Source: Halopseudomonas nanhaiensis | GTDB taxonomy: Bacteria > Pseudomonadota > Gammaproteobacteria > Pseudomonadales > Pseudomonadaceae | Direction of reading: 5' to 3' | Assembly (NCBI RefSeq): GCF_020025155.1 | Contig: NZ_CP073751.1 | Coordinates: 1,178,001-1,242,000 of the forward strand | DNA length: 64,000 nt | Shown here: positions 1 to 64,000 of the stretch, one piece after another | How positions within the stretch are numbered: position 1 is the first letter of the stretch | Layout: each line of letters starts with the position of its first letter | The notes under the pieces: model-generated | Database searches by the model: none | What the model saw: the letters and a program-made list of their open reading frames with translations, nothing else | What the model was told of the DNA's origin: nothing | Program-made: the position numbers and the translations under genes

Positions 1-375
1 CTGCAGCAGAACATCAATCTGTTCTATACGCCGACCGAGATCGCCACGGGCCACGCGCCCGAACAGGCGAGAATTCGCGCGGGCGGCATGGTCGTGGCCG
101 GCAGCGTGGAACGCTCGAAGGAAAATCTCGACGTCCGTTTCGCCGTGACCGATGGCAGCGAGCAGGTGGTGATCGCCTACAGCGGCATCCTCCCTGATCT
201 GTTTCGTGAAGGGCAGGGCATCGTCGCCCTGGGCCGTCTGAATGAAGACCGCGTGCTGGTGGCTGACGAGGTGCTGGCCAAGCACGATGAAGAGTACATG
301 CCGCCAGAAGTGGCGCAGGCCATGGAAAAGGTCAAGCAGATGAAAGTCGACACCGCCCCCGCGGCAACGAACTGA
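1..375 (+). CDS. ccmE: Cytochrome c maturation heme chaperone CcmE (C-terminal part)
   Basis: The reading frame is open from base 1, so the N-terminal membrane anchor lies outside the window and only about 124 residues are visible. CcmE carries heme covalently in the periplasm and passes it to the CcmF/CcmH ligase. The visible part is the OB-fold beta domain, and near its end the [12 protein letters not shown] stretch contains the conserved heme-binding histidine and the following tyrosine. Only 10 bases separate it from ccmF, which fits the ccm operon that continues downstream. An internal ATG at 88 is not the start, because the homologous sequence continues upstream of it. Confidence 0.95.
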
Positions 376-385
376 GGGAGACCGC

Positions 386-2356
386 ATGATCCCCGAGCTT
401 GGACAGATTGCCCTGATCATCGCGCTGGTACTGGCGTTGTTGCAGGCGACCGTGCCGCTGTACGGCGCCTGGCGCGGCGACACACTGGCGATGAGCTTTG
501 CCCAGCCAGCCGCCTATGCGCAGTGCCTGTTCGTCCTGTTTGCCTTCCTGTGTCTGATGCACGCTTTTCTGGTCAACGATTTCAGCGTCACCTATGTTGC
601 GCTGAACTCCAACTCCGCGCTGCCCTGGTATTACCGCATCAGTGCGGTCTGGGGCGGGCACGAGGGCTCGCTGCTGTTGTGGGGCCTGATTCTCGCGGCC
701 TGGACGTTCGCCGTAGCGGTGTTCTCGCGCGATCTGCCTGAAGAGATGCTCAGCCGCGTGCTGGCGGTCATGGGCATGATCAGCGTCGGTTTCCTGCTGT
801 TCATGCTAATGACCTCCAACCCGTTCGACCGGCAGCTGCCGTACTACCCGGCAGACGGTAATGACCTCAACCCGTTGCTGCAGGATTTCGGTCTCATCGT
901 TCATCCGCCGATGCTCTACATGGGCTATGTCGGCTTTTCGGTAGCCTTTGCCTTTGCCATTGCCGCACTGCTGGGGGGGCGCCTCGACGCTGCCTGGGCT
1001 CGCTGGTCCCGTCCATGGACCATCATCGCCTGGGCCTTTCTCACCATCGGCATCGTGCTCGGCTCCTGGTGGGCCTATTACGAACTCGGTTGGGGCGGCT
1101 GGTGGTTCTGGGATCCGGTAGAAAATGCCTCCTTCATGCCATGGCTGGTGGGCACCGCGCTGATTCACTCGCTGGCGGTGACCGAAAAACGCGGCGTGTT
1201 CAAGAGCTGGACCGTGCTGCTGGCGATTGCTGCGTTTTCGCTGAGCCTGCTGGGTACCTTTCTGGTGCGCTCCGGCGTGCTTACCTCGGTGCATGCGTTC
1301 GCCAGCGATCCGGAGCGCGGGGTGTTCATCCTCGGCTTCCTGCTGCTGGTGGTCGGCGGCTCGCTACTGCTGTATGCCCTGCGTGCACCGGTGGTGAAGA
1401 GCCAGATCGGCTTCGCGCTGTATTCGCGCGAAACGCTGCTGCTGATCAACAACATCATCCTGATCATCGCTGCGCTGATGGTGCTGCTGGGCACGCTGTA
1501 TCCGCTGATCATGTCGTCGTTCGACGTGCTGGTCTCGGTAGGCCCGCCGTACTTCAACTCATTGTTCCTGCCGCTTATGTCGGTGCTCATGGCCGCGCTG
1601 GGGGTGGGCATCGTCAGTCGCTGGAAGGATACGCCGGTCAAGTGGCTGATCAACCAGGTGAAATGGGTGGCGATCTTCGCGCTGGTCGGAGCGATCGGCA
1701 TCGCGGTCTGGATCGGTGACCACCATCTTTCCGTGTTCAGCATGCTGTTGCTGGTGTTCTGGGTGGTCGGCATGAGCATCCGTGACATCCTCGACAAGAC
1801 GCGCAACAAGGGGCTCGTGCGTGGCCTCCGGGCGCTGCCGCGCAGCTACTGGGGCATGACCCTGGCGCACCTCGGCCTGGCCGTCTGCGCGGTCGGCATC
1901 GTCGGTGCCAGCCTGTTCGACAGTCAGCGGGATCTGCGCATGGAGCCCGGTCAGGCGCTGGAGCTGGGCGGCTACCGCTTCGTTTATGATCGGCCTTCGC
2001 ACCGCGAAGGGTCGAACTGGGTGTCCGACAAGGCCATTGTCAGCGTGTATCGCGGCGAGCGTCTGGTCACGGTCCTTGCGCCGGAGAAGCGTCTTTACAC
2101 CGTGCAGAATCAGCTGATGACCGAGGCGGCGATCCACCCGGGATTCACGCGGGATCTGTTCGTCGCGCTGGGCGAGCGCCTCGATGGTGACGCCTGGGCC
2201 ATGCGCGTGCACATCAAGCCGTTTGTGCGCTGGGTCTGGGGTGGGGGACTGCTGATGATGTTCGGCGGTCTGCTCAGTGCCAGTGACAAGCGCTACCGGC
2301 TGGGCGTGCGCCAGCGCAACAGTGCGGCGGCTGCGGTAGCCGGGGAGGGCGTCTGA
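386..2356 (+). CDS. ccmF: Heme lyase subunit CcmF
   Basis: This 656-residue polytopic inner-membrane protein is the core of the System I heme ligase that attaches heme to apocytochrome c. The tryptophan-rich WWD signature (GGWWFWDPVENASFMPW) sits at about residues 235-252, and multiple hydrophobic segments run through the protein. A periplasmic domain precedes the last membrane helix. The length matches the family. The stop codon overlaps the ATG of ccmG by one base (TGATG), indicating translational coupling. Confidence 0.97.
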   Translation: MIPELGQIALIIALVLALLQATVPLYGAWRGDTLAMSFAQPAAYAQCLFVLFAFLCLMHAFLVNDFSVTYVALNSNSALPWYYRISAVWGGHEGSLLLWGLILAAWTFAVAVFSRDLPEEMLSRVLAVMGMISVGFLLFMLMTSNPFDRQLPYYPADGNDLNPLLQDFGLIVHPPMLYMGYVGFSVAFAFAIAALLGGRLDAAWARWSRPWTIIAWAFLTIGIVLGSWWAYYELGWGGWWFWDPVENASFMPWLVGTALIHSLAVTEKRGVFKSWTVLLAIAAFSLSLLGTFLVRSGVLTSVHAFASDPERGVFILGFLLLVVGGSLLLYALRAPVVKSQIGFALYSRETLLLINNIILIIAALMVLLGTLYPLIMSSFDVLVSVGPPYFNSLFLPLMSVLMAALGVGIVSRWKDTPVKWLINQVKWVAIFALVGAIGIAVWIGDHHLSVFSMLLLVFWVVGMSIRDILDKTRNKGLVRGLRALPRSYWGMTLAHLGLAVCAVGIVGASLFDSQRDLRMEPGQALELGGYRFVYDRPSHREGSNWVSDKAIVSVYRGERLVTVLAPEKRLYTVQNQLMTEAAIHPGFTRDLFVALGERLDGDAWAMRVHIKPFVRWVWGGGLLMMFGGLLSASDKRYRLGVRQRNSAAAAVAGEGV

Positions 2357-2922
2357 TGCGCAAGCTTCTGTTGCTGGTACCGCTGGGCATCTTCCTGGTG
2401 CTCGCCGGTTTCTTCCTGAACACGTTATGGAACAAGAGTCAGCAGGAGGGCGGCGCGAGTGCTTCGATCGAGATCCCCTCGCCGCTGATCGGCAAGCCGT
2501 TTCCGGCGTTCAATCTGCCTGCGGTGGAAGAGGGCGAGCCGGCGATCACCGAGGCTGACTTCAAGGGCAAGCCGGCGCTGGTCAACGTCTGGGCGACCTG
2601 GTGCGTCGCCTGCCGGGTCGAGCATCCGGTGCTGAACCGGCTCGCCGAGCAGGGCGTGGTCATCCATGGCGTCAACTACAAGGACGATACCGAAGCGGCG
2701 CGCAACTGGTTGAGGGATTTTCATGATCCGTACCAGCACGACGTGGCAGACGTCGACGGCCGGTTGGGCATCGATCTGGGCGTCTATGGGGCCCCGGAGA
2801 CCTACCTGATCGATGCCGAGGGCATCATCCGCTACAAGTTCATCGGCGTGATTGACGAGCGCGTCTGGGAAACCCGCCTGGGTCCGCGCTATCAGGCGCT
2901 GGTCGACGGTGAACAGCCATGA
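2356..2922 (+). CDS. ccmG: Thiol:disulfide interchange protein CcmG/DsbE
   Basis: A 188-residue membrane-anchored periplasmic thioredoxin-like protein that keeps the CXXCH thiols of apocytochrome c reduced. An N-terminal hydrophobic anchor (about residues 3-24) is followed by a thioredoxin fold with the redox motif WCVAC (C83 and C86). The Y-G-A-P-E-T-Y segment contains the cis-proline typical of DsbE. It overlaps ccmH by 4 bases. CcmG of E. coli has WCPTC, so the dipeptide between the cysteines differs here. Confidence 0.95.
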   Translation: MRKLLLLVPLGIFLVLAGFFLNTLWNKSQQEGGASASIEIPSPLIGKPFPAFNLPAVEEGEPAITEADFKGKPALVNVWATWCVACRVEHPVLNRLAEQGVVIHGVNYKDDTEAARNWLRDFHDPYQHDVADVDGRLGIDLGVYGAPETYLIDAEGIIRYKFIGVIDERVWETRLGPRYQALVDGEQP

Positions 2923-3392
2923 TCCGGCAGTTGCTGGGCGTCGCCCTGCTGGTCGTATCATCGCTGGCCTACGCCGCGATCGACACCTATGAGTTCGAAT
3001 CCGAAGCCCAGCGCGAGCGCTTCTACGAGCTGAGCAACGAGCTGCGCTGCCCCAAATGCCAGAACCAGAACATTGCCGATTCCAACGCCCCCATTGCCAC
3101 CGACATGCGTCGCGAGGTGCACCGGCTGCTGCAGGAAGGCGAGAGCGACGAGACCATCGTGCAGTTCATGGTCTCACGGTACGGCGATTTCGTACGCTAT
3201 CGACCGGGCCTTACCAGCCAGACCATGGTGCTCTGGTTCGCGCCTTTGCTGTTTCTCGTAATCGGCATCGGGATCCTCCTGGTGCTCGTGCGTCGCCGCC
3301 GCGCGGTGAGCGTCAATCAACACCAGCACCTGAGCGAGGCAGAGCAGCAGCGGCTACGCGACTTGCTGGAGAAGAAGGGTTCGAATGACTGA
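2919..3392 (+). CDS. ccmH: Cytochrome c maturation protein CcmH (CcmL/NrfF-type)
   Basis: This 157-residue protein has a signal peptide (residues 1-20), a periplasmic CcmH domain with the LRCPKCQNQ motif (C44 and C47), and one C-terminal membrane helix (about 105-127). The cysteine pair accepts electrons from CcmG and reduces apocytochrome c. It is the short CcmH form; the TPR portion that E. coli CcmH carries is encoded by the next gene, ccmI. It overlaps both neighbours by a few bases. Confidence 0.95.
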   Translation: MIRQLLGVALLVVSSLAYAAIDTYEFESEAQRERFYELSNELRCPKCQNQNIADSNAPIATDMRREVHRLLQEGESDETIVQFMVSRYGDFVRYRPGLTSQTMVLWFAPLLFLVIGIGILLVLVRRRRAVSVNQHQHLSEAEQQRLRDLLEKKGSND

Positions 3393-4587
3393 TTTCTGGG
3401 TGTCTGCTGCAGTACTGATAGTCCTTGGTGTCGTCGCGGTCCTCTGGCCGGTGTGGCGTCATCGTCGTGGTGAGCGGGTTGATCGCACGGCTCTGAACGT
3501 AGCCCTGTACGAAGAGCGTCTGGCAGAGCTGGATGCGCAGCGCGAAGCCGGAGTACTTACCGCTCAGCAGCACGAGCTGGCGCGGGAGGAAGCCAGCCGT
3601 CTGCTGCTGGAAGATACCGCACGCGCCGACAGCAGGCAGCAGGTGGTTCGCCGGGGTAATCCTATCTGGTTGATCGTTTCGGCCGGCTTGCTTCCGGTAG
3701 TGGTCCTGGGGCTTTACCTAGCCTGGGGCAACTTCGCCGGCATGACGTTGCATCGCGAACTGAAGGACAGCCCGGCACCGGAAAGCGTCGAGGCGCTGAT
3801 CGATCGCATGAAGCGTGTCACCAGCGTGCAGCCCGAAAGCGGCGAGGCCTGGTTCATGCTCGGCCGCGCCTACATGGCGGCCCAGGAGCCCGCCGCCGCA
3901 GCGCGTGCTTTCGGTAACAGCCTGGAGCGGCTCGGCGAGCGTCCGGAGGTCCTGGCGCAGCTGGCGCAGGCGCGCTTCTTTGCCGCCGGCAATCGACTCG
4001 ACAGCGAGGCTGTCGCCGCGCTCGACAAGGCGCTGGAGCTTGATCCGGGCGAGCCCACGGCGCTGGGTCTGTTGGGTATCGCAGCGTTCGAAGCGGGCGA
4101 CTACTCTGGTGCGATCGGCTACTGGCAGAAGCTGCTGTCCGGAATGCAGCCGGGCAGCCCGGGAGCCGCGGCGATCGAGGGCGGCATTGCGCGAGCCCGT
4201 GAACGCATGGGCGCTGGCGATGGCGAGGCGGGGCAGGCCGCAGTGGCGCAGCCGGGCATCGCCGTACGCGTCGAACTCAGTGCGCAGATCGCTGAAACAC
4301 TGAATGAACAGGCCGTGGTATTCGTCTTTGCACGCGATCCAGAGGGTCCGCCTATGCCTCTGGTGGCTCGCCGCTTCACCCTCGACCAGCTCCCGGCAGA
4401 GGTGACGTTGACGGCGCGAGATGCCATGCTGCCGGACGTCGAGCTCAGCGCAGGGCAACAGGTTCAGCTCATTGCACGGGTCTCGCCCAACGGTGATCCG
4501 ATGCAGGGGAGTCATCAGGGTCAGATGAATGCCGAGGTAGGCGCCAGCGAACGCGTCACCGTGGTGATCGACCAGCCGGTTCGCTGA
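3385..4587 (+). CDS. ccmI: Cytochrome c maturation chaperone CcmI (TPR protein)
   Basis: A 400-residue protein with two N-terminal membrane helices (about 4-23 and 92-113) flanking a short cytoplasmic loop, followed by periplasmic TPR-like repeats (about 125-270) and a C-terminal beta-rich domain. CcmI binds the C-terminus of apocytochrome c and delivers it to the CcmF/H ligase. It overlaps ccmH by 8 bases and is the last ccm gene visible here; a 178-base gap follows before the next ORF. Confidence 0.93.
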   Translation: MTDFWVSAAVLIVLGVVAVLWPVWRHRRGERVDRTALNVALYEERLAELDAQREAGVLTAQQHELAREEASRLLLEDTARADSRQQVVRRGNPIWLIVSAGLLPVVVLGLYLAWGNFAGMTLHRELKDSPAPESVEALIDRMKRVTSVQPESGEAWFMLGRAYMAAQEPAAAARAFGNSLERLGERPEVLAQLAQARFFAAGNRLDSEAVAALDKALELDPGEPTALGLLGIAAFEAGDYSGAIGYWQKLLSGMQPGSPGAAAIEGGIARARERMGAGDGEAGQAAVAQPGIAVRVELSAQIAETLNEQAVVFVFARDPEGPPMPLVARRFTLDQLPAEVTLTARDAMLPDVELSAGQQVQLIARVSPNGDPMQGSHQGQMNAEVGASERVTVVIDQPVR

Positions 4588-4765
4588 CCAGCGGTCGGTT
4601 GCGCTCTGCGACGCGGATTGCCGAGTGTTTTCACGCTTCAGGGTTCCCTGACGGCGCCAGCCGGCTGTCGGCGTTCGGCTGGACGCAATTGAAAACGCCG
4701 CCTACATGTATAAACATGCTCGCTGAAGTGAGCCGTGCCATCTGCTGACGCTGCAGGAGCTTTAC

Positions 4766-5074
4766 ATGACTGATGCGCAAACACCGCCCGGCGCCGGAGA
4801 TGGCGAGTCGGGACTACGCAACCGTCTGGTGTTTTGCGTACTTCTGGGATTGCAGGCAGGCCTCTACGGCTGGGCCGCCGCCTTTTTTCGTGCAGAGGAT
4901 CTGTACATGGCGATTGCACTCGCTGCCGTCGCAGCGCTGTTCGCCGTGGGTTCCTGTTACATGCTGATGCGTGCCTCGATGCACGTTCTGTCGCTGGTAC
5001 GCAAACCGGCAATGACGAGCCCGGACCCGGCGGCGGTCAGCGAAACCATCACCGACTCCACCAACCGCCCCTGA
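4766..5074 (+). CDS. Small two-helix membrane protein of unknown function
   Basis: A 102-residue ORF preceded by a good Shine-Dalgarno (GCAGGAG, 6-7 bases before ATG). It has two hydrophobic segments (about residues 24-42 and 47-72) and a polar Ser/Thr/Pro-rich tail. I do not recognise a family. It follows ccmI by 178 bases and ends convergently, 21 bases from the DASS transporter. The spacer before it contains an inverted repeat (4705-4718, CATGT-ATAA-ACATG) that could be a control site. It is probably a real gene because of the ribosome site and the hydrophobic profile. Confidence 0.6.
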   Translation: MTDAQTPPGAGDGESGLRNRLVFCVLLGLQAGLYGWAAAFFRAEDLYMAIALAAVAALFAVGSCYMLMRASMHVLSLVRKPAMTSPDPAAVSETITDSTNRP

Positions 5075-5095
5075 CCCCTTCAGCGTTTACTTCCC

Positions 5096-6550
5096 TCAGA
5101 TCGAGAATACCCAGCCCATCAGGGCATAGCCGACCAGCGTCACCACGATGATGCCGCCTAAGTTCAGAGCGAACCCCGCCCGTATCATGTCGCCGATGTG
5201 CAAGTGTCCACTGCCAAATACGATGGCATTCGGTGGCGTGGCGACGGGCATCATGAATGCGCAGCTGGCAGCGATGGCCGCTGGCACGGTAAACAGGATG
5301 GGCGATACCTCCTGACTCACCGCCAGAGCGCCGAGCAGCGGCAGGAACGCGGCGGCCGTAGCCGTATTGCTGGTGACCTCCGTCAGAAAGATGATGACGG
5401 TGACCACCAGGCCGACCATCAGCAAGGCCGGCAGCATGCTCATGACCGACAGACTTTCGGCGATCCACTCGGCCAGCCCCGAACTGCTGATGATGCCGGC
5501 CAGCGCCAGCCCGCCGCCAAACAGCAACAGTACGCCCCAGGGCATGGATCGAGCGGTATCCCAGTCCATGATGAACTCGCGCTGACGCAGGCTCACGGGG
5601 ATCAGAAACATGATGATGGCCGCAGCGATGGCGATGACCGTGTCGTTGAGCCAGGGCAGCAGGTCGGCCGAGAGCAGCGGCTGGAACATCCAGGCGGCGG
5701 CTGTCATCACGAACACCACAGCGACCAGTTTTTCGCCACGCCCCATCGGACCGAGCGCCTGCAGCTGCTGGCGAAGCAGTGCACCGCTGTCGGTTTCACC
5801 GAGGTCCAGATCGCCCCGCGTCAGCCACCACCAGGTCAGGGCAAGCATCAGCAGCGATACCGGCACACCCAGCAGCATCCACTGCGCAAAGCCAAGCTGG
5901 ATGTCCTGATTCTCCGCCAGGTAGGCAGCCAGCAGCGCGTTGGGCGGCGTGCCGATCAGCGTCGCGATCCCGCCGATGCTTGCGGCATAGGCTATGGCCA
6001 GCAACAGCGATGTGGCAAAGCGGCGGACCGCCTCCGGGTTGTTCTGGTCGAGCATGGCGACCACAGACAGGCCGATGGGCATCATCATGATGGTCGTCGC
6101 CGTGTTGCTTACCCACATGCTCAGAAATGCCGTCGCGATCATGAAGCCACCGATCTGGCGTTTCGGCTGGCTACCGACCGCCAGCAGGGTCATCAATGCA
6201 ATCCGCCGGTGCAAGTTCCAGCGCTGCATTGCCAGGCCCAGTACGAATCCGCCCATGAACAGGAAAATGATCGGGTTGGCATAGGGCGTGGTTGCAGCGC
6301 TGATAGTGCCCAGTCCCAGAGCCGGAATCAGCACGATCGGCAAAAGCGCAGTGGCCGGGATCGGGATGGCCTCGGTCGACCACCAGGTTGCCATCAGCAG
6401 CATCAGCCCCAGCGCCAGCCAGGCAGGCTCGGCCATCCCGGTCGGAGCGGGCAGGATCAGCGTCGCCAGCAGAAACAGCGGCCCGAGAAACAGCCCTATC
6501 AGGCGACTGGCAGGAAGGCCGCTTTCTTCGGCGTGCGTCGGTTGACTCAT
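5096..6550 (-). CDS. SLC13/DASS family sodium:anion symporter
   Basis: A 484-residue inner-membrane transporter of the divalent anion:sodium symporter family, which imports di- and tricarboxylates or sulfate with Na+. Both halves contain the family Ser-Asn-Thr signature: WVSNTATTIMMMP in the first half and TEVTSNTATAAAF in the second. These are the substrate- and sodium-binding hairpins. Roughly 11-12 hydrophobic segments are visible. The substrate cannot be read from sequence. It starts 13 bases after the MFS gene on the same strand, so the two are probably co-transcribed. Confidence 0.9.
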   Translation of the reverse strand: MSQPTHAEESGLPASRLIGLFLGPLFLLATLILPAPTGMAEPAWLALGLMLLMATWWSTEAIPIPATALLPIVLIPALGLGTISAATTPYANPIIFLFMGGFVLGLAMQRWNLHRRIALMTLLAVGSQPKRQIGGFMIATAFLSMWVSNTATTIMMMPIGLSVVAMLDQNNPEAVRRFATSLLLAIAYAASIGGIATLIGTPPNALLAAYLAENQDIQLGFAQWMLLGVPVSLLMLALTWWWLTRGDLDLGETDSGALLRQQLQALGPMGRGEKLVAVVFVMTAAAWMFQPLLSADLLPWLNDTVIAIAAAIIMFLIPVSLRQREFIMDWDTARSMPWGVLLLFGGGLALAGIISSSGLAEWIAESLSVMSMLPALLMVGLVVTVIIFLTEVTSNTATAAAFLPLLGALAVSQEVSPILFTVPAAIAASCAFMMPVATPPNAIVFGSGHLHIGDMIRAGFALNLGGIIVVTLVGYALMGWVFSI

Positions 6551-6563
6551 GAGAAACCCTTTA

Positions 6564-7901
6564 TCAGTACATCGACAGTTCCGGCAGGCGCAGGGCGAGA
6601 ATCGCGCCCGCCAGCCCTATGAGTGATAACAGCAGAACCATGCCGCCTGCGCCAATCAGTGTGCCGAGCAGACCGAAGAGTCCGGTGCTCAGCAGCACCA
6701 GGCCTATCACGCTATTGCTGACCGCAACGTAGTCGCTGCGACGGGTGCCGCCAGCCAGATCGAGCACATAGGTCTTGCGGCCGATGCGAACGCCGCTGTG
6801 CGCGACGCCAAGCACGAAAAACGCGACTGGAAACAGCCAGGCATGGAGTGCCTCGGGCAATACCCCGAGATAATCGATAAGCACCACAACCGGCCCCATC
6901 AGGCTGCCCAGCAAGGCTGCGCTGATCATCACCTGCCGGCTGGATTGATCCGCCAGGCGCCCCCAGACCATGGAGCTGAGGCTGCCAGCCAGACCATTGG
7001 CGATGAGGAAGGCACCGAGCATGCCTACCCCGCTGTGCAGCTCCTGGGCCATCAATACATAAAATGGCGCAGACAGCGCTGTGCACAGCAGCAGCGCGCG
7101 GGCGATGACGAAGCGCCGAAACGGCGCGTCACTGCGCAGCAGTTGCAGGCGCTCGAAGGCGGCGGCGATGCCGTTGCGGCCCCCTTCGGTCGCGCCCGGC
7201 TCTTCCTCGATGCCGCGAAAGACCCAGGCGGCGGCAAGCCACAGAGCAGCGCCGCCGAGCAGCAGAGCCGAATAGAACAGGGTGTCCTCGTCGCCCGGCG
7301 GCCAGATCATGCAGGCGGCGCCGAACGCCAGGGTCAGCCAGCCCGCGATACTGCCGGCCAGGCCGTTGAGCCGCCCACGGCGACGCTTGGGTACCGTCTT
7401 GCCAATTACATCCTTCCCGGCGACCGAGCACAGCCCGCGCGCCAGGCTGAAGGCAATCAGGCAGGCGATGATCAGCGCCCCGGCAAGTGTACCCTCGGTC
7501 AGCCAGGCGACTGCGCCCATCGCTACCAGAGCCAGGGCCTGAGCCAGACTGCCGAGAATCCATACGCCCTTGCGTAGGGGCAGATGCCGGATCTGCGCGG
7601 CGATAAACAGCTGCGGCAGCATCGAGCCCGATTCGCGAATGGGCACCAGCCAGGCGATCAGCGCAACCGGTGCGCCGACCATGCCCATCAGCCAGGCAAG
7701 CGTCGTCTTCGGATTGGTCAGCGCGTCGCCAAGGCCGGTCAGCGCAGTCGCCGTGACCTGGCGGAAAAAGTTGGTGGGGACATTGGTGCAGGCCGAGCCC
7801 GGGATGTCCGCGCAGGAGCGCGCGTCTTCCTCGTCCATCAGCGCGTTGTAAAGAGTATCCAGGTCGGGGCGGGTGGCCATGTCAGGGGTCGCTGTCATCA
7901 T
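6564..7901 (-). CDS. MFS transporter
   Basis: A polytopic protein of about 445 residues with the spacing of a major facilitator: around 12 hydrophobic segments and a charged central loop near the middle. The N-terminus before the first helix is about 60 residues, long and polar with two cysteines. The start is uncertain. The frame is open to 7970, but ATG codons at 7901 and 7898 are preferred because they leave the TGCATTTTTA element (7951-7960) upstream of the gene; no candidate has a strong Shine-Dalgarno. Substrate unknown. It is divergent from smc and followed by the DASS symporter. Confidence 0.8.
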   Translation of the reverse strand: MMTATPDMATRPDLDTLYNALMDEEDARSCADIPGSACTNVPTNFFRQVTATALTGLGDALTNPKTTLAWLMGMVGAPVALIAWLVPIRESGSMLPQLFIAAQIRHLPLRKGVWILGSLAQALALVAMGAVAWLTEGTLAGALIIACLIAFSLARGLCSVAGKDVIGKTVPKRRRGRLNGLAGSIAGWLTLAFGAACMIWPPGDEDTLFYSALLLGGAALWLAAAWVFRGIEEEPGATEGGRNGIAAAFERLQLLRSDAPFRRFVIARALLLCTALSAPFYVLMAQELHSGVGMLGAFLIANGLAGSLSSMVWGRLADQSSRQVMISAALLGSLMGPVVVLIDYLGVLPEALHAWLFPVAFFVLGVAHSGVRIGRKTYVLDLAGGTRRSDYVAVSNSVIGLVLLSTGLFGLLGTLIGAGGMVLLLSLIGLAGAILALRLPELSMY

Positions 7902-7950
7902 CCGGGTGGAGCCAGGCGACAATTGTGCCGCACCGTCTGGACCAGGGTCA

Positions 7951-8027
7951 TGCATTTTTATTGCGGCCAATACGGCAGGCCGCCCCGCGGGGGCTTCTAA
8001 TCGAGCGGCATAGCGAGTAAAAATGCA
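7951..8027. promoter_or_regulatory. Widely spaced inverted repeat between MFS gene and smc
   Basis: TGCATTTTTA at 7951-7960 and its exact reverse complement TAAAAATGCA at 8018-8027 are 57 bases apart in the divergent intergenic region. This could be a pair of operator half-sites or two separate sites. The regulator is unknown. Confidence 0.4.
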
Positions 8028-8088
8028 CGTTTCGACGAAGACGTATTCAGGCGTGGTTCGTCATTCGTGCGCAGGGACAGGCTCTTCA

Positions 8089-11000
8089 ATGCGACTCAAG
8101 TGCATCAAGCTGGCGGGTTTCAAATCCTTCGTGGATCCGACTACCGTCTACTTTCCCACCAACATGGGCGCAGTGGTCGGGCCCAATGGCTGTGGCAAGT
8201 CGAACATCATTGATGCGGTGCGCTGGGTCATGGGCGAAAGCTCGGCGAAAAACCTGCGTGGCGAGTCGATGACCGATGTCATCTTCAACGGCTCCAACAG
8301 CCGCAAGCCGGTCGGGCAGGCGTCGATCGAGCTGGTGTTCGACAACAGTGAAGGCAAGCTCAAGGGTGAGTACGCCGGTTACAACGAGATTTCCATCCGC
8401 CGCAAGGTCACCCGCGAAGCGCAGAATCAGTATTACCTCAACGGCACCAAGTGCCGCCGCCGCGATATCACCGACATCTTTCTTGGCACCGGCCTGGGGC
8501 CGCGCAGCTACTCGATCATCGAACAAGGCATGATTTCCAAGCTGATCGAGGCCAAGCCAGACGAGCTGCGTCTGTTCATCGAGGAAGCGGCAGGGATCTC
8601 CAAGTACAAGGAGCGCCGCCGCGAAACCGAGAATCGCATTCGACGCACCCATGACAACCTCGCGCGTCTGATCGATCTGCGCGAGGAGCTCGAGCGGCAG
8701 TTGTCTCATCTGCATCGGCAGGCCCAGGCGGCCGAGAAGTACAAGGAGTACAAGGCCGAGGAGCGTCAGCTCAAGGCGCAGTTGCAGGCGCTGCGCTGGC
8801 AGACGCTGGACGGCCAGGTTGGCGAACGCGAGCATCGCGTCCGTGACCTGGAGATCGCGCTGGAGGCGCTGATAGCCGAACAGCGCAACGCCGACAGCGA
8901 GATCGAAAAGCAGCGCGATCAGCATGCCGACCTGACCGAAACCTTCAGTCGCGTGCAGGCCCGTTTCTACAGTGTGGGTGCCGACATCAGTCGCATCGAG
9001 CAGGCGCTGCAGTTCAGTCGAGACCGTCAGCGCCAGTTGCATGAAGACATCGAGCAGACAGAGCAGGCCTGGCAGGAAGCCCAGAGCCATTTGACCCAGG
9101 ACCAGGCGCTGCTTGCGGATCTGCAGGCCGAACTGGCTGCGCTCGAGCCGGAGATGGACATGGCCGGTGCAGCGGACGAGGATACCGCCGCCCAGCTGCA
9201 GACTGCCGAAGAGGCGATGCAGGCCTGGCAGGCGGCGTGGGACCAGTTCAACCAGCAGGCTTCGGCGCCGCGGCAGCAGGCCGAGGTCGAGCAGTCGCGT
9301 ATCCGGCACCTGGAACAGGCTGTCGAGCGATTTGGTGAACGCATTCAGCGGCTTGAGGATGAGCGCGCAACGCTTAGCGCCGGCCCGCTGGATGACGAGC
9401 TCGCCGAGCTCGGAGAACAGCTGGCCGAGCTCGATCTGCGATCGGAAAGCGAACAGCATCAGTTGGCTGATGTGACCGAGTCACTGCAGTTGCAGCGCGA
9501 AACGCTGACGGTGCTTACTCAGGAGCAGGACAGTCGCCGCGGCGAGATTCAGCGGCAGAGCGGCCGCCTTGCCTCGCTTGAAGCACTGCAGCAGGCGGCA
9601 CTGGATCGGGGCGCGGAGGTCAGCGACTGGCTGCGTGAGCAGGGCCTCGATGCATTGCCGCCATTGGCCGAACAGCTCACGGTCGAGCCCGGCTGGGAAC
9701 TCGCGGTGGAAACCGTACTGGCTGCCGATCTGCAGGCCGTCAGTCTGGATCGGCTGGACCGCCTGACCGAGACGCTCGGCAGCTTCAGTCAGGGCAGCCT
9801 GCGTGCAGTCGAGGTCGCGGAAACGGCTGGTACAGACGCGCCGAATGGCGACTCGCTGCTGGCCATGGTTCGTTGCCCGGCCGACCTGACACCCTGGCTG
9901 GGTTCGGTACGCACTGCTGACGACCTGGGACAGGCCATGCAGCGACGTGCCAGCCTGGCCGCTCACGAGTCGCTGATCACACGCGACGGCCATTGGCTCG
10001 GCCGCAACTGGTTGCGATTCAGGCGCGGAGAAGCCAGCGAATCCGGCGTGCTTGCACGCCAACAGGAAATCGAGACGCTGCAGGCGACGCTTCAGGAGCA
10101 GGAGCTGTTGCTCGATGAGGCGCAGGCGCGCATCGCCGAGCTGCGAGAGTCGACCCGTGATCAGGAGCAGCAGCGCGACGCATTGCAGCAGACCATCGCG
10201 CGCCTCGGTCGCGAGCAGGGTGATCTCAAGGCCCAGGTATCGGCCAGGCAGGTGCGCCTGGAGCAGGTCAATGCGCGACGGCAGCGCATTACCGAGGATC
10301 TCGAGGACATCCGGGCGCAGCGCGCTGATGAGCTGGAACAGATAGGCGAAGCGCGGCTTACGCTGCAGGAGGCGCTTGATCGCATGGCCGATGATGCCGG
10401 CCAGCGCGAGGCGCTGTTGCATCAACGCGAGGAGGTTCGCGAAACGGTCGATCAGGCTCGCCAGCAAGCCCGGCAGCACAAGGACCGGGCCCATCAGCTG
10501 GCGCTGCGTGTGCAGTCACTGCGCGCGCAGCAGGACTCCACCGCGCAGGGACTCGAGCGACTGCTGCAACAGGTCGAACGGCTGGGCGAGCGCCGCGAGC
10601 AGTTGCGCATGACGCTCGATGAAAGCCAGGCGCCTGAGGACGATCAGCGTATCGAGCTGGAAAGCCTCCTCGAACAGCGAATCGACATCGAACAGGAACT
10701 GTCTGCGGCGCGGCAGGCGCTGGAGGGCGTGGACCAGCAGATGCGCGAGCAGGATCGCCGTCGCAGTCAGGCCGAACAGCAGTCCCACCTATTGCGCGCA
10801 CAGCTCGATGAGCAACGCCTGGTCGCGCGCGATCTGCAGACGCGGCGCCAGGGATTGCAGGAGCAGTTGCTCGAGGCCGGGTATGACCTGATTGCGGTGA
10901 TCGACACCCTGCCTGAGGGGGCTACCGAATCGGAGTGGGACAGCCAGCTGGCCCAGCTTGACGCGCGTATTCAGCGACTCGGCGCGATCAACCTCGCGGC

Positions 11001-11592
11001 GATCGAGGAGTATCAGCAGCAGTCCGAGCGTAAACGTTACCTTGACGCGCAGAACGCCGATCTGGAAGAAGCACTGAATACACTGGAACAGGTGATCCGC
11101 AAGATCGACCGCGAAACCCGCAGCCGCTTCAAGGAGACCTTCGACAAGGTCAACCACGGGCTGCAGTCTTTGTTTCCAAAAGTGTTCGGCGGTGGCCATG
11201 CCTACCTGGAGCTGACCGGCGACGACCTGCTCGATACCGGCGTGACCATCATGGCGCGCCCGCCCGGGAAGAAGAACAGCACCATCCACCTGTTATCCGG
11301 CGGCGAGAAAGCGCTTACCGCCATTGCACTGGTGTTCTCCATATTCCAGCTCAATCCGGCGCCGTTCTGCATGCTCGACGAGGTCGATGCGCCGCTCGAC
11401 GACGCCAACGTCGGCCGCTACGCCCGAATGGTCAAGGAAATGTCATCGCGGGTGCAGTTCATTTATATCACCCACAACAAGATCGCCATGGAAATGGCCG
11501 ACCAATTGCTCGGTGTGACCATGCATGAACCCGGCTGCTCGCGCCTGGTCACAGTCAACGTCGAGGAGGCCGCAGCCCTGGCGGCAGTGTAA
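8089..11592 (+). CDS. smc: Chromosome segregation protein SMC
   Basis: The ATPase of the bacterial condensin, 1167 residues from the ATG at 8089, where the conserved MRLKCIKLAGFKSF N-terminus begins; the frame extends 22 codons further upstream without homology. Visible in order: Walker A GPNGCGKSN (31-39), a long first coiled coil, the hinge (about 500-650), a second coiled coil very rich in Gln/Glu/Arg, the ABC signature LSGGEKAL, and Walker B FCMLDEVDAPLDD near the C-terminus. The length matches Pseudomonas SMC. No ScpA/ScpB partner is present in the window. zipA follows about 100 bases downstream. Confidence 0.97.
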   Translation: MRLKCIKLAGFKSFVDPTTVYFPTNMGAVVGPNGCGKSNIIDAVRWVMGESSAKNLRGESMTDVIFNGSNSRKPVGQASIELVFDNSEGKLKGEYAGYNEISIRRKVTREAQNQYYLNGTKCRRRDITDIFLGTGLGPRSYSIIEQGMISKLIEAKPDELRLFIEEAAGISKYKERRRETENRIRRTHDNLARLIDLREELERQLSHLHRQAQAAEKYKEYKAEERQLKAQLQALRWQTLDGQVGEREHRVRDLEIALEALIAEQRNADSEIEKQRDQHADLTETFSRVQARFYSVGADISRIEQALQFSRDRQRQLHEDIEQTEQAWQEAQSHLTQDQALLADLQAELAALEPEMDMAGAADEDTAAQLQTAEEAMQAWQAAWDQFNQQASAPRQQAEVEQSRIRHLEQAVERFGERIQRLEDERATLSAGPLDDELAELGEQLAELDLRSESEQHQLADVTESLQLQRETLTVLTQEQDSRRGEIQRQSGRLASLEALQQAALDRGAEVSDWLREQGLDALPPLAEQLTVEPGWELAVETVLAADLQAVSLDRLDRLTETLGSFSQGSLRAVEVAETAGTDAPNGDSLLAMVRCPADLTPWLGSVRTADDLGQAMQRRASLAAHESLITRDGHWLGRNWLRFRRGEASESGVLARQQEIETLQATLQEQELLLDEAQARIAELRESTRDQEQQRDALQQTIARLGREQGDLKAQVSARQVRLEQVNARRQRITEDLEDIRAQRADELEQIGEARLTLQEALDRMADDAGQREALLHQREEVRETVDQARQQARQHKDRAHQLALRVQSLRAQQDSTAQGLERLLQQVERLGERREQLRMTLDESQAPEDDQRIELESLLEQRIDIEQELSAARQALEGVDQQMREQDRRRSQAEQQSHLLRAQLDEQRLVARDLQTRRQGLQEQLLEAGYDLIAVIDTLPEGATESEWDSQLAQLDARIQRLGAINLAAIEEYQQQSERKRYLDAQNADLEEALNTLEQVIRKIDRETRSRFKETFDKVNHGLQSLFPKVFGGGHAYLELTGDDLLDTGVTIMARPPGKKNSTIHLLSGGEKALTAIALVFSIFQLNPAPFCMLDEVDAPLDDANVGRYARMVKEMSSRVQFIYITHNKIAMEMADQLLGVTMHEPGCSRLVTVNVEEAAALAAV

Positions 11593-11691
11593 AGTTTTGC
11601 AAGAGCGTGCTAGTGTCCACGCATAAATCCCTGATCCCGGCGCGCTGCGCAGGGACAACACATAAAACAGTTGATCAGGAACAACATATTC

Positions 11692-12567
11692 ATGGATTTC
11701 GGTTTGCGTGAGTGGCTAATCATCATCGGCCTTCTGGTGATCGCCGGCATTCTGTTCGACGGCTGGCGTCGCATGGGCGGCCGGTCGCGGATCCGTTTCA
11801 AACTCGAGCGCAATCTGGGCGACCTTCCCGAACCCGACAACCGCGACGAGTTGCTCGGTCCGCCGCGGGTCGTTGGCCGGAGTGATCGCGCGGAGCCTTC
11901 GCTGGGCGACGACCTGGGCGATTCGACAGCCACGCTTGAGGCGACGCGGCGCGAGCCCGAGCAGGTCGGCCTTGATCTGGAAGAACCCGCAGCCGGCAGC
12001 TCGATGAGAACCAAAGCGGCCAAACCGGTCAAGCCGGAGAAACCGGCAAGCAAGCGTAAAACCGATCGTATTACCCGCATCGAATCGATGGAATCCGTTG
12101 ACGAAGAACCTGCGTTGCCGCGTGACACTGCGCCGGTCGAAGAAGTGTTCGTCATCAACGTCATCGCCCGGGACGAACTCGGCTTCCAGGGCTCTGCGCT
12201 GCTGCAGAACATCATGGAAAGCGGGCTGCGCTTCGGCGAGATGCACATCTTCCATCGTCACGAAAGCATGAGCGGCAATGGCGACATTCTGTTTTCGATG
12301 GCCAACGCGCTGAAGCCGGGCGTCTTCGATCTCGACGAAATGGACTCCAGCTACGTCCGGGCCGTGAGTTTTTTCATGGGCCTGCCAGGGCCGCGTCATC
12401 CGAAGCAGGCGCTGGACTTGATGATCGCCGCAGCGCGCAAGCTGGCCCACGAGCTGGGAGGGGATCTGAAGGACGAACAACGCAGCGTGCTGACCGCCCA
12501 GACCATCGAGCACTATCGCGCGCGGATCGCCGAGTACGAACGCAAGCATTACGCGCTGCGCCGCTGA
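11692..12567 (+). CDS. zipA: Cell division protein ZipA
   Basis: A 291-residue bitopic membrane protein that tethers FtsZ rings to the inner membrane. It starts with the MDFGLREW N-terminus and a membrane helix (about 5-25), followed by a charged, Pro/Lys-rich linker (about 30-150) and the FtsZ-binding ZipA C-terminal domain (about 155-290, with FGEMHIFHRHE). The ATG at 11692 is preferred over the upstream TTG at 11671 because AGGA lies 11 bases before it and homologues begin here. It lies between smc and ligA, the usual Pseudomonas arrangement. Confidence 0.95.
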   Translation: MDFGLREWLIIIGLLVIAGILFDGWRRMGGRSRIRFKLERNLGDLPEPDNRDELLGPPRVVGRSDRAEPSLGDDLGDSTATLEATRREPEQVGLDLEEPAAGSSMRTKAAKPVKPEKPASKRKTDRITRIESMESVDEEPALPRDTAPVEEVFVINVIARDELGFQGSALLQNIMESGLRFGEMHIFHRHESMSGNGDILFSMANALKPGVFDLDEMDSSYVRAVSFFMGLPGPRHPKQALDLMIAAARKLAHELGGDLKDEQRSVLTAQTIEHYRARIAEYERKHYALRR

Positions 12568-12613
12568 TTTTCAGGTTCGCTCCAGACAGCCTGCTCCCCG
12601 GGCGCACAAGCCC

Positions 12614-12646
12614 GTGGGAGCGGCGTCCCCGCCGCGATAAGCGCGG
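12614..12646. repeat. Single REP element (zipA-ligA spacer)
   Basis: One imperfect palindromic unit beginning GTGGGAGCGGCG and ending in CCGCGATAAGCGCGG. It is the same family as the multi-copy REP elements elsewhere in the window and lies in the 162-base zipA-ligA spacer. Confidence 0.8.
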
Positions 12647-12723
12647 ATGCATCGACGCACCCTACGACACCGCTGAGCCCCCCATCGATGCGTTACACTT
12701 TGCCCATGTTCCCGGCTGACTGA

Positions 12724-16067
<3,344 letters not shown>

Positions 16068-16072
16068 CGGCT

Positions 16073-16248
16073 CATCGCGGCGGGGACGCCGCTCCCACGG
16101 GTCGGTCCCACATCCTGTAAGGCGGGGGCACCGCCCTCGGCGCGATAGCGGACTTGCTGGCTGCACCCATCGCGGCGGGGACGCCGCTCCCCCGGGTCGG
16201 GTCCCGCATCATGTAAGGTGGGAGCGCCGTCCCCGGCGCGATAGCGGA
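16073..16248. repeat. Two REP pairs (BIME), 96-bp direct repeat
   Basis: Each unit is a head-to-head pair: an ATCGCGGCGGGGACGCC arm (16073 and 16169) and, about 45 bases on, an inverted GTAAGG...CGCGATAGCGGA arm (ends 16152 and 16248). The whole pair is repeated at a 96-base interval. It lies immediately upstream of the RAYT transposase, the typical position of the elements such enzymes recognise. Confidence 0.85.
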
Positions 16249-16337
16249 CTGTGACCCAGTTCGCATACCTGGCGGCCTAACTTCATTCCTTTAAGGCACC
16301 CTGCAAGAATCGTCTCATTCTGACAGGGAAGAAACAG

Positions 16338-16775
16338 ATGCACACGCCATCAAGACCGGCCTCCCATCGCTTGCGGCGGGGCAGGGTGTCGGAGCCAGGG
16401 CGGATCTACCTGATCACCACAGTCACTCGGTCCCGCAAGCCGGTATTCAACGATCTGCACGCAGCACGAAGGGTGATCCGGACCCTGGCAAACCAACGAA
16501 AGGTGTCCACCCTGGCATTCGTTCTGATGCCGGATCATCTGCATTGGCTATTCGCCCTGGGTCATGAGTCGCTCGACGTGACGGTGGGGCGCTTCAAGTC
16601 GATGTCAGCCAGGGCGCTCGGCCGTTCAACGTGGCAGCCCGGGTATCATGACCGCGCGGTGCGCGACGAAGAAGATTGTCAGAAACTGGCGCGTTATGTC
16701 GTGGCCAACCCTCTGCGTGCGGGGCTGGCGGACAGCGTTGGGAACTACGCTCACTGGGACGCCGTCTGGCTCTGA
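16338..16775 (+). CDS. rayT: REP-associated tyrosine transposase (RAYT)
   Basis: A 145-residue Y1-type single-strand DNA transposase of the RAYT family. The metal-binding HUH-type motif is H67-x-H69 in MPDHLHW, and the likely nucleophile is Y120 in ARYVVANP, which matches the family C-terminal helix. RAYTs are domesticated IS200/IS605-like enzymes that cut REP DNA and are considered the engine of REP spread. AGGGAAG precedes the ATG. Two REP pairs lie just upstream, and related elements occur at about ten other places in the window. It converges on the chemotaxis gene. Confidence 0.92.
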   Translation: MHTPSRPASHRLRRGRVSEPGRIYLITTVTRSRKPVFNDLHAARRVIRTLANQRKVSTLAFVLMPDHLHWLFALGHESLDVTVGRFKSMSARALGRSTWQPGYHDRAVRDEEDCQKLARYVVANPLRAGLADSVGNYAHWDAVWL

Positions 16776-16806
16776 CGTCGATGGCTCGCTCAGCGATGTG
16801 GCCGAT

Positions 16807-17856
16807 TTACACCGACGCCGGGTGATGGTTTGCCAGTACCGTCTCGGCCCGTTCGGCAATATCCTGCAGATCCCCAGCCAGAACCTGAAGCCGGTGTGCA
16901 GGGTCATCAGCACGACCAACATCGATACGTAATTGCTCAACGGTGCTCGACAGGGCGCCGAGCTGTTCGACGGTGCCAGCACAGATGGATGCGACCCGGG
17001 ATGATTCCTGGTTCATCCGCAGACTCTGCAGGTCGGCGTCCTGCAGTGTCTGCAGAGCCCCCTCCACGAGGCCGGCCCCGGCATCGGCCTGTACGGCCAG
17101 TCGGCCGATTCCTTCTGTGACGCGTTGGGTCTCGCCGTTGATTTCCTGAACGATGCCGGATACTTCAGCGGTGGAGCCGGCGGTTCGTTTCGCCAGGTTC
17201 CGCACCTCCTCGGCAACGACTGAAAAACCACGGCCCATCTCGCCGGCTCGCGCCGCTTCGATCGCAGCATTGAGCGCAAGCAGATTGGTCTGAGAGGCGA
17301 TGCCCTCGATGGACTGACTGACCTGAGCAATCTTTGCGGTTTTCAGATTGAGCTGATCGATCAATGCCAGGCTCTCCTGGGCCTGGCTGGCCAGCGTCTG
17401 CATGACGGCAGCGGTCTTCTCCAGCGATTGCCTGGCGGCTTCGTTGCTGGTGCCAGACGACTGTGCGCTTTGAACGGTGCGATCTGCACAGTCAGACAGC
17501 TCTCGAGCTGCCTCGCTGCACTGGGCGGCGGCCGCTGCGATGCTATCAATGCTGCGTGACTGCGAGGCGACGCGCTCGGCGACGTGCGTGGCGGCCGCAA
17601 CCATGGCCGCGGCAAGCGTGCTGCCTTGAGCCACTGTCACCGCAAGCTCGTCGGGAAGCGCGTGGGTGTGCTCGGGTGGCGCCTGCTCGATCTCGATCCA
17701 TGGCAGCCGCTGAGGCAGGGCCAGCAGCATCCAGGGCAGCGCGCAGGCGAGCAGGGCTGGAAAAATCACCGATTCGCCAAAGGAACTGGCCAGCCATACC
17801 AGGCAGCCAAGCTGGACGGCAACCAGTACAAGCCGAGTAACAACGTCCCTATTCAT
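16807..17856 (-). CDS. Short methyl-accepting chemotaxis-type transducer
   Basis: A 349-residue protein with two closely spaced membrane helices (about 8-26 and 28-48) and then directly a chemoreceptor signalling domain; neither a periplasmic sensor domain nor a HAMP domain is visible. The hairpin tip ([19 protein letters not shown] and the following [11 protein letters not shown]) is well conserved, so it should contact CheA/CheW. The start at 17856 has TTGGAG six bases upstream and gives a sensible membrane N-terminus; the 80-codon upstream extension is rejected. The signal is unknown and may be membrane- or energy-related. Confidence 0.88.
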
Positions 17857-17935
17857 GGTGTCTCCAAGGGGGGAACAGACTTCCAACGCCTGCTCATTTA
17901 GCCACCGAAGCGGCGTCGGGGCAATTGGGCAATAC

Positions 17936-19015
17936 TCAGGCCCGGATGAACGCGGTATCCAGGTGATCCTTCCATCGGCCCAGAAGGCGATTATGTGCCG
18001 CCATCGCGCCATAACTGAGCAGCGCCCGCCCGTCCCCGGTGGCCAGTAACGCGAGCGCCCGTCGCTGCGGGTGATAGCGCTCCATCGGCTGGTCATGCAG
18101 GGCAGCCATCAGATTGGCTGCAAGCGTCTTGCCCTGTCGGACGGCATACACCCCCGCGTGGGGCGTGCGCGGCAGCGCTGCGCAGTCGCCGGTGGCGAAG
18201 ACCGTGCGATGACTGACGCTGCGCAGCGTCGCATCGATGCGGACGAACCCGTCCTGGCAAGCCAGTCCCGAGTGTCTCGGCCAATCGAACGCGCCTGCGC
18301 CAGTGGCAACGATGACCGCATCAGCGTGACCGATCGACCTGTCGTCGGCGAACAATTCATCACCGTGCACGCGCGTTACGTGGCAATGCTCCGTCAGGGA
18401 GACGCCGTAGCCGGCGAGCAACTGGCGTGCTCGGTGGTGAACTCGCTGGTGATGCCCGCCCAGCAAGGAGGAACCACTGATGATTTGCACCTCGCAGTCC
18501 GGCAAACTGCTGTTCAGCGCCATGGCCAGTTCGAATGCAGCAGCGCCGCCACCGAGCACCGCCATGCTGCGGGGTGCCCCCGTCGTACGCCAGCGCTGCC
18601 AGGCCGCCACTGGAATCGAAAAGGGCTTGGCTGGCAGCACTTCGATCACGCTGTTGCTGATGTCGGGTAGAGGCGGAACGGACCCGATATTCAATGACAG
18701 CAGTTCAGCCTGAAGCTTGTTGCCACTACCGAGACGAAGCGTCATTTGGTCGGCGTCCAGTCCGCTGGCGCTGTCGATCCATAGCTCGACGCCGCACGCC
18801 CTGCACAGGGTGCGCAGGTCGATTCGGCAGTCTTCCAGGCGATAGCGGCCAGCCAGCAGGCCGGGCATCATTCCCGAGTACCAGCCGTAGCGGTCCGGGC
18901 TGATGAGCAGGCTGCCTGCGGGCGGCTTGCGGCGCTGTTCAAGCCACTCTCGCAGCGCGACGACATGCGCATGTCCGCCGCCCAGGAGTACCAGCGGACG
19001 TTGTTCATCATTCAT
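17936..19015 (-). CDS. FAD/NAD(P)-dependent oxidoreductase (TIGR03169-like, SelD-associated type)
   Basis: A 359-residue flavoprotein with an N-terminal dinucleotide-binding motif [11 protein letters not shown] and later ATGAGAFDW and FATGDCAAL, the latter closing the FAD site. The GGGHAHV...[11 protein letters not shown] pattern is that of the pyridine-nucleotide-disulfide-oxidoreductase-like family that in many bacteria is fused to selenophosphate synthetase SelD. Here it is free-standing and no selD is nearby. It resembles type II NADH dehydrogenase or sulfide:quinone reductase folds, and no redox CxxxxC is seen. Substrate unknown. It is divergent from the MFS gene at 19150. Confidence 0.8.
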
Positions 19016-19149
19016 TCTTCACAGCCCTATTGTCGAGATTGATAGATGCGCATTGTGGTCGCTAATGCTTCGTTTTTCGGAATCGACTTTCGCTGTGCGG
19101 ACCTGCTACTCTCCTGATCGCACGCTTTTATGTGGTCCGGAGGACATCA

Positions 19150-20487
19150 GTGAACAACAATAATAGCGCTTACCCATCACCGCTCAGAGCCTGGGTGACC
19201 GTCGGCATTCTGCTAATTGCTTATGTGATCTCCTTTGTCGACCGCCAGATTCTCAATCTCCTTGTCGCCCCCATCCGGGCAGACCTGGGTATCAGCGATA
19301 CCCAGATGAGCCTGCTCATGGGTTTGTCCTTCGCGATTTTCTATACCATTGCCGGTATCCCGCTAGGCCGGGTGGCAGACAGCAAGAGCAGGCGCGGCCT
19401 GATCGCCGCCGGTATATTTTTCTGGAGCTTGATGACGGCTGCGTGCGGCCTGGCCAGAACATATTGGCACTTCATCGTTTTCCGTATCGGCGTAGGCGCT
19501 GGCGAAGCTGCACTGTCTCCGGCGGCGTATTCGTTGATGGCAGACAGTTTTCCGCCGGAGAAGCGGGCGACGGCGATCAGCGTTTACTCCATGGGCATCT
19601 ACCTAGGCGCCGGCATGGCGTTCCTGCTTGGCGGCGCCGTAGTGACCTGGGCTCAGGCCCAAGGTGAGATGAGTCTGCCGTTCTTTGGAGTCATCCGTCC
19701 GTGGCAGTTCATCTTTCTGGTCCTTGGCGCAGCGGGCATTGCCTTCTGTCTTCTGGTATTCGCAATCAAGGAGCCTAGCCGTAAGGGCGTTGGCGCGGGC
19801 ATCTCCGTGCCGCTGAAAGATGTGGGCGCGTACCTGCTGAGCATTCGCAAGGCAGTGATATGCCACAATTTCGGTTTCGCCTGCCTGTCGTTTGCTTCCT
19901 ACGGCGCATCGGCCTGGATTCCGACGTTCTTCATCCGAAATCATGGTCTTACCCCGGGTGAGGTGGGCCTCTACTACGGCGCTACGGTAATGGTCGCCGG
20001 CTCGACCGGTATCGTATTCGGCGGCCGCATGGCGGACTGGTTGGCGCGCAAGGGGTATAGTGATTCGAACATGCGCATTGGTGTGGCAGCTGCCATCCTG
20101 ACCCTCCTTTGCAACGTCGTTTATCTTGTCGATAACATGACGCTGTTGTGGATTATCATGTTCTTCAACGTGTTCACCGTCGCGATGCCCTTTGGCGTGG
20201 CACCGGCAGCGATCCAGGAGGTCATGCCCAATGCGATGCGCGGTCAGACGTCAGCTATCTATCTGTTCGTCGTGACGCTGATCGGCCTGGGCATCGGACC
20301 AACCGCCGTGGCGATGACCACCGATTATATTTTCCAGGACGACAATGCCGTCCGGTATTCGATTTTCTGGGTGGCGAGTATCACCACCCTCGCATCCGCA
20401 ATCCTGTTGTGGTTGGGCTTGAAGCCTTACCGGGAAGCGCGGGAAACGCTGAAGGCCTGGGGCGAGCGGCAGAATCAACCCGCCTGA
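19150..20487 (+). CDS. MFS transporter (Spinster-like)
   Basis: A 445-residue major facilitator with about 12 membrane segments. The first helix ends in SFVDRQILNLLVAPIRADLG, a pattern of the Spinster/hexuronate-like MFS group, followed by the loop 2-3 motif GRVADSKSRRG. I chose the GTG at 19150 because CGGAGG lies 6 bases before it; a GTG at 19132 has no such site. It precedes the thiolase by 59 bases on the same strand and may import the acid degraded by the next two enzymes, which is an inference from context. Confidence 0.88.
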   Translation: MNNNNSAYPSPLRAWVTVGILLIAYVISFVDRQILNLLVAPIRADLGISDTQMSLLMGLSFAIFYTIAGIPLGRVADSKSRRGLIAAGIFFWSLMTAACGLARTYWHFIVFRIGVGAGEAALSPAAYSLMADSFPPEKRATAISVYSMGIYLGAGMAFLLGGAVVTWAQAQGEMSLPFFGVIRPWQFIFLVLGAAGIAFCLLVFAIKEPSRKGVGAGISVPLKDVGAYLLSIRKAVICHNFGFACLSFASYGASAWIPTFFIRNHGLTPGEVGLYYGATVMVAGSTGIVFGGRMADWLARKGYSDSNMRIGVAAAILTLLCNVVYLVDNMTLLWIIMFFNVFTVAMPFGVAPAAIQEVMPNAMRGQTSAIYLFVVTLIGLGIGPTAVAMTTDYIFQDDNAVRYSIFWVASITTLASAILLWLGLKPYREARETLKAWGERQNQPA

Positions 20488-20546
20488 TCGGCAGCTTTGA
20501 ACCGCGCCCCTTGGAGGGCGCATCAGGTTAATACAGGAGTCAAACC

Positions 20547-21731
<1,185 letters not shown>

Positions 21732-21764
21732 ACAGTAGCGGCGAGCTTTAAGCCTCTAGCTACA

Positions 21765-21800
21765 AGCGAAACCCGGGCAGATGCTCGGGTTTCGCTTTTT
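21765..21800 (+). terminator. Rho-independent terminator after thiolase
   Basis: A stem of AAGCGAAACCCGGGC with GCTCGGGTTTCGCTT around a short loop, then a run of T. It ends the MFS-thiolase unit, so the acyl-CoA dehydrogenase probably has its own promoter or depends on read-through. Confidence 0.85.
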
Positions 21801-21859
21801 CAGCTGGCTTGAAGCTGGTCGCCTATAGCTTGAAGCTGAAATTCCGGAGGAATTTCCCT

Positions 21860-23659
21860 GTGTCCCAAAAAATCATAAACACCGACGATCTGGCATTTCT
21901 GTTGTACGAGATGCTCGATATCGAACGCTTTACCCAGTTTCCCCGGTATGAAGACCACAGCCGTGACACCTTCGACGCCGCCATCGAGCTGGCACTGAAG
22001 GTCGGCGCCGAGACATTCGCCCCGCACAACCATATCTGTGACGCGGACGAGCCACGCTTCGAAAATGGCAAGGTCGTCATACGCAAGGAAGTCAGCGAAG
22101 CACTGGCGATCCTGCGCGACACCGGGCTGATGGCTGCCTCGCAGGACTATGAGCGCGGCGGCATGCAGTTGCCGTCGGTCGTGGCGCAGACGTGTATCGG
22201 CCTGATCAAGGGCGCCAACGTCAGCACCCAGGCGTATGCCGGTCTGACCATCGCTGCCTGCAACCTGATCATGGCCCATGGCACCGACGAGTATAAGCGC
22301 CGCTTTGCCGAGCCCATGGCCGCCGGCCGCTTCTTCGGCACAATGTGCCTGACCGAGCCGCACGCCGGCTCCTCGCTGGGTGACATCAAGACCCGTGCCG
22401 TCCCGCAGGACGATGGCACCTACCGCATCAGCGGCAACAAGATCTTCATCTCTGCAGGCGATCACGAGCTCAGCGAGAATATCGTGCACCTGGTGCTGGC
22501 CAAGCTGCCGGACGCACCGGCGGGCGTGAAGGGCATTTCGCTGTTCATTGTGCCCAAGTTCCTGGTCAACGAAGACGGCAGCCTGGGCGAGCGCAACGAC
22601 GTGACACTGGCCGGCCTCATTCACAAGATGGGCTATCGCGGCACCACCTCGACCATGCTCAACTTCGGCGAGAAGGATGGCGCCGTGGGCTATCTGGTCG
22701 GCGAGGCCAACATGGGCCTGGCGCAGATGTTCCATATGATGAACGAGGCGCGCATCGGCGTCGGCCTGGGTTCGGTCATGCTCGGTTACACCGGCTACCT
22801 GCATGCGCTGGACTATGCGCGCGATCGTCGTCAAGGTCGTCCGCTCAAGGAGCGCAATCCGGAAACGCCGATGATTCAGCTGGTCGAACATGCCGACGTG
22901 CGTCGCATGTTGCTGGCGCAGAAGGCCTTCGTCGAAGGCGGGCTGTCGCTGTGTCTGTATGCCGCGACACTGATCGACGAGAAGAAGCACTCTGACGATC
23001 CGCTGGTCCGCGAAGAAGCGGCCGGGCTGCTCGATCTGCTGACGCCGATCGTCAAGTCCTGGCCATCGCAGTTCTGCCTGGAAGCCAACAGCCTGGCGAT
23101 CCAGGTGCATGGCGGTTATGGCTATACGCGCGAGTATCCGGTGGAGCAGTTCTACCGCGACAACCGGCTCAATCCGATCCACGAGGGCACTCACGGTATC
23201 CAGGGTCAGGATCTGCTCGGCCGCAAGGTCAGCATGGGCAACGGCCGGTTCTACCAGTCACTGCTCAAACAGATCCGCCAGACGCTGACCGAATGCGGGT
23301 CGAAGAGTGAGCTGCGGGCCTCAAGCGAGCTGCTCGAGCAGGCACTGGCGACGCTGGAAGGCGTCACCGAGGCGCTGCAGGCGGTCAAAAAGGACAACCC
23401 GGACCGCGCGCTGGCCAACGCCTACCTGTACATGGAGTGCTTCGGTCACGTCGTGGTCGGCTGGCTCTGGCTGCGCCAGGCACAGACCGCGCTGCGCGGC
23501 CTGGAGAACGCCGGCGAGCGTCCCAAGGCGTTCTACCAGGGCAAGATCAAGGCGTGCGAGTACTTCGTCCGTTACGAGCTGCCCAAGCCGCTGGCCCTGG
23601 CCAATGTGTTGCGCGATGCCGACCGCACCACGCTAGACATGCCGGACGAGTGCTTCTGA
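21860..23659 (+). CDS. Acyl-CoA dehydrogenase, long FadE/DmdC-type
   Basis: A flavin acyl-CoA dehydrogenase of 599 residues, about 200 longer than classical ones because of N-terminal and C-terminal extensions. This is the size of the FadE5/DmdC-like group (DmdC acts on methylmercaptopropionyl-CoA). The FAD-binding CLTEPHAGSSLGDIKT segment and the catalytic glutamate in NPIHEGTHGIQGQDLLGRK are present. The GTG at 21860 is chosen because CGGAGG lies about 9 bases upstream; a GTG 51 bases earlier lacks a ribosome site. Substrate unknown. A terminator follows. Confidence 0.9.
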   Translation: MSQKIINTDDLAFLLYEMLDIERFTQFPRYEDHSRDTFDAAIELALKVGAETFAPHNHICDADEPRFENGKVVIRKEVSEALAILRDTGLMAASQDYERGGMQLPSVVAQTCIGLIKGANVSTQAYAGLTIAACNLIMAHGTDEYKRRFAEPMAAGRFFGTMCLTEPHAGSSLGDIKTRAVPQDDGTYRISGNKIFISAGDHELSENIVHLVLAKLPDAPAGVKGISLFIVPKFLVNEDGSLGERNDVTLAGLIHKMGYRGTTSTMLNFGEKDGAVGYLVGEANMGLAQMFHMMNEARIGVGLGSVMLGYTGYLHALDYARDRRQGRPLKERNPETPMIQLVEHADVRRMLLAQKAFVEGGLSLCLYAATLIDEKKHSDDPLVREEAAGLLDLLTPIVKSWPSQFCLEANSLAIQVHGGYGYTREYPVEQFYRDNRLNPIHEGTHGIQGQDLLGRKVSMGNGRFYQSLLKQIRQTLTECGSKSELRASSELLEQALATLEGVTEALQAVKKDNPDRALANAYLYMECFGHVVVGWLWLRQAQTALRGLENAGERPKAFYQGKIKACEYFVRYELPKPLALANVLRDADRTTLDMPDECF

Positions 23660-23677
23660 CAACGCGTTCTCGTCGAA

Positions 23678-23706
23678 TAAAGCCGGGCTAGTCCCGGCTT
23701 TTTTAT
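23678..23706 (+). terminator. Rho-independent terminator after acyl-CoA dehydrogenase
   Basis: A perfect stem AAGCCGGG / CCCGGCTT with loop CTAGT followed by a T run, 20 bases after the stop codon. Confidence 0.9.
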
Positions 23707-23728
23707 TGCAGGAGGAGACCGGATCTCT

Positions 23729-23880
23729 GTAGGAGCGGACCTGGCCGCGAAGCAGACTGCACCGAACCCCTTCGCGCCCAGCTGCGCTCCTGCAAAGAGA
23801 GATCGACGGGGTTCCGTAGGAGCGGACCTGACCGCGAAGCAGACTGCACCGAATCCCTTCGCGCCCAGATGCGCTCCTAC
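23729..23880. repeat. Two REP pairs, 87-bp direct repeat
   Basis: The unit GTAGGAGCGGACCTG...CGCGAAGCAG, followed by an inverted CTTCGCGCCCAG...CGCTCCT arm, occurs twice (23729 and 23816) with only a few differences. It fills the space between the convergent acyl-CoA dehydrogenase and alkB genes. Confidence 0.88.
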
Positions 23881-23917
23881 AGAGCAAAACGCCTCAATCG
23901 GAACGGTCTATCGAACA

Positions 23918-24571
23918 TCACCGCACCCGCCGAAACGTGAGGTTGTAGCGAACCGGACCGGTAAGTGGATGCTCGGCCCGCTTGCCTAGCGGCGCTACGC
24001 CGTGGAAGAACAGTCGGCTCGCTCCGCCCCACACCACCACATCGCCATGTTCCAAACGATAGCGCGCGGTAGGGTCGGTGCGGTTGGGTCCTCCGAAGAG
24101 GAAGGTCATGGGCGCGCCCAGCGATACGGAGACGATTGGCGCCTCCAGACGCTCTTCGTCCTTGTCCTGATGCAGCGACATGCGTGCACCGGTTTCGTAG
24201 CGATTGATCAGGCATCCCTGGGGTACGAATGCCGGGTAGCCTGCCGCCTCGGCAGCCTCGATTGCCAGGCGTAGAAACGCGTCTGGCAGCGCCGGCCAGT
24301 GCAATCCGGTCACAGGGTCGGTTTCCGAATACCGATACCCGCTACGGTCGGTCACCCAACCAAGCCCGCCACAGCTGGTCATGGCCGCAGACATGCGATA
24401 GCCCCCCGGTGTGGTCTGGTGTCGGAAGGGCGCGGCCTGGCTAATCTGCTCTATGGCGCGAAGCAGCTCCCTGGCCCGGGGCAGGGCGAAGCCCGGCAAC
24501 ACCCAGGCGCCGTCGGCTATGCGCTCGGGCGAGCGGTCATCAAGGCCATCGAACAGATCGAACGTACTCAA
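23918..24571 (-). CDS. alkB: DNA oxidative demethylase AlkB
   Basis: A 217-residue Fe(II)/2-oxoglutarate dioxygenase that removes 1-methyladenine and 3-methylcytosine lesions by oxidation. The metal ligands are H134-x-D136 in LHQDKDE and H190 in FFHGVAP. The 2-oxoglutarate and substrate arginines lie in RYNLTFR (R208, R214). The length matches E. coli AlkB. Its start overlaps the stop of ogt by four bases (ATGA), so the two repair enzymes are translationally coupled. No ada regulator is in the window. Confidence 0.95.
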   Translation of the reverse strand: MSTFDLFDGLDDRSPERIADGAWVLPGFALPRARELLRAIEQISQAAPFRHQTTPGGYRMSAAMTSCGGLGWVTDRSGYRYSETDPVTGLHWPALPDAFLRLAIEAAEAAGYPAFVPQGCLINRYETGARMSLHQDKDEERLEAPIVSVSLGAPMTFLFGGPNRTDPTARYRLEHGDVVVWGGASRLFFHGVAPLGKRAEHPLTGPVRYNLTFRRVR

Positions 24572-25101
24572 GCGATAACGGCGGCGAGCTCCTGCTCGCG
24601 GGCCAGCAGTTGACGCTTGCGCTCGACGCCCCAGCGATAGCCGGAGATATCCCCATCGCTACGCAGCACACGGTGGCAGGGGACGGCGATTGCCAGCGGG
24701 TTGGCAGCGCAGGCGGCGGCTACCGCGCGAACGGCGCGCGGCCGGCCAATACGCCTGGCCAGCTCGGCGTAACTGATGGTGGACCCCGCCGGAACCTCGC
24801 TCAACGCGTGCCAGACCTCGCACTGCAGGGCAGTGCCCCGCAGGCGGAGTGGCTTGCTGAGAGGGAAGGCGCCACGCGGCTGATCGACATACGCCAGCGC
24901 TGTCTGCAGCGCCAGATCCATTGATTCGTCGCCCTCGTGGAGCGTTGCGTTGGGAAAGCGTTGTTGCAGATCTGCCAACAGGCTCGCCTTGTCGTCGCCC
25001 AGCAGGATGGCATGCAGATGGCCGTCGGCCTCGGCGAGCATCAGCCCGCCCATGGAGCAGTGACCGAAGCGGTAGTAGAGCGAGTAGGGTACGCTGTTCA
25101 T
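24568..25101 (-). CDS. ogt: Methylated-DNA--protein-cysteine methyltransferase Ogt
   Basis: A 177-residue suicide enzyme that transfers methyl groups from O6-methylguanine or O4-methylthymine to its own cysteine. The acceptor is C142 in AVPCHRVLRSDGDISGYRWG. The helix-turn-helix DNA-binding segment (YAELARRIGRPRAVRAV) has the arginine finger. It lacks the Ada regulatory domain. It is the first gene of a two-gene unit with alkB. Confidence 0.93.
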   Translation of the reverse strand: MNSVPYSLYYRFGHCSMGGLMLAEADGHLHAILLGDDKASLLADLQQRFPNATLHEGDESMDLALQTALAYVDQPRGAFPLSKPLRLRGTALQCEVWHALSEVPAGSTISYAELARRIGRPRAVRAVAAACAANPLAIAVPCHRVLRSDGDISGYRWGVERKRQLLAREQELAAVIA

Positions 25102-25164
25102 GACTGTCTCCGGCGGGGAGTGTTGACCAGAATCATGCGCCTGCCGGGTAATGCAGACAACCCC

Positions 25165-25464
25165 CTATTCGAGTGTATCGAGCAGCCGGTGATCGCCTGC
25201 CAGGACGCTCAACCCGCTGCGCATCGGAGCGGCACAGAGACGACCGCCGAGCGAGCGCGCCCAGTCATCGGCGCCGGGAGAAAAATACGCGATGACCTGG
25301 CAGTGCAGGTCACCGGTGGATTCGTGACGCAAGGCGAGCATGGCGTCGCTGCCGAGCCGGATGATCGCCTCACGGGCCAGCGCATCGACCTGCGCATCGA
25401 CCAGCATGGGGTCACCCAGTACCAGTCGACGCCAGCCCTGGGTGGACGAAGCGCCGGCCGTCAC
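25165..25464 (-). CDS. Small hypothetical protein (99 aa)
   Basis: An ORF starting with GTG 15 bases after the stop of the SDR gene at 25480, with GGCGAG shortly upstream, so it could be the last gene of the same operon. The product is a soluble, mixed alpha/beta-looking sequence with no signal peptide or recognisable motif. It contains two cysteines and a DDWARSLGGR segment. I do not recognise a family. It could be a chance ORF in high-GC DNA. Confidence 0.45.
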   Translation of the reverse strand: MTAGASSTQGWRRLVLGDPMLVDAQVDALAREAIIRLGSDAMLALRHESTGDLHCQVIAYFSPGADDWARSLGGRLCAAPMRSGLSVLAGDHRLLDTLE

Positions 25465-25479
25465 GTTGATCGCTCGCCG

Positions 25480-26268
25480 TCAGACTTTCATGCCCGGCAG
25501 GTTCAGCGATGCGGTATTGCCGCCGTCCACCGCAAGGGCCTGGCCGGTCACGTAGCTGGCATCGTCGCTGGCGAGAAACGCAATGGCGGCCGCGATTTCT
25601 TCCGGGCGACCATAACGACGCAACTCGCAGCGCGCCCCGAGCTTGGCTTCCTTGTTGTTGGCGCGTGCATAGTCGAATACCGGTGCAGTCATGCCGGTTT
25701 CGATAAGACCGGGACAGACGGCGTTGACCCGAATGTTCCACTGGCCGAGATCGCACGCCGAGGTCATCGTGAAGTTGATCACACCGGCCTTGGATGCGCT
25801 GTAGGCGTTGCCGCCCGCGCCTGAGCGGATACCGGCCACGGACGCCGTATTGACGATGGCGCCGCCGTTCTGTTCCTGCATCTGGCGGCTTACGTATTTG
25901 GTGAACAGCATGACGCCGTACAGGTTCACCGCGATGATCTTCTGCCAGGTTTCAAGGCTCTGGTCAGGCGCGGTGCTGTAATCTCCGCCGGCGATGCCTG
26001 CATTGTTGCACAGCACGTCGATGCGGCCGTACCTGGCCAGCGTATCGGCTACGCACTGCTCGACCTCCGACTCGACCGACACATCCATCGCGCGGGTCAC
26101 GACCTGGGTGCCCTGCGGCAGTTCGCTGGCGGTCTGCTGCAGACCATCTTCGTTGCGATCGACCAGCATCAGGCTGGCGCCTTCGCTGGCCAGACGCTTG
26201 GCAGTGGCTCGGCCGATGCCGCTACCGGCGCCAGTGATCAGGGCAATCTTGTTGCTGTAGCGTTGCAT
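25480..26268 (-). CDS. SDR family NAD(P)-dependent oxidoreductase
   Basis: A 262-residue classical short-chain dehydrogenase. It has the cofactor motif TGAGSGIG (about 13-20), an acidic D after beta-2 (LMLVDRNED), which favours NAD(H), the NNAGIAGG motif, and a catalytic Ser plus YSASK. It starts 13 bases after surE on the same strand, so it belongs to the acyl-CoA operon running from 30342. A role as a hydroxyacyl-CoA or alcohol dehydrogenase is inferred from context; the substrate is unknown. Confidence 0.88.
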   Translation of the reverse strand: MQRYSNKIALITGAGSGIGRATAKRLASEGASLMLVDRNEDGLQQTASELPQGTQVVTRAMDVSVESEVEQCVADTLARYGRIDVLCNNAGIAGGDYSTAPDQSLETWQKIIAVNLYGVMLFTKYVSRQMQEQNGGAIVNTASVAGIRSGAGGNAYSASKAGVINFTMTSACDLGQWNIRVNAVCPGLIETGMTAPVFDYARANNKEAKLGARCELRRYGRPEEIAAAIAFLASDDASYVTGQALAVDGGNTASLNLPGMKV

Positions 26269-26280
26269 AAAACACTCCTG

Positions 26281-27111
26281 TCAGTGATCGATACTCGGGT
26301 CCACGCCCGTGGCATGGTCCGCCTGTGCGTCGATGCCAAGGCTTCTGGCCACGGCGTCGTTGTCTATCTGCCAGCTCGCGATGTCGCGTTCGAAGCGTAG
26401 TGGGGAAATGCTGATACGTCCGGCGCGCAGGGCGCCAACGTCGGTATCCAGCCCGGTTATGCGCTCGGTCTGGCGCTGAAAGCCGAGCCAGAAGTAGGGC
26501 ACATCGCGGGTGTCATGCCGGCACTCGATATTGATGCCGCCGATGCTGCCGGCGCGTGCGCGGCAGGTGGCCACGCCGGTGACCTGGTCCGGCGCGAAGG
26601 CAGGGAAGTTGACGTTCATCGCGCAGTCGGTCGGCCAGCCCTTTTCCAGCAGAGCTCGGATTACCCCCGGCCCATAACGTCGTGCCGTATCCCAGGGGAT
26701 GTCGTTGCCCTTGTGGTAGGCCTGCGACAGCGCTATGGAAGGAATCCCCATCAGGGTGGCGGTCAGCGCGCCACCGATGGTGCCGGAATAGGCCACCGAG
26801 TCGCTGATGTTGGCGCCAGCGTTGACGCCTGACAGCACCAGATCGGGCAGCTCGGGCATCAGCTCGCCAACCGCCAGCAACACGCAGTCGCTGGGGGTGC
26901 CGCTGATGCTCAGCCGGTTGTCGCCCATGTGGTGCACGCGCAGTGGCGAGTGCAGGGTGATCGACATGGAGACGCCGCTCTGATCCAGATCCGGCGCGAT
27001 GATCCACACCTCCTCGGCGATCTGATTGGCAATTTCTTCCATGATGGCCATGCCGGGCCCGCGCCAGCCGTCGTCGTTCGTCAGCAGGACACGTTTGATT
27101 GGTTTAGTCAT
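26281..27111 (-). CDS. surE: SurE-family 5'/3'-nucleotidase / phosphatase (operon-associated paralogue)
   Basis: A 276-residue metal-dependent phosphatase of the SurE fold. Metal ligands are visible: N12-D13-D14 in LLTNDDG, S45 in DQSGVS, and N97 in LSGVNAGANISDSVAYSGT. SurE enzymes dephosphorylate nucleotides and small phosphoesters. The usual Pseudomonas surE lies beside pcm, nlpD and rpoS. This one sits between a kinase-like gene and two SDR genes, so it is probably a paralogue recruited to an acyl-CoA pathway. It starts 20 bases after the kinase gene. Confidence 0.88.
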   Translation of the reverse strand: MTKPIKRVLLTNDDGWRGPGMAIMEEIANQIAEEVWIIAPDLDQSGVSMSITLHSPLRVHHMGDNRLSISGTPSDCVLLAVGELMPELPDLVLSGVNAGANISDSVAYSGTIGGALTATLMGIPSIALSQAYHKGNDIPWDTARRYGPGVIRALLEKGWPTDCAMNVNFPAFAPDQVTGVATCRARAGSIGGINIECRHDTRDVPYFWLGFQRQTERITGLDTDVGALRAGRISISPLRFERDIASWQIDNDAVARSLGIDAQADHATGVDPSIDH

Positions 27112-27131
27112 GCCGTTCTCGCTTCGGTGGG

Positions 27132-28181
27132 TTACTTGCGCTGGGCGATGGACCAGCCGATGTCAGCCAACAGACCAGCCCGCTTGCCCACCTCCAGCGC
27201 ATCGGCGTTGCTCGCGTTACCCTGCAGCGCCCGGTGGTAAACGCCCTGAACAATGGCGGCCAGACGAAACAGCGAGAAGGCCAGGAAGAAGTTCCAATCC
27301 GGCACCTCGCTGCGTCCGGTGAATTCGCAGTACCAGTCCAGCACCTGTTGTTCTTCCGGAATATTGCGCGACTTCAGATCCAGGCCCTGCATGCCGCGCA
27401 TTCCCTCGGCACTGGCCGGCTGGTGATAGGGCAGACAGCAGTAGGCGAGATCGGACAGGGGATGGCCGAGGGTGGCCAGTTCCCAGTCGAGAATCGCCAC
27501 GACGCTGGGCTGTTCCGGATGAAGAATCAGGTTGCCCATGCGGAAATCGCCGTGGGCGATGGTTGTGTGGTCATCCTTGGGCGCGTTTTCCGGCAGCCAG
27601 GCCATCAGCGCGTCCATGGACGGCATGTCGCCGGTGCGGCTGGCTTCGAACTGCCCGCTCCAGCGCTTGATCTGCCGTGGCACGTAGCCTTCGGCCTTGC
27701 CATAACTTTCCAGGCCCACAGCTTTCCAGTCGACGTTATGCAGCTGGGCCATGGTGTGAATCATCGATCGGTGGATCGGCATGCGCTGCTCGATCTCAAC
27801 ATCCGGCAGCAGCGGCTGCGAATACACCCGACCCTCGACATGGTCCATGATGTAGAACGCGGTGCCGATCACTTCAGGGTCTTCGCACAACAGGCGCGCG
27901 GTGGGGACGGGGACGTCGGTCTGGCCCAGTGCGTTGATCACCTGAAACTCGCGCTCGACCATGTGGGCCGAGGGCAGGAGCTTGCCCGGCGGCTTCTTGC
28001 GCAAGACATAGCGCTTGTCGCCAATCTCCACCAGATAGGTAGGGTTGGACTGCCCACCCTGAAACTGCTGCACTTTCATGCCGTGCTCGACGCCCGGGAG
28101 TCGTCCTTTCAGGTACGCCGTCAGTTTCGCCTCGTCAAAGCGGTGCGCGGGTAACACATCAATCAGGGTGGCTTCGCTCAT
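27132..28181 (-). CDS. Phosphotransferase family protein (APH fold, ACAD10/11 N-domain-like)
   Basis: A 349-residue aminoglycoside-phosphotransferase-fold kinase. It has a Gly-rich loop QGGQSNPTYLV (41-51), an ATP lysine near 62, the Brenner-type catalytic loop AHGDFRMGN (H210, D212, N217) and the metal aspartate D232 in LDWELATLGHP. This sequence type corresponds to the kinase half of mammalian ACAD10/11 and to LvaA of the levulinate pathway, which phosphorylate the 4-hydroxyl of 4-hydroxyacyl-CoA. Neighbouring acyl-CoA dehydrogenase and SDR genes support that assignment by inference. Confidence 0.87.
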   Translation of the reverse strand: MSEATLIDVLPAHRFDEAKLTAYLKGRLPGVEHGMKVQQFQGGQSNPTYLVEIGDKRYVLRKKPPGKLLPSAHMVEREFQVINALGQTDVPVPTARLLCEDPEVIGTAFYIMDHVEGRVYSQPLLPDVEIEQRMPIHRSMIHTMAQLHNVDWKAVGLESYGKAEGYVPRQIKRWSGQFEASRTGDMPSMDALMAWLPENAPKDDHTTIAHGDFRMGNLILHPEQPSVVAILDWELATLGHPLSDLAYCCLPYHQPASAEGMRGMQGLDLKSRNIPEEQQVLDWYCEFTGRSEVPDWNFFLAFSLFRLAAIVQGVYHRALQGNASNADALEVGKRAGLLADIGWSIAQRK

Positions 28182-28281
28182 TTGAAGGTCCTGTCATCGT
28201 TATTGGAATGAATATATGACCCACAAACTACCACGCCAGGTCTGAGCCTGGCGTGATAGAAAGCGGATGAATCAGTCGGCA

Positions 28282-29046
28282 TCAGGTGATGGTATCGCCA
28301 CCATCGGCAACGATGGTCTGGCCCGTCACATACGCACCTGCAGCCGAACCAAGGAACAGCGCGACACCAGCAATATCCACCGGCTCGCCAACGCGGCGCA
28401 GCGGCAGCTTTTCTTCCACCCGCTTGAGACGATCCGGATCATCCAGCAGTGCCTGGGCAAAGTCGGTGCGGATCAGTCCCGGTGCGATGGAGTTGACCCG
28501 GATGTTCTGCGGCCCCCACTCCAGCGACAGGTTGCGCGCCAGGCCTGCCTCGGCAGCCTTGGACATCCCGTAAACACCGATGTTGGCGCTCGCACGAATG
28601 CCGGCGATGCTCGACAGCAGCACGATGGAACCACCGCCCTGTTTGACCATGTGCGGGATCGTCATGTTGCACAGCCAGAAGGTGCCCTTGACGTTGGTAC
28701 CCATGATCTTGTCGAAGGCTTCGTCGCTGACATCGTGCGTCGGACCGTACACCGGGTTGGTCGCCGCATTGCAGACCAGAATATCGATGCGACCCCACCT
28801 CTCCAGAGTCTTGTCGACCAGGTTTTGCAATTGCGCCTTGTCGCCCACGTGGCAGGAGACGGGCAGAACATCGAATCCCTGCTCTTTCAATTCGTTGGCG
28901 ACCTGCTCGCAGGCATCGGCCTTGCGGCTGGAGATAACCACCTTGGCGCCGGCCTTGGCATATTCTTCAGCGATGGCCTTGCCAATACCTTTGGTAGAGC
29001 CGGTGATGACGGCGACCTTGCCGGTCAGATCAAACAGACTGCTCAT
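28282..29046 (-). CDS. SDR family oxidoreductase (DHRS4-like)
   Basis: A 254-residue short-chain dehydrogenase with TGSTKGIG (cofactor loop), ISSRK after beta-2 (pointing to NADP), the variant CNAATNP in place of NNAG, a catalytic SSIAG and YGMSK, and a C-terminal YVTGQTIVADGGD strand. The NAATNP variant is typical of the DHRS4/3-ketoacyl reductase-like group. It lies between the acyl-CoA dehydrogenase and the kinase gene on the same strand, with about 100 bases on each side. Confidence 0.88.
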   Translation of the reverse strand: MSSLFDLTGKVAVITGSTKGIGKAIAEEYAKAGAKVVISSRKADACEQVANELKEQGFDVLPVSCHVGDKAQLQNLVDKTLERWGRIDILVCNAATNPVYGPTHDVSDEAFDKIMGTNVKGTFWLCNMTIPHMVKQGGGSIVLLSSIAGIRASANIGVYGMSKAAEAGLARNLSLEWGPQNIRVNSIAPGLIRTDFAQALLDDPDRLKRVEEKLPLRRVGEPVDIAGVALFLGSAAGAYVTGQTIVADGGDTIT

Positions 29047-29145
29047 AGATCCTCTCTTCGCTCGAGCTTCAAGCTGAAAGCCACAAGCGGCAAGCTGTGC
29101 GCAAATCCGCTTGCAGCTAGCCGCTCTTAACTTGTCGCTGTGTTT

Positions 29146-30342
<1,197 letters not shown>

Positions 30343-30598
30343 GTGGGCAGTTCCTATGAGGCTTCGATGTCATTCCGCGCCGGGGTTGGCGCACTGTTTT
30401 CGACCATATAGTCACCGAGACACAAGGAGAAGTATGTCCCACGGATGGAATGGGAATGCATAAGCAGGTCTGATAAGAGGCGGGGGCTACTATTGTTCAG
30501 GTTGTTTGAGCCGTGACGGGAGTCGCAATTGACCAGGGCGAGGAAGCTGTTGTTGATTCGGCATGATCGAGCGTTTTCCACCGACAGAAACGGCCAAA
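30343..30598. other. 256-bp gap between the acyl-CoA operon and the arsenosugar-type operon
   Basis: No convincing gene is seen. The stretch should contain the end of the upstream operon and the promoter of the ACAD operon. It has AAGGAG before a 9-codon ATG ORF on the plus strand (from about 30434), which I do not consider a gene. Confidence 0.4.
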
Positions 30599-31216
30599 TC
30601 AGACGGTAGGCCCTGCGCCATCTGCCTCGCGCACCGCACGATATCGGGCCAGATCAATCGGCTCGTCGACATCCCAGAGCGTGGGCCCTGTCCATAGCGA
30701 CAACCCGGCCTCTTCCAGCCGCTGCCGGCTATCGTTCAGCACCTGATCATGACTCCAGGTCATGTCATGAAACGGTGCAGGATGGGTCTGGCGCTGGCCG
30801 ATCAGTACGTAGCCGCCGTCTTCACTGGGCAGTATCGCGACGTCATGATCGGTCAGGGCCCGCTCGGCCTGTTGCAGATGTTGTATCTGTAGCTCCGGGC
30901 AGTCGGTGCCGATCAGCAAGGCGCCAGCGGGGTGCTCTTCGAAAGCCGCCTGCATGCGCGCGCCCAGATCGGCTCCACGCTGCACGCGCAGCGTAAGCGG
31001 GTAGCGCCTCGCTGCCTCGGCAAACAATGGCGCGTCAGTGTCCGGGGCGCAGTAGAGAACACGCTGGCCCGGCCAGGCCGCGGTCTGGGCCAGGGTTCTG
31101 TCAAACAGCTCGATGTACAAGTCCCGCGCGCCCTCCGCGCCCAGCTCCGGTATCAGTCGGGTCTTGACGGTTCCGGCGACTGGCGCCTTGGCGAATATCA
31201 ACAGCGGGCGGCTCAT
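30599..31216 (-). CDS. TIGR04282-family glycosyltransferase (arsenosugar-biosynthesis associated)
   Basis: A 205-residue nucleotidyl/glycosyl-transferase-A-fold protein. It starts MSRPLLIFAKAPVAGTVKTRL, the signature N-terminus of the family annotated as arsenosugar biosynthesis glycosyltransferase. The metal-binding LIGTDCPEL and the LPSEDGGYVLIG strand follow. The ATG at 31216 overlaps the previous stop (ATGA), so the upstream 53-codon extension is not used. It is the last gene of the coupled operon. The biochemical role is inferred from family naming and from ArsS nearby. Confidence 0.87.
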   Translation of the reverse strand: MSRPLLIFAKAPVAGTVKTRLIPELGAEGARDLYIELFDRTLAQTAAWPGQRVLYCAPDTDAPLFAEAARRYPLTLRVQRGADLGARMQAAFEEHPAGALLIGTDCPELQIQHLQQAERALTDHDVAILPSEDGGYVLIGQRQTHPAPFHDMTWSHDQVLNDSRQRLEEAGLSLWTGPTLWDVDEPIDLARYRAVREADGAGPTV

Positions 31217-31917
31217 GTCTGCTCCGATCGGCCGGGATAGTAGAGCCGCACGAGGCGGTCGGGCGAAACGCCCAGCCAATAGAGCAGTCGCAGCCACCAC
31301 ATCAGTACGATGGTGCGGCCAATGCCTTTCTCGATCCACCGCCGGCTCGAGGTCACCACCTTCGCGTCCAGGCACGCAGGCGGGGTCAGGTAGCGCAGCC
31401 TGCGTGTGAACTGGATGTCTTCCATCAGGGGGATGTTGCGGAAGCCTCCGAAGTCGCGGAACACCTGAGTGAGCATGAAGATGCCCTGGTCACCGGTGCA
31501 GATACGCGTGACTCGAGAGCGTTTGTTGATCATCCAGGCGACCAGATCCAGCCGTCGATTGCGCGGCTCGAAGCACAGATCGAACCGGCCCCACAGGTGT
31601 GTTTCATCAGCCAGAGCCTGGCGTATGAGCGCGAGGAAGCCGGATGGTAACAGCGTATCCGCGTGGAGAAAGAGCAGGGCGTCACCGGTCGCGAGTTCAG
31701 CGCCGGCGTTCATCTGACGCGCCCGACCGGGTGCGGTGACGCGCAGATGATCGACGAGCGGCGCGGCGATGTCGCGCGTCCGGTCGGTACTGCCGCCGTC
31801 GACCACGATAATTTCAACATCGTCACGCCAATGCTGGAGCCCGCTCAGGGTGCGTTGCAGCGTATCCTGCTCGTTCAGCGTAGGAATGATCACCGACAGC
31901 CTCAATCCAGCCTCCAC
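31213..31917 (-). CDS. TIGR04283-family glycosyltransferase (arsenosugar-biosynthesis associated)
   Basis: A GT2-type glycosyltransferase of 234 residues. It has the N-terminal LSVIIPTLNEQDTL strand, the VVDGGSTDRT motif, the DxD-like LLFLHADTLLPSGF, and an acceptor-site LMEDIQFTRRL, followed by a C-terminal hydrophobic helix (IVLMWWLRLLYWLGV). It overlaps the fusion gene upstream by 16 bases and the TIGR04282 gene downstream by 4 bases. TIGR04282 and TIGR04283 genes often occur together; in this locus they sit with arsS. Confidence 0.88.
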   Translation of the reverse strand: MEAGLRLSVIIPTLNEQDTLQRTLSGLQHWRDDVEIIVVDGGSTDRTRDIAAPLVDHLRVTAPGRARQMNAGAELATGDALLFLHADTLLPSGFLALIRQALADETHLWGRFDLCFEPRNRRLDLVAWMINKRSRVTRICTGDQGIFMLTQVFRDFGGFRNIPLMEDIQFTRRLRYLTPPACLDAKVVTSSRRWIEKGIGRTIVLMWWLRLLYWLGVSPDRLVRLYYPGRSEQT

Positions 31918-34043
31918 CTGTGAAAGCGTGCAACCCAGCGCAGCAGTCCCTCGGGCGCATGGGCCTTTTTCCAGTTTCCAGCCGCGTACTTGTTCGCTTC
32001 GGCCATCGTCGGGTAACTGTGCACGGTCCCCAGCACCTTGTTCAACCCCAGATTATGTTTCATCGCCAGCACGTATTCGGCGATCAGTTCACCTGCATGT
32101 TCGCCGACGATGGTCACGCCGAGGATACGATCCTTGCCCGGCACGGTGAGCACCTTGACGAAGCCGGTACGCGCATCCTCGGCGATGGCCCGGTCCAGCT
32201 CGGACAGCTCGTATCGGGTCAGCTCGTAGGCAATGTTTCTGGCATTGGCCTCGGTCTCGGAGAGCCCCACCCGGGCGATCTCCGGATCTGTAAAGATGGC
32301 ATGGGGCAGTACGCGGTAATCGACGCGGAAACGTTTGAACGGCCCGAACAACGCGTTGACTGCGGCATACCAGGCCTGGTGGCTGGCAGCGTGGGTAAGC
32401 TGATAGGGGCCGGTTACGTCGCCCACCGCATAGATATTCGGGAAGCGCGTCGCCAGGTAGTCATCTGTCTCCAGCGTCCCGTCATCGCGTAGCGCAAGAT
32501 CGAGGGTTTGCGCACCGAATCCGTCGGTGTTCGAGGCTCGCCCGGTGGCTACCAGCACTGCGTCGAAGTCACGGGTCAGGCACTGGTCCGTCTGCAGGTC
32601 GCGCAGCGTCACCTGCTGCACGCCATCGACCCGGTGGAAACCTTGCGGGTCGTGGCGCAAAAGCACCTCGACGCCGTCTTCGCGCATGGACGCGATGACC
32701 AGTTCACTCACTTCCGGGTCTTCGCTGGGTAGCAACCGATCACCGCGCTGAATCTGCAGCACCGTGCAGCCCAGCCGCTGGAAAGCCTGGGCCAGCTCGC
32801 AGCCGATCAGCCCGCCGCCGATGACCAGCAGCCGCTCCGGCCGTTCGCGCAGATTCCAGATCGTCTCGGAGGTATACAGGGCCATCTCGTTCAGGCCCGG
32901 GATCGGCGGAACCTTGGGCCTGCCACCGGTAGCGACGATGATGTTGCGGGTGGTGAGCGTGCGGTCACCCACCTGCACGGCCCAGGGCGAGATGATCGTC
33001 GCGGTATCCTTGAACACTTCCACGCCCAGTTCGGTGTACCGCTCGACCGAATCATGCGGTGCGATCTCGGCCACGGTTGCCTGCACCCGCTCCATGACCC
33101 TCGGGAAATCCACCTCGGCTGAGGCGTGACTGTACCCCAGCCGATGGGCGCGCCTGACGTCGGCGGCCAGGCGCGCCGATCGGATCAGCGTTTTTGACGG
33201 CACACATCCGGTATTGAGGCAGTCTCCGCCCATCTCGTTCTTTTCCACCAGGCTGACCTGCGCCTTCACGGCAGCGGCAATATAGGCGCTCACCAGTCCG
33301 CCACTGCCTGCTCCGATCACCACCAGATTGCGGTCGAAACGCTTCGGCTTGTCCCACCCCTTGTAGACCCGCCGGGCCTTGACCCATTCGAGGATCTTGC
33401 GTGCCACCAGCGGAAACAGGCCGAGCAGAACGAAGGCGCCGATCAGGCCGGGCGACAGAATGCCGCCCAGCGTTTCCACCTGCGCCAGTTCGCGGCCGGC
33501 GTTCACGTAGACCAGCGTGCCCGGCAGCATCCCCAGCTGGCTGACCCACCAGAAGGTACGCACGCGTATACGTGTCAGGCCCATCACCAGATTGATGATG
33601 AAGAACGGAAACGCCGGCACCAGCCGCAGCGCGAAGAGATAGAAGGCGCCGTCGCGCTCTATGCCGCGATCAATCGGTTCGATCTGGCGCCCGAAGCGTT
33701 TGGCTACCCAGTCGCGCAGGAAAAACCGGCTGATCAGCATCGCCAGCGTCGCGCCCGCGGCCGAAGCGAAGGAGACCAGCAGCAGCCCCCAGCCCAGCCC
33801 GAACAGCGCGCCCCCGACCAGCGTCATCACCGCTGCGCCGGGCAGCGAGAGCGCGGTGACCAGCACGTAGATCGCCACAAAGGCCCCTGCAGCGGTCAAC
33901 GGCTGCGCCGCCACCCATTGCTCGAGTGAGCTCTGGTGCGCCTTGAGCGCTTCCAGGCTCAGGTACTGATGCAGATCGAAGATGACGAACGCTGCAATGA
34001 GCGCGGCTAACGCCAGCAAGGCTATCCAGCGGGTGGCTTTCAC
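31902..34043 (-). CDS. TVP38/TMEM64 (VTT) membrane domain fused to pyridine nucleotide-disulfide oxidoreductase
   Basis: A 713-residue fusion. Residues 1-225 form a VTT/TVP38 membrane domain with the family motif (FALRLVPAFPFFIINLVMGL). Residues about 236-713 form a flavin disulfide reductase with FAD motif VVIGAGSGGLVSA, redox pair C275 and C280 in GGDCLNTGCVPSK, an NAD motif LLVIGGGLIGCELAQAF, YAVGDVTG, and the C-terminal dimerisation domain with HSYPTMAEA. Mercuric reductase's C-terminal vicinal cysteines are absent, so MerA is unlikely. GTG at 34043 is chosen: it overlaps the previous stop (GTGA) and follows GGAGGA. The substrate is unknown; a membrane-linked reductase role is inferred. 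Confidence 0.88.
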   Translation of the reverse strand: MKATRWIALLALAALIAAFVIFDLHQYLSLEALKAHQSSLEQWVAAQPLTAAGAFVAIYVLVTALSLPGAAVMTLVGGALFGLGWGLLLVSFASAAGATLAMLISRFFLRDWVAKRFGRQIEPIDRGIERDGAFYLFALRLVPAFPFFIINLVMGLTRIRVRTFWWVSQLGMLPGTLVYVNAGRELAQVETLGGILSPGLIGAFVLLGLFPLVARKILEWVKARRVYKGWDKPKRFDRNLVVIGAGSGGLVSAYIAAAVKAQVSLVEKNEMGGDCLNTGCVPSKTLIRSARLAADVRRAHRLGYSHASAEVDFPRVMERVQATVAEIAPHDSVERYTELGVEVFKDTATIISPWAVQVGDRTLTTRNIIVATGGRPKVPPIPGLNEMALYTSETIWNLRERPERLLVIGGGLIGCELAQAFQRLGCTVLQIQRGDRLLPSEDPEVSELVIASMREDGVEVLLRHDPQGFHRVDGVQQVTLRDLQTDQCLTRDFDAVLVATGRASNTDGFGAQTLDLALRDDGTLETDDYLATRFPNIYAVGDVTGPYQLTHAASHQAWYAAVNALFGPFKRFRVDYRVLPHAIFTDPEIARVGLSETEANARNIAYELTRYELSELDRAIAEDARTGFVKVLTVPGKDRILGVTIVGEHAGELIAEYVLAMKHNLGLNKVLGTVHSYPTMAEANKYAAGNWKKAHAPEGLLRWVARFHRWRLD

Positions 34044-35005
34044 AGATTCAGATCCTCCATGGAACACAGGGTACTTGCGAGTCGAAAGCCTCCGGACAGA
34101 GCCGCTTCGGGTGCCGAATCGGCGCCGTGCAGGATACGCTCACGATATGACAGTTGTGCGGGCGATCCGGCAGGCCACTGCGAATCGAAATCCACCATGA
34201 AGGCCTGATGATCGTAGTTGAGCGGGAGGGCCTCGACTACCAGCCCTTCGAATACTGTCCGATACAAGGCGCTGGCATGCGCGTGAGTACTGATGCGCGT
34301 CACCACTCCGTAGCGTCCGTTATTGAAGTTGGGCAGTCCCGTCGCGCCATTGTTGATCACCACGCCGTGCTCGAGTTGCAGAGCGGCCGCGGCGCAGGTG
34401 TGGCTGGTGGCGAGGACGCTCAGGTCGGATCCGGCAAGCCAGGCATCCAGCTCGCGGCGGCGCTCAGGCTGTTGCAACGCCGTGCGATCACAGCCCCAGC
34501 CAGCCAAAGAGTGTTCATCGCCATGGGTAATGGCGATGCGGTGTCCTGCCACATCGACCAGCGCGGTGGCAGGGCGGCCGGCCAATGTGTCACGCATCCC
34601 CGGCAAACCGGATACCGTGCGCGCCAGGCTGGCGTGAATCTGGTTCGACCAGTCCACGGTGTCGTCCGGCACGTCGTCCGGATAGGCGCAGCCACAGCCG
34701 GCGTCACCGGGCTCGCTGCGCCCGAGCTCGGTTTCCACGTTCCCGCGCAGGACGGTATGCCCGCCAAGCCCGGCTTCGATCTCGGTGAATATCGCTGCGG
34801 AGCAATCGAACCAATGCGCATCGCCATTGAACACAACCCGTGCTGCCGGTTCGCTGGTCAATCGTCGCTGCAACGCGGTCAGGGCCTGTCGGTTGCCGTA
34901 CAGCCCGCCAACCACATAGAGGGTGTCACAGCCAAATAGCGGACTGCCTGTGAAACTGTCCGCCGGCAGACGGTAGTCCAGGGGGCACTCACGACCCGCC
35001 CTCAT
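34040..35005 (-). CDS. Metallophosphoesterase-like protein with altered motif I
   Basis: A 321-residue calcineurin-fold protein. Later motifs are recognisable: FNGDAHWFD (GD at 61-62), LRGNVE (88-91), ITHGDEH (H161) and TSHTC (H202). The first motif, normally DxHGN, reads GLYGN (G34, Y36), so both usual metal ligands there are replaced. It may bind a single metal or act on an unusual substrate. It overlaps the symporter (ATGA) and the fusion gene (GTGA), so it is locked into the operon. The specific function is unknown. Confidence 0.78.
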   Translation of the reverse strand: MRAGRECPLDYRLPADSFTGSPLFGCDTLYVVGGLYGNRQALTALQRRLTSEPAARVVFNGDAHWFDCSAAIFTEIEAGLGGHTVLRGNVETELGRSEPGDAGCGCAYPDDVPDDTVDWSNQIHASLARTVSGLPGMRDTLAGRPATALVDVAGHRIAITHGDEHSLAGWGCDRTALQQPERRRELDAWLAGSDLSVLATSHTCAAAALQLEHGVVINNGATGLPNFNNGRYGVVTRISTHAHASALYRTVFEGLVVEALPLNYDHQAFMVDFDSQWPAGSPAQLSYRERILHGADSAPEAALSGGFRLASTLCSMEDLNL

Positions 35006-36378
35006 CGGCGCGCCATCCCGCCGGCAAGCAGATAAAGCCCCGTGCAGAGCAGCAGACCGTAGAGGTTGGTGCCGAGGAGCAGCGCATACTTGCCATCGCC
35101 AATGGCCCAGCTGTCAGGAATCCAGTTCAGGGTCAGGGCGACGCCAAGCGCCAGACCAGTCCAGAAACTCAGGTGAAACGCAGTTGCCGTCGGACGAACG
35201 AGTCCGTGCAGCACGAACGCCGGAGCCAGACCCATGACCATGGTGCCGCTGATCGTCGTGGCCTTGAGAATATCGGTCCCGGCGAGCATGGGCAGGTTGC
35301 CGAGCAGGGCGAACACCGCCATCGCGGCCATGCCCAGCCCCACTGCACGGGTCCCCAGATCGCGGCCCGCTAGTGCCGGAAGCTCACGTCCGGTCAGGCG
35401 TGCCAGGCTGGAGAAGGTCGAGTCCAGGGTCGAGCCGGCTGCGGAAATCATCACGATGGTCATCACCAGCAGCGCACCGATGCCCAGTGAGCGGGCCAGC
35501 GCGGCAGGCACGTTGGACGATGCGCCGACCCCGACAAGGTCTGCATGAACACCGATCAGACTGAATGCCAGGATGGCGAAGAAGCCCAGCACGCCGGCGA
35601 TGGTGAAGGCGCGCAGCATACTGCGTTCCTGGCTGATGAAGCCGCGATCGGTCAGCACCGGGTCATGGAACGGGTAGCTGACCAGTTGCAGGCAGGCGAC
35701 CAGCAACAGATCCACGCCTGCATCGAGTGCCCAGGAGCTGGTGCTGGTCAGCTCTGCTGGGGAGTGCTGCGGCAATACCAGCCACAACACACACACCAGC
35801 GCCAGGACAAAAATGCCCGCCTGCGCGGCATCGGTGAGAATCGAGCTGCGCAGACCGCCGCGCAGGCTGTAGGCGAGCGTGACGGCAGTGAACAGCAGCG
35901 CGGAGATGACGAAGGGTGCAGTGCCGGGCTCGCCGTAGTACCCGCCGACCACGGCCGTGTTGCTCCACACCTCGTTGAACAAGCGAATCAGGATAGCGGC
36001 GGAGAAGGCCAGGGCGGCTGCACGGCCGTAGTTGCTGGTGAGAAAGCTGACCAGACTGGTGGCAGCGAAGCGCCGGCGCAGGCGGTAGATGACCAGGCCG
36101 CATAGCGGTATCGAGAGCCAGTAAGTGGCATAGGCCAGCCCGCCGACGAGGCCGAACTCGGCGCCCAGGTTCGCCGCATTGGTCACCGATTTGGCGAAGA
36201 TCCAGCTGATGAAGATGCTCGTGGTCAGCAGCCACGGCGACGCGCTGCGGCCCTGGCTATCTTCGCCGTTGAAAAAGCCGCCGGCGGTCACCGTACGTGG
36301 TGACAGCCAATACATCAGCCCGCCATAGGCAAGCAGAAACCCCCAGAAAAACACGCCCAGCGAACCGGACATTCCCAT
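35002..36378 (-). CDS. Sodium:solute symporter (SSS/SLC5 family)
   Basis: A 458-residue integral membrane protein with about 12-13 hydrophobic segments and the SSS-type layout, including FISWIFAKSVTNAANLGAEFG near helix 2 and AYSLRGGLRSSILTDAAQAGIF, the family signature around the Na+ site. The substrate could be an organic solute or an arsenosugar-related compound; that is inference from the ArsS and glycosyltransferase neighbours. It overlaps the metallophosphoesterase gene by four bases. Its start region abuts the REP array that separates it from arsS. Confidence 0.85.
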   Translation of the reverse strand: MGMSGSLGVFFWGFLLAYGGLMYWLSPRTVTAGGFFNGEDSQGRSASPWLLTTSIFISWIFAKSVTNAANLGAEFGLVGGLAYATYWLSIPLCGLVIYRLRRRFAATSLVSFLTSNYGRAAALAFSAAILIRLFNEVWSNTAVVGGYYGEPGTAPFVISALLFTAVTLAYSLRGGLRSSILTDAAQAGIFVLALVCVLWLVLPQHSPAELTSTSSWALDAGVDLLLVACLQLVSYPFHDPVLTDRGFISQERSMLRAFTIAGVLGFFAILAFSLIGVHADLVGVGASSNVPAALARSLGIGALLVMTIVMISAAGSTLDSTFSSLARLTGRELPALAGRDLGTRAVGLGMAAMAVFALLGNLPMLAGTDILKATTISGTMVMGLAPAFVLHGLVRPTATAFHLSFWTGLALGVALTLNWIPDSWAIGDGKYALLLGTNLYGLLLCTGLYLLAGGMARR

Positions 36379-36433
36379 ACCTCATCCCCTGATTTCATTC
36401 CTTGGTTCACGCAGCCGTTTGCCTCGTGGCGTG

Positions 36434-36955
36434 CGGATTTCGCTTCGCGGTCATGCCCGCTCCTACATGACGATTCCCGGCTTGCTGCAGGAGCGCGCTT
36501 GAGCGCGAAAGCGGACGAGCAGACGACGCTGAGCTTAACCCCTTCGCGGTCATGCCCGCTCCTACACGATGGCGATTCCCGGGTTGCTGTAGGAGCGCGC
36601 TTGAGCGCGAAAGCAGACGAGCAGACGACGCTGAGCTCAACCCCTTCGCGGTCATGCCCGCTCCTACACGATGGCGATTCCCGGGTTGCTGTAGGAGCGC
36701 GCTTGAGCGCGAAAGCGGACGAGCAGACGACGCTGAGCTTAACCCCTTCGCGGTCATGCCCGCTCCTACACGATGGCGATTCCCGGGTTGCTGTAGGAGC
36801 GCGCTTGAGCGCGAAAGCAGACGAGCAGACGACGCTGAGCTCAACCCCTTCGCGGTCATGCCCGCTCCTACACGATGGCGATTAGCGGCTTGCTGTAGGA
36901 GCGCGCTTGAGCGCGAAAGCGGACGAGCAGACGACTCATAGCTCAAGTCCTTCGC
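36434..36955. repeat. Tandem REP array, 102-bp period (5 copies)
   Basis: TTCGCGGTCATGCCCGCTCC occurs at 36444, 36543, 36645, 36747 and 36849, each time followed by an inverted GTAGGAGCGCGCTTGAGCGC arm. The period is 99 then 102, 102, 102. It fills the 611-base gap between the symporter and arsS. Because 102 is a multiple of three, long repetitive ORFs appear on both strands; these are artefacts. Copies alternate in small differences (AGCTTAA/AGCTCAA), suggesting a 204-bp higher-order unit. Confidence 0.93.
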
Positions 36956-36989
36956 AATCCTTCCCGGCCCTACCAATCCGCGCTTCGCG

Positions 36990-37952
36990 CTATCCCAATG
37001 CACCCCCGCAGCTGGAACCCTGTCCGGCCGTACAGGCAAAACAGTGATCGCGCGTCGCAATCGGACGGCCTTCCACGCGTGCCGTGAGCAGGTCGCGCAG
37101 ATGGCTTCGGTCGCTGGTGATCAGTGGTGCCGGCAGGTCGAGCATCTGATTGAAGTCGCAATCATACAGGTAGCCCTGCCAGTCCACGCTGACCTGCGAA
37201 CGGCACATCAATCCTGGCACGTTGGCTTCGCTGAAGTTGTCACGCAGCAGCTGCATGTAGCCGTTGAACTGGCCCTTGCTGACCAGTGTGCTACCGAAGC
37301 GGGCAATGGGCTGATTGGTAATGGTATGCAGCGCGTTGAAGCGGATGCCGAAGTCTTCCAGGAGATGCTGTTTATAGTCCGCCTCCAGTGCCTGCTGGGG
37401 TGGCGGCAGGCTTGGACCCTGCGGGTTGTAGACCAGGTTCAGCTCCAGACCACTGCCGTCCTGCCCATAGCCCAGGGCGTTGAGCTGCTGCAGGCCGGCG
37501 ATGCTGCGCTCGAACACGCCATCGCCGCGCTGCTTGTCGACGTTGTCCCGAGAGTAACAGGGCAGGGACGCCGACACGTGCACGCGCTGGTCGGCGAGAA
37601 AGTCGCCCACCCACGCGTAACCCGGTTCAGAAAGAATGGTCAGATTGCAGCGATCGATGACCTGCAGATCGGTCGCGCGCGCATGCCTGACGATATCGCG
37701 AAACCGAGGGTGCATCTCCGGCGCGCCGCCGGTGAGATCCAGTGTACCGACCGGGTGGGCATCGATAACCGCGAACAGCGCTTCTATGACCGCGTCGGTC
37801 ATGGCCTCGGTACGCGTCGGCCCGGCATTGACATGACAATGCAGGCAGCGCTGGTTGCACTGATAGGTGAGATTGACCTGCAGCACCTGCAGCGCCCCGC
37901 GCCGAATGGCGGGGAAGTCGAGTTCATTCAATAACGGCAGGGTGTCATGCAC
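36990..37952 (-). CDS. arsS: Arsenosugar biosynthesis radical SAM protein ArsS
   Basis: A 320-residue radical SAM enzyme. The [4Fe-4S] motif is C32-x3-C36-x2-C39 in TYQCNQRCLHCHVNAGP. LDLTGGAPEMHPRFR is the SAM-binding GGE-like motif. The C-terminal DUF3641-type region has MCRSQVSVDWQGYLYDCDFNQML and the CFACTAGQGSSCGG cluster. ArsS attaches the 5'-deoxyadenosyl group to dimethylated arsenic, the first committed step to arsenosugars. The start is GTG (37952) with AGGTGAG upstream. The C-terminus ends in a TAG codon with no sign of selenocysteine. No arsM is in the window. Confidence 0.92.
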   Translation of the reverse strand: MHDTLPLLNELDFPAIRRGALQVLQVNLTYQCNQRCLHCHVNAGPTRTEAMTDAVIEALFAVIDAHPVGTLDLTGGAPEMHPRFRDIVRHARATDLQVIDRCNLTILSEPGYAWVGDFLADQRVHVSASLPCYSRDNVDKQRGDGVFERSIAGLQQLNALGYGQDGSGLELNLVYNPQGPSLPPPQQALEADYKQHLLEDFGIRFNALHTITNQPIARFGSTLVSKGQFNGYMQLLRDNFSEANVPGLMCRSQVSVDWQGYLYDCDFNQMLDLPAPLITSDRSHLRDLLTARVEGRPIATRDHCFACTAGQGSSCGGALG

Positions 37953-37965
37953 GCGCTCACCTCAC

Positions 37966-38034
37966 TAGTCACTAAGTCCGTACAAGGGTTACATGAACTC
38001 GCCTAGTCATAAAGCACTCATATATGTCTGACTA
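37966..38034. promoter_or_regulatory. Repeated TAGTCA hexamers in the arsS/methyltransferase divergent region
   Basis: TAGTCA at 37966-37971 and 38004-38009, and its inverse TGACTA at 38029-38034, lie in the 114-base divergent spacer. They could be half-sites of an unknown regulator, or chance. Confidence 0.3.
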
Positions 38035-38066
38035 TGAGGGTAGATCACGCCAAGGGGAGACCGCGA

Positions 38067-38906
38067 ATGCGACCACTGATTTTAGCTGCCATGTTGTTGC
38101 TGCCTGCTGCAGGGATGGCACAGCAGCCCACCGTTCCGACGCCGCAGATGGATCCGGAACAACAACAGGCTCTGAAGAAAGCCATTGGCGCCCCGACTCG
38201 CTCTATCACCAACGTGGTTCGCGATGCCTACCGCAACCCCGAACACACCCTGGCTTTCTTCCAGGTGCAGCCCCAGCATACGGTGGTTGAAGCCTGGCCC
38301 GGCGAAGGCTGGTACACCGAGATCCTCGCCCCCTATCTGAAGGAAGACGGTCAACTGATCGCTGCTCATTTCGATCCGGACGCCGACTCGGATTACCAGC
38401 AGCGCTCCCTGAACGATTTCAAGCGCAAGCTGGAAGATCCTCGCGGCATCTACGACTCCGTCCGCGTGTCCGTACTGAACTACGATCCGGACACGCCGAT
38501 CGCCGAGCCGGAAAGCGCCGACCGGGTGCTTACCTTCCGCAATGTGCATAACTGGCTGGCCGCCGGTAAGGACGAAACGCGGCTGGTATTCAGCAAGTTC
38601 CATGCAGCGCTCAAGCCCGGCGGCATGCTAGGCGTCGTCGAGCACCGGGCGCTGCCCGACACCGATCTGCAACAGATGATCGAAACCGGCTACGTCACCG
38701 AGCAACTGGTGATCGAGTTGGCGGAAGAGGCAGGGTTCGAACAGGTGGGGAGCAGCCCGGTCAACGAAAACCCTCAGGATACGAAGGATCACCCTGAGGG
38801 CGTCTGGACCTTGCCGCCGACACTCAAGCTCGGCGACGAGAACCGCACTACCTACCTGGCTATTGGCGAAAGCGACCGCATGACGCTGTTGTTCAGAAAG
38901 AAGTGA
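38067..38906 (+). CDS. Exported class I SAM-dependent methyltransferase-like protein (COG4798 type)
   Basis: A 279-residue protein with a clear signal peptide (cleavage near AGMA-QQ, residue 17), followed by a Rossmann-type methyltransferase domain: VVEAWPGEGWYTEIL in place of the usual glycine-rich motif I, LTFRNVHNWL and LKPGGMLGVVEH. The ATG at 38067 has GGGGAGA upstream. It has no cysteine residues, so it is not the arsenite methyltransferase ArsM. A periplasmic methyltransferase is odd because SAM is cytoplasmic. It ends exactly where the convergent AraC gene ends. Confidence 0.82.
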   Translation: MRPLILAAMLLLPAAGMAQQPTVPTPQMDPEQQQALKKAIGAPTRSITNVVRDAYRNPEHTLAFFQVQPQHTVVEAWPGEGWYTEILAPYLKEDGQLIAAHFDPDADSDYQQRSLNDFKRKLEDPRGIYDSVRVSVLNYDPDTPIAEPESADRVLTFRNVHNWLAAGKDETRLVFSKFHAALKPGGMLGVVEHRALPDTDLQQMIETGYVTEQLVIELAEEAGFEQVGSSPVNENPQDTKDHPEGVWTLPPTLKLGDENRTTYLAIGESDRMTLLFRKK

Positions 38907-39938
38907 TCACACCAGGCTGACGATCTGCCGGCGAAACGCCGTCGGGCTCATGTCAGTCCAGCGGCGGAAAGCCCGGGTAAAGCTGCTCGGGTCGAGGAAG
39001 CCCAGTTCATACGCGATGCTGGTGAGCGACAGCTCGCCATGGCTGATCATTCTGATCGCCGCCTCCTTGCGCACTTCATCGACCAGCTGCTCGTAGGACG
39101 TGCCTTCCTGGCTGAGCTTGCGGCGCAGATGTCGCGGACTGATGTTCAACGGAGCAGCCACGCGTTCCACACTGACGTCCCCCGAGCCAAGCAGGTTCTG
39201 GATTCGACGCTTTACCTGGTCGATCAGATCGTTGCTTGGCAGGTTCGATAGCAAATCCTCCATGGCTTCGACAAAGCGCGGCAGCAGGAAGCTGTCTGCG
39301 GTCGCCAGCGGCTCGCCCAGCGCGGTGTACGGGAGGGTGAAGCGGTACTCGTCCCCTGACGTCAGCGTCCGCGCGCCAAGCAGCCGTGCGCATTCCTCCA
39401 GCTCAGATCCGCCGCGCTGCAGTTGCGCGTCGAGGACGAGTTCGATGTTGTCATGGTCCAGTTGTTCGAACAGCCGTCCTAGATACCCCATTACTGCCTC
39501 CATGTGATGCAGGTGAGGCTCGCCCAGCGGATGAAGATGAAGGAAGGCGAACTCGTCCTCGATGCGCAACTCAAGCTTCACCTGCGTACTGACAATCGGG
39601 AAAAACCGCGTGAGATGCTTCAGCGCCGTGGCCAGATCCGGGCTGGCAAGTGTGGTCAATCCGATCGCGTTGAGCGGGGTAGGGCGAAAAACACGGTTGA
39701 TACGCAAGCCGAAGAAGGGGTCATCCGCGAGGCGGGCCGCCTCGCTCCAGATCAACGAGCAGGATGCCTGGTCGAGGAAGCCCGACTGCGCCTGGGATAC
39801 CTGCACTAGATTGTGCGCCAGGCTGGAAGCCTCCAGCGTCCGGCCGTACTGACGCAGCGCCTGGTTCATCACTGGAACCCAGAAGGCGCGCTCGCGAACA
39901 CGATTAACCGGGGCAATTTTCCGTCCTTCGATTGGCAT
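38907..39938 (-). CDS. AraC family transcriptional regulator (module copy 1)
   Basis: A 343-residue regulator with an N-terminal arabinose-binding-domain-like region of the type seen in Pseudomonas OruR/ArgR-like proteins and a C-terminal double helix-turn-helix (about 235-340), ending in LGFLDPSSFTRAFRRWTDMSPTAFRR. The ATG at 39938 is preferred, with AGGA upstream, because it aligns with the start of the second copy; a TTG at 39956 is also possible. It is divergent from the DUF1302 gene at 40394 and likely controls it. The copy at 43899 is its paralogue. Confidence 0.9.
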   Translation of the reverse strand: MPIEGRKIAPVNRVRERAFWVPVMNQALRQYGRTLEASSLAHNLVQVSQAQSGFLDQASCSLIWSEAARLADDPFFGLRINRVFRPTPLNAIGLTTLASPDLATALKHLTRFFPIVSTQVKLELRIEDEFAFLHLHPLGEPHLHHMEAVMGYLGRLFEQLDHDNIELVLDAQLQRGGSELEECARLLGARTLTSGDEYRFTLPYTALGEPLATADSFLLPRFVEAMEDLLSNLPSNDLIDQVKRRIQNLLGSGDVSVERVAAPLNISPRHLRRKLSQEGTSYEQLVDEVRKEAAIRMISHGELSLTSIAYELGFLDPSSFTRAFRRWTDMSPTAFRRQIVSLV

Positions 39939-40019
39939 TGAGGGTCCTGGAGCCAAGGGGTTGAGCCAACATCGTTTTTTGTATTATTGCGAGATAAATC
40001 AAAGGAAAAAAGGCTTGCT

Positions 40020-40042
40020 TTGGCGAAAGCCTGTTTCGCCAA
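40020..40042. promoter_or_regulatory. Perfect 9-bp inverted repeat upstream of AraC copy 1
   Basis: TTGGCGAAA and TTTCGCCAA flank a 5-base loop (GCCTG) about 80 bases upstream of the AraC start, in the divergent region of the first module. It may be an operator or an RNA hairpin. No T run follows. Confidence 0.45.
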
Positions 40043-40228
40043 GCGAACAAATGGGTGCTTGATCGCTGATTTGCTTTTCTCAATTCCTCTGTCCGCCGCC
40101 TTGGCTGCATGGAAAACGGGCGGTCCGCACGGAGATGGATACAATGCCCGTTCTAGAGGGGTTTTTCCATAGGATCGACTAACTTTCCCCGCCGCGGGCT
40201 ACGAGCGCGGTTGCGTGCTTATCGCTCT

Positions 40229-40266
40229 TAATAAGGCTGCTTATTATCGCGATTCATTGTATGAAT
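40229..40266. promoter_or_regulatory. Two adjacent palindromes before DUF1302 copy 1
   Basis: TAATAAG-GCTG-CTTATTA (40229-40246) and ATTCAT-TGT-ATGAAT (40252-40266) lie about 130-165 bases upstream of the DUF1302 start. A similar CATTCA...TGAATG palindrome occurs upstream of the second copy (45075-45091). Confidence 0.4.
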
Positions 40267-40320
40267 GGCCGTGCGGGCCAAGAATGTTGGCCGCCTGGGG
40301 CAGGTTTTCCCGCTTGGGCT

Positions 40321-40331
40321 CGTGACAGACT
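40321..40331 (+). promoter_or_regulatory. Shared CGTGACAGACT element (copy 1)
   Basis: The 11-mer CGTGACAGACT lies 73 bases before the start of DUF1302 copy 1, and exactly the same 11-mer lies 76 bases before copy 2 (45143-45153). The spacers otherwise differ, so it is a candidate activator or promoter element. Confidence 0.45.
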
Positions 40332-40393
40332 GCTTCTGCCCTGAACGTGTCTTTAGACGCGCAGGTAGATGTCACCCCAAACGGAGCAGCACA

Positions 40394-42289
40394 ATGACAA
40401 AAAAAATGCATGCTTGGCCGGTTGCGGCCTTGCCATTGGCGATCGGCCTGGCCAGCTTTGCCGGATCGGCGCACGCAGTGAATTTCAACCTCGGGCCCGT
40501 GGAGGCGCAGTTCGACTCGCAGCTGTCCATCGGCGCGAGCATGTCTACCCAGAGCGCGGACAAGCGTTTCATTCACACGCTCAGCGGTGGCGAAGCCGCG
40601 GCACGTACTTCGGACGATGGTCGTCTGAACTACGAAGCCGGTGATTATTTCTCCAAGATTTTCAAGGGTGTCCACGACCTCGAACTGCGCTACGGCGATT
40701 CCGGCGCATTCTTCCGCGGCAACTACTGGTACGACTTCGAAACCAAGGACGGCAGCCAGCGCTTTTATGACATTCAGGAAGATGGCCGTCATCCGCTGCA
40801 GAAAGGCTCGGGCGTCCAACTGCTCGACGCGTTTGTGTACCACAACTATTTCATCGGCAACAATCCGGGCAACGTCCGCCTAGGTAAGCAGGTTGTCAGC
40901 TGGGGCGAAAGCACCTTTATCGGCAACTCGATCAACTCGATCAACCCGATTGACGTGGCAGCCATCCGCCGCCCGGGCGCAGAGCTGAAAGAAGCACTGC
41001 TGCCAGTCGAGATGCTCTACCTGTCCCAGGGTCTGACCGAGAACCTGAGCATGGAAGCCTTCTACCAGCTCAAGTGGCGCGAGACCGTGCTGGACAACTG
41101 CGGCACCTTCTTCGGTTCCGATACGCTGGCGCGTGGTTGCACTGATCGCCTGGTCGTTACCGGCTCTGACTTCCCGCAGGGCGCCACCCCTACTGGTAGC
41201 TACATCGTGCGTGAGCGCAAGGATGAGCACGCAGAGGACGATGGTCAGTTCGGTGTAGCATTTCGCTGGTTCGTGCCTGAGCTGAATGACTCCGAGTTCG
41301 GCTTCTATGCGATGAATTACCACAGCCGCACGCCGATCTACTCGAACGTGGCAGGTAATCAGTTATTGCCCGGCCAGACTGCGCAAGCCTATGGCAGGAT
41401 TCTGCGAGGTGAGGCGCCACTGCCTCCTGGCGTCACAGCAGCGCAACTTCAGGCCGCTATTCCAGGTCTCCTTGCTGCGGCGCAGGCCGGCACCATCGAG
41501 GGTTATGACGGCAGCACCGGCCCCGCTGGTTACTTCTTCGAATTTCCTGAAGATATTCGCCTCTACGGCATGAGTTTCCAGACCATGGTCGGCCCGGCTT
41601 CCGTCGGTGGTGAGATCAGCTACCGCCCCAACATGCCGCTGCAGATCAATACTGGCGACATGAGTCGTACTGCGCTGAATCTGGGGCAGGATAATACGCA
41701 CCGTGACTATGCTGGCTCCACTCCAGGCACATACATCAAAGGCTACGAGCGCAAGGAATTCTGGCAGGCCCAGGTGACGGCCGTTCACTTCATTGACCGC
41801 GTGCTCGGAGCAAGCCGTCTGTCGCTGGTCGGGGAAGCGGGTGCCAACTACATCAGCGGTCTGAGCGATAAGAATGGCACCACCAAGTTCGGTCGTGACT
41901 CGCTCTTCGGCCAAAGCCCCTTCGAGAATGGCACGTGCTCATCCAACCAGGGCACCGCTGTGGCTGATCGCTCGCCCAACGCGGCCAGCTGGTGTGAAAA
42001 CGATGGTTATTTCACCGACTGGTCCTACGGCTATCGTATCCGTGCCGCCCTGGATTACGCCAACGTGTTTGCCGGTATCAACCTGAGCCCCAGCCTCGCC
42101 TGGTCGCATGACATCGAGGGTTACAGCCCGAACTTCACTGAAGATGCCAAGTCGATCAGCGTCGCGCTCAATGCCGATTACGGCAACAAGTACAACGCCT
42201 CGATCAGCTACACCGATTTCTTCGACGGTAAGTACAACACCGCTGTTGACCGCGACTTCGCCGCGCTCAGCCTAAGCGTGACTTTCTAA
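40394..42289 (+). CDS. DUF1302 family outer-membrane protein (copy 1)
   Basis: A 631-residue exported protein. It has a signal peptide (MTKKMHAWPVAALPLAIGLA..., cleaved after AHA), then a DUF1302 beta-rich region with aromatic C-terminus SLSVTF, typical of outer-membrane barrels. ATG at 40394 has GGAG 7 bases upstream; the 43-codon upstream extension is not used. Compared with copy 2 it has an insertion of about 37 residues after the SNVAG segment, probably a surface loop. DUF1302 proteins occur paired with DUF1329 and are thought to act in envelope lipid or hydrophobic-compound transport. Confidence 0.88.
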   Translation: MTKKMHAWPVAALPLAIGLASFAGSAHAVNFNLGPVEAQFDSQLSIGASMSTQSADKRFIHTLSGGEAAARTSDDGRLNYEAGDYFSKIFKGVHDLELRYGDSGAFFRGNYWYDFETKDGSQRFYDIQEDGRHPLQKGSGVQLLDAFVYHNYFIGNNPGNVRLGKQVVSWGESTFIGNSINSINPIDVAAIRRPGAELKEALLPVEMLYLSQGLTENLSMEAFYQLKWRETVLDNCGTFFGSDTLARGCTDRLVVTGSDFPQGATPTGSYIVRERKDEHAEDDGQFGVAFRWFVPELNDSEFGFYAMNYHSRTPIYSNVAGNQLLPGQTAQAYGRILRGEAPLPPGVTAAQLQAAIPGLLAAAQAGTIEGYDGSTGPAGYFFEFPEDIRLYGMSFQTMVGPASVGGEISYRPNMPLQINTGDMSRTALNLGQDNTHRDYAGSTPGTYIKGYERKEFWQAQVTAVHFIDRVLGASRLSLVGEAGANYISGLSDKNGTTKFGRDSLFGQSPFENGTCSSNQGTAVADRSPNAASWCENDGYFTDWSYGYRIRAALDYANVFAGINLSPSLAWSHDIEGYSPNFTEDAKSISVALNADYGNKYNASISYTDFFDGKYNTAVDRDFAALSLSVTF

Positions 42290-42317
42290 CAAGACCGGCT
42301 ATCAGGAGAAAAATAAT

Positions 42318-43688
42318 ATGCGTATAGCAACAACTCTTATCGGTGCAGGCGGCCTGGCCCTCAGCATCCTCGCCACCAGCGTGATGGCGCAAAGCCTGTC
42401 GCAGGATGAAATCAACAAGCTCGGTAACGAGCTGACGCCGATCGGTGCGGAAAAGTCGGGCAACGCTGCCGGCACCATTCCGGAATGGACCGGCGGTCTG
42501 AGCCCGGAAGCCGGTGCCGAGCTGGAGCGCAACTTCCGTGAGAATCCGGTCAAGGCCGAGCAGCCGCAGTTCACCATCACGGCGCAGAACTACCAGGAGC
42601 ACAAGGAGCACCTGACCCCGGGCCAGGTCGCCATGTTCGAACGGTATCCTGACAGCTTCACGATGCCGGTTTACGAGACCAAGCGCACCGTTTCCTTCCC
42701 GCAGGAAGTGTACGACCAGGTCAAGAAGACCGCTGGCGAAGCGAAGCTGGTCAACGGCGGTGACGGTATCGAAAACTTCAGCCACGGCTCGTTTGCCTTC
42801 CCGATCCCCAAGTCGGGCGCAGAAGTGGTGTGGAACCACATGACGCGCTATCGCAAGAACATCAAGCGTTCCTACGTTCAGGCGATGCCGCAGACCAATG
42901 GCTCCTACACCCTGATCAAGTTCGAGGAAGAAGCGGCCTACCCGCAGTACATGAACGACGTGGACCTGGAGAAGGCGTCCAACACACTGCTGTATTTCAA
43001 GCAGCGGGTAAACGCGCCGTCGCGCCTGGCAGGTAACGTACTGCTGGTACACGACACCCTGGATCAGCTGAAGGAGCCGCGCATGGCGTGGGTCTACAAC
43101 GCTGGCCAGCGTCGCGTACGCCGCGCTCCCCAGGTGGCGTATGACGGCCCGGGTACTGCTTCGGACGGCATGCGTACTTCCGACAACTTCTCCATGTACA
43201 ACGGCGCACCTGACCGGTACGAGTGGAAGCTGGTGGGCAAGAAGGAAATCTACGTTCCGTACAACAGCTACAAGCTGGTTGATCCGAAGCTGAAGTACGA
43301 CGATATCCTGAAGGCCGGCCACATCAACCCGGAACACACCCGGTTCGAGTTGCACCGCGTGTGGGAAGTGCAGGGCAACGTGAAGGACGGGCAGCGCCAC
43401 ATTTACGCGCAGCGTAATTTCTTCGTGGACGAGGATTCCTGGCTGATCAACCTGGCTGATCATTACGACGGTCGCGGCACCCTGTGGCGCGTTGGCGAGG
43501 GTCACATCGCCCACGCCTACCATGAGCAGCTGCCTGGCTACGCGGCGGAAACGCTGTATGACCTGGTTGCCGGTCGTTATATCGCGCTGGGTATGTATAA
43601 CGAAGAATCGTCGGCGCCGCAGTATGGCACCAACCCTTCGTACAACGAGTTCACCCCGGCCGCTCTGCGCGCCTCGGGCGTTCGTTGA
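42318..43688 (+). CDS. DUF1329 family periplasmic protein (copy 1)
   Basis: A 456-residue exported protein with signal peptide (cleavage after VMA, residue about 24). The conserved N-terminus QSLSQDEINKLGNELTPIGAEK is nearly identical to copy 2. DUF1329 has a LolB-like fold and typically follows DUF1302. ATG has AGGAG about 8 bases upstream. A terminator lies 24 bases after the stop, so DUF1302 and DUF1329 form a two-gene transcript. Confidence 0.9.
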   Translation: MRIATTLIGAGGLALSILATSVMAQSLSQDEINKLGNELTPIGAEKSGNAAGTIPEWTGGLSPEAGAELERNFRENPVKAEQPQFTITAQNYQEHKEHLTPGQVAMFERYPDSFTMPVYETKRTVSFPQEVYDQVKKTAGEAKLVNGGDGIENFSHGSFAFPIPKSGAEVVWNHMTRYRKNIKRSYVQAMPQTNGSYTLIKFEEEAAYPQYMNDVDLEKASNTLLYFKQRVNAPSRLAGNVLLVHDTLDQLKEPRMAWVYNAGQRRVRRAPQVAYDGPGTASDGMRTSDNFSMYNGAPDRYEWKLVGKKEIYVPYNSYKLVDPKLKYDDILKAGHINPEHTRFELHRVWEVQGNVKDGQRHIYAQRNFFVDEDSWLINLADHYDGRGTLWRVGEGHIAHAYHEQLPGYAAETLYDLVAGRYIALGMYNEESSAPQYGTNPSYNEFTPAALRASGVR

Positions 43689-43711
43689 TCGGTACCGTTT
43701 GGGTGTGACAG

Positions 43712-43738
43712 AAAAGGGGCCTTCGGGCCCCTTTTTTT
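43712..43738 (+). terminator. Rho-independent terminator after DUF1329 copy 1
   Basis: AAAAGGGGCC and GGCCCCTTTT with a TTCG tetraloop, followed by T residues. Confidence 0.95.
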
Positions 43739-43763
43739 GTTCTGCTTTTGGCTTTAGAGCGCC

Positions 43764-43853
43764 TGTGGGAGGCGCGACCCGCGGCGGCTGTGCGCTACGA
43801 CTTGAAGGCAAACAGGATTGTCGGTGGGAGAGGCGTCCCCGCCGCGATGGCGG
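43764..43853. repeat. Two REP-like elements
   Basis: A GTGGGAGGCGCGACCCGCGGCGG variant (43764) and a GTGGGAGAGGCGTCCCCGCC element (43823). They lie between the terminator and the convergent AraC copy 2. Confidence 0.75.
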
Positions 43854-43898
43854 CCGGTCGGCCGCCTGGAGTGGTGCTGATCAGTGCAGGGAGAAGCC

Positions 43899-44948
43899 TT
43901 AAACCGCTGCCGCCCCCAGCTTGCTCTGCGACTGGTCCTTGAACGCGGTAGGACTCATGCCAGTCCAGCGACGGAACGCTCGGGTAAAGCTGCTGGGGTC
44001 CAGAAAGCCCAGCTCGAATGCGATACGGCCAAGGTTGAGCTTGCCCTCACGGATCAGCCGCATGGCCAGTTCCATACGCACTTCATCCAGCAGCTTTTCA
44101 TAGGTGGTCTGCGTTTCGCTGAGCTTGCGGCGCAGGTGGCGCGGGCTCATGTTGAACGGCGTTGCCACCATTTCTTCGGACACCTCGCGCTGGGCAACCA
44201 GCAGACGGATCCGCTGTTTCACCTGCTCGGCAAAGTTCACGTTCGGCAGATCGCCCAGCATGTCTTCCAGTGACGCATCCAGCCGCTTGCGCAGGAATGC
44301 ATCGGCAGAGGGAAGCGGGTTGCGCAGCATCGCGCGACTCATGCGCACGGCAACGCGCTTCGCGCCCAGTCGTACCTTGCCGCTCAACACTGATTCGCAG
44401 TAGGCGCGCGTCCCTTCATGCTCGCCTGCAAGGCGCGTCTCCAGCACCAGCGGTGTGTGGCCGTTCTCCAGCGAAGCCCAGATTTTCGCGCACTGGGCCA
44501 CCACCGCTTCGATATGTAGCGGGTGCGGCGTGCCACGCGGCTCGAAATAGATAGTGAAATACTGGTCGTCTTCAACGGAGTACAGCTGGACCTGTGTGCT
44601 GAACACCGAGATGTAGCGCAGCACACGCTTCACCGCGTCGCCAACCGTCTCGCTGGACACTGCCGCAAGACCAAGAACCTTGAGTGTGTTCGAGCAATAG
44701 GTCTGCCCCATGCGAAGCCCGAAGCACTCGTCCTCGGTCAAGCGGGCAGCGGCATGCCACAGGCGATTCATGTCGGTCTGGGTAATCTGTGCGAGGCTTT
44801 GATCTGTAGGTACGCAGTGTTGGCGCAGGTCTGCTGGCAGATCACGCAGCGATTTGCCGTACTGTTCCATGGTCCGGGCGATGCCCTGAGCCCAGAATGC
44901 CCGTTCCTGCAACCGTTCACAGGGCAGCGGATGGAGAATCTGATTCAT
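43899..44948 (-). CDS. AraC family transcriptional regulator (module copy 2)
   Basis: A 349-residue paralogue of the regulator at 38907. The N-terminus (LQERAFWAQGIARTMEQYGKSL) aligns with copy 1, and the C-terminal helix-turn-helix pair (NMSPRHLRRKLSETQTTYE... LGFLDPSSFTRAFRRWTGMSPTAF) is very similar. The N-terminal sensing domains differ much more than the DNA-binding domains, so the two may respond to different ligands while recognising similar sites. It is divergent from DUF1302 copy 2. Confidence 0.92.
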   Translation of the reverse strand: MNQILHPLPCERLQERAFWAQGIARTMEQYGKSLRDLPADLRQHCVPTDQSLAQITQTDMNRLWHAAARLTEDECFGLRMGQTYCSNTLKVLGLAAVSSETVGDAVKRVLRYISVFSTQVQLYSVEDDQYFTIYFEPRGTPHPLHIEAVVAQCAKIWASLENGHTPLVLETRLAGEHEGTRAYCESVLSGKVRLGAKRVAVRMSRAMLRNPLPSADAFLRKRLDASLEDMLGDLPNVNFAEQVKQRIRLLVAQREVSEEMVATPFNMSPRHLRRKLSETQTTYEKLLDEVRMELAMRLIREGKLNLGRIAFELGFLDPSSFTRAFRRWTGMSPTAFKDQSQSKLGAAAV

Positions 44949-45074
44949 TCTCGCCTCTCGTCAATTTTCTTGTTCTTATTGATACGCGATCGTGTGCCCG
45001 ATCGTCGTCCGAGGCTCTAAATTGCTATATTAGGTAAACAAATGCAACAGATTATTCCGCCGGGCAATTGCTGT

Positions 45075-45125
45075 CATTCATTCGTTGAATGTCCATGTGA
45101 GACAAGAGATTCGTCCGAATCGGAC
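45075..45125. promoter_or_regulatory. Palindromes upstream of DUF1302 copy 2
   Basis: CATTCA-TTCGT-TGAATG (45075-45091) and GTCCGA-A-TCGGAC (45113-45125) lie in the 270-base divergent region. They are candidate operators of the AraC regulator or another factor. The first resembles the palindrome at 40252-40266. Confidence 0.4.
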
Positions 45126-45142
45126 AAATGCTTTTGTAAAGC

Positions 45143-45153
45143 CGTGACAGACT
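45143..45153 (+). promoter_or_regulatory. Shared CGTGACAGACT element (copy 2)
   Basis: It is identical to the element at 40321-40331 and sits at nearly the same distance (76 bases) from the start codon. Confidence 0.45.
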
Positions 45154-45218
45154 AATCACCGATGCCAGAGCCATCCCGAAGGCCTGGCACTCGTGATTCA
45201 TTCTAACGGAGCAGCACA

Positions 45219-47057
45219 ATGACAAAAAAAATGCATGCTTGGTCGCTCGCCGCATTGCCTCTGGCAATTGGTCTGGCCAGCTTCTCTGGCTCAGCCGCCG
45301 CAGTCACCTTCAATCTTGGCGAAGTCCGCGGGCAGTTAGACTCTCAGCTGTCCATCGGTGCCAGTATGTCCACCCAGAGCGCGGACAAGCGTTTCATCCA
45401 TACTCAGACCGTTCGTGACGGCGAGTTCATGAACGGCGAAGCGGCTGCTCGTACCTCAGACGATGGTCGTTTGAACTACGATGCAGGCGACGTGTTCTCC
45501 AAGATCTTCCGCGGCGTACATGATCTCGAGCTCAATTACGGCGACTCCGGCGCCTTCATCCGCGGTAAGTACTGGTACGACTTCGAAACCAAGGATGGCA
45601 GCCAGCGCTTCTATGATATCGACGACTCCGGTCGCGATCCGCTGGTAAAAGGCTCCGGCGTCGAGCTGCTCGATGCGTTCGTTTACCACAACTATTTCAT
45701 CGGCAATAACCCGGGCAACGTTCGCCTGGGCCGCCAGGTGGTGAGCTGGGGTGAAAGTACCTTCATCGGTAACTCGATCAACTCCATCAACCCGATCGAC
45801 GTCGCTGCATTCCGCCGCCCGGGTGCGGAGATCAAGGAAGGCCTGCTCCCGGTCGAGATGCTGTATTTCTCCCAGGGCCTGACTGAAAACCTGAGCATGG
45901 AAGCGTTTTATCAGCTCAAGTTCCAGGAAACTGTGCTGGATAACTGCGGTACCTTCTTCGGTTCTGACACACTTGCCACCGGTTGTAACGATCGTCTGGT
46001 CGTAGCGGGCCAGGATTTCCCGATGGGCGAACAGCCTGCTGGCACGTACATCGTGCGCGCAAAGAAAGATCAGGAAGCATCTGACAGTGGGCAATACGGC
46101 GTTGCATTCCGTTGGTTCGTTCCTGCGTTGAATGATACTGAGTTCGGCTTGTACGCGATGAACTATCATAGCCGTACTCCGATTTACTCCAGTGTTGCCG
46201 GTCTGCCACCGGGCGTGGGCAACCCGATACCGGGTCTGAACGGTGTCAACGGTCCTGCAGGCTATTTCTTCGAATATCCTGAAGACATTCGGTTGTACGG
46301 TGTTAGCTTCCAGACCAGCATTGCCGGCACGTCGGTCGGTGGTGAGCTGAGCTATCGTCCGAATATGCCTTTGCAGATTAATACCGGTGATCAAAGCCGT
46401 TTGGCTCTGGTTAACGCTGCGACGGGTCAAGACAACACGCACCGCGGTTTGGCCATTGGGCCGGCTGGTATCGGCTCTGACATTCCGGGTTACGAGCGCG
46501 AAGAGTTCTATCAGGCCCAAATCACTGCCATTCACTTCATTGATCGCGTGCTGGGCGCTAGCCGTCTGTCTCTGGTCGGTGAGCTCGGTGTGAACTACAT
46601 CGGTGGTATCGGTGAGATGCGCTACGGTCGTGACTCGTTGTTCGGACAAAGCCCGTACAATCCAGGCGACGTAGGTCCTCCCGGTGTCGTAGCTGGTCAA
46701 TGCTCGTCCTTCCAGGGCACCGCACCCGCCGCTGGCCGTTCGCCGAACGCAGCCAGCTGGTGTGAAGACGACGGCTTCATGACTGACTGGTCTTACGGCT
46801 ACCGTCTGCGCGCTGCGCTGGATTACTCCAACGTGTTCATGGGCGTCAACCTGTCGCCGAGCCTGACCTGGTCGCATGACGTTGAAGGTTACAGCCCGAA
46901 CTTTACCGAGAACGCCAAGGCGATCAGCCTGGGTCTGAACGCCGACTATGCGAACAAGTACAGCGCGTCGCTGAGCTACACCGACTTCTTCGACGGCAAG
47001 TACAACACCGCAGTTGACCGTGACTTCGCGTCGCTCAGCTTCAGTGTGACTTTCTAA
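45219..47057 (+). CDS. DUF1302 family outer-membrane protein (copy 2)
   Basis: A 612-residue paralogue of 40394. The ribosome site and first codons (from ACGGAGCAGCACA through MTKKMHAW) are identical to copy 1. Signal peptide, DUF1302 domain and C-terminal SLSFSVTF are present. It has a shorter loop (about 19 residues, LPPGVGNPIPGLNGVNG) where copy 1 has about 56, and a small insertion TVRDGEFMN near the N-terminus. Third-position T is more common than in copy 1, hinting at different expression or age. Confidence 0.88.
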   Translation: MTKKMHAWSLAALPLAIGLASFSGSAAAVTFNLGEVRGQLDSQLSIGASMSTQSADKRFIHTQTVRDGEFMNGEAAARTSDDGRLNYDAGDVFSKIFRGVHDLELNYGDSGAFIRGKYWYDFETKDGSQRFYDIDDSGRDPLVKGSGVELLDAFVYHNYFIGNNPGNVRLGRQVVSWGESTFIGNSINSINPIDVAAFRRPGAEIKEGLLPVEMLYFSQGLTENLSMEAFYQLKFQETVLDNCGTFFGSDTLATGCNDRLVVAGQDFPMGEQPAGTYIVRAKKDQEASDSGQYGVAFRWFVPALNDTEFGLYAMNYHSRTPIYSSVAGLPPGVGNPIPGLNGVNGPAGYFFEYPEDIRLYGVSFQTSIAGTSVGGELSYRPNMPLQINTGDQSRLALVNAATGQDNTHRGLAIGPAGIGSDIPGYEREEFYQAQITAIHFIDRVLGASRLSLVGELGVNYIGGIGEMRYGRDSLFGQSPYNPGDVGPPGVVAGQCSSFQGTAPAAGRSPNAASWCEDDGFMTDWSYGYRLRAALDYSNVFMGVNLSPSLTWSHDVEGYSPNFTENAKAISLGLNADYANKYSASLSYTDFFDGKYNTAVDRDFASLSFSVTF

Positions 47058-47084
47058 GACTGGCAGATAAGGAGAAACAATAAT

Positions 47085-48455
47085 ATGCGTATGCAAAAAA
47101 CCCTTCTGGGTGCAGGCGGTCTGGCGTTAAGCCTCCTGGCATCCAGCGTTATGGCCCAGTCTTTGACCCAGGATGAGATCAACAAGCTGGGTAATGAACT
47201 CACGCCGATCGGCGCTGAGAAGGCCGGCAATGCCGATGGCACCATCCCCGAGTGGACTGGCGGCCTGGGTGAGGACGCTGGCCGGGTGGTCGAGGATAAC
47301 TTCCAGACCAACCCGTTCGCCGACGCTCAGCCGCAGTTCACCATCACTGCCCAGAACTACCAGGAGTACAAGGACAAGCTGACCCCCGGCCAGATCGCGA
47401 TGTTCGAGCGCTATCCGGAAACCTTCCGCATGCCCGTCTACGAGACTCAGCGTACCGTGGGCTACCCGCAGGACGTGTATGACCAGGTCAAGCGTACTGC
47501 TGGCCAGGCCAAGCTGGTTAACGGTGGCGACGGTATCGAGAACTTTTCGCACGGCACCTTCGCCTTCCCGATTCCGAAGTCCGGTGCGGAAGTGGTGTGG
47601 AACCACAACACTCGCTATCGCGTGAACATCAAGCGTTGGTACATGCAAGCCATGCCGCAAACCAACGGCTCATACACGCTGATCAAGCTGGAAGAAGAAG
47701 TCGGTTATCCGCAGCATATGCCGGATGTTGACGAGTCGACCATTCCCAACACCCTGCTGTTCTTCAAGCAGCGTGTGAATGCGCCTTCGCGTCTGGCTGG
47801 TAACGTACTGCTGGTACACGACACCCTGGACCAGTTGAAAGAGCCTCGCATGGCGTGGGTTTACAACGCTGGTCAGCGCCGCGTACGTCGTGCTCCGCAG
47901 GTTGCGTACGACGGCCCGGGTACAGCTTCGGACGGTATGCGTACGTCTGACAACTTCTCCATGTACAACGGTGCACCTGACCGCTACGACTGGAAACTGA
48001 TTGGCAAGAAGGAAATCTACGTACCGTACAACAGCTATCGCATGACCGACCGTGACGTGAAGTACGCGGACGTGCTGCAGGCTGGCCACATCAACCCGGA
48101 ACACACCCGCTTCGAGCTGCACCGCGTATGGGAAGTACAGGGCAACGTGAAGCAGGGTCAACGTCACATTTACGCTCAGCGTAACTTCTTCATGGACGAA
48201 GACTCGTGGATGATCAACCTGGCTGACCACTACGATGGTCGTGGCACGCTGTGGCGCGTAGGTGAAGGTCACATTGCCTTCAATTACAAGGAAAAGATCC
48301 CGGGTTACGCGATCGAAACCCTGTATGACCTGCTCGCAGGCCGTTACATCGCACTGGGTATGTATACCGAAGAAGTGTCTGCACCTCAGTTCGACTTCCA
48401 GCCGAACTACAACCAGTTCACTCCGGCTGCACTCCGTGCTTCGGGTGTTCGTTAA
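47085..48455 (+). CDS. DUF1329 family periplasmic protein (copy 2)
   Basis: A 456-residue paralogue of 42318, the same length and clearly conserved along the whole protein. The signal peptide (MRMQKTLLGAGGLALSLLASS...VMA) is followed by SLTQDEINKLGNELTPIG. It follows DUF1302 copy 2 by 27 bases, with AAGGAG upstream, and ends at a terminator. Confidence 0.9.
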   Translation: MRMQKTLLGAGGLALSLLASSVMAQSLTQDEINKLGNELTPIGAEKAGNADGTIPEWTGGLGEDAGRVVEDNFQTNPFADAQPQFTITAQNYQEYKDKLTPGQIAMFERYPETFRMPVYETQRTVGYPQDVYDQVKRTAGQAKLVNGGDGIENFSHGTFAFPIPKSGAEVVWNHNTRYRVNIKRWYMQAMPQTNGSYTLIKLEEEVGYPQHMPDVDESTIPNTLLFFKQRVNAPSRLAGNVLLVHDTLDQLKEPRMAWVYNAGQRRVRRAPQVAYDGPGTASDGMRTSDNFSMYNGAPDRYDWKLIGKKEIYVPYNSYRMTDRDVKYADVLQAGHINPEHTRFELHRVWEVQGNVKQGQRHIYAQRNFFMDEDSWMINLADHYDGRGTLWRVGEGHIAFNYKEKIPGYAIETLYDLLAGRYIALGMYTEEVSAPQFDFQPNYNQFTPAALRASGVR

Positions 48456-48486
48456 GTAGTAGTGTTGCTCGTTTAGTTTGGGATTT

Positions 48487-48513
48487 AAGGGGCGCTTCGG
48501 CGCCCCTTTTTTT
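48487..48513 (+). terminator. Rho-independent terminator after DUF1329 copy 2
   Basis: AAGGGGCGC and GCGCCCCTT with a TTCG loop and a following T run. It has the same architecture as the terminator after copy 1 but a different stem sequence. Confidence 0.95.
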
Positions 48514-48522
48514 ATCTGAGCT

Positions 48523-48634
48523 CCAAGCCCCAAGCCCCAAGCCCCAAGCCCCAAGCCCCAAGCCCCAAGCCCCAAGCCCCAAGCCCCAAGCTCCAAGCCT
48601 CAAGCCTCAAGCCTCAAGCCTCAAGCCTCCAGCC
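48523..48634. repeat. Heptanucleotide tandem repeat (CCAAGCC)n
   Basis: About 16 units of 7 bases: nine CCAAGCC, one CCAAGCT, one CCAAGCC, four TCAAGCC and a degenerate end. The block change from CCAAGCC to TCAAGCC suggests separate expansion events. It starts 9 bases after the terminator. Glycine/Leu/Trp-repeat ORFs read through it are artefacts. Confidence 0.95.
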
Positions 48635-48648
48635 CCACACCTGCTTCG

Positions 48649-48672
48649 GTGGGAGGCGCGACCCGCGGCGAC
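48649..48672. repeat. REP-like element after the heptamer array
   Basis: A GTGGGAGGCGCGACCCGCGG unit of the same variant as at 43764 and 55848. Confidence 0.7.
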
Positions 48673-48825
48673 AGCGAGCGATCAGCCACGCCACCATCGA
48701 GCCGAGCCATCCATCAAGTAACCAGCGCGTTCCACCTGCCTGTCAACCTGATGACACGAGTTGGACCCGGAAATGCTAAACTGCGCGCATTCACGCAGCA
48801 CCGAATCCGAAAAGAGATCCCGCCC

Positions 48826-50160
48826 TTGTTTACCGACCTGCACCTGCACGAACGCCTGCTCAAAGCCCTGACCGAACTGACGTTCGACACACCCACTCCG
48901 GTGCAGGAGCAAACTATCCCGCCGGCAATCGAAGGGGCGGATCTCTATGTGATCGCGCAGACAGGCAGCGGCAAGACCGCTGCCTACGTGCTGCCGATTC
49001 TGCATCGCCTGTTGAATGACGAGAGCAAGCCAACCGGTCCGCGTGCGCTGATCCTCTCGCCCACCCGTGAGCTGGCCCGACAGATCCTGCAGGATGTGCA
49101 GAGCCTCGCCAAATTCACCTTCCTGAAGGCTGAGTTGATCATCGGCGGCGAGGACTTCAAGGTCCAGGCGGCGAAGATGCGCAAGAACCCGGACGTGCTG
49201 ATCGCCACACCCGGGCGCACCCTCGAGCATCTCGCCGCAGGTGTGAACATCGACCTTACACAGATTCAGACGCTGGTGATCGACGAAGCCGACCGCATGC
49301 TGGACATGGGCTTCAGCGAGGACGTCCTGAAGATCGCCGAAGCCTGCCGCAGCGAGCGGCAGACCATGCTGTTTTCCGCTACCACCGGCAACGCAGGTCT
49401 GCGCCGTGTGACCGAGCAGGTGCTGCGCGAGCCGATGCGGCTCGAGCTTGATAGCGTGCGCGACGACACGCCAGCGATTCGGCAGCAGGTTATTCCGGCG
49501 GACCATGATGCACACAAGGAAGCCCAGCTCAAATGGCTGCTGGCCAACGAGATTCAGGGCAAGAAGGCTATCGTCTTCACCAACACGCGCGTTATGGCTG
49601 ACAGGCTGAACGGTGTGCTGCGCGCTGGAGAAGAGTTCCGGGTGTACGTGCTCCACGGGGAGAAGGATCAGAAGGACCGCAAGGCCGCGATTGATCGCTT
49701 CAAACAGGGCCAGTCAGGTGTCCTGGTCGCGACTGATGTGGCCGCGCGGGGGCTGGATATCAGCGAGCTGGATCTGGTGATCAACTTCGACATGCCCCGC
49801 AGTGGCGATGATTATCTGCACAGGGTAGGGCGGACGGGCCGGGCAGGCGCGGAGGGCGTGGCGATTTCGCTGGTGGCGCCGCACGAGTGGAATCTGATGT
49901 CCAGCATCGAGCGCTATCTGCGGCGAAACTTCGAGCGCCGGATCCTCAAGGAAGTCCCCGGTAGCTTCAAGGGTCCGAAGAAGGTGAAGGCGTCCGGCAA
50001 GCCGGCCGGCGCGAAAAAGAAAAAGGATGACAAGAAGGGCAGCAAGCCGAAGAAGCCAAAGACCGGCAAGCCAGCCGCCAAGCGCAAGCCGGCGGTGCCC
50101 AAGGGTGATGTGACCACCAGCTCCGACGGTTTTGCGCCCCCCAAGCGTAAGCCGCAATAA
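48826..50160 (+). CDS. DEAD-box RNA helicase (RhlE-like)
   Basis: An ATP-dependent RNA helicase of about 444 residues. Motif Q (TPVQEQ), motif I AQTGSGKT, motif II DEAD in VIDEADRMLDMGF, SAT, and motif VI HRVGRTGRAG are present. A lysine-rich tail of about 65 residues (KKKKDDKKGSKPKKPK) probably binds RNA. The start is uncertain: homologues begin at FTDLHLHERLL, which here follows a TTG (48826). The frame is open upstream to 48649 across REP sequence, with an ATG at 48751. A REP array follows the stop directly. Confidence 0.9.
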   Translation: MFTDLHLHERLLKALTELTFDTPTPVQEQTIPPAIEGADLYVIAQTGSGKTAAYVLPILHRLLNDESKPTGPRALILSPTRELARQILQDVQSLAKFTFLKAELIIGGEDFKVQAAKMRKNPDVLIATPGRTLEHLAAGVNIDLTQIQTLVIDEADRMLDMGFSEDVLKIAEACRSERQTMLFSATTGNAGLRRVTEQVLREPMRLELDSVRDDTPAIRQQVIPADHDAHKEAQLKWLLANEIQGKKAIVFTNTRVMADRLNGVLRAGEEFRVYVLHGEKDQKDRKAAIDRFKQGQSGVLVATDVAARGLDISELDLVINFDMPRSGDDYLHRVGRTGRAGAEGVAISLVAPHEWNLMSSIERYLRRNFERRILKEVPGSFKGPKKVKASGKPAGAKKKKDDKKGSKPKKPKTGKPAAKRKPAVPKGDVTTSSDGFAPPKRKPQ

Positions 50161-50161
50161 C

Positions 50162-50785
50162 CCATCGCGGCGAGGACGCCGCTCCCACAGGTTTGGTGAT
50201 CACATACCACGCAACGGGCGCGCGCCCTTCGTAGGAGCGGCGCCCCCGCCGCGAAAGCGAATTATCGGGAGGCGCTACAGCCCAACCCCTTCGCGGTCAT
50301 GCCCGCTCCTCCGGGTTCGGTTCGTTCCGAATGTAGGAGCGCACCTGGGCGCGAAAGCGGGCTATCGGAAAGCGCCACAGCCCAACCCCTTCGCGGTCAT
50401 GCCCGCTCCTACGGGTTCGGTTCGTTTCGAATGTAGGAGCGCACCTGGGCGCGAAAGCGAGTTATCGGGAAGCGCTACAGCCCAACCCCCTCTGCGGTCA
50501 TGCCCGCTCCTACGGGTTCGGTTCGATTCGAATGTAGGAGCGCACCTGGGCGCGAAAGCGGAGTATCCAAAGCCCAATCCTATCGCGGCGAGGGCGCCGC
50601 TCCCACGGGTTTGGTTAGCATCGACTGTAGGAGCGCACCTGGGCGCGAAAGCGGAGTATCGGGAAGAGCCACAGCCTAACCCCCATCGCGGCGAGGGCGC
50701 CGCTCCTACCGGGGGATGGGGTTGCTACCTGGCTCGGCATCATCCCGCTTCGTGGGAGCGGCGTCCCCGCCGCGATAGTACGCTT
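50162..50785. repeat. Large REP/BIME array
   Basis: About 12 half-elements in alternating orientation over 620 bases, mixing the ATCGCGGCGAGG, TTCGCGGTCATG and GTAGGAGCGCACCTG variants. Three of the middle pairs repeat at about 101-102 bases. The array fills the gap after the helicase gene and runs into the 3' end of the VanZ-like gene at 50740. Confidence 0.93.
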
Positions 50786-51171
50786 CCCCGTCGCCCGGGC
50801 TGCCATTTGCCAAAACGCTCCCACGCCCAGATCAATGCCAGACCACAGGACACGCCGATCGTATTGGCGTACACATCATGGATGTCGGCACTGCGCGTCG
50901 GATGGTACGACTGCACCCATTCCACCGAAATGCCCACGGCGAACATCAGCACGAAGCGAACCCACCATTTCCAACGCGGGTAGGCCAGGTAGCTGAGCAC
51001 GGTGCAGCCCAATAGCCCGACGAGGTGATAACTCGTCGCCATCCAGCTGAAGGCGGTGGGAGGCGGGGTGGGGCGCATGCCGAGGAACATGCCGAACGCG
51101 ACGACCGCAATGAACAGAATCTGGAAGGCGAGCCGGTAGCGAACCCACAGCCGCATGATGGTGAACCACAT
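50740..51171 (-). CDS. VanZ-like family protein (copy 1, REP-derived tail)
   Basis: A 143-residue membrane protein with four hydrophobic segments and the VanZ-type motifs GMRPTPPP (about 31-38) and SVEWVQSYHPTRSADIHDVYANTIG (82-106). Its function is unknown; VanZ relatives occur in envelope contexts. GGAG lies 6 bases before the ATG at 51171. Residues about 131-143 (VLSRRGRRSHEAG) are encoded by a REP element, so the original stop was probably lost or displaced by REP insertion. A second copy lies at 51590. Confidence 0.85.
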   Translation of the reverse strand: MWFTIMRLWVRYRLAFQILFIAVVAFGMFLGMRPTPPPTAFSWMATSYHLVGLLGCTVLSYLAYPRWKWWVRFVLMFAVGISVEWVQSYHPTRSADIHDVYANTIGVSCGLALIWAWERFGKWQPGRRGSVLSRRGRRSHEAG

Positions 51172-51235
51172 AGTTGCTCCAGCGTGAATCGATGAATTGG
51201 CGAGTGGGCTGGGGTTATGCCTCTAAACCCAAACC

Positions 51236-51570
51236 CCTTCGCGGTCATGCCCGCTCCTACAGCGCAAAGATTGTTGTGGGAGCGTCCGCCTGGGCGCGAA
51301 GCGGTGCCGGAGCCACCTTCATCGCGGCGAGGGCGCCGCTCCTACCCGGGAATCTGCGTACGAGCGCACCTGGGCGCGAAAGCATGCAATCGGAAAGCGC
51401 CGCAGCCCAAACCCCTTCGCGGTCATGCCCGCTCCTACAGCGTGGAGATTTTTGTAGGAGCGTCCCCCTGGGCGCGAAGCGGAGCCGGAGCCACCTTCAT
51501 CGCGGCGAGGGCGCCGCTCCTACCCGGGAATCTGCGTAGGAGCGCATCTGGGCGCGAAAGCGGGCTAGCC
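51236..51570. repeat. REP array with ~179-bp direct repeat
   Basis: Eight half-elements. The block TTCGCGGTCATG..., GCGTCC...GGGCGCGAAGCGG, CATCGCGGCGAGG..., GAGCGCA..CTGGGCGCGAAAGC occurs twice, at 51238 and 51417. It fills the space between the two VanZ-like genes. Confidence 0.9.
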
Positions 51571-51589
51571 TACGCCACGCAGTTCAAAC

Positions 51590-51979
51590 CTAAACCTCCC
51601 GCGACTCCACAGCAAACCCGCCCCAGCGATTCCGCTTCTGCCACAGGGCAATCACCGCCAACCCCAGCACCACGCCAACGGTATTGGCGAACACATCCAC
51701 CAGATCCGCAGAGCGGGTCGGGTGAAAATACTGCACGAACTCCACCGCCAGGCCAACGCCGCACATCATCCCGAAGCGCAACCACCAGGGCCAGCGCGGG
51801 AAGGCGAGATAGCTAAGCAGGGTGCAGAAGAACAGGCCGCCCAGGTGAAAACTGGTCATCAGCCATTGGATCTTGCCGAAGGGAGGCGTTGGGCGCATGC
51901 CGAGGAACATGCCCAGCAGCACCAGGGCCACGAAGAGAGTCTGAAAGGTATTGCGGTGTCGGCTGATGCTACGCCACAT
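51590..51979 (-). CDS. VanZ-like family protein (copy 2)
   Basis: A 129-residue paralogue of 50740 with GMRPTPP, FHLGGLFFCTLLSYLAFPRWPWWLRF and AVEFVQYFHPTRSADLVDVFANTVG. The ATG at 51979 has GGAG six bases upstream; an upstream start at 52042 adds 21 residues without homology. The unrelated tail (WQKRNRWGGFAVESREV) differs from copy 1. Both genes face left and are separated by REP DNA. Confidence 0.85.
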   Translation of the reverse strand: MWRSISRHRNTFQTLFVALVLLGMFLGMRPTPPFGKIQWLMTSFHLGGLFFCTLLSYLAFPRWPWWLRFGMMCGVGLAVEFVQYFHPTRSADLVDVFANTVGVVLGLAVIALWQKRNRWGGFAVESREV

Positions 51980-52119
51980 GCATGCTCCGTGCTGCGGCGC
52001 TAGCCGTCTGCAAAATAAACTGGTCTCACTCGGCCGCTGCAATCTTGATCAAGCGACCGGCAACGGTAAGACCTCGCTTCCGCCGCAAATATCCCGAGCG
52101 CAATGCCGCGCGCAGCCGT

Positions 52120-52455
52120 TCAGGCCACCAGGCAGTAAATGCCGCTTACCGCACCCAGCGGAAACGAGATCAACACCAGGCCGGCAGCGAAGCTTTCCAT
52201 GAAACGGCCAAAGAGCAAAGCAACGGCAGCCGAACAACCTATCAGCGCAACCAGCGGAAACCACCACTGAAAAATGTAAAAGCCCCACCCCAGCAGCGCC
52301 AGCGCGCATAGCGGTGCAGCATAACCGCCCAACAGCGTGTAAGCCGTACTCAGGCAGGTGTCCGGCATCGGCCGGGCGTCGAGTATTCGGCGGGTCTTGG
52401 CATAGGACTCGGCGCAGAGGATCAGAAACGACAGGGCGATAAGAAAGGCGATCAT
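52120..52455 (-). CDS. Small membrane protein (111 aa)
   Basis: A predicted inner-membrane protein with four hydrophobic segments (about 1-15, 40-62, 64-84, 90-110) and a short polar region RRILDARPMPDTC between the first two. I do not recognise a family. It sits between a VanZ-like gene and yjbH, same strand, and may relate to the exopolysaccharide region, but this is unsupported beyond position. Confidence 0.6.
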   Translation of the reverse strand: MIAFLIALSFLILCAESYAKTRRILDARPMPDTCLSTAYTLLGGYAAPLCALALLGWGFYIFQWWFPLVALIGCSAAVALLFGRFMESFAAGLVLISFPLGAVSGIYCLVA

Positions 52456-52569
52456 GATAGTGTGCTTACATCCTTGTAGACTGCTCGTACGAAGGCACCT
52501 CGGCCACGCACACTATATTCCATTATAGAATCATTTTGATATCAATTTGAGCGTTGAGCTCCGGCGAGT

Positions 52570-54696
52570 CTACTTGACCAGCTGGTCAAATCCGGACTCG
52601 AAAACTTCCCTATCCCGATCGCTGGTCAGCTCATACAACCCGTAGTATCGAGCCAGTCGCGCGCCGCCATCACGCGTCAGCGGATTCCACACAATGGTGC
52701 CGCGACTGCGGGTCGATCGCGCAAAGAAGGCGTCGAAGGGCAGGGTGAAATACACGCCCTTGTCGAAACTGCCCTCACCAAACTGCTCGGCCGGCACATC
52801 GGTTCTGGTTACCCAGGCGCCCACGGTGACGCCGTTGTCGAAGCGACGCGAGAGGTCCAGCGTGGCGCCCAGATCACCCGCCAGATAGCGTCCCACGCTG
52901 CCCTTGGCCAATACATTGTGGTACCCGGTCTGCAGATAGCCCGTCACATGCCCGGTCACCACCGAGTAATCGCGGAAGCTGAAATCCTGGGCAAAGCCGC
53001 GCTGGCGGACCCAGTTCAGGTCAGCTCCGACAGCCCAGGTTTCACCATGCTGGCGCAGGAGCACTTCGCCGCCCACCCCGCCGAACATGCCTTCGAGCAA
53101 TCCGCCGTAGACCATCCCGTACCAGTCGCGCGTCAGCTCCTCGACCTGGGTGAACTGCAGATTCTCGATGACCACATCCGAGGTGGTCAGGAACTGGCGC
53201 AGGTTGGTGCGCACACGCGGCAGGCGGCTTGGCGCGTCGTAGCGGAACTTGTCGAAGTTGTTGATCAGGTTCGCCGCGACACTGCCGTGCACCCAGCTAT
53301 TGCGTGCGAAGCGATATTCAGCGTCAGCGCGTGCCAGAAACTGGTACAGGATGAACCCGTCCGGGCCACCGACGTTCTGGTTGTAACCCAGCGACAGGCC
53401 CACATCGAACCGGTCGAGCGGCTGCGCATACAGCACGTCGGTATCGACCACACTCGGCTGAGCCGAGACCACTGCGCGGCGCATCACATCGGGCTCGATG
53501 CGGTTGGCGTCCAGGTCGCGCAGGCGTTCGGCACGCAGGCTGGTCTCGCTGATCGTCACGCCTCGCGCAGTATGGCGCAGCGTATACCAGTCATAGGTGC
53601 CCGCGCTGGTAGCGTTATCCAGCACGCGGCTGGCGCGCCCGAGGCCCTTCGCTGTGCTGCGGTAGGTGGTCTGCTCGGCCGTGATGATCAGCTCACCGTC
53701 ACGCTCGGCAATCTCCTGTACATCCAGCCCGGCATTACGCTGCAGGCGCTGGCTGACCGCCTCCCAGTCCACGGCCTGGCCCGTGACGCCTGTGGGCGGC
53801 TCGCGTGCTTCCGGTGCCGGGTCGAGAACCTTCGGTGTACTGGCACCGGTCTTGAGATTGGTGTGGAAGGTCACGCCGAGCATGGCTGTGTTGCCGCGCT
53901 CCCAGGCTGCATGCACATCCATGCCACGCGTCACGGAGAACACCGCGCCGAGGTTGAAGGGCGAGTCTTGCTGCTGGTCGTTGTTCTGCGGCTCGTTCCG
54001 GTAATCGTTGCCGTCCAGCTCCAGCTTCAGGCGCAGCCGATCCCAGGGCGTCTGGTATTCCACACCACCAAACACACCCGGCCGGCCGCGGTAGTAGTTG
54101 TCCTGGTTGAAGTCGCCGACCTGCTCAGCCGTACGGCCGGGGCGCTCGTTGAAGTTCGAGCCCAGCACCGAGAATGGGTTGCGAAAGTCACCGCGATTGC
54201 CGATGTAACCCCAGGCCAGGCCGAGGCTCACATCGAAATCGAGAAAGCGCTTGTTGGCCACCACGTACTCGCTGGAGAACAGGCCGGTACCGCCGATGTC
54301 GCGCATGCCGATGGCGACATCCGGCAGCCAGTAGCTCTCTTCCCAGACGCGAGCCTTCACGTCGACGGCCTTGTCCTTGTAGCTCTGGTCGCCAGCGATA
54401 TTCGGGCCGTACAGGCGGTTGGTGATCGCCATGTAACGGATGGTGCCTTCCAGCCACGGCAGCGGCTGCACGGATACGCTGTAGCGGCTGTAGGGCGAGG
54501 TGCGGTTGGCGTTGAAGCTGAACTCGCCCTCCGGCGCCATGCGCGCGGTCGGCGTCTGCAGCAGGCCCACGCCGCCGAAGTCATGCTGGGTGGTACGGTA
54601 GCGGTCGGCAATGCTGGCCGGCGAATAGCCCAGCGCGGCCAGCAGTGCCGGCCCCAGTACCAGCAGCCGGAAGGGTGCGCGATTATCCACCGGCAT
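52570..54696 (-). CDS. yjbH: YjbH/GfcD family outer-membrane protein
   Basis: A 708-residue exported protein of the YjbH family, which works in secretion of exopolysaccharide in E. coli (yjbEFGH, gfcABCDE). The N-terminus has a hydrophobic segment, then the family pattern DFGGVGLLQTPTARMAPEGEFSFNANRTSPYSRYSVS. Many alternating aromatic strands and the C-terminal FDKGVYFTLPFDAFF suggest beta barrels. The ATG at 54696 overlaps the end of yjbG by 14 bases. It is the last gene of the operon. Confidence 0.9.
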   Translation of the reverse strand: MPVDNRAPFRLLVLGPALLAALGYSPASIADRYRTTQHDFGGVGLLQTPTARMAPEGEFSFNANRTSPYSRYSVSVQPLPWLEGTIRYMAITNRLYGPNIAGDQSYKDKAVDVKARVWEESYWLPDVAIGMRDIGGTGLFSSEYVVANKRFLDFDVSLGLAWGYIGNRGDFRNPFSVLGSNFNERPGRTAEQVGDFNQDNYYRGRPGVFGGVEYQTPWDRLRLKLELDGNDYRNEPQNNDQQQDSPFNLGAVFSVTRGMDVHAAWERGNTAMLGVTFHTNLKTGASTPKVLDPAPEAREPPTGVTGQAVDWEAVSQRLQRNAGLDVQEIAERDGELIITAEQTTYRSTAKGLGRASRVLDNATSAGTYDWYTLRHTARGVTISETSLRAERLRDLDANRIEPDVMRRAVVSAQPSVVDTDVLYAQPLDRFDVGLSLGYNQNVGGPDGFILYQFLARADAEYRFARNSWVHGSVAANLINNFDKFRYDAPSRLPRVRTNLRQFLTTSDVVIENLQFTQVEELTRDWYGMVYGGLLEGMFGGVGGEVLLRQHGETWAVGADLNWVRQRGFAQDFSFRDYSVVTGHVTGYLQTGYHNVLAKGSVGRYLAGDLGATLDLSRRFDNGVTVGAWVTRTDVPAEQFGEGSFDKGVYFTLPFDAFFARSTRSRGTIVWNPLTRDGGARLARYYGLYELTSDRDREVFESGFDQLVK

Positions 54697-56047
54697 ACTC
54701 CCCGACCGACTGCTCGCCTTGCGGGGTCATGTCGCCGCGAGTCGCGCCTCCCACGGTACTGTCTGCTGCTACGCCAATGGAGTCAGTGAAAGCGACCTCC
54801 GTGGCAGCCGAACCCGTGGCAGCGGGGTTCCGGCCGCGATAGGTGCCAACCGACGCCCCCAAACCCTGCTTCACCCCCGGTAGGAGCGGCGCCCCCGCCG
54901 CGATAGCGGACTCGCTCACAAGGCCTTTACCAGCCGCCCCGGCCTCAGCCACCTGCGTAGCCAACAGCGCCACAAAATCATCATTCAGACCCTGCGCGTC
55001 CGCAGCCAGATGCTTCGGATCCACCGGCACATACAACACCGCCCCCACCGCCACATTCCCCGGCTCGCGGTTCCACAGCGCCACACCGCGCCGCTGGGTG
55101 CGTCCGTCCGGCTGAACTACGTGCACATAGCTCGGATCGGCCAGCGCATGACGAGGGCATTGATCAAGGTAATCCACCGGCTGAAGCGACGGATCGAATG
55201 CCAGCAAGCAATCGGCCTTCACCGCGCCGGTGACACGAACCCGTTCGGCACGCGGTGGATACGCAATACGGTCGCCATCCTGCAACAGCCCATTGCGGCT
55301 CAACGCCAGCTGCTGCAGAGGATCGAGCTGAGCGCGAACGCGGCCCGTGACCGGCATGGCTTCGACCGCCGTCAGCAACCGACCCGCCAGCTCAACGCCA
55401 GCGGCTTGCTCCTCGGCCTGCCAGTGCACGCGACTGCTCTGCAGATCGAACAGCAGGCCGGCCTTGAGCTTCTGCTGCGGCTGAATGGCGGCGCGGCGGA
55501 GCAGGGCAGCGCCGAGGAACCAGGCATCGGCACGCACCTGGGCGGCAACCGATGCATCGCTCAGGCGTGCGCCTTCGGGTAGGGAATAGGTGCCAGGCTG
55601 CAGGACAAGGCCCTCGACCGTGACGTTGAGCGGTTCGGCAGCACTGGACGTTGAGGTCAGCAAGGCGCAGATGAGCAGGATGGCAAGCGTCAGAGCTTTG
55701 GAGTGGCCTTCATCGCGGCGGGGACGCCGCTCCCACGAACACATCGGCACCCACGAACACATCGGCCCCCACGAACGCATCGGCCCCCACGAGCACATCG
55801 GCCCCCACGAACACTGAAGTGGCTGGATCAGCATCCACGCCCAAGCGTGTGGGAGGCGCGACGCGCGGCGACCGGCGGGCTGGATAGACTGCGTCAACCC
55901 ATCGCGGCGGGGACGCCGCTCCCACATGCTACGCAGGTCAGCTGCCGCCCCTGTAGGAGCGCACCTGGGCGCGAACGCTGAGCCCGAGCCACCGACACCG
56001 CGATACGCGCGCCGCGCACACAGCATCCTTTGCAGCAAGCGCATCAT
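54683..56047 (-). CDS. yjbG: YjbG/GfcC family protein, invaded by REP sequence
   Basis: The capsule-synthesis GfcC domain runs from about residue 139 to 375 (LNVTVEGLVLQPGTYSL..., VALWNREPGNVAVGAVLYVP). It is preceded by signal-peptide-like LTLAILLICALLTSTSSAA. The start is ambiguous. The frame opens at 56047, overlapping the yjbF stop (ATGA), but residues 22-112 are translated REP and an 18-bp repeat. A start at 55744 gives 353 residues with signal peptide RRPRRDEGHSKALTL. The last ~78 residues (SAIAAGAPLLPG...) also read through three REP-like elements (54731-54910). E. coli GfcC is about 250 residues. Confidence 0.8.
   Translation of the reverse strand: MMRLLQRMLCARRAYRGVGGSGSAFAPRCAPTGAAADLRSMWERRPRRDGLTQSIQPAGRRASRLPHAWAWMLIQPLQCSWGPMCSWGPMRSWGPMCSWVPMCSWERRPRRDEGHSKALTLAILLICALLTSTSSAAEPLNVTVEGLVLQPGTYSLPEGARLSDASVAAQVRADAWFLGAALLRRAAIQPQQKLKAGLLFDLQSSRVHWQAEEQAAGVELAGRLLTAVEAMPVTGRVRAQLDPLQQLALSRNGLLQDGDRIAYPPRAERVRVTGAVKADCLLAFDPSLQPVDYLDQCPRHALADPSYVHVVQPDGRTQRRGVALWNREPGNVAVGAVLYVPVDPKHLAADAQGLNDDFVALLATQVAEAGAAGKGLVSESAIAAGAPLLPGVKQGLGASVGTYRGRNPAATGSAATEVAFTDSIGVAADSTVGGATRGDMTPQGEQSVGEYAGG
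54731..54910. repeat. Three REP-like elements inside the yjbG 3' coding region
   Basis: Elements at 54731-54755 (GTCGCCGCGAGTCGCGCCTC variant), 54815-54842 (GTGGCAGCGGGGTTCCGGCC) and 54880-54910 (GTAGGAGCGGCGCCCCCGCC) lie in frame in the last 80 codons. Confidence 0.8.
55710..55978. repeat. REP elements and 18-bp minisatellite at the yjbG 5' end
   Basis: REP units at 55710-55738, 55848-55874, 55900-55926 and 55950-55978. Between them, 55732-55814 has four 18-base tandem units (CCCACGAACACATCGGCC) and a partial fifth, grown from the CCCACG end of the first REP. Confidence 0.9.
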
Positions 56048-56703
56048 CGGGTTATCCCCGCTGGTACGGCTTCGGTCAGAACCAGCTCGGGCAGGCCCGG
56101 GGCGATCTGCTGCGCGCTGACCAGCACGCGGCCGTCAGCCGGGTCGAACCAGTAGCGGTTGTTCGCCTTGAAGCCCAGCGCAGGCATGCTGACGGCTTCA
56201 TCAAGGCGTTGCAGCTCGACGCTCCGGCCCATGATGTTCATCGCTTCGCGCGGGCCGAGGGTGTAACGCGCATGCTGCGGCACGCCGGTGAGATAGCGCG
56301 CCGGATAGTCGACCAGCCGGGTAATGGTCGCGCCGTCCGCAATAGTGCGCAGGTCTCCGGCGAACGGATCATCTGCCGCCAGCGCCACGATCACATCCGC
56401 CTCGAGCGGCAGCCCGGCGGTATGCACCAGCTTGCCGTTGCGCGTCACCAGATGTTGCTCCACACCATGCCACTCGGCAACGGCTTGGGCGCGCGAGGCA
56501 AGCGTCAGCAGCGCTTCAGACTGCCCCAGGCGAACGATGAGGGCAGGGCGGTCGAGCTGGTTGACGTACTCGGTGGTGACCTGCGACTGCGGGCCGAGCA
56601 CGGCAATCCGCAGCGTCTGGTAAGACGCCGAGCTAAACGGCGCGCAGCCGGTCAACCAGAGGCAAGCGGCGCAGCAAATTGCTGCGCGCAACAAGAGTGT
56701 CAC
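56044..56703 (-). CDS. yjbF: YjbF/GfcB family outer-membrane lipoprotein
   Basis: A 219-residue lipoprotein with lipobox LTGC (C20) after a hydrophobic signal. The YjbF-domain sequence continues through ARYTLGPREAMNIMGRSVELQRL and ANNRYWFDPADGRVL near the C-terminus. It follows wza by 11 bases and overlaps the open frame of yjbG by four. In the gfc/yjb systems it cooperates with GfcC and GfcD at the outer membrane. Confidence 0.9.
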   Translation of the reverse strand: MTLLLRAAICCAACLWLTGCAPFSSASYQTLRIAVLGPQSQVTTEYVNQLDRPALIVRLGQSEALLTLASRAQAVAEWHGVEQHLVTRNGKLVHTAGLPLEADVIVALAADDPFAGDLRTIADGATITRLVDYPARYLTGVPQHARYTLGPREAMNIMGRSVELQRLDEAVSMPALGFKANNRYWFDPADGRVLVSAQQIAPGLPELVLTEAVPAGITR

Positions 56704-56714
56704 CTACGCCATCC

Positions 56715-57830
56715 TCAGTTCGAACTGCGATCGCGCAGGTCTTCGTCGATGGTCAGCGTGGTGCGGAAGATATTGGCCGAGGGGAACAGCTGGCTGATGA
56801 AGCGGTTCCAGCGAGTAATCTCGGCCGGGCCGACGAACACCACATCCTGCGGCTGCATCTCGAACTGATCGGCCAGAATGAACGCGGTCGGCGAGCTGGC
56901 GTTGAGCTGGAACACGGTCGCCTTCTGCGTTTCGAGATTCTCGACGCCGCGAATCACATACACCTCGCGGCCACTGGCCGTTTCCTGCAGCGGTCCGCCG
57001 ACCGTGGCGAGCACTTCGCTCAGGCTCATGCGGCTGGTGCTGTAGGGCAGCGGGCGGGGCGTGCGGACTTCACCCATCACAAAGATCTTGCGCGAATCAT
57101 TCAGCGCCAGATGCAGTTTGTCGCCGGCGCGCAGATAGATCTCGCCGATGTTGCTGGGGCGGTCGGTCAGTCGGTCGTAATCGAGCGAATACGTCACGCC
57201 TTCACGGATCAGCGTCAGGTTGGACAGGTCAGCGCGGCCCTTTTCGATGCCGGCCATGCCCACCGCCTGCACCAGGGTCAGCGGCTCGGCCGTCACCGGC
57301 AGAAAACCGCGGTTGGCGAAGGCACCGCTGACGATGATCTTCTGACTATTGAAGCCGATCACGTTGACGTCGACCTGCGGCTGCTCGATTACCCGTGCCA
57401 GTTTCTGGGTAATCTGTTCACGCAGTTGTTCCAGTGTCAGCCCTTCGACCTGTACGGCGCCGAGGAAGGGGTAGTACAGCGTGCCGTCCGCGCGTACCAC
57501 GCGCGAGTTGGCTTCAGCCGGTTGCTGCTGGCCCCCCGGCACGGTCAGCTCGGGGTGGTCCCATACGGTGATGAACAGCGCATCGTTGGCGCCGATGCGG
57601 TAATTCTCCGGCTGGTAATCCAGCAGCGCCTGCGGAATGTGCATGCGGGTGTTCACCGCCTGCTCCTGTGCGATCACCTTGGGGGTGATCTGCACGATCT
57701 CCACCATGCTGTTCTCTGCCGCGTCGCGATCGATCAGGCTCTTCTTGTGCATATGCATGCCAGGCGCAAACGCACAGGCCTGGAGCAACAACAGGGACGC
57801 GCCCAGCGCGACTAACGGGAAACGGATCAT
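56715..57830 (-). CDS. wza: Polysaccharide export lipoprotein Wza/GfcE
   Basis: A 371-residue outer-membrane polysaccharide export protein. The lipobox is LLQAC (C19). It has the poly_export domain (DALFITVWDHPELTVPGGQQ...DGTLYYPFLGAVQVEGLTLEQLREQI), two SLBB-type repeats (IIVSGAFANRGFLPVT and IFVMGEVRTPRPLPY), and a C-terminal segment that would form the outer-membrane helical ring. It sits in the yjb-type operon as GfcE does in the gfc operon. No Wzc kinase or Wzb phosphatase is in the window. Confidence 0.95.
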   Translation of the reverse strand: MIRFPLVALGASLLLLQACAFAPGMHMHKKSLIDRDAAENSMVEIVQITPKVIAQEQAVNTRMHIPQALLDYQPENYRIGANDALFITVWDHPELTVPGGQQQPAEANSRVVRADGTLYYPFLGAVQVEGLTLEQLREQITQKLARVIEQPQVDVNVIGFNSQKIIVSGAFANRGFLPVTAEPLTLVQAVGMAGIEKGRADLSNLTLIREGVTYSLDYDRLTDRPSNIGEIYLRAGDKLHLALNDSRKIFVMGEVRTPRPLPYSTSRMSLSEVLATVGGPLQETASGREVYVIRGVENLETQKATVFQLNASSPTAFILADQFEMQPQDVVFVGPAEITRWNRFISQLFPSANIFRTTLTIDEDLRDRSSN

Positions 57831-57884
57831 GGCAGGAATCTTTATTCGTGAGGCAATCGTGACGATCGAGAAGAGGTACTGCAG

Positions 57885-57914
57885 AAAAAAGCCACCCGCA
57901 CGGAGTGCGAATGG
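57885..57914 (-). terminator. Intra-operon terminator/attenuator between yjbE and wza
   Basis: On the minus strand GCCATTCGCAC and GTGCGGGTGGC form a stem (two G-U pairs) around TCC, followed by six T. It lies 13 bases after the yjbE stop and 55 bases before wza, so it could limit read-through and make yjbE the most abundant product. Confidence 0.75.
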
Positions 57915-57927
57915 CCTGGTTCAGCTA

Positions 57928-58269
57928 TCAGTTGGTGGTGCCGGTGGTACCTGTGGTGCCAGTGGTACCGGTAGTGCCACCCGATCCGCTGCCGCCACCG
58001 CCGCCCGCTGCAGCCGCTGCCGCGCCGGCTACTGCCGCGCCCAGCGCCACTGCGCCAACACTGATACCACCGATTGCGCCGGCGGTAGCGCCTGCTGCAA
58101 CGCCAGTACCTGTACCCGCTGCTGCGCCAGTACCGCCAGCAGACGCGCCTGCGGAGGAGCTGCTGGCACCAGCCGAACCTTCGGTGGCAGCTGCTTCTTC
58201 AGCGGCATAGGCAAAACTGGAAGAGAGGATCAAACCGCTTGCGATCAAAGCGAGGAATTGCTGTTTCAT
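57928..58269 (-). CDS. yjbE: YjbE family secreted Gly/Ala/Thr-rich protein
   Basis: A 113-residue exported protein with signal peptide (MKQQFLALIASGLILSSSFAYA) and a mature part almost entirely Ala, Gly, Ser and Thr, with a GAIGGISVGAVALGAAVAGAAAAAAGGGG centre and C-terminal GTT repeats. It corresponds to YjbE/GfcA, the first gene of the yjb and gfc operons. The likely promoter is upstream of 58269. Confidence 0.85.
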   Translation of the reverse strand: MKQQFLALIASGLILSSSFAYAAEEAAATEGSAGASSSSAGASAGGTGAAAGTGTGVAAGATAGAIGGISVGAVALGAAVAGAAAAAAGGGGGSGSGGTTGTTGTTGTTGTTN

Positions 58270-58584
58270 TACCCGGTTCCTTATGAGTACAGATTGTGAG
58301 CGATTATACGCGGTTACAACATTGTGGGAACTACTTCAAGAAAATAGTGTCGCGCCGCACCCATCGCTGACGCGAACCCGATCGGTAGGAGCGGCGCCCT
58401 CGCCGCGAAGGGATTGTCGAGCCTGCTATCGCGCCCAGGGGGACGCTCCTACCAAACCCACGCCCCCCCCTAGCCGTAGGAGCGGGCATGACCGCGAAGA
58501 AGAATCCGCGACGTCAACCCTTACGCCAGGGGCAGGACTGGGCGGGCAACACCCGTGGGAGGTTAATACCTCCCCCGCGACAAT
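58270..58584. other. Gap between yjbE and galE with REP elements
   Basis: It contains the yjbE promoter region near 58270-58350 and REP units at 58386-58412 and 58475-58500 with a further arm between them. No gene is seen. Confidence 0.6.
58386..58500. repeat. REP elements upstream of yjbE
   Basis: GTAGGAGCGGCGCCCTCGCC (58386), an inverted CGCGCCCAGGGGGACGCTCC arm (about 58430) and GTAGGAGCGGGCATGACCGC (58475). Confidence 0.8.
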
Positions 58585-59604
58585 CTATTCCGAATACCCC
58601 TTCGGATTTTGCGACTGCCAACGCCAGGCATCGGCGCACATCGCCTCAACCCCCAGCTCTGCACGCCAACCCAACTCCTGCTCGGCCAATGACGCATCCG
58701 CATAACACAGCGCCACATCCCCGGGCCGACGGTCCACCAGCTTGTAGGCCACCGGCTTGCCGGAGGCCTTCTCGAACGCCTTGACCATATCCAGTACCGA
58801 ATACCCCACGCCGGTGCCCAGGTTGAACGCGCGAATGCCCGGCTTGCGCTCCAGCCATTCCAGCGCCTTCACGTGCCCGGCGGCCAGATCCACCACATGG
58901 ATGTAATCGCGCACCCCGGTGCCGTCGTGGGTCGGATAATCGCTGCCGAACACACTCAACTGCTCACGCCGGCCCACAGCCACCTGCGCCACATAGGGCA
59001 TCAGGTTGTTCGGGATGTCGGACGGGTCCTCACCGATCAAGCCGCTTTCATGCGCCCCCACCGGGTTGAAGTAACGCAGCAGCGCAATGTTCCACTCGCC
59101 ATCGGCCACATACAGATCACCCAGCATTTCCTCGATCATCAGCTTCGAGCGCCCGTACGGGTTGGTCGCCGAGGTAGGGAAGTCCTCACGTATCGGCACG
59201 CTGGCCGGGTCGCCATACACGGTGGCAGACGAGCTGAATACCATGTTCTTCACGCCGGCGCGGTGCATGGCCTGGCACAGCACCACGGTACCGCTGACGT
59301 TGTTGTGGTAATAGCGCATTGGCTGGCTGACGGATTCACCCACCGCCTTGAGCCCGGCGAAGTGAATCACCGCCTCGATGGCATGCTGGTCGAACAATCT
59401 GTCCAGCAGCGGCCCATCGTTGATGTCCCCCTTGACGAAGGTCACCGACTTGCCGGTCAGCCGCTCCACCCGGCGCAATGCCTCCGGGGAGCTATTGCTC
59501 AGGTTGTCGATCACCACTACCTGGTAACCCGCCTCGAGCAGCTTGATGCAGGTGTGCGTGCCTATGTAACCAGCGCCGCCGGTGACCAGTATCGATTTGC
59601 TCAT
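58585..59604 (-). CDS. galE: UDP-glucose 4-epimerase GalE
   Basis: A 339-residue extended SDR enzyme that interconverts UDP-glucose and UDP-galactose. NAD motif [12 protein letters not shown] is followed by the catalytic serine in [11 protein letters not shown] and YGRSK, with [14 protein letters not shown] further on. It lies in the exopolysaccharide region and supplies UDP-galactose. The gap to the next gene is 37 bases. Confidence 0.95.
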
Positions 59605-59641
59605 GTAGCCCCTTGTATCAGTGTGCCCAGCGCCGGACTGC

Positions 59642-61057
59642 TCAGTAGGCGTTCGGGTTGACGAACCCCTTGAACACCGTCATGAACACGATTTTCAGAT
59701 CCAGCCACAGCGACCAGTGGCGAATGTAGTCCAGATCGCACTCGATGCGCTTGGCCATCTTGTCCAGTGTATCGGTCTCGCCGCGCCAGCCGTTGACCTG
59801 CGCCCAGCCGGTAATGCCTGGCTTGACCTTGTGCCGCAGCATATAGCCGTTGATCAGCTTGCGGTATTCCTCATTGTGCGCCACCGCATGCGGCCGTGGC
59901 CCAACGATAGACATATCGCCCAGCAGAACGTTTACGAATTGCGGCAGTTCATCCAGCGACGTGCGCCGCAAAAAGGCACCAAGCCGGGTGATGCGCGCAT
60001 CGCCGCGGGTAGCCTGCACTACGTCATCGCCATCTTCCATCACGCGCATGCTGCGAAACTTCCAGACCGATATCGGCTTGCCGTCGATGCCGTAACGCTG
60101 CTGGCGGAACAGGGCCGGGCCGGGGGAGGTGAGCTTCACGCCCAGGCCGATCAGCAGCATGGGCAGGGCGATCAAGGCCAGAATCAGTGACGACAGCACC
60201 ACATCTTCCATGCGTTTGATGACGCGGCTCGCGCCGTCCATCGGCGTATCGAAGATGCTGATGCTCGGCAACCCGTTGATACTTTCACTGCGCGCATGCA
60301 GCAGATCGAACACGAACACGTCCGGGATCAGATAGACCGACGCGGTGGTATCGCTCAGCGCATCCACCAGCCACTTGATCTTCTCCTCTGCGCGCATCGG
60401 CAAAGTGATGTAAACCTTGTCGATTCGGCCTTCACGCGCCTCCGCAATCAGGTTGGCCATATTGCCGTTGATTGGCAGGCGAACGCTGGTCCCGCCGAGG
60501 GAGACCGGTTCGACGGACATGTCGTCATAAAAGCCCAGCAGGTCCAACCCCATCCAGGGCGCCTTCATGATGGTATTGGCCAGGCGCTGGCCCAACGGCC
60601 CGGCGCCGGCAATGGCTACCGAGCGGGTGTTGAATCCACGGCTACGCATGCGCCGCACGACCAGCCGCAGTACCACCCGATGCGATGCCAGCCCCACAAG
60701 AGCCAGCGTGAACCAGAGCACCCCATCGGTGTTGGGCAGGGTGCGCGAGGGCAACAGGAAATAATCCACTGCGAATACCGCAGCGAAGGTCGCCGCCCAG
60801 TTGCTGGCGACCTTGCGTAGCTCAAGCAAGCTGTGCTCGCCGCGCCAGGAGCCATACAACTGGCTGAAGTCGCTGATCAGGTAGAACAGGAACAGGCTGC
60901 CGGTCACGCACAGCAGGTACTCCTGTCGCAGCGGCGTGTCGTTCCAGTACAGCGTGGCAAAGAACGCTGCGGCGATGAACGCCAGATCGAGCACACGGTG
61001 CAGCAGGGATAGCAGGGGCTCCCTCGAGTGGAGAATCCCTCGTTGATATCTAGGCAT
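59642..61057 (-). CDS. wcaJ: Undecaprenyl-phosphate glucose phosphotransferase (WcaJ-like)
   Basis: A 471-residue polyprenyl-phosphate glycosyl-1-phosphate transferase that starts repeat-unit assembly by loading a hexose-1-phosphate on undecaprenyl phosphate. It has four N-terminal membrane helices, a CoA-binding-like domain with [13 protein letters not shown], and a C-terminal bacterial sugar transferase domain with [31 protein letters not shown] and [14 protein letters not shown]. Glucose is the likely sugar from sequence type, but specificity is inferred. Confidence 0.9.
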
Positions 61058-61098
61058 GGTGTCTCAGGAGCAATGACAGAGGTTAAGCGATTGTTGAC

Positions 61099-62442
61099 TC
61101 AGACTTCCGGTCTCACAGACTTGCCACGGCCAATGCCGTAGTAGTCGAAACCCTGATCCTGCATGCGCTGCGGGTCATACAGGTTGCGGCCGTCAAAAAT
61201 CACCGGCGTGCTCAGCGCGGCGCGAATATACGCGAAATCCGGGGCCTTGAAATCACGCCATTCGGTAACGACCACCAGGGCATCAGCGCCGGCCAGCGCC
61301 GCTTCCTTGGTGCCCATCAAGCGCAGGTCACTGCGGTGCCCGTAAATGCGCTGGGTTTCTTCCATGGCCTCGGGGTCGAACGCCTGCACCGCTGCTCCGT
61401 TCTGCCAAAGCAGCTCCATCAGTACGCGGCTCGAGGCAGCGCGCATGTCGTCGGTATTCGGCTTGAACGACAGGCCCCAGACGGCGAACGTCTTGCCTGA
61501 CACATCGCCATTGAAGTAATGGCTGATCTGGTCGAACAGTCGGGACTTCTGCCGTTCATTTACCGCTTCGACAGCGGTCAGCAATTGTGCCTCGTAACCC
61601 ACCTGGCGAGCTGTGCGCTCCAGAGCTTGCACATCCTTTGGAAAGCACGACCCGCCGTATCCACAACCGGCATAGATAAAGTGATAGCCAATGCGCGGGT
61701 CCGACCCGATGCCGTGACGCACGGCCTCGATGTCTGCCCCCAGCCGCTCGGCCAGGTTGGCCATCTCGTTCATGAACGAGATCTTGGTTGCCAGCAGGCA
61801 GTTGGCCGCGTACTTGGTCAACTCGGCACTGCGCACATCCATGACGATGACTTTTTCATGGTTGCGGTTGAACGGCTCATACAGCTCGCGCAGCTGCGCT
61901 TCGACGTGTTCGCTGTCAGTGCCGATGACGATCCGGTCAGGGCGTACACAATCGGCGACGGCTGACCCTTCCTTGAGAAATTCGGGGTTGGAAGCGACCT
62001 GAAAGGCAATATCGAGCTTCCGCTCCGCCAGCACTTCGGTCATGCGCGCACTGACCCGGTCAGCGGTGCCGACCGGCACGGTCGACTTGTTCACCACGAT
62101 CTTTGGCGAATCCATATAACAGGCGATGGTCTCGGCCACGGCCAGCACGTACTTCAGGTCCGCGCTGCCGTCTTCATCGGGTGGCGTACCCACGGCGATG
62201 AACTGTATCTCGCCGAAGGCGACGCCTACGGCCGCGTCAGTCGTGAACAGCAGGCGGCCAGATTGGTGGTTCTTCTTCACCAGGTCAGTCAGCCCCGGTT
62301 CGAAGATCGGGATGATGCCCTGCTCAAGGTTGGCGATCTTGTCCGGGTCCACATCCACGCAGCAGACCTGATGGCCCGCATCGGCCAAAACAGCAGCCTG
62401 CACCAGACCCACGTAGCCAATCCCAAAAACGGTAACTTTCAT
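61099..62442 (-). CDS. ugd: UDP-glucose 6-dehydrogenase
   Basis: A 447-residue NAD enzyme that makes UDP-glucuronate. The N-terminal Rossmann motif is [12 protein letters not shown]. The active-site cysteine is C266 in [27 protein letters not shown] and [14 protein letters not shown] are also family motifs. Together with galE, wcaJ and manC it suggests an exopolysaccharide containing uronic acid, galactose and mannose or a GDP-mannose derivative. Confidence 0.95.
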
Positions 62443-62472
62443 GTCATTCCTTTCGACAAATAGCTGGCAGGT

Positions 62473-63882
62473 TTACGCACGACCGTAGCGGTCTTCGAAG
62501 CGGACGATATCGTCCTCGCCGAGGTACGACCCGGACTGCACTTCGATCAGCTCCAGGTCGATCACGCCGGGGTTCTCCAAAGCGTGGACCTGGCCGATGG
62601 GGATGTAAGTAGACTGGTTCTCTGCGACGAGATAGGTCGTGTCACCATTGGTGACCTTCGCGGTGCCGCTGACGACAATCCAGTGTTCAGCGCGGTGGTG
62701 GTGCATTTGCACCGACAGCTTGGCACCCGGTTTCACCGTAATGCGCTTGACCTGATACCGATCGCCATTATCGATGGAGTCATACACGCCCCAGGGGCGG
62801 TACACCTCCCGATGGTTCATGTGCTCGTGACGCCCGTCCTGCTTGATCTGCTCGACGATGCGTTTCACGTCCTGCGTGTGATCCTTGTGCGCGACCAGTA
62901 CCGCGTCCTTGGTTTCGACGATGACCAGATCCTGCACGCCGACGGTTGCAACCAGACGATGCTCGGCTCGCACGAAGGTATCGCGCGTGGCATGCAGCAT
63001 CACATCGCCAGTCGCCGCGTTACCTGCTGCATCCTTGTCAGTCACTTCCCACAAAGCAGACCAGGAGCCGATATCGCTCCAGCCTGCGTCCAGGCTGACC
63101 ACAGCCGCGTCGGCTGTCTTCTCCATCACCGCGTAATCGATCGAATCGTCCGGGCAGGCGGCGAAAGCTTCCGCATCCACGCGGGTGAAATGCAGGTCAT
63201 CGCTCGCCTGCGCCATGGCCTGTTCGCATGCGCGGAGAATATCAGGGCGGTGCGAAGCGAGCTCCTCGAGATAGCGGCTGGCGCGGAACAGGAACATGCC
63301 GCTGTTCCACAGGTAGTCACCTGCTGCCAGGTAGCCTGCAGCAGTAGCCGCATCCGGCTTTTCGACAAACCGGCTGACCGTAAAGCTGGTGTCGGATAGA
63401 GCAGTGCCTTGCTGAATGTAGCCGTAGCCGGTTTCCGCATGAGTCGGCACGATGCCAAAGGTCACCAGCTTGCCTTGTTCTGCCAAGCCTTGCGCCTGTT
63501 CGATACTGCGGTGAAAGGCCGACGTGTCGCGAATCAGATGGTCAGCAGCCAGAACCAGCATTAACGGATCGTCACCTACAGCACGCAGCTTGAGTGCGGC
63601 CAGCGCAATGGCCGGCGCGGTGTTGCGTCCCACGGGCTCCAAAATGATCTTCGCTTCGTTCAAGCCGAGCTGACGCAGCTGCTCCGCTGCGAGAAAGCGA
63701 TGCTGCTCGTTGCAGATCAACAGGGGCTGAGCAACCGCCAGCGGGGAAAGCCGCCGAACGGTCTGCTGCAGCATTGAGAGTGCATCGTCAGTCAGAGAAA
63801 TGAACTGCTTTGGGTTCAATTGGCGGGAAAGAGGCCACAAGCGTGAGCCGCTGCCCCCGGCCATGATTACCGGATGGAGCAT
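62473..63882 (-). CDS. manC: Mannose-1-phosphate guanylyltransferase / mannose-6-phosphate isomerase (ManC/AlgA type)
   Basis: A 469-residue bifunctional enzyme. The guanylyltransferase domain has [16 protein letters not shown] (about 5-20), LVLAADHLI and GWSDIGSW. The C-terminal type II isomerase cupin has [11 protein letters not shown] and [13 protein letters not shown]. It makes GDP-mannose for the exopolysaccharide. It follows a partial gene at the window edge and precedes ugd by 30 bases. Confidence 0.94.
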
Positions 63883-63901
63883 TTAGGATATTCCTGGTTG
63901 G

Positions 63902-64000
63902 CTAGGCTACGGCGATATCGTCCTGGGGCGGCGCGGTCGTCTCGATGGGGGATACGTCCTGCAGGAAGCGTTCAAGTACGCGGTCCTTGGCCAAGTATTC
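63902..64000 (-). CDS. C-terminal end of an upstream gene, probably a glycosyltransferase
   Basis: The minus strand is open from base 64000 to a TAG at 63902-63904, giving 32 residues (EYLAKDRVLERFLQ... ending in DDIAVA). The pattern resembles the C-terminus of GT4-type glycosyltransferases of colanic-acid-type loci. The assignment is only a suggestion from a short fragment and the neighbourhood. The gap to manC is 19 bases. Confidence 0.5.
   Translation of the reverse strand, partial: EYLAKDRVLERFLQDVSPIETTAPPQDDIAVA

Follow-up and report, generated by a model that had tools for sequence, protein, structure and literature searches.

Described Systems Related to the Operon

In oxo-arsenosugar biosynthesis, arsenic is adenosylated by a radical SAM enzyme, and the Synechocystis enzyme SsArsS works together with SsArsM (PMC12159101, PMC8552651). 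The operon from Halopseudomonas nanhaiensis described here resembles this system in that its ArsS scores above the curated cut-off and in that the genome contains an arsM-like gene. It is unlike this system in that arsM is located outside of the operon and is missing in 14 of the 15 relatives with both ArsS and a phosphoesterase-like protein (PE). In addition, the operon codes for a symporter, PE and a TVP38-reductase fusion.

The arsinothricin cluster arsQML of Burkholderia gladioli also combines a radical SAM enzyme with a transporter and is devoted to C-As bond chemistry. However, ArsL transfers an aminocarboxypropyl and not an adenosyl group, and the transporter ArsQ, for which a role in export has been suggested, is a permease related to GntP. 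A PE or a reductase fusion is not described for this cluster in the accessible part of PMC8552651, on which this comparison is based. In the accessible parts of the open-licence PMC literature (including PMC12159101, PMC13077682, PMC13188914, PMC8552651, PMC11237643 and PMC12608789), no description of the symporter or of PE was found. A Modicisalibacter genome has two genes annotated as arsenosugar glycosyltransferases, on which the available part of PMC13077682 reports no experiment.

The model for HpnH also matches ArsS (20.4 bits). In the adenosylhopane pathway, radical-SAM adenosylation (HpnH) is followed by the action of a nucleoside phosphorylase (HpnG). The same succession of adenosylation and phosphorylase is seen in those arsS clusters that contain an MTA phosphorylase (see below). 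However, HpnH represents another radical-SAM family with another substrate, and the operon described here is devoid of a phosphorylase.

Organization of the Operon

The window (the complete stretch of 64,000 nucleotides that was analyzed) contains six genes on the minus strand within 30599-37952. The gene arsS (36990..37952) is followed by a REP/BIME-like tandem array (36443..36955, 513 bp, 5.1 copies with a period of 102 bp). Next are the genes for the symporter (35002..36378), PE (34040..35005), the TVP38-reductase fusion (31902..34043), a TIGR04283 protein (31213..31917) and a TIGR04282 protein (30599..31216). This order, and the overlaps which join the five genes after arsS, had been proposed in an earlier note and were confirmed. 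Read on the minus strand, the overlaps are ATGA (35002-35005), GTGA (34040-34043), 16 bases (31902-31917) and ATGA (31213-31216). The gene for the reductase fusion has a GTG start at 34043, with a second in-frame GTG at 34067.

The gap between arsS and the symporter gene is 611 bp in this genome, compared to 9-180 bp in 49 other loci (gaps estimated from alignment starts; the loci include copies of the same genome). Because the gap is short in relatives, the REP array is probably a local insertion which splits one operon. The six genes are probably an operon for the attachment of adenosine to a compound, which is probably one of arsenic.

Protein Families Encoded in the Operon

ArsS (320 aa, GTG start) has the radical SAM motif CX3CX2C (in CNQRCLHC). 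It matches TIGR04167 over the full length (profile positions 2-303 of 303) with 454 bits, the cut-off being 300.

The divergent sodium:solute-symporter-like (SSS) permease (458 aa) reaches only 24.5 bits with TIGR00813 (cut-off 184). A profile of its family matches DUR3 (E 3.8e-5), and Pfam SSF matches seven of ten family members at E ≤ 1, the protein from the window not being among them. By sequence, this candidate symporter is only distantly like SSS.

In the next-but-one protein, a TVP38 (VTT) membrane domain (82.4 bits, gathering score 33.9) is fused to an FAD disulphide reductase (pyridine-nucleotide-disulphide reductase family) with a CX4C motif (GGDCLNTGCVPSK). The closest relatives of the reductase half are mercuric reductase and lipoamide dehydrogenase, but it scores below both equivalog cut-offs (375 versus 454.45 bits for MerA, 376.6 versus 408.8 bits for lipoamide dehydrogenase).

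The TIGR04283 protein is a GT2-type glycosyltransferase (275.9 bits, cut-off 182). The TIGR04282 protein (192.7 bits, cut-off 134) is related to CofC (46.7 bits, below the cut-off of 105) and resembles the NDP-sugar-transferase structure 3cgx (E 2e-16). Because of these relationships, it is nucleotidyltransferase-like rather than evidently a glycosyltransferase, and the latter name may be misleading.

PE Has a Calcineurin-Like Fold with an Altered Metal Site

PE (321 aa) does not match any Pfam or NCBIfam family at E ≤ 0.001. Metallophos_2 scores 16.9 bits, below its gathering score of 27 bits, and matches 25 of 34 PE family members at E ≤ 1. The AlphaFold2 model of PE has a calcineurin fold (pLDDT 91.7, pTM 0.91). 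The nearest folds are those of PH1004 and of the asymmetric Ap4A hydrolase SapH (3qfm, 3qfn, 1nnw, 2gju), with Z scores of 20-21 (about 20.5 for SapH) and an rmsd of 3.1-3.4 for 232-237 aligned residues. PE is similar to these proteins in fold but has only 14-15% sequence identity. Weak sequence matches to solved structures of VPS29 (E 0.27 and worse) were set aside.

The canonical ligand motif of two-metal calcineurin-like phosphoesterases consists of DxH, GDxxD, GNH, H and GHxH. By motif register, the DxH position of PE reads GLY (G34-Y36) in all 34 aligned rows, and GHxH ends in a cysteine (C204) in just as many, both being differences from SapH and PH1004. When judged against the canonical motif, three of the four ligands of metal site 1 are gone in 34 of 34 rows. 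In metal site 2, D62, N89, H161 and H202 are invariant in the same rows. An assignment as an ordinary two-metal phosphatase was considered, but the site-1 ligands are missing. To judge from its residues, PE appears to be an altered and probably not an ordinary phosphoesterase.

Four cysteines are conserved: none of the 34 rows lacks C104, C106 or C204, and C7 is present in all 33 rows that reach its position. Distant PEs (from loci L098 and L107-L109) retain the four cysteines even though H64 is replaced by Asn. The conserved cysteines could be structural.

Co-Occurrence of the Operon Components

Among 96 genomes of relatives, 40 code for ArsS above the cut-off. TIGR04283 (E ≤ 1e-25) is found in all 40 of these but only in 9 of the 56 others, and the TVP38-reductase fusion (E ≤ 1e-150) in 39 of 40 and 7 of 56, respectively (Fisher p ~1e-18 each, not corrected for kinship). 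With these counts, the expectation from the earlier note that the components co-occur with arsS beyond chance holds for these two families; the search for TIGR04282 covered the genome of H. nanhaiensis itself. Of the nine genomes having TIGR04283 but not ArsS, four (G060, G066, G078, G092) carry another radical SAM protein, two (G019, G070) are incomplete, and three (G025, G051, G075) have weak matches. This second radical-SAM family (model A4) occurs in 4 of the 96 genomes, all of which lack ArsS and have both TIGR04283 and the reductase.

PE is found in 17 of the 96 genomes, and the symporter (> 430 bits) in the same 17. The two proteins are thus an obligate pair (17/17); there is one extra, weak symporter match (G060, 213 bits). 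ArsS is present in 15 of these 17 genomes, compared to 25 of the 79 without PE. The two genomes with PE but without ArsS above the cut-off are G019, where a 3.4-kb contig (L102) ends within the symporter frame, and G078, which has the other radical SAM protein. In a sample of 299 genomes from the phylum, PE occurs in five, together with ArsS in G000 and G347 and without it in G078, G225 and G260 (of these three, G078 was inspected for another radical SAM protein beside PE).

Homologs of arsS, symporter, PE and reductase occur together in 39 of 51 loci that were fetched by PE similarity (BLAST > 60 bits); with stricter counting, the number is 35 of 51. Chance does not explain such a gene order. 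The 39 clustered loci are nearly all from Pseudomonas and Halopseudomonas, and close homologs of TIGR04283 and/or TIGR04282 (> 200 bits) come next in nine of them. Genes in these loci were called by a codon-usage script, and some calls are wrong in the G+C-rich loci L077, L080 and L115; L077 was left out of the gene order comparison.

More distant loci show other arrangements. On a Burkholderia glumae plasmid (the one read out of 47 Burkholderia records with PE), arsS is directly before PE, in a cluster which also holds genes for TIGR04282/83, MTA phosphorylase, CcdA and thioredoxin. In three loci from MAGs (L074, L075, L078), an MFS-type gene directly precedes PE (Pfam-tested in L074), and genes in the order MTA phosphorylase-arsS-reductase-TIGR04283 are found some kb beyond PE. 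The MTA phosphorylase gene is immediately before arsS in these three loci and in L082 (family-tested in L075). In L098, the order is reductase, second radical SAM, symporter, PE. Genes that are arsM-like accompany the second radical SAM in L099 and L100. L099 groups TIGR04282-like, ArsM-like, radical SAM, ArsC-like, MTA-phosphorylase-like and TIGR04283-like genes, with the ArsC-like, MTA-phosphorylase-like, TIGR04283-like and ArsM-like proteins all below their curated cut-offs.

In Adlercreutzia (L071), PE and ArsS are encoded in a single reading frame of 674 codons, followed by the symporter gene. This fusion, seen in one genome, shows only that PE and ArsS act together. Another ArsS is encoded separately on this contig, close to two arsM-like genes. 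Within the 19 kb that were fetched around the fusion, there is no match > 60 bits to TIGR04282/83 or the reductase.

Taken together, these data support that TIGR04283, the TVP38-reductase, the symporter, PE and ArsS form one functional unit. The assignment to an arsenosugar-type pathway is fairly safe.

A TIGR03169 oxidoreductase recurs in the clusters (335 bits in L078; BLAST relatives in L052, L060, L065, L067, L086, L088 and L089). Because of this, selenium chemistry was considered; there is no further evidence either way.

Relationship between PE and arsM

An absence of arsM from this genome was considered and rejected in view of an arsM-like gene (C1:1432578-1433273), which is located about 216 kb from arsS. 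Its product scores 195-198 bits with NF008823 (cut-off 263) and 106.7 bits with NF038099 (cut-off 400). The NF008823 scores have a clean gap: ArsM-like proteins reach at least 161 bits (22 of 96 genomes, none above 263), while general methyltransferases have 83 bits at most. No arsM-like gene at that level is found in the window. The earlier note, which saw no arsM or arsR near the operon, proposed that the arsenic methyl donor must be elsewhere or that the substrate is not arsenic. A donor elsewhere is supported for this strain by the arsM-like gene. It does not explain the operon type, since 14 of the 15 relatives having ArsS and PE are without an ArsM-like gene.

For the 40 ArsS genomes, the distribution is one with PE and ArsM, 14 with PE only, 15 with ArsM only, and 10 with neither (p = 9e-4). 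An arsM-like gene is thus present in 1 of 15 ArsS genomes with PE (the one from H. nanhaiensis) and in 15 of 25 without PE. Within the genus, the corresponding numbers are 1, 14, 4 and 3 (p = 0.02). Among 34 PE-bearing genomes, which represent 34 of the 51 PE-similarity loci and for which completeness was not reported, 28 have no ArsM-like match and six have one; this set overlaps with the first set in species (the ArsS of L036 and L062 are identical to those of G022 and G001). In two near-identical loci (L065, L067), an arsM-like gene is about 4.6 kb downstream of the reductase gene of the cluster, and PE and ArsM are also found together in G225 of the phylum sample. In L086, the order is arsS-arsM-reductase, compared to arsS-symporter-PE-reductase in H. 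nanhaiensis, so that arsM occupies the same slot.

On an ArsS tree (53 rows, 52 with both traits, L032 being left out for its ArsM state), the minimum number of changes is 8 for PE and 9 for ArsM. Some of the near contrasts are as predicted (G010 versus G022 and G026, and, with low support of 92/68, G030 versus G013). When corrected for the tree, 3.1 of 6 independent contrasts are opposite and 0.4 are the same (median p = 0.25). Exchanging the traits gives 2.7 opposite and 0.3 same contrasts out of 8 (median p = 0.5). The direction is as expected, but the test on independent pairs, which corrects for phylogeny, does not reach significance. The anticorrelation between PE and ArsM is therefore suggestive but not proven.

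The 10 of 40 ArsS genomes with neither an ArsM-like gene nor PE imply that another source of substrate must exist. For the same reason, arsenic is to be demonstrated and not assumed.

Proposed Function and Alternative Explanations

Our best explanation, which we consider plausible though somewhat short of likely, is an operon for an ArsS-type pathway whose substrate is supplied by the symporter-PE pair instead of arsM. Such a replacement is suggested by the distribution of ArsM-like genes with respect to PE, by the slot that arsM takes in L086, and by the MFS-type gene directly before PE in L074, L075 and L078. A link to arsenic comes from the genes grouped in L099. In Adlercreutzia, there are two ArsS modules: PE and the symporter belong to one, and the other is near arsM-like genes. 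Likewise, the second radical-SAM family occurs with arsM (L099, L100) or with symporter-PE (L098). Since symporter and PE seem to be in the place of arsM, the cell may import organic arsenic rather than make it; both the direction of transport and the substrate are inferred.

In this pathway, the symporter would import an arsenical that is methylated before uptake, e.g., dimethylarsinate. The TVP38-reductase, to judge from its fold and the CX4C motif, may maintain the reduced state of the arsenical or of its thiol carriers. PE would bind or process the incoming compound and pass it to ArsS, which would attach a 5'-deoxyadenosyl group. Such an addition is the chemistry of characterized ArsS. 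Adenine would then be removed by an MTA phosphorylase, which is encoded beside arsS in some relatives; for H. nanhaiensis, a housekeeping enzyme is assumed. From their family assignments, TIGR04282 may activate the sugar phosphate thus formed by converting it to a nucleotide sugar, which TIGR04283 may transfer to an acceptor, e.g., glycerol or a glycerolipid. In this strain, the separate arsM-like gene may also feed ArsS.

It is tempting to go further and to speculate that symporter and PE are an organoarsenical acquisition cassette for the import of methylated arsenic. PE would be a calcineurin-fold protein of a new kind, in which cysteines have been used to rebuild the lost metal site for the binding or reduction of arsenic, which would be handed to a radical SAM enzyme (either ArsS or the second family). 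We consider this extended version possible but doubtful.

Alternatively, symporter and PE might act downstream of ArsS. PE would hydrolyze a phosphorylated or nucleotide-linked arsenosugar intermediate, the symporter would move the product or an intermediate, and ArsS would be fed by ArsM from elsewhere or by methylated arsenic that needs no dedicated carrier to enter the cell. The occurrence of asymmetric Ap4A hydrolases/phosphodiesterases (SapH) among the nearest solved folds, the retained ligands of metal site 2, and the arsM-like genes in this genome and in 6 of 34 other PE genomes are in line with such a role. However, it is difficult to reconcile with the three site-1 ligands lost in every row (by the canonical motif), with the nearly general lack of an ArsM-like gene in the ArsS+PE relatives, and with the Adlercreutzia PE-ArsS locus, where TIGR04282/83 and the reductase were not detected in the 19 kb. 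We regard a downstream role as unlikely.

It might also be that ArsS from this operon type uses a non-arsenic substrate imported by the symporter, and that the arsenic names are due to homology only. Both the ArsS genomes with neither ArsM nor PE (10 of 40) and those with PE but no ArsM (14 of 15) would fit, as would the fact that, apart from what arsS and the two TIGR families are called, nothing marks any of the six as an arsenic gene. On the other hand, ArsS is a full-length match above the curated cut-off, and the shared genes also accompany arsM-like and arsC-like genes in L099. Moreover, arsS is associated with arsM-like genes in the phylum sample (both 66, arsS only 49, arsM only 18, neither 166; p = 1e-18), although this sample is rich in one family. 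In our view, a non-arsenic substrate is slightly less probable than a downstream role.

Merely conserved synteny of unrelated genes in Pseudomonadaceae, the source of most full-length PE copies found, is highly improbable and was rejected, given that PE changes so often on the ArsS tree, that PE recurs with ArsS, or with symporter and the other radical SAM, on a Burkholderia plasmid, in MAGs and in another family of the order, and that PE and ArsS are fused in an actinobacterium.

Significance

The kind of pathway is known; this variant of it carries an uncharacterized transporter-PE cassette. According to a 2025 review centered mainly on human and animal metabolism, little is known of how small organoarsenicals such as arsenobetaine and arsenosugars are taken up into cells (PMC12608789). 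The symporter, which travels with ArsS and tends to occur without arsM, is a concrete candidate for an organoarsenical importer in bacteria. PE represents a protein family without a name, whose fold and conserved residues can be put to the test. If the symporter-PE pair indeed replaces arsM, there would be two ways to feed ArsS: making the methylated arsenical or scavenging it.

Genes associated with arsS in other genomes

A second radical-SAM family has members at L098 8736-9662, L099 7668-8612, L100 7589-8518 and L076 1942-2895 (L numbers denote loci fetched from other genomes, with coordinates within the locus). The closest NCBIfam for the three members tested is the Rv1681 family, with matches under the cut-off. 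The partners at these four loci are arsM-like genes (NF008823 matches below cut-off), or the symporter and the phosphoesterase-like protein (PE), or TVP38-PE. Among the 96 relatives searched, ArsS is absent from all four genomes that code for this second family.

In one Adlercreutzia genome, PE is fused to ArsS (L071 8977-10977), and the symporter gene adjoins. An Adlercreutzia gene group at L114 8316-14216 codes for a 725-aa arsM-like protein, a P-loop protein (CobW-like, as judged by eye), a second arsM-like protein and a separate ArsS.

An oxidoreductase of the TIGR03169 type (Nterm_to_SelD) is encoded repeatedly in clusters with arsS; it was assigned by a family test in L078 only and by BLAST in the other seven loci (L052, L060, L065, L067, L086, L088 and L089). 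DUF1499 proteins are encoded at L093 8060-8527 (Pfam-tested) and, by eye, at L096 8865-9311, L097 4457-4924 and L102 510-953. In these same-genus loci, a DUF1499 gene and a MarR-like gene (by eye) separate arsS or the PE gene from that for the TVP38-disulphide reductase fusion.

Surroundings of arsS in Hps. nanhaiensis

The divergent neighbour of arsS (window 38034-38903, plus strand) codes for a protein with a signal-like start and a weak methyltransferase likeness (Pfam search: PF08242, E 0.0018, under gathering). Genes resembling it, as judged by eye, adjoin arsS in L094, L095 and L101, which are from the same genus. The REP-like array within the operon (window 36443-36955), with five copies of 102 bp, is probably a local expansion.

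Follow-up and report, generated by a model that had tools for sequence, protein, structure and literature searches.

A tandem-duplicated AraC-DUF1302-DUF1329 unit in Halopseudomonas probably places one type of transport system under two sensors

The window, a stretch of 64,000 nucleotides from Halopseudomonas nanhaiensis, contains two head-to-tail modules at positions 38907-48455. In each module, a minus-strand gene for an AraC-family regulator faces a plus-strand operon encoding a DUF1302 and a DUF1329 protein. Coordinates and strands are confirmed as described in the original prediction, which had noted the same gene order twice in a row. The features of the two modules are listed below in window coordinates.

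38907-39956, minus strand: R1, AraC-family activator of module 1 (Pfam PF12625, the Arabinose_bd sensor, and PF12833, HTH_18; R1 clade, 30 genus genomes)
40252-40266, no strand: ATTCA-N5-TGAAT palindrome abutting the module 1 operator
40267-40303, plus strand: putative module 1 operator, GGCCGTGCGGGCCAA-N7-GGCCGCCTGGGGCAG, repeats 22 bp apart, 127 bp before the DUF1302 start
40323-40331, plus strand: TGACAGACT, probable extended -10 of the module 1 structural operon, judged by spacing conserved in both classes
40394-42289, plus strand: DUF1302-1, predicted outer-membrane beta-barrel, 631 aa (PF06980, 2e-164; structure model)
42318-43688, plus strand: DUF1329-1, predicted periplasmic LolA/LolB-like carrier, 456 aa (PF07044, 1.4e-147; fold match)
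43716-43738, plus strand: rho-independent terminator of module 1, GGGGCCTTCGGGCCCC plus T7, read from the sequence
43765-43795, plus strand: REP-like repeat at the end of module 1, also found at the end of module 2 (repeat family D19)
43899-44948, minus strand: R2, AraC-family activator of module 2 (Pfam PF12625 and PF12833; R2 clade, 34 genus genomes)
45076-45090, no strand: ATTCA-N5-TGAAT palindrome abutting the module 2 operator
45091-45127, plus strand: putative module 2 operator, GTCCATGTGAGACAA-N7-GTCCGAATCGGACAA
45145-45153, plus strand: TGACAGACT, probable extended -10 of module 2, with the same spacing conserved in both classes
45219-47057, plus strand: DUF1302-2, 612 aa (PF06980, 1.6e-166)
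47085-48455, plus strand: DUF1329-2, 456 aa (PF07044, 1.5e-144)
48489-48513, plus strand: rho-independent terminator of module 2, GGGGCGCTTCGGCGCCCC plus T7, read from the sequence
48649-48679, plus strand: REP-like repeat after module 2 (repeat family D19)

The gap between the DUF1302 and DUF1329 genes measures 28 bp (module 1) or 27 bp (module 2). Both operons have a hairpin-plus-T terminator of their own, with a REP-like repeat beyond it. A longer open reading frame for DUF1302-1, starting at 40265, is over-extended, because ACGGAGCAGCACA-ATG is present at 40394. Directly past the module 2 terminator, a 7-bp unit (AAGCCCC) forms a tandem run (48519-48630).

Both regulators combine the PF12625 sensor with HTH_18, the domain composition of AraC/XylS proteins of this sensor type. 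The nearest NCBIfam models are QhpR, GliR, and CypR, yet neither protein qualifies as an equivalog of these, with scores below the curated cut-offs (182/250, 106/570, and 105/500 bits for R1; 174/250, 112/570, and 94/500 bits for R2). For DUF1302, the predicted structure (mean pLDDT 80.5) is a porin-like barrel whose best solved matches, OccAB1, DcaP, and AlgE, are all distant; a sequence-profile search against the PDB gave no match. The DUF1329 model resembles a LolA/LolB-type carrier (mean pLDDT 88) and matches LolA3 as well as a solved DUF1329 protein. Both are widespread families of ‘unknown function’ that have been linked to the uptake or tolerance of oily compounds.

The two copies differ in how far their genes have diverged. 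Identity between the DUF1302 proteins is 80% (75% at the nucleotide level, 53% at third codon positions) and between the DUF1329 proteins 82.5% (79% and 59% respectively), compared with 40% between R1 and R2. The likeness of the modules is not due to chance, as the match is collinear over approximately 3.2 kb and is shared by most of the genus. As had been reported, the DUF1329 copies are equal in length (both 456 aa) and the DUF1302 copies have nearly identical signal peptides and ribosome sites, the 14 bp upstream of both starts being nearly the same (AACGGAGCAGCACA). The divergence of the regulators had been placed in their N-terminal ligand domain. While this domain does differ (29% identity), differences extend over the whole protein, including the DNA-binding domain (63%), and the recognition helices are identical. 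Elsewhere in the 3.65-Mb genome, a third DUF1302-DUF1329 pair is located beside LuxR-type and PQQ-dehydrogenase-like genes (1957591-1960723), and two more DUF1329 genes are present without DUF1302.

The duplication is old. R1 orthologues are found in 30 and R2 orthologues in 34 of 37 Halopseudomonas genomes. Both modules occur together in 30 genomes and are adjacent in at least 22, mostly flanked by a conserved methyltransferase-like gene and a DEAD helicase gene. The former, at 38034-38906 in the window, encodes a product with a signal peptide that is methyltransferase-like by eye and has no match in Pfam or NCBIfam. Among the matches listed from 298 Pseudomonadaceae genomes, R1 and R2 orthologues are confined to Halopseudomonas and the two regulators are each other's nearest relatives; no protein from outside the genus exceeds 34% identity to R2, while R1 is 36-43% identical to it. 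All module DUF1302 proteins form a single clade (100/100), separate from the third DUF1302 of the genome, and in the trees R1 and R2 each cohere as groups across the genus. Since the matches listed include no closer relatives outside the genus and the DUF1302 proteins form one clade, these comparisons indicate that the whole unit was duplicated in tandem within the lineage, as was originally proposed. The regulator tree with Pseudomonas outgroups is weak at its root, and the split is therefore dated only as complete by the time of the ancestor shared by most Halopseudomonas.

Independent entry, in which horizontal transfer brought in the modules separately and they ended up adjacent, had been named as the outcome that would overturn this view. 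It might explain why the regulators are just 40% identical and why the modules can lie apart, as they do in seven genomes (G003, G005, G007, G014, G021, G025, G033). However, among the matches listed from 298 family genomes, no protein from outside the genus is closer than R1 and R2 are to each other, and the phylogeny places the DUF1302 proteins of both modules in one clade. In addition, the operator and ribosome site are common to both modules, and one or both of the parted modules often keep the ancestral neighbor (the methyltransferase-like gene beside module 1, the DEAD helicase gene beside module 2). We consider separate arrival very improbable.

Copy number has continued to vary since. 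Additional DUF1302-DUF1329 pairs that lack a regulator are present in G015, G016, G022, and G029, and in some genomes there are DUF1302 remnants or a complete third module whose R1-like regulator has diverged; the array has therefore gained and lost copies. In G026 (L162:1-11941) and G027 (L163), a complete third module is inserted between modules 1 and 2, and its R1-like regulator is strongly diverged. Further modules with diverged R1-like regulators are seen in G019, G024, G028, G029, G030, G033, and G036.

The regulators and the structural genes of the modules have followed different courses. Where both modules are complete (28 genomes), R1 and R2 are 40% identical within and between genomes alike, while identity is 57% among R1 and 70% among R2 proteins. 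For DUF1302, the pair within a genome has a mean identity of 79%, against 76-77% for orthologues of different species; the corresponding values for DUF1329 are 83% and 81-84%. Trees of 20 genomes lead to the same result: the regulator tree splits once into R1 and R2 with a support of 100, whereas a split between module 1 and module 2 is rejected for both DUF1302 (AU p 5.7e-6) and DUF1329 (AU p 3.7e-5). The structural genes are thus homogenized between copies. The clearest example is G019, where a tract of 3324 bp, 96.6% identical between the two pairs, runs from 14 bp before the DUF1302 start to the DUF1329 stop codon, exactly the two genes. The DUF1302 and DUF1329 copies of this genome are 97-99% identical and its regulators 38%. 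For this tract, the most likely explanation is gene conversion, or a second duplication, affecting only the coding pair; outside G019, exchange between species could partly explain the mixing of structural genes. Diverged regulators beside homogenized transport genes in 28 genomes provide a clean natural test of what selection keeps apart.

These results do not sustain the earlier suggestion that the transport genes specialized for two compounds. It had drawn on a DUF1302 loop of about 56 versus 19 residues. A difference is real in this genome, where the loop measures 69 (module 1) and 31 (module 2) residues between fixed anchors, but it is not module-specific. Across the genus, lengths overlap (31-69 for module 1, 24-50 for module 2), and in 4 of the 12 genomes measured the loops are equal or reversed in length; a long loop as a module 1 trait is thereby ruled out. 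The loop corresponds to residues 320-378, between predicted strands. It is one of the barrel's long loops, and these hold most of the differences between the DUF1302 copies of this genome.

The sensors tell a different story from the transport genes. Across the genus, sensor domains are 28% identical between classes, 45% within R1, and 61% within R2, on which basis two sensors are evidently maintained and two inducers for the two regulators are plausible. An alternative is that the second copy mainly supplies more channel and carrier, with the regulators answering the same or overlapping signals and their sensors diverging mostly by drift. Homogenized structural genes, the regulator-less additional pairs, and the fast change of R1 sensors are all consistent with such a dosage effect. 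Drift alone, however, would predict neither the clear constraint on the R2 sensor nor the retention of both regulator lineages in 30 of 37 genomes. As a full account of the duplication, dosage seems to us quite unlikely.

Upstream of both operons, approximately 127 bp before the DUF1302 start, are two direct repeats (GKCC-N5-RGNCAR) 22 bp apart. AraC-family activators bind sites made of direct repeats in this layout, and the putative operator likewise appears to present its half-sites just 5' of the target promoter, with TGACAGACT conserved approximately 20 bp downstream of the repeats. In each of the 29 module-1 and 32 module-2 regions read, the operator begins 117-129 bp upstream of the start codon, always with a spacing of 22 bp, though some of these sites depart from the pattern at one to three positions. 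The exact pattern occurs twice in the 3.65-Mb genome, both times at these modules, and 49 times in the 37 genomes compared with 2 times for a reversed control. Judged by coordinates, all 49 matches lie ahead of DUF1302 genes belonging to modules, one of them at a contig end. At zero mismatches, no other target, such as the pump genes discussed below, was found in this genome; with up to two mismatches, matches are near control level (32 versus 20). The ATTCA-N5-TGAAT palindrome, which holds the same position in most but not all modules of both classes, was also considered as the main operator. Several clades lack its left arm and the genome contains two more copies elsewhere, so the repeat pair is the better conserved element and the palindrome was rejected for this role.

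The two-direct-repeat operator common to both operons is new here; our literature search found no inducer or operator named for an AraC-controlled DUF1302-DUF1329 pair. It is genus-wide and offers a direct handle through which the inducers, and then the substrates, of two widespread families of unknown function become testable.

Whether the regulators act on one or both operons bears on the reading first proposed for the locus, namely two insulated circuits in which each regulator switches its own operon only and each barrel carries its own compound. Several features are in its favor besides the low identity of the sensor domains between classes and the concentration of barrel differences in long loops in this genome. 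The second base of half-site 2 is class-specific, being G in 27 of 29 module-1 and T in 31 of 32 module-2 sites (Fisher p 7e-14, with species counted as independent), and certain DNA-binding-domain residues outside the recognition helices are fixed by class (for example 312 T/G and 313 S/R). Given this base and these residues, partial insulation of the circuits is possible. On the other hand, the recognition helices SPRHLRRKL and FLDPSSFTRAFRRW are identical between this genome's R1 and R2 and hardly vary in either class, whereas they differ in the 28-30%-identical AraC proteins of Pseudomonas. With identical helices and near-identical operators, cross-activation between the modules is likely. 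The structural genes moreover carry no module identity and loop length is not module-specific, and overall we regard two insulated circuits as unlikely.

Known systems suggest what the modules may transport. In Castellaniella defragrans, DUF1302 and DUF1329 genes are accompanied by genes for an HAE3 RND pump and a protein of the YCF48-like type (COG4447); when ameABCD is deleted, the bacterium tolerates monoterpenes less well (PMC6394551). In Pseudomonas putida, growth on Tween 20 depends on PP_0765/0766 as well as PP_2018/2019 (PMC10866462). The direction of transport is interpreted differently, as efflux for Ame (PMC6394551) and as uptake or utilization for PP_0765/0766 (PMC10866462). The Halopseudomonas modules share with AmeABCD the succession of an outer-membrane DUF1302 protein and a periplasmic DUF1329 protein (as judged by Pfam, barrel model, and porin-like matches), as well as YCF48-like and HAE3 RND proteins in the same genome; inducibility would be a further likeness. 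These partner genes, a YCF48-like protein (PF14870) and an RND transporter (PF03176), are located approximately 0.9 Mb from the modules (G000:C1:2133876-2141106; L104:5877-13107). The HAE3 model TIGR00921 matches the transporter at 5.7e-45, below its curated cut-off. By analogy, these proteins are likely to be the partners of the modules.

There are also differences. Ame is a single four-gene cassette within a monoterpene island, whereas the Halopseudomonas halves lie apart, are both tandem pairs, and include AraC regulators belonging to the outer half. The P. putida genes are also split; with PP_0765/PP_0766 and PP_2018/PP_2019, the outer and inner halves are encoded apart and the families match those found here. 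In related Pseudomonas loci, the DUF1302-DUF1329 pair sits between genes for an acyl-CoA synthetase and a LuxR/MalT-type protein; the matching Halopseudomonas locus (L010:5266-11433) retains the synthetase, DUF1329, and LuxR genes without DUF1302. Literature on RB-TnSeq and PA3922/PA3923 yielded nothing further on function. The two copies of the partner genes are 74% (RND) and 62% (YCF48) identical. A second pump copy is absent in approximately 15 of the 37 genus genomes and in 10 of the 30 with both modules, which rules out strict coupling of the pump and module duplications; two outer modules can therefore share one pump.

Two further systems resemble the regulatory side. SphR-SphA of Pseudomonas aeruginosa pairs a divergent, lipid-responsive AraC activator with the outer-membrane protein that it turns on; according to the parts of the reports available, SphA is a COG4313 channel rather than DUF1302 and no DUF1329 partner is described there (PMC3900636, PMC4493636). 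SphA was accordingly discarded as a DUF1302 relative; the module barrel matches PF06980 only. The AlkRa/AlkRb and APR1 alkane regulators of Acinetobacter are AraC/XylS-type proteins found in one strain and relate to n-alkanes of different chain length, but are linked to alkane degradation genes instead of DUF1302-DUF1329 transport genes (PMC11784139).

We favor, with moderate confidence, the interpretation that the ancient tandem-duplicated unit represents one transport hardware for hydrophobic compounds, similar to AmeABCD and PP_0765-0766, under two sensors. R1 and R2 would each bind their own hydrophobic inducer. In the manner of AraC-family activators, each would use the direct repeats to switch on the DUF1302-DUF1329 operon divergent from it, and perhaps the operon of the neighboring module as well. 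The barrel and LolA-like carrier would pass hydrophobic molecules between the outer membrane and the YCF48-like/HAE3 RND pump, a route for which AmeABCD and PP_0765/0766/2018/2019 serve as models. Candidate cargo includes fatty-acyl, ester, or terpene-like molecules; because of the Tween 20 phenotype (PMC10866462), fatty-acyl or ester-type compounds are our best guess for the substrate. Under this interpretation, gene dosage would be a second gain from duplication. We also put forward, tentatively and with the balance slightly against it, that the arrangement acts as an OR gate across the genus, either of two hydrophobic signals switching on both operons. If so, gene conversion would keep channel and carrier interchangeable, and the two AraC sensors would diverge while recognition helices and operator stay the same.

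Two other repeated elements are present near the modules. Arrays of approximately 100-102 bp intergenic repeats (GTAGGAGCGCRCYTGRGCGCGAAAGC...) occupy 36365-36976 and 50250-50690 in the window, with single copies scattered elsewhere; these produce spurious open reading frames and may be REP-like. A further tandem duplication is seen at 50740-51171 and 51590-52042, where two adjacent minus-strand genes encode small, mutually similar membrane proteins that are VanZ-like by eye.
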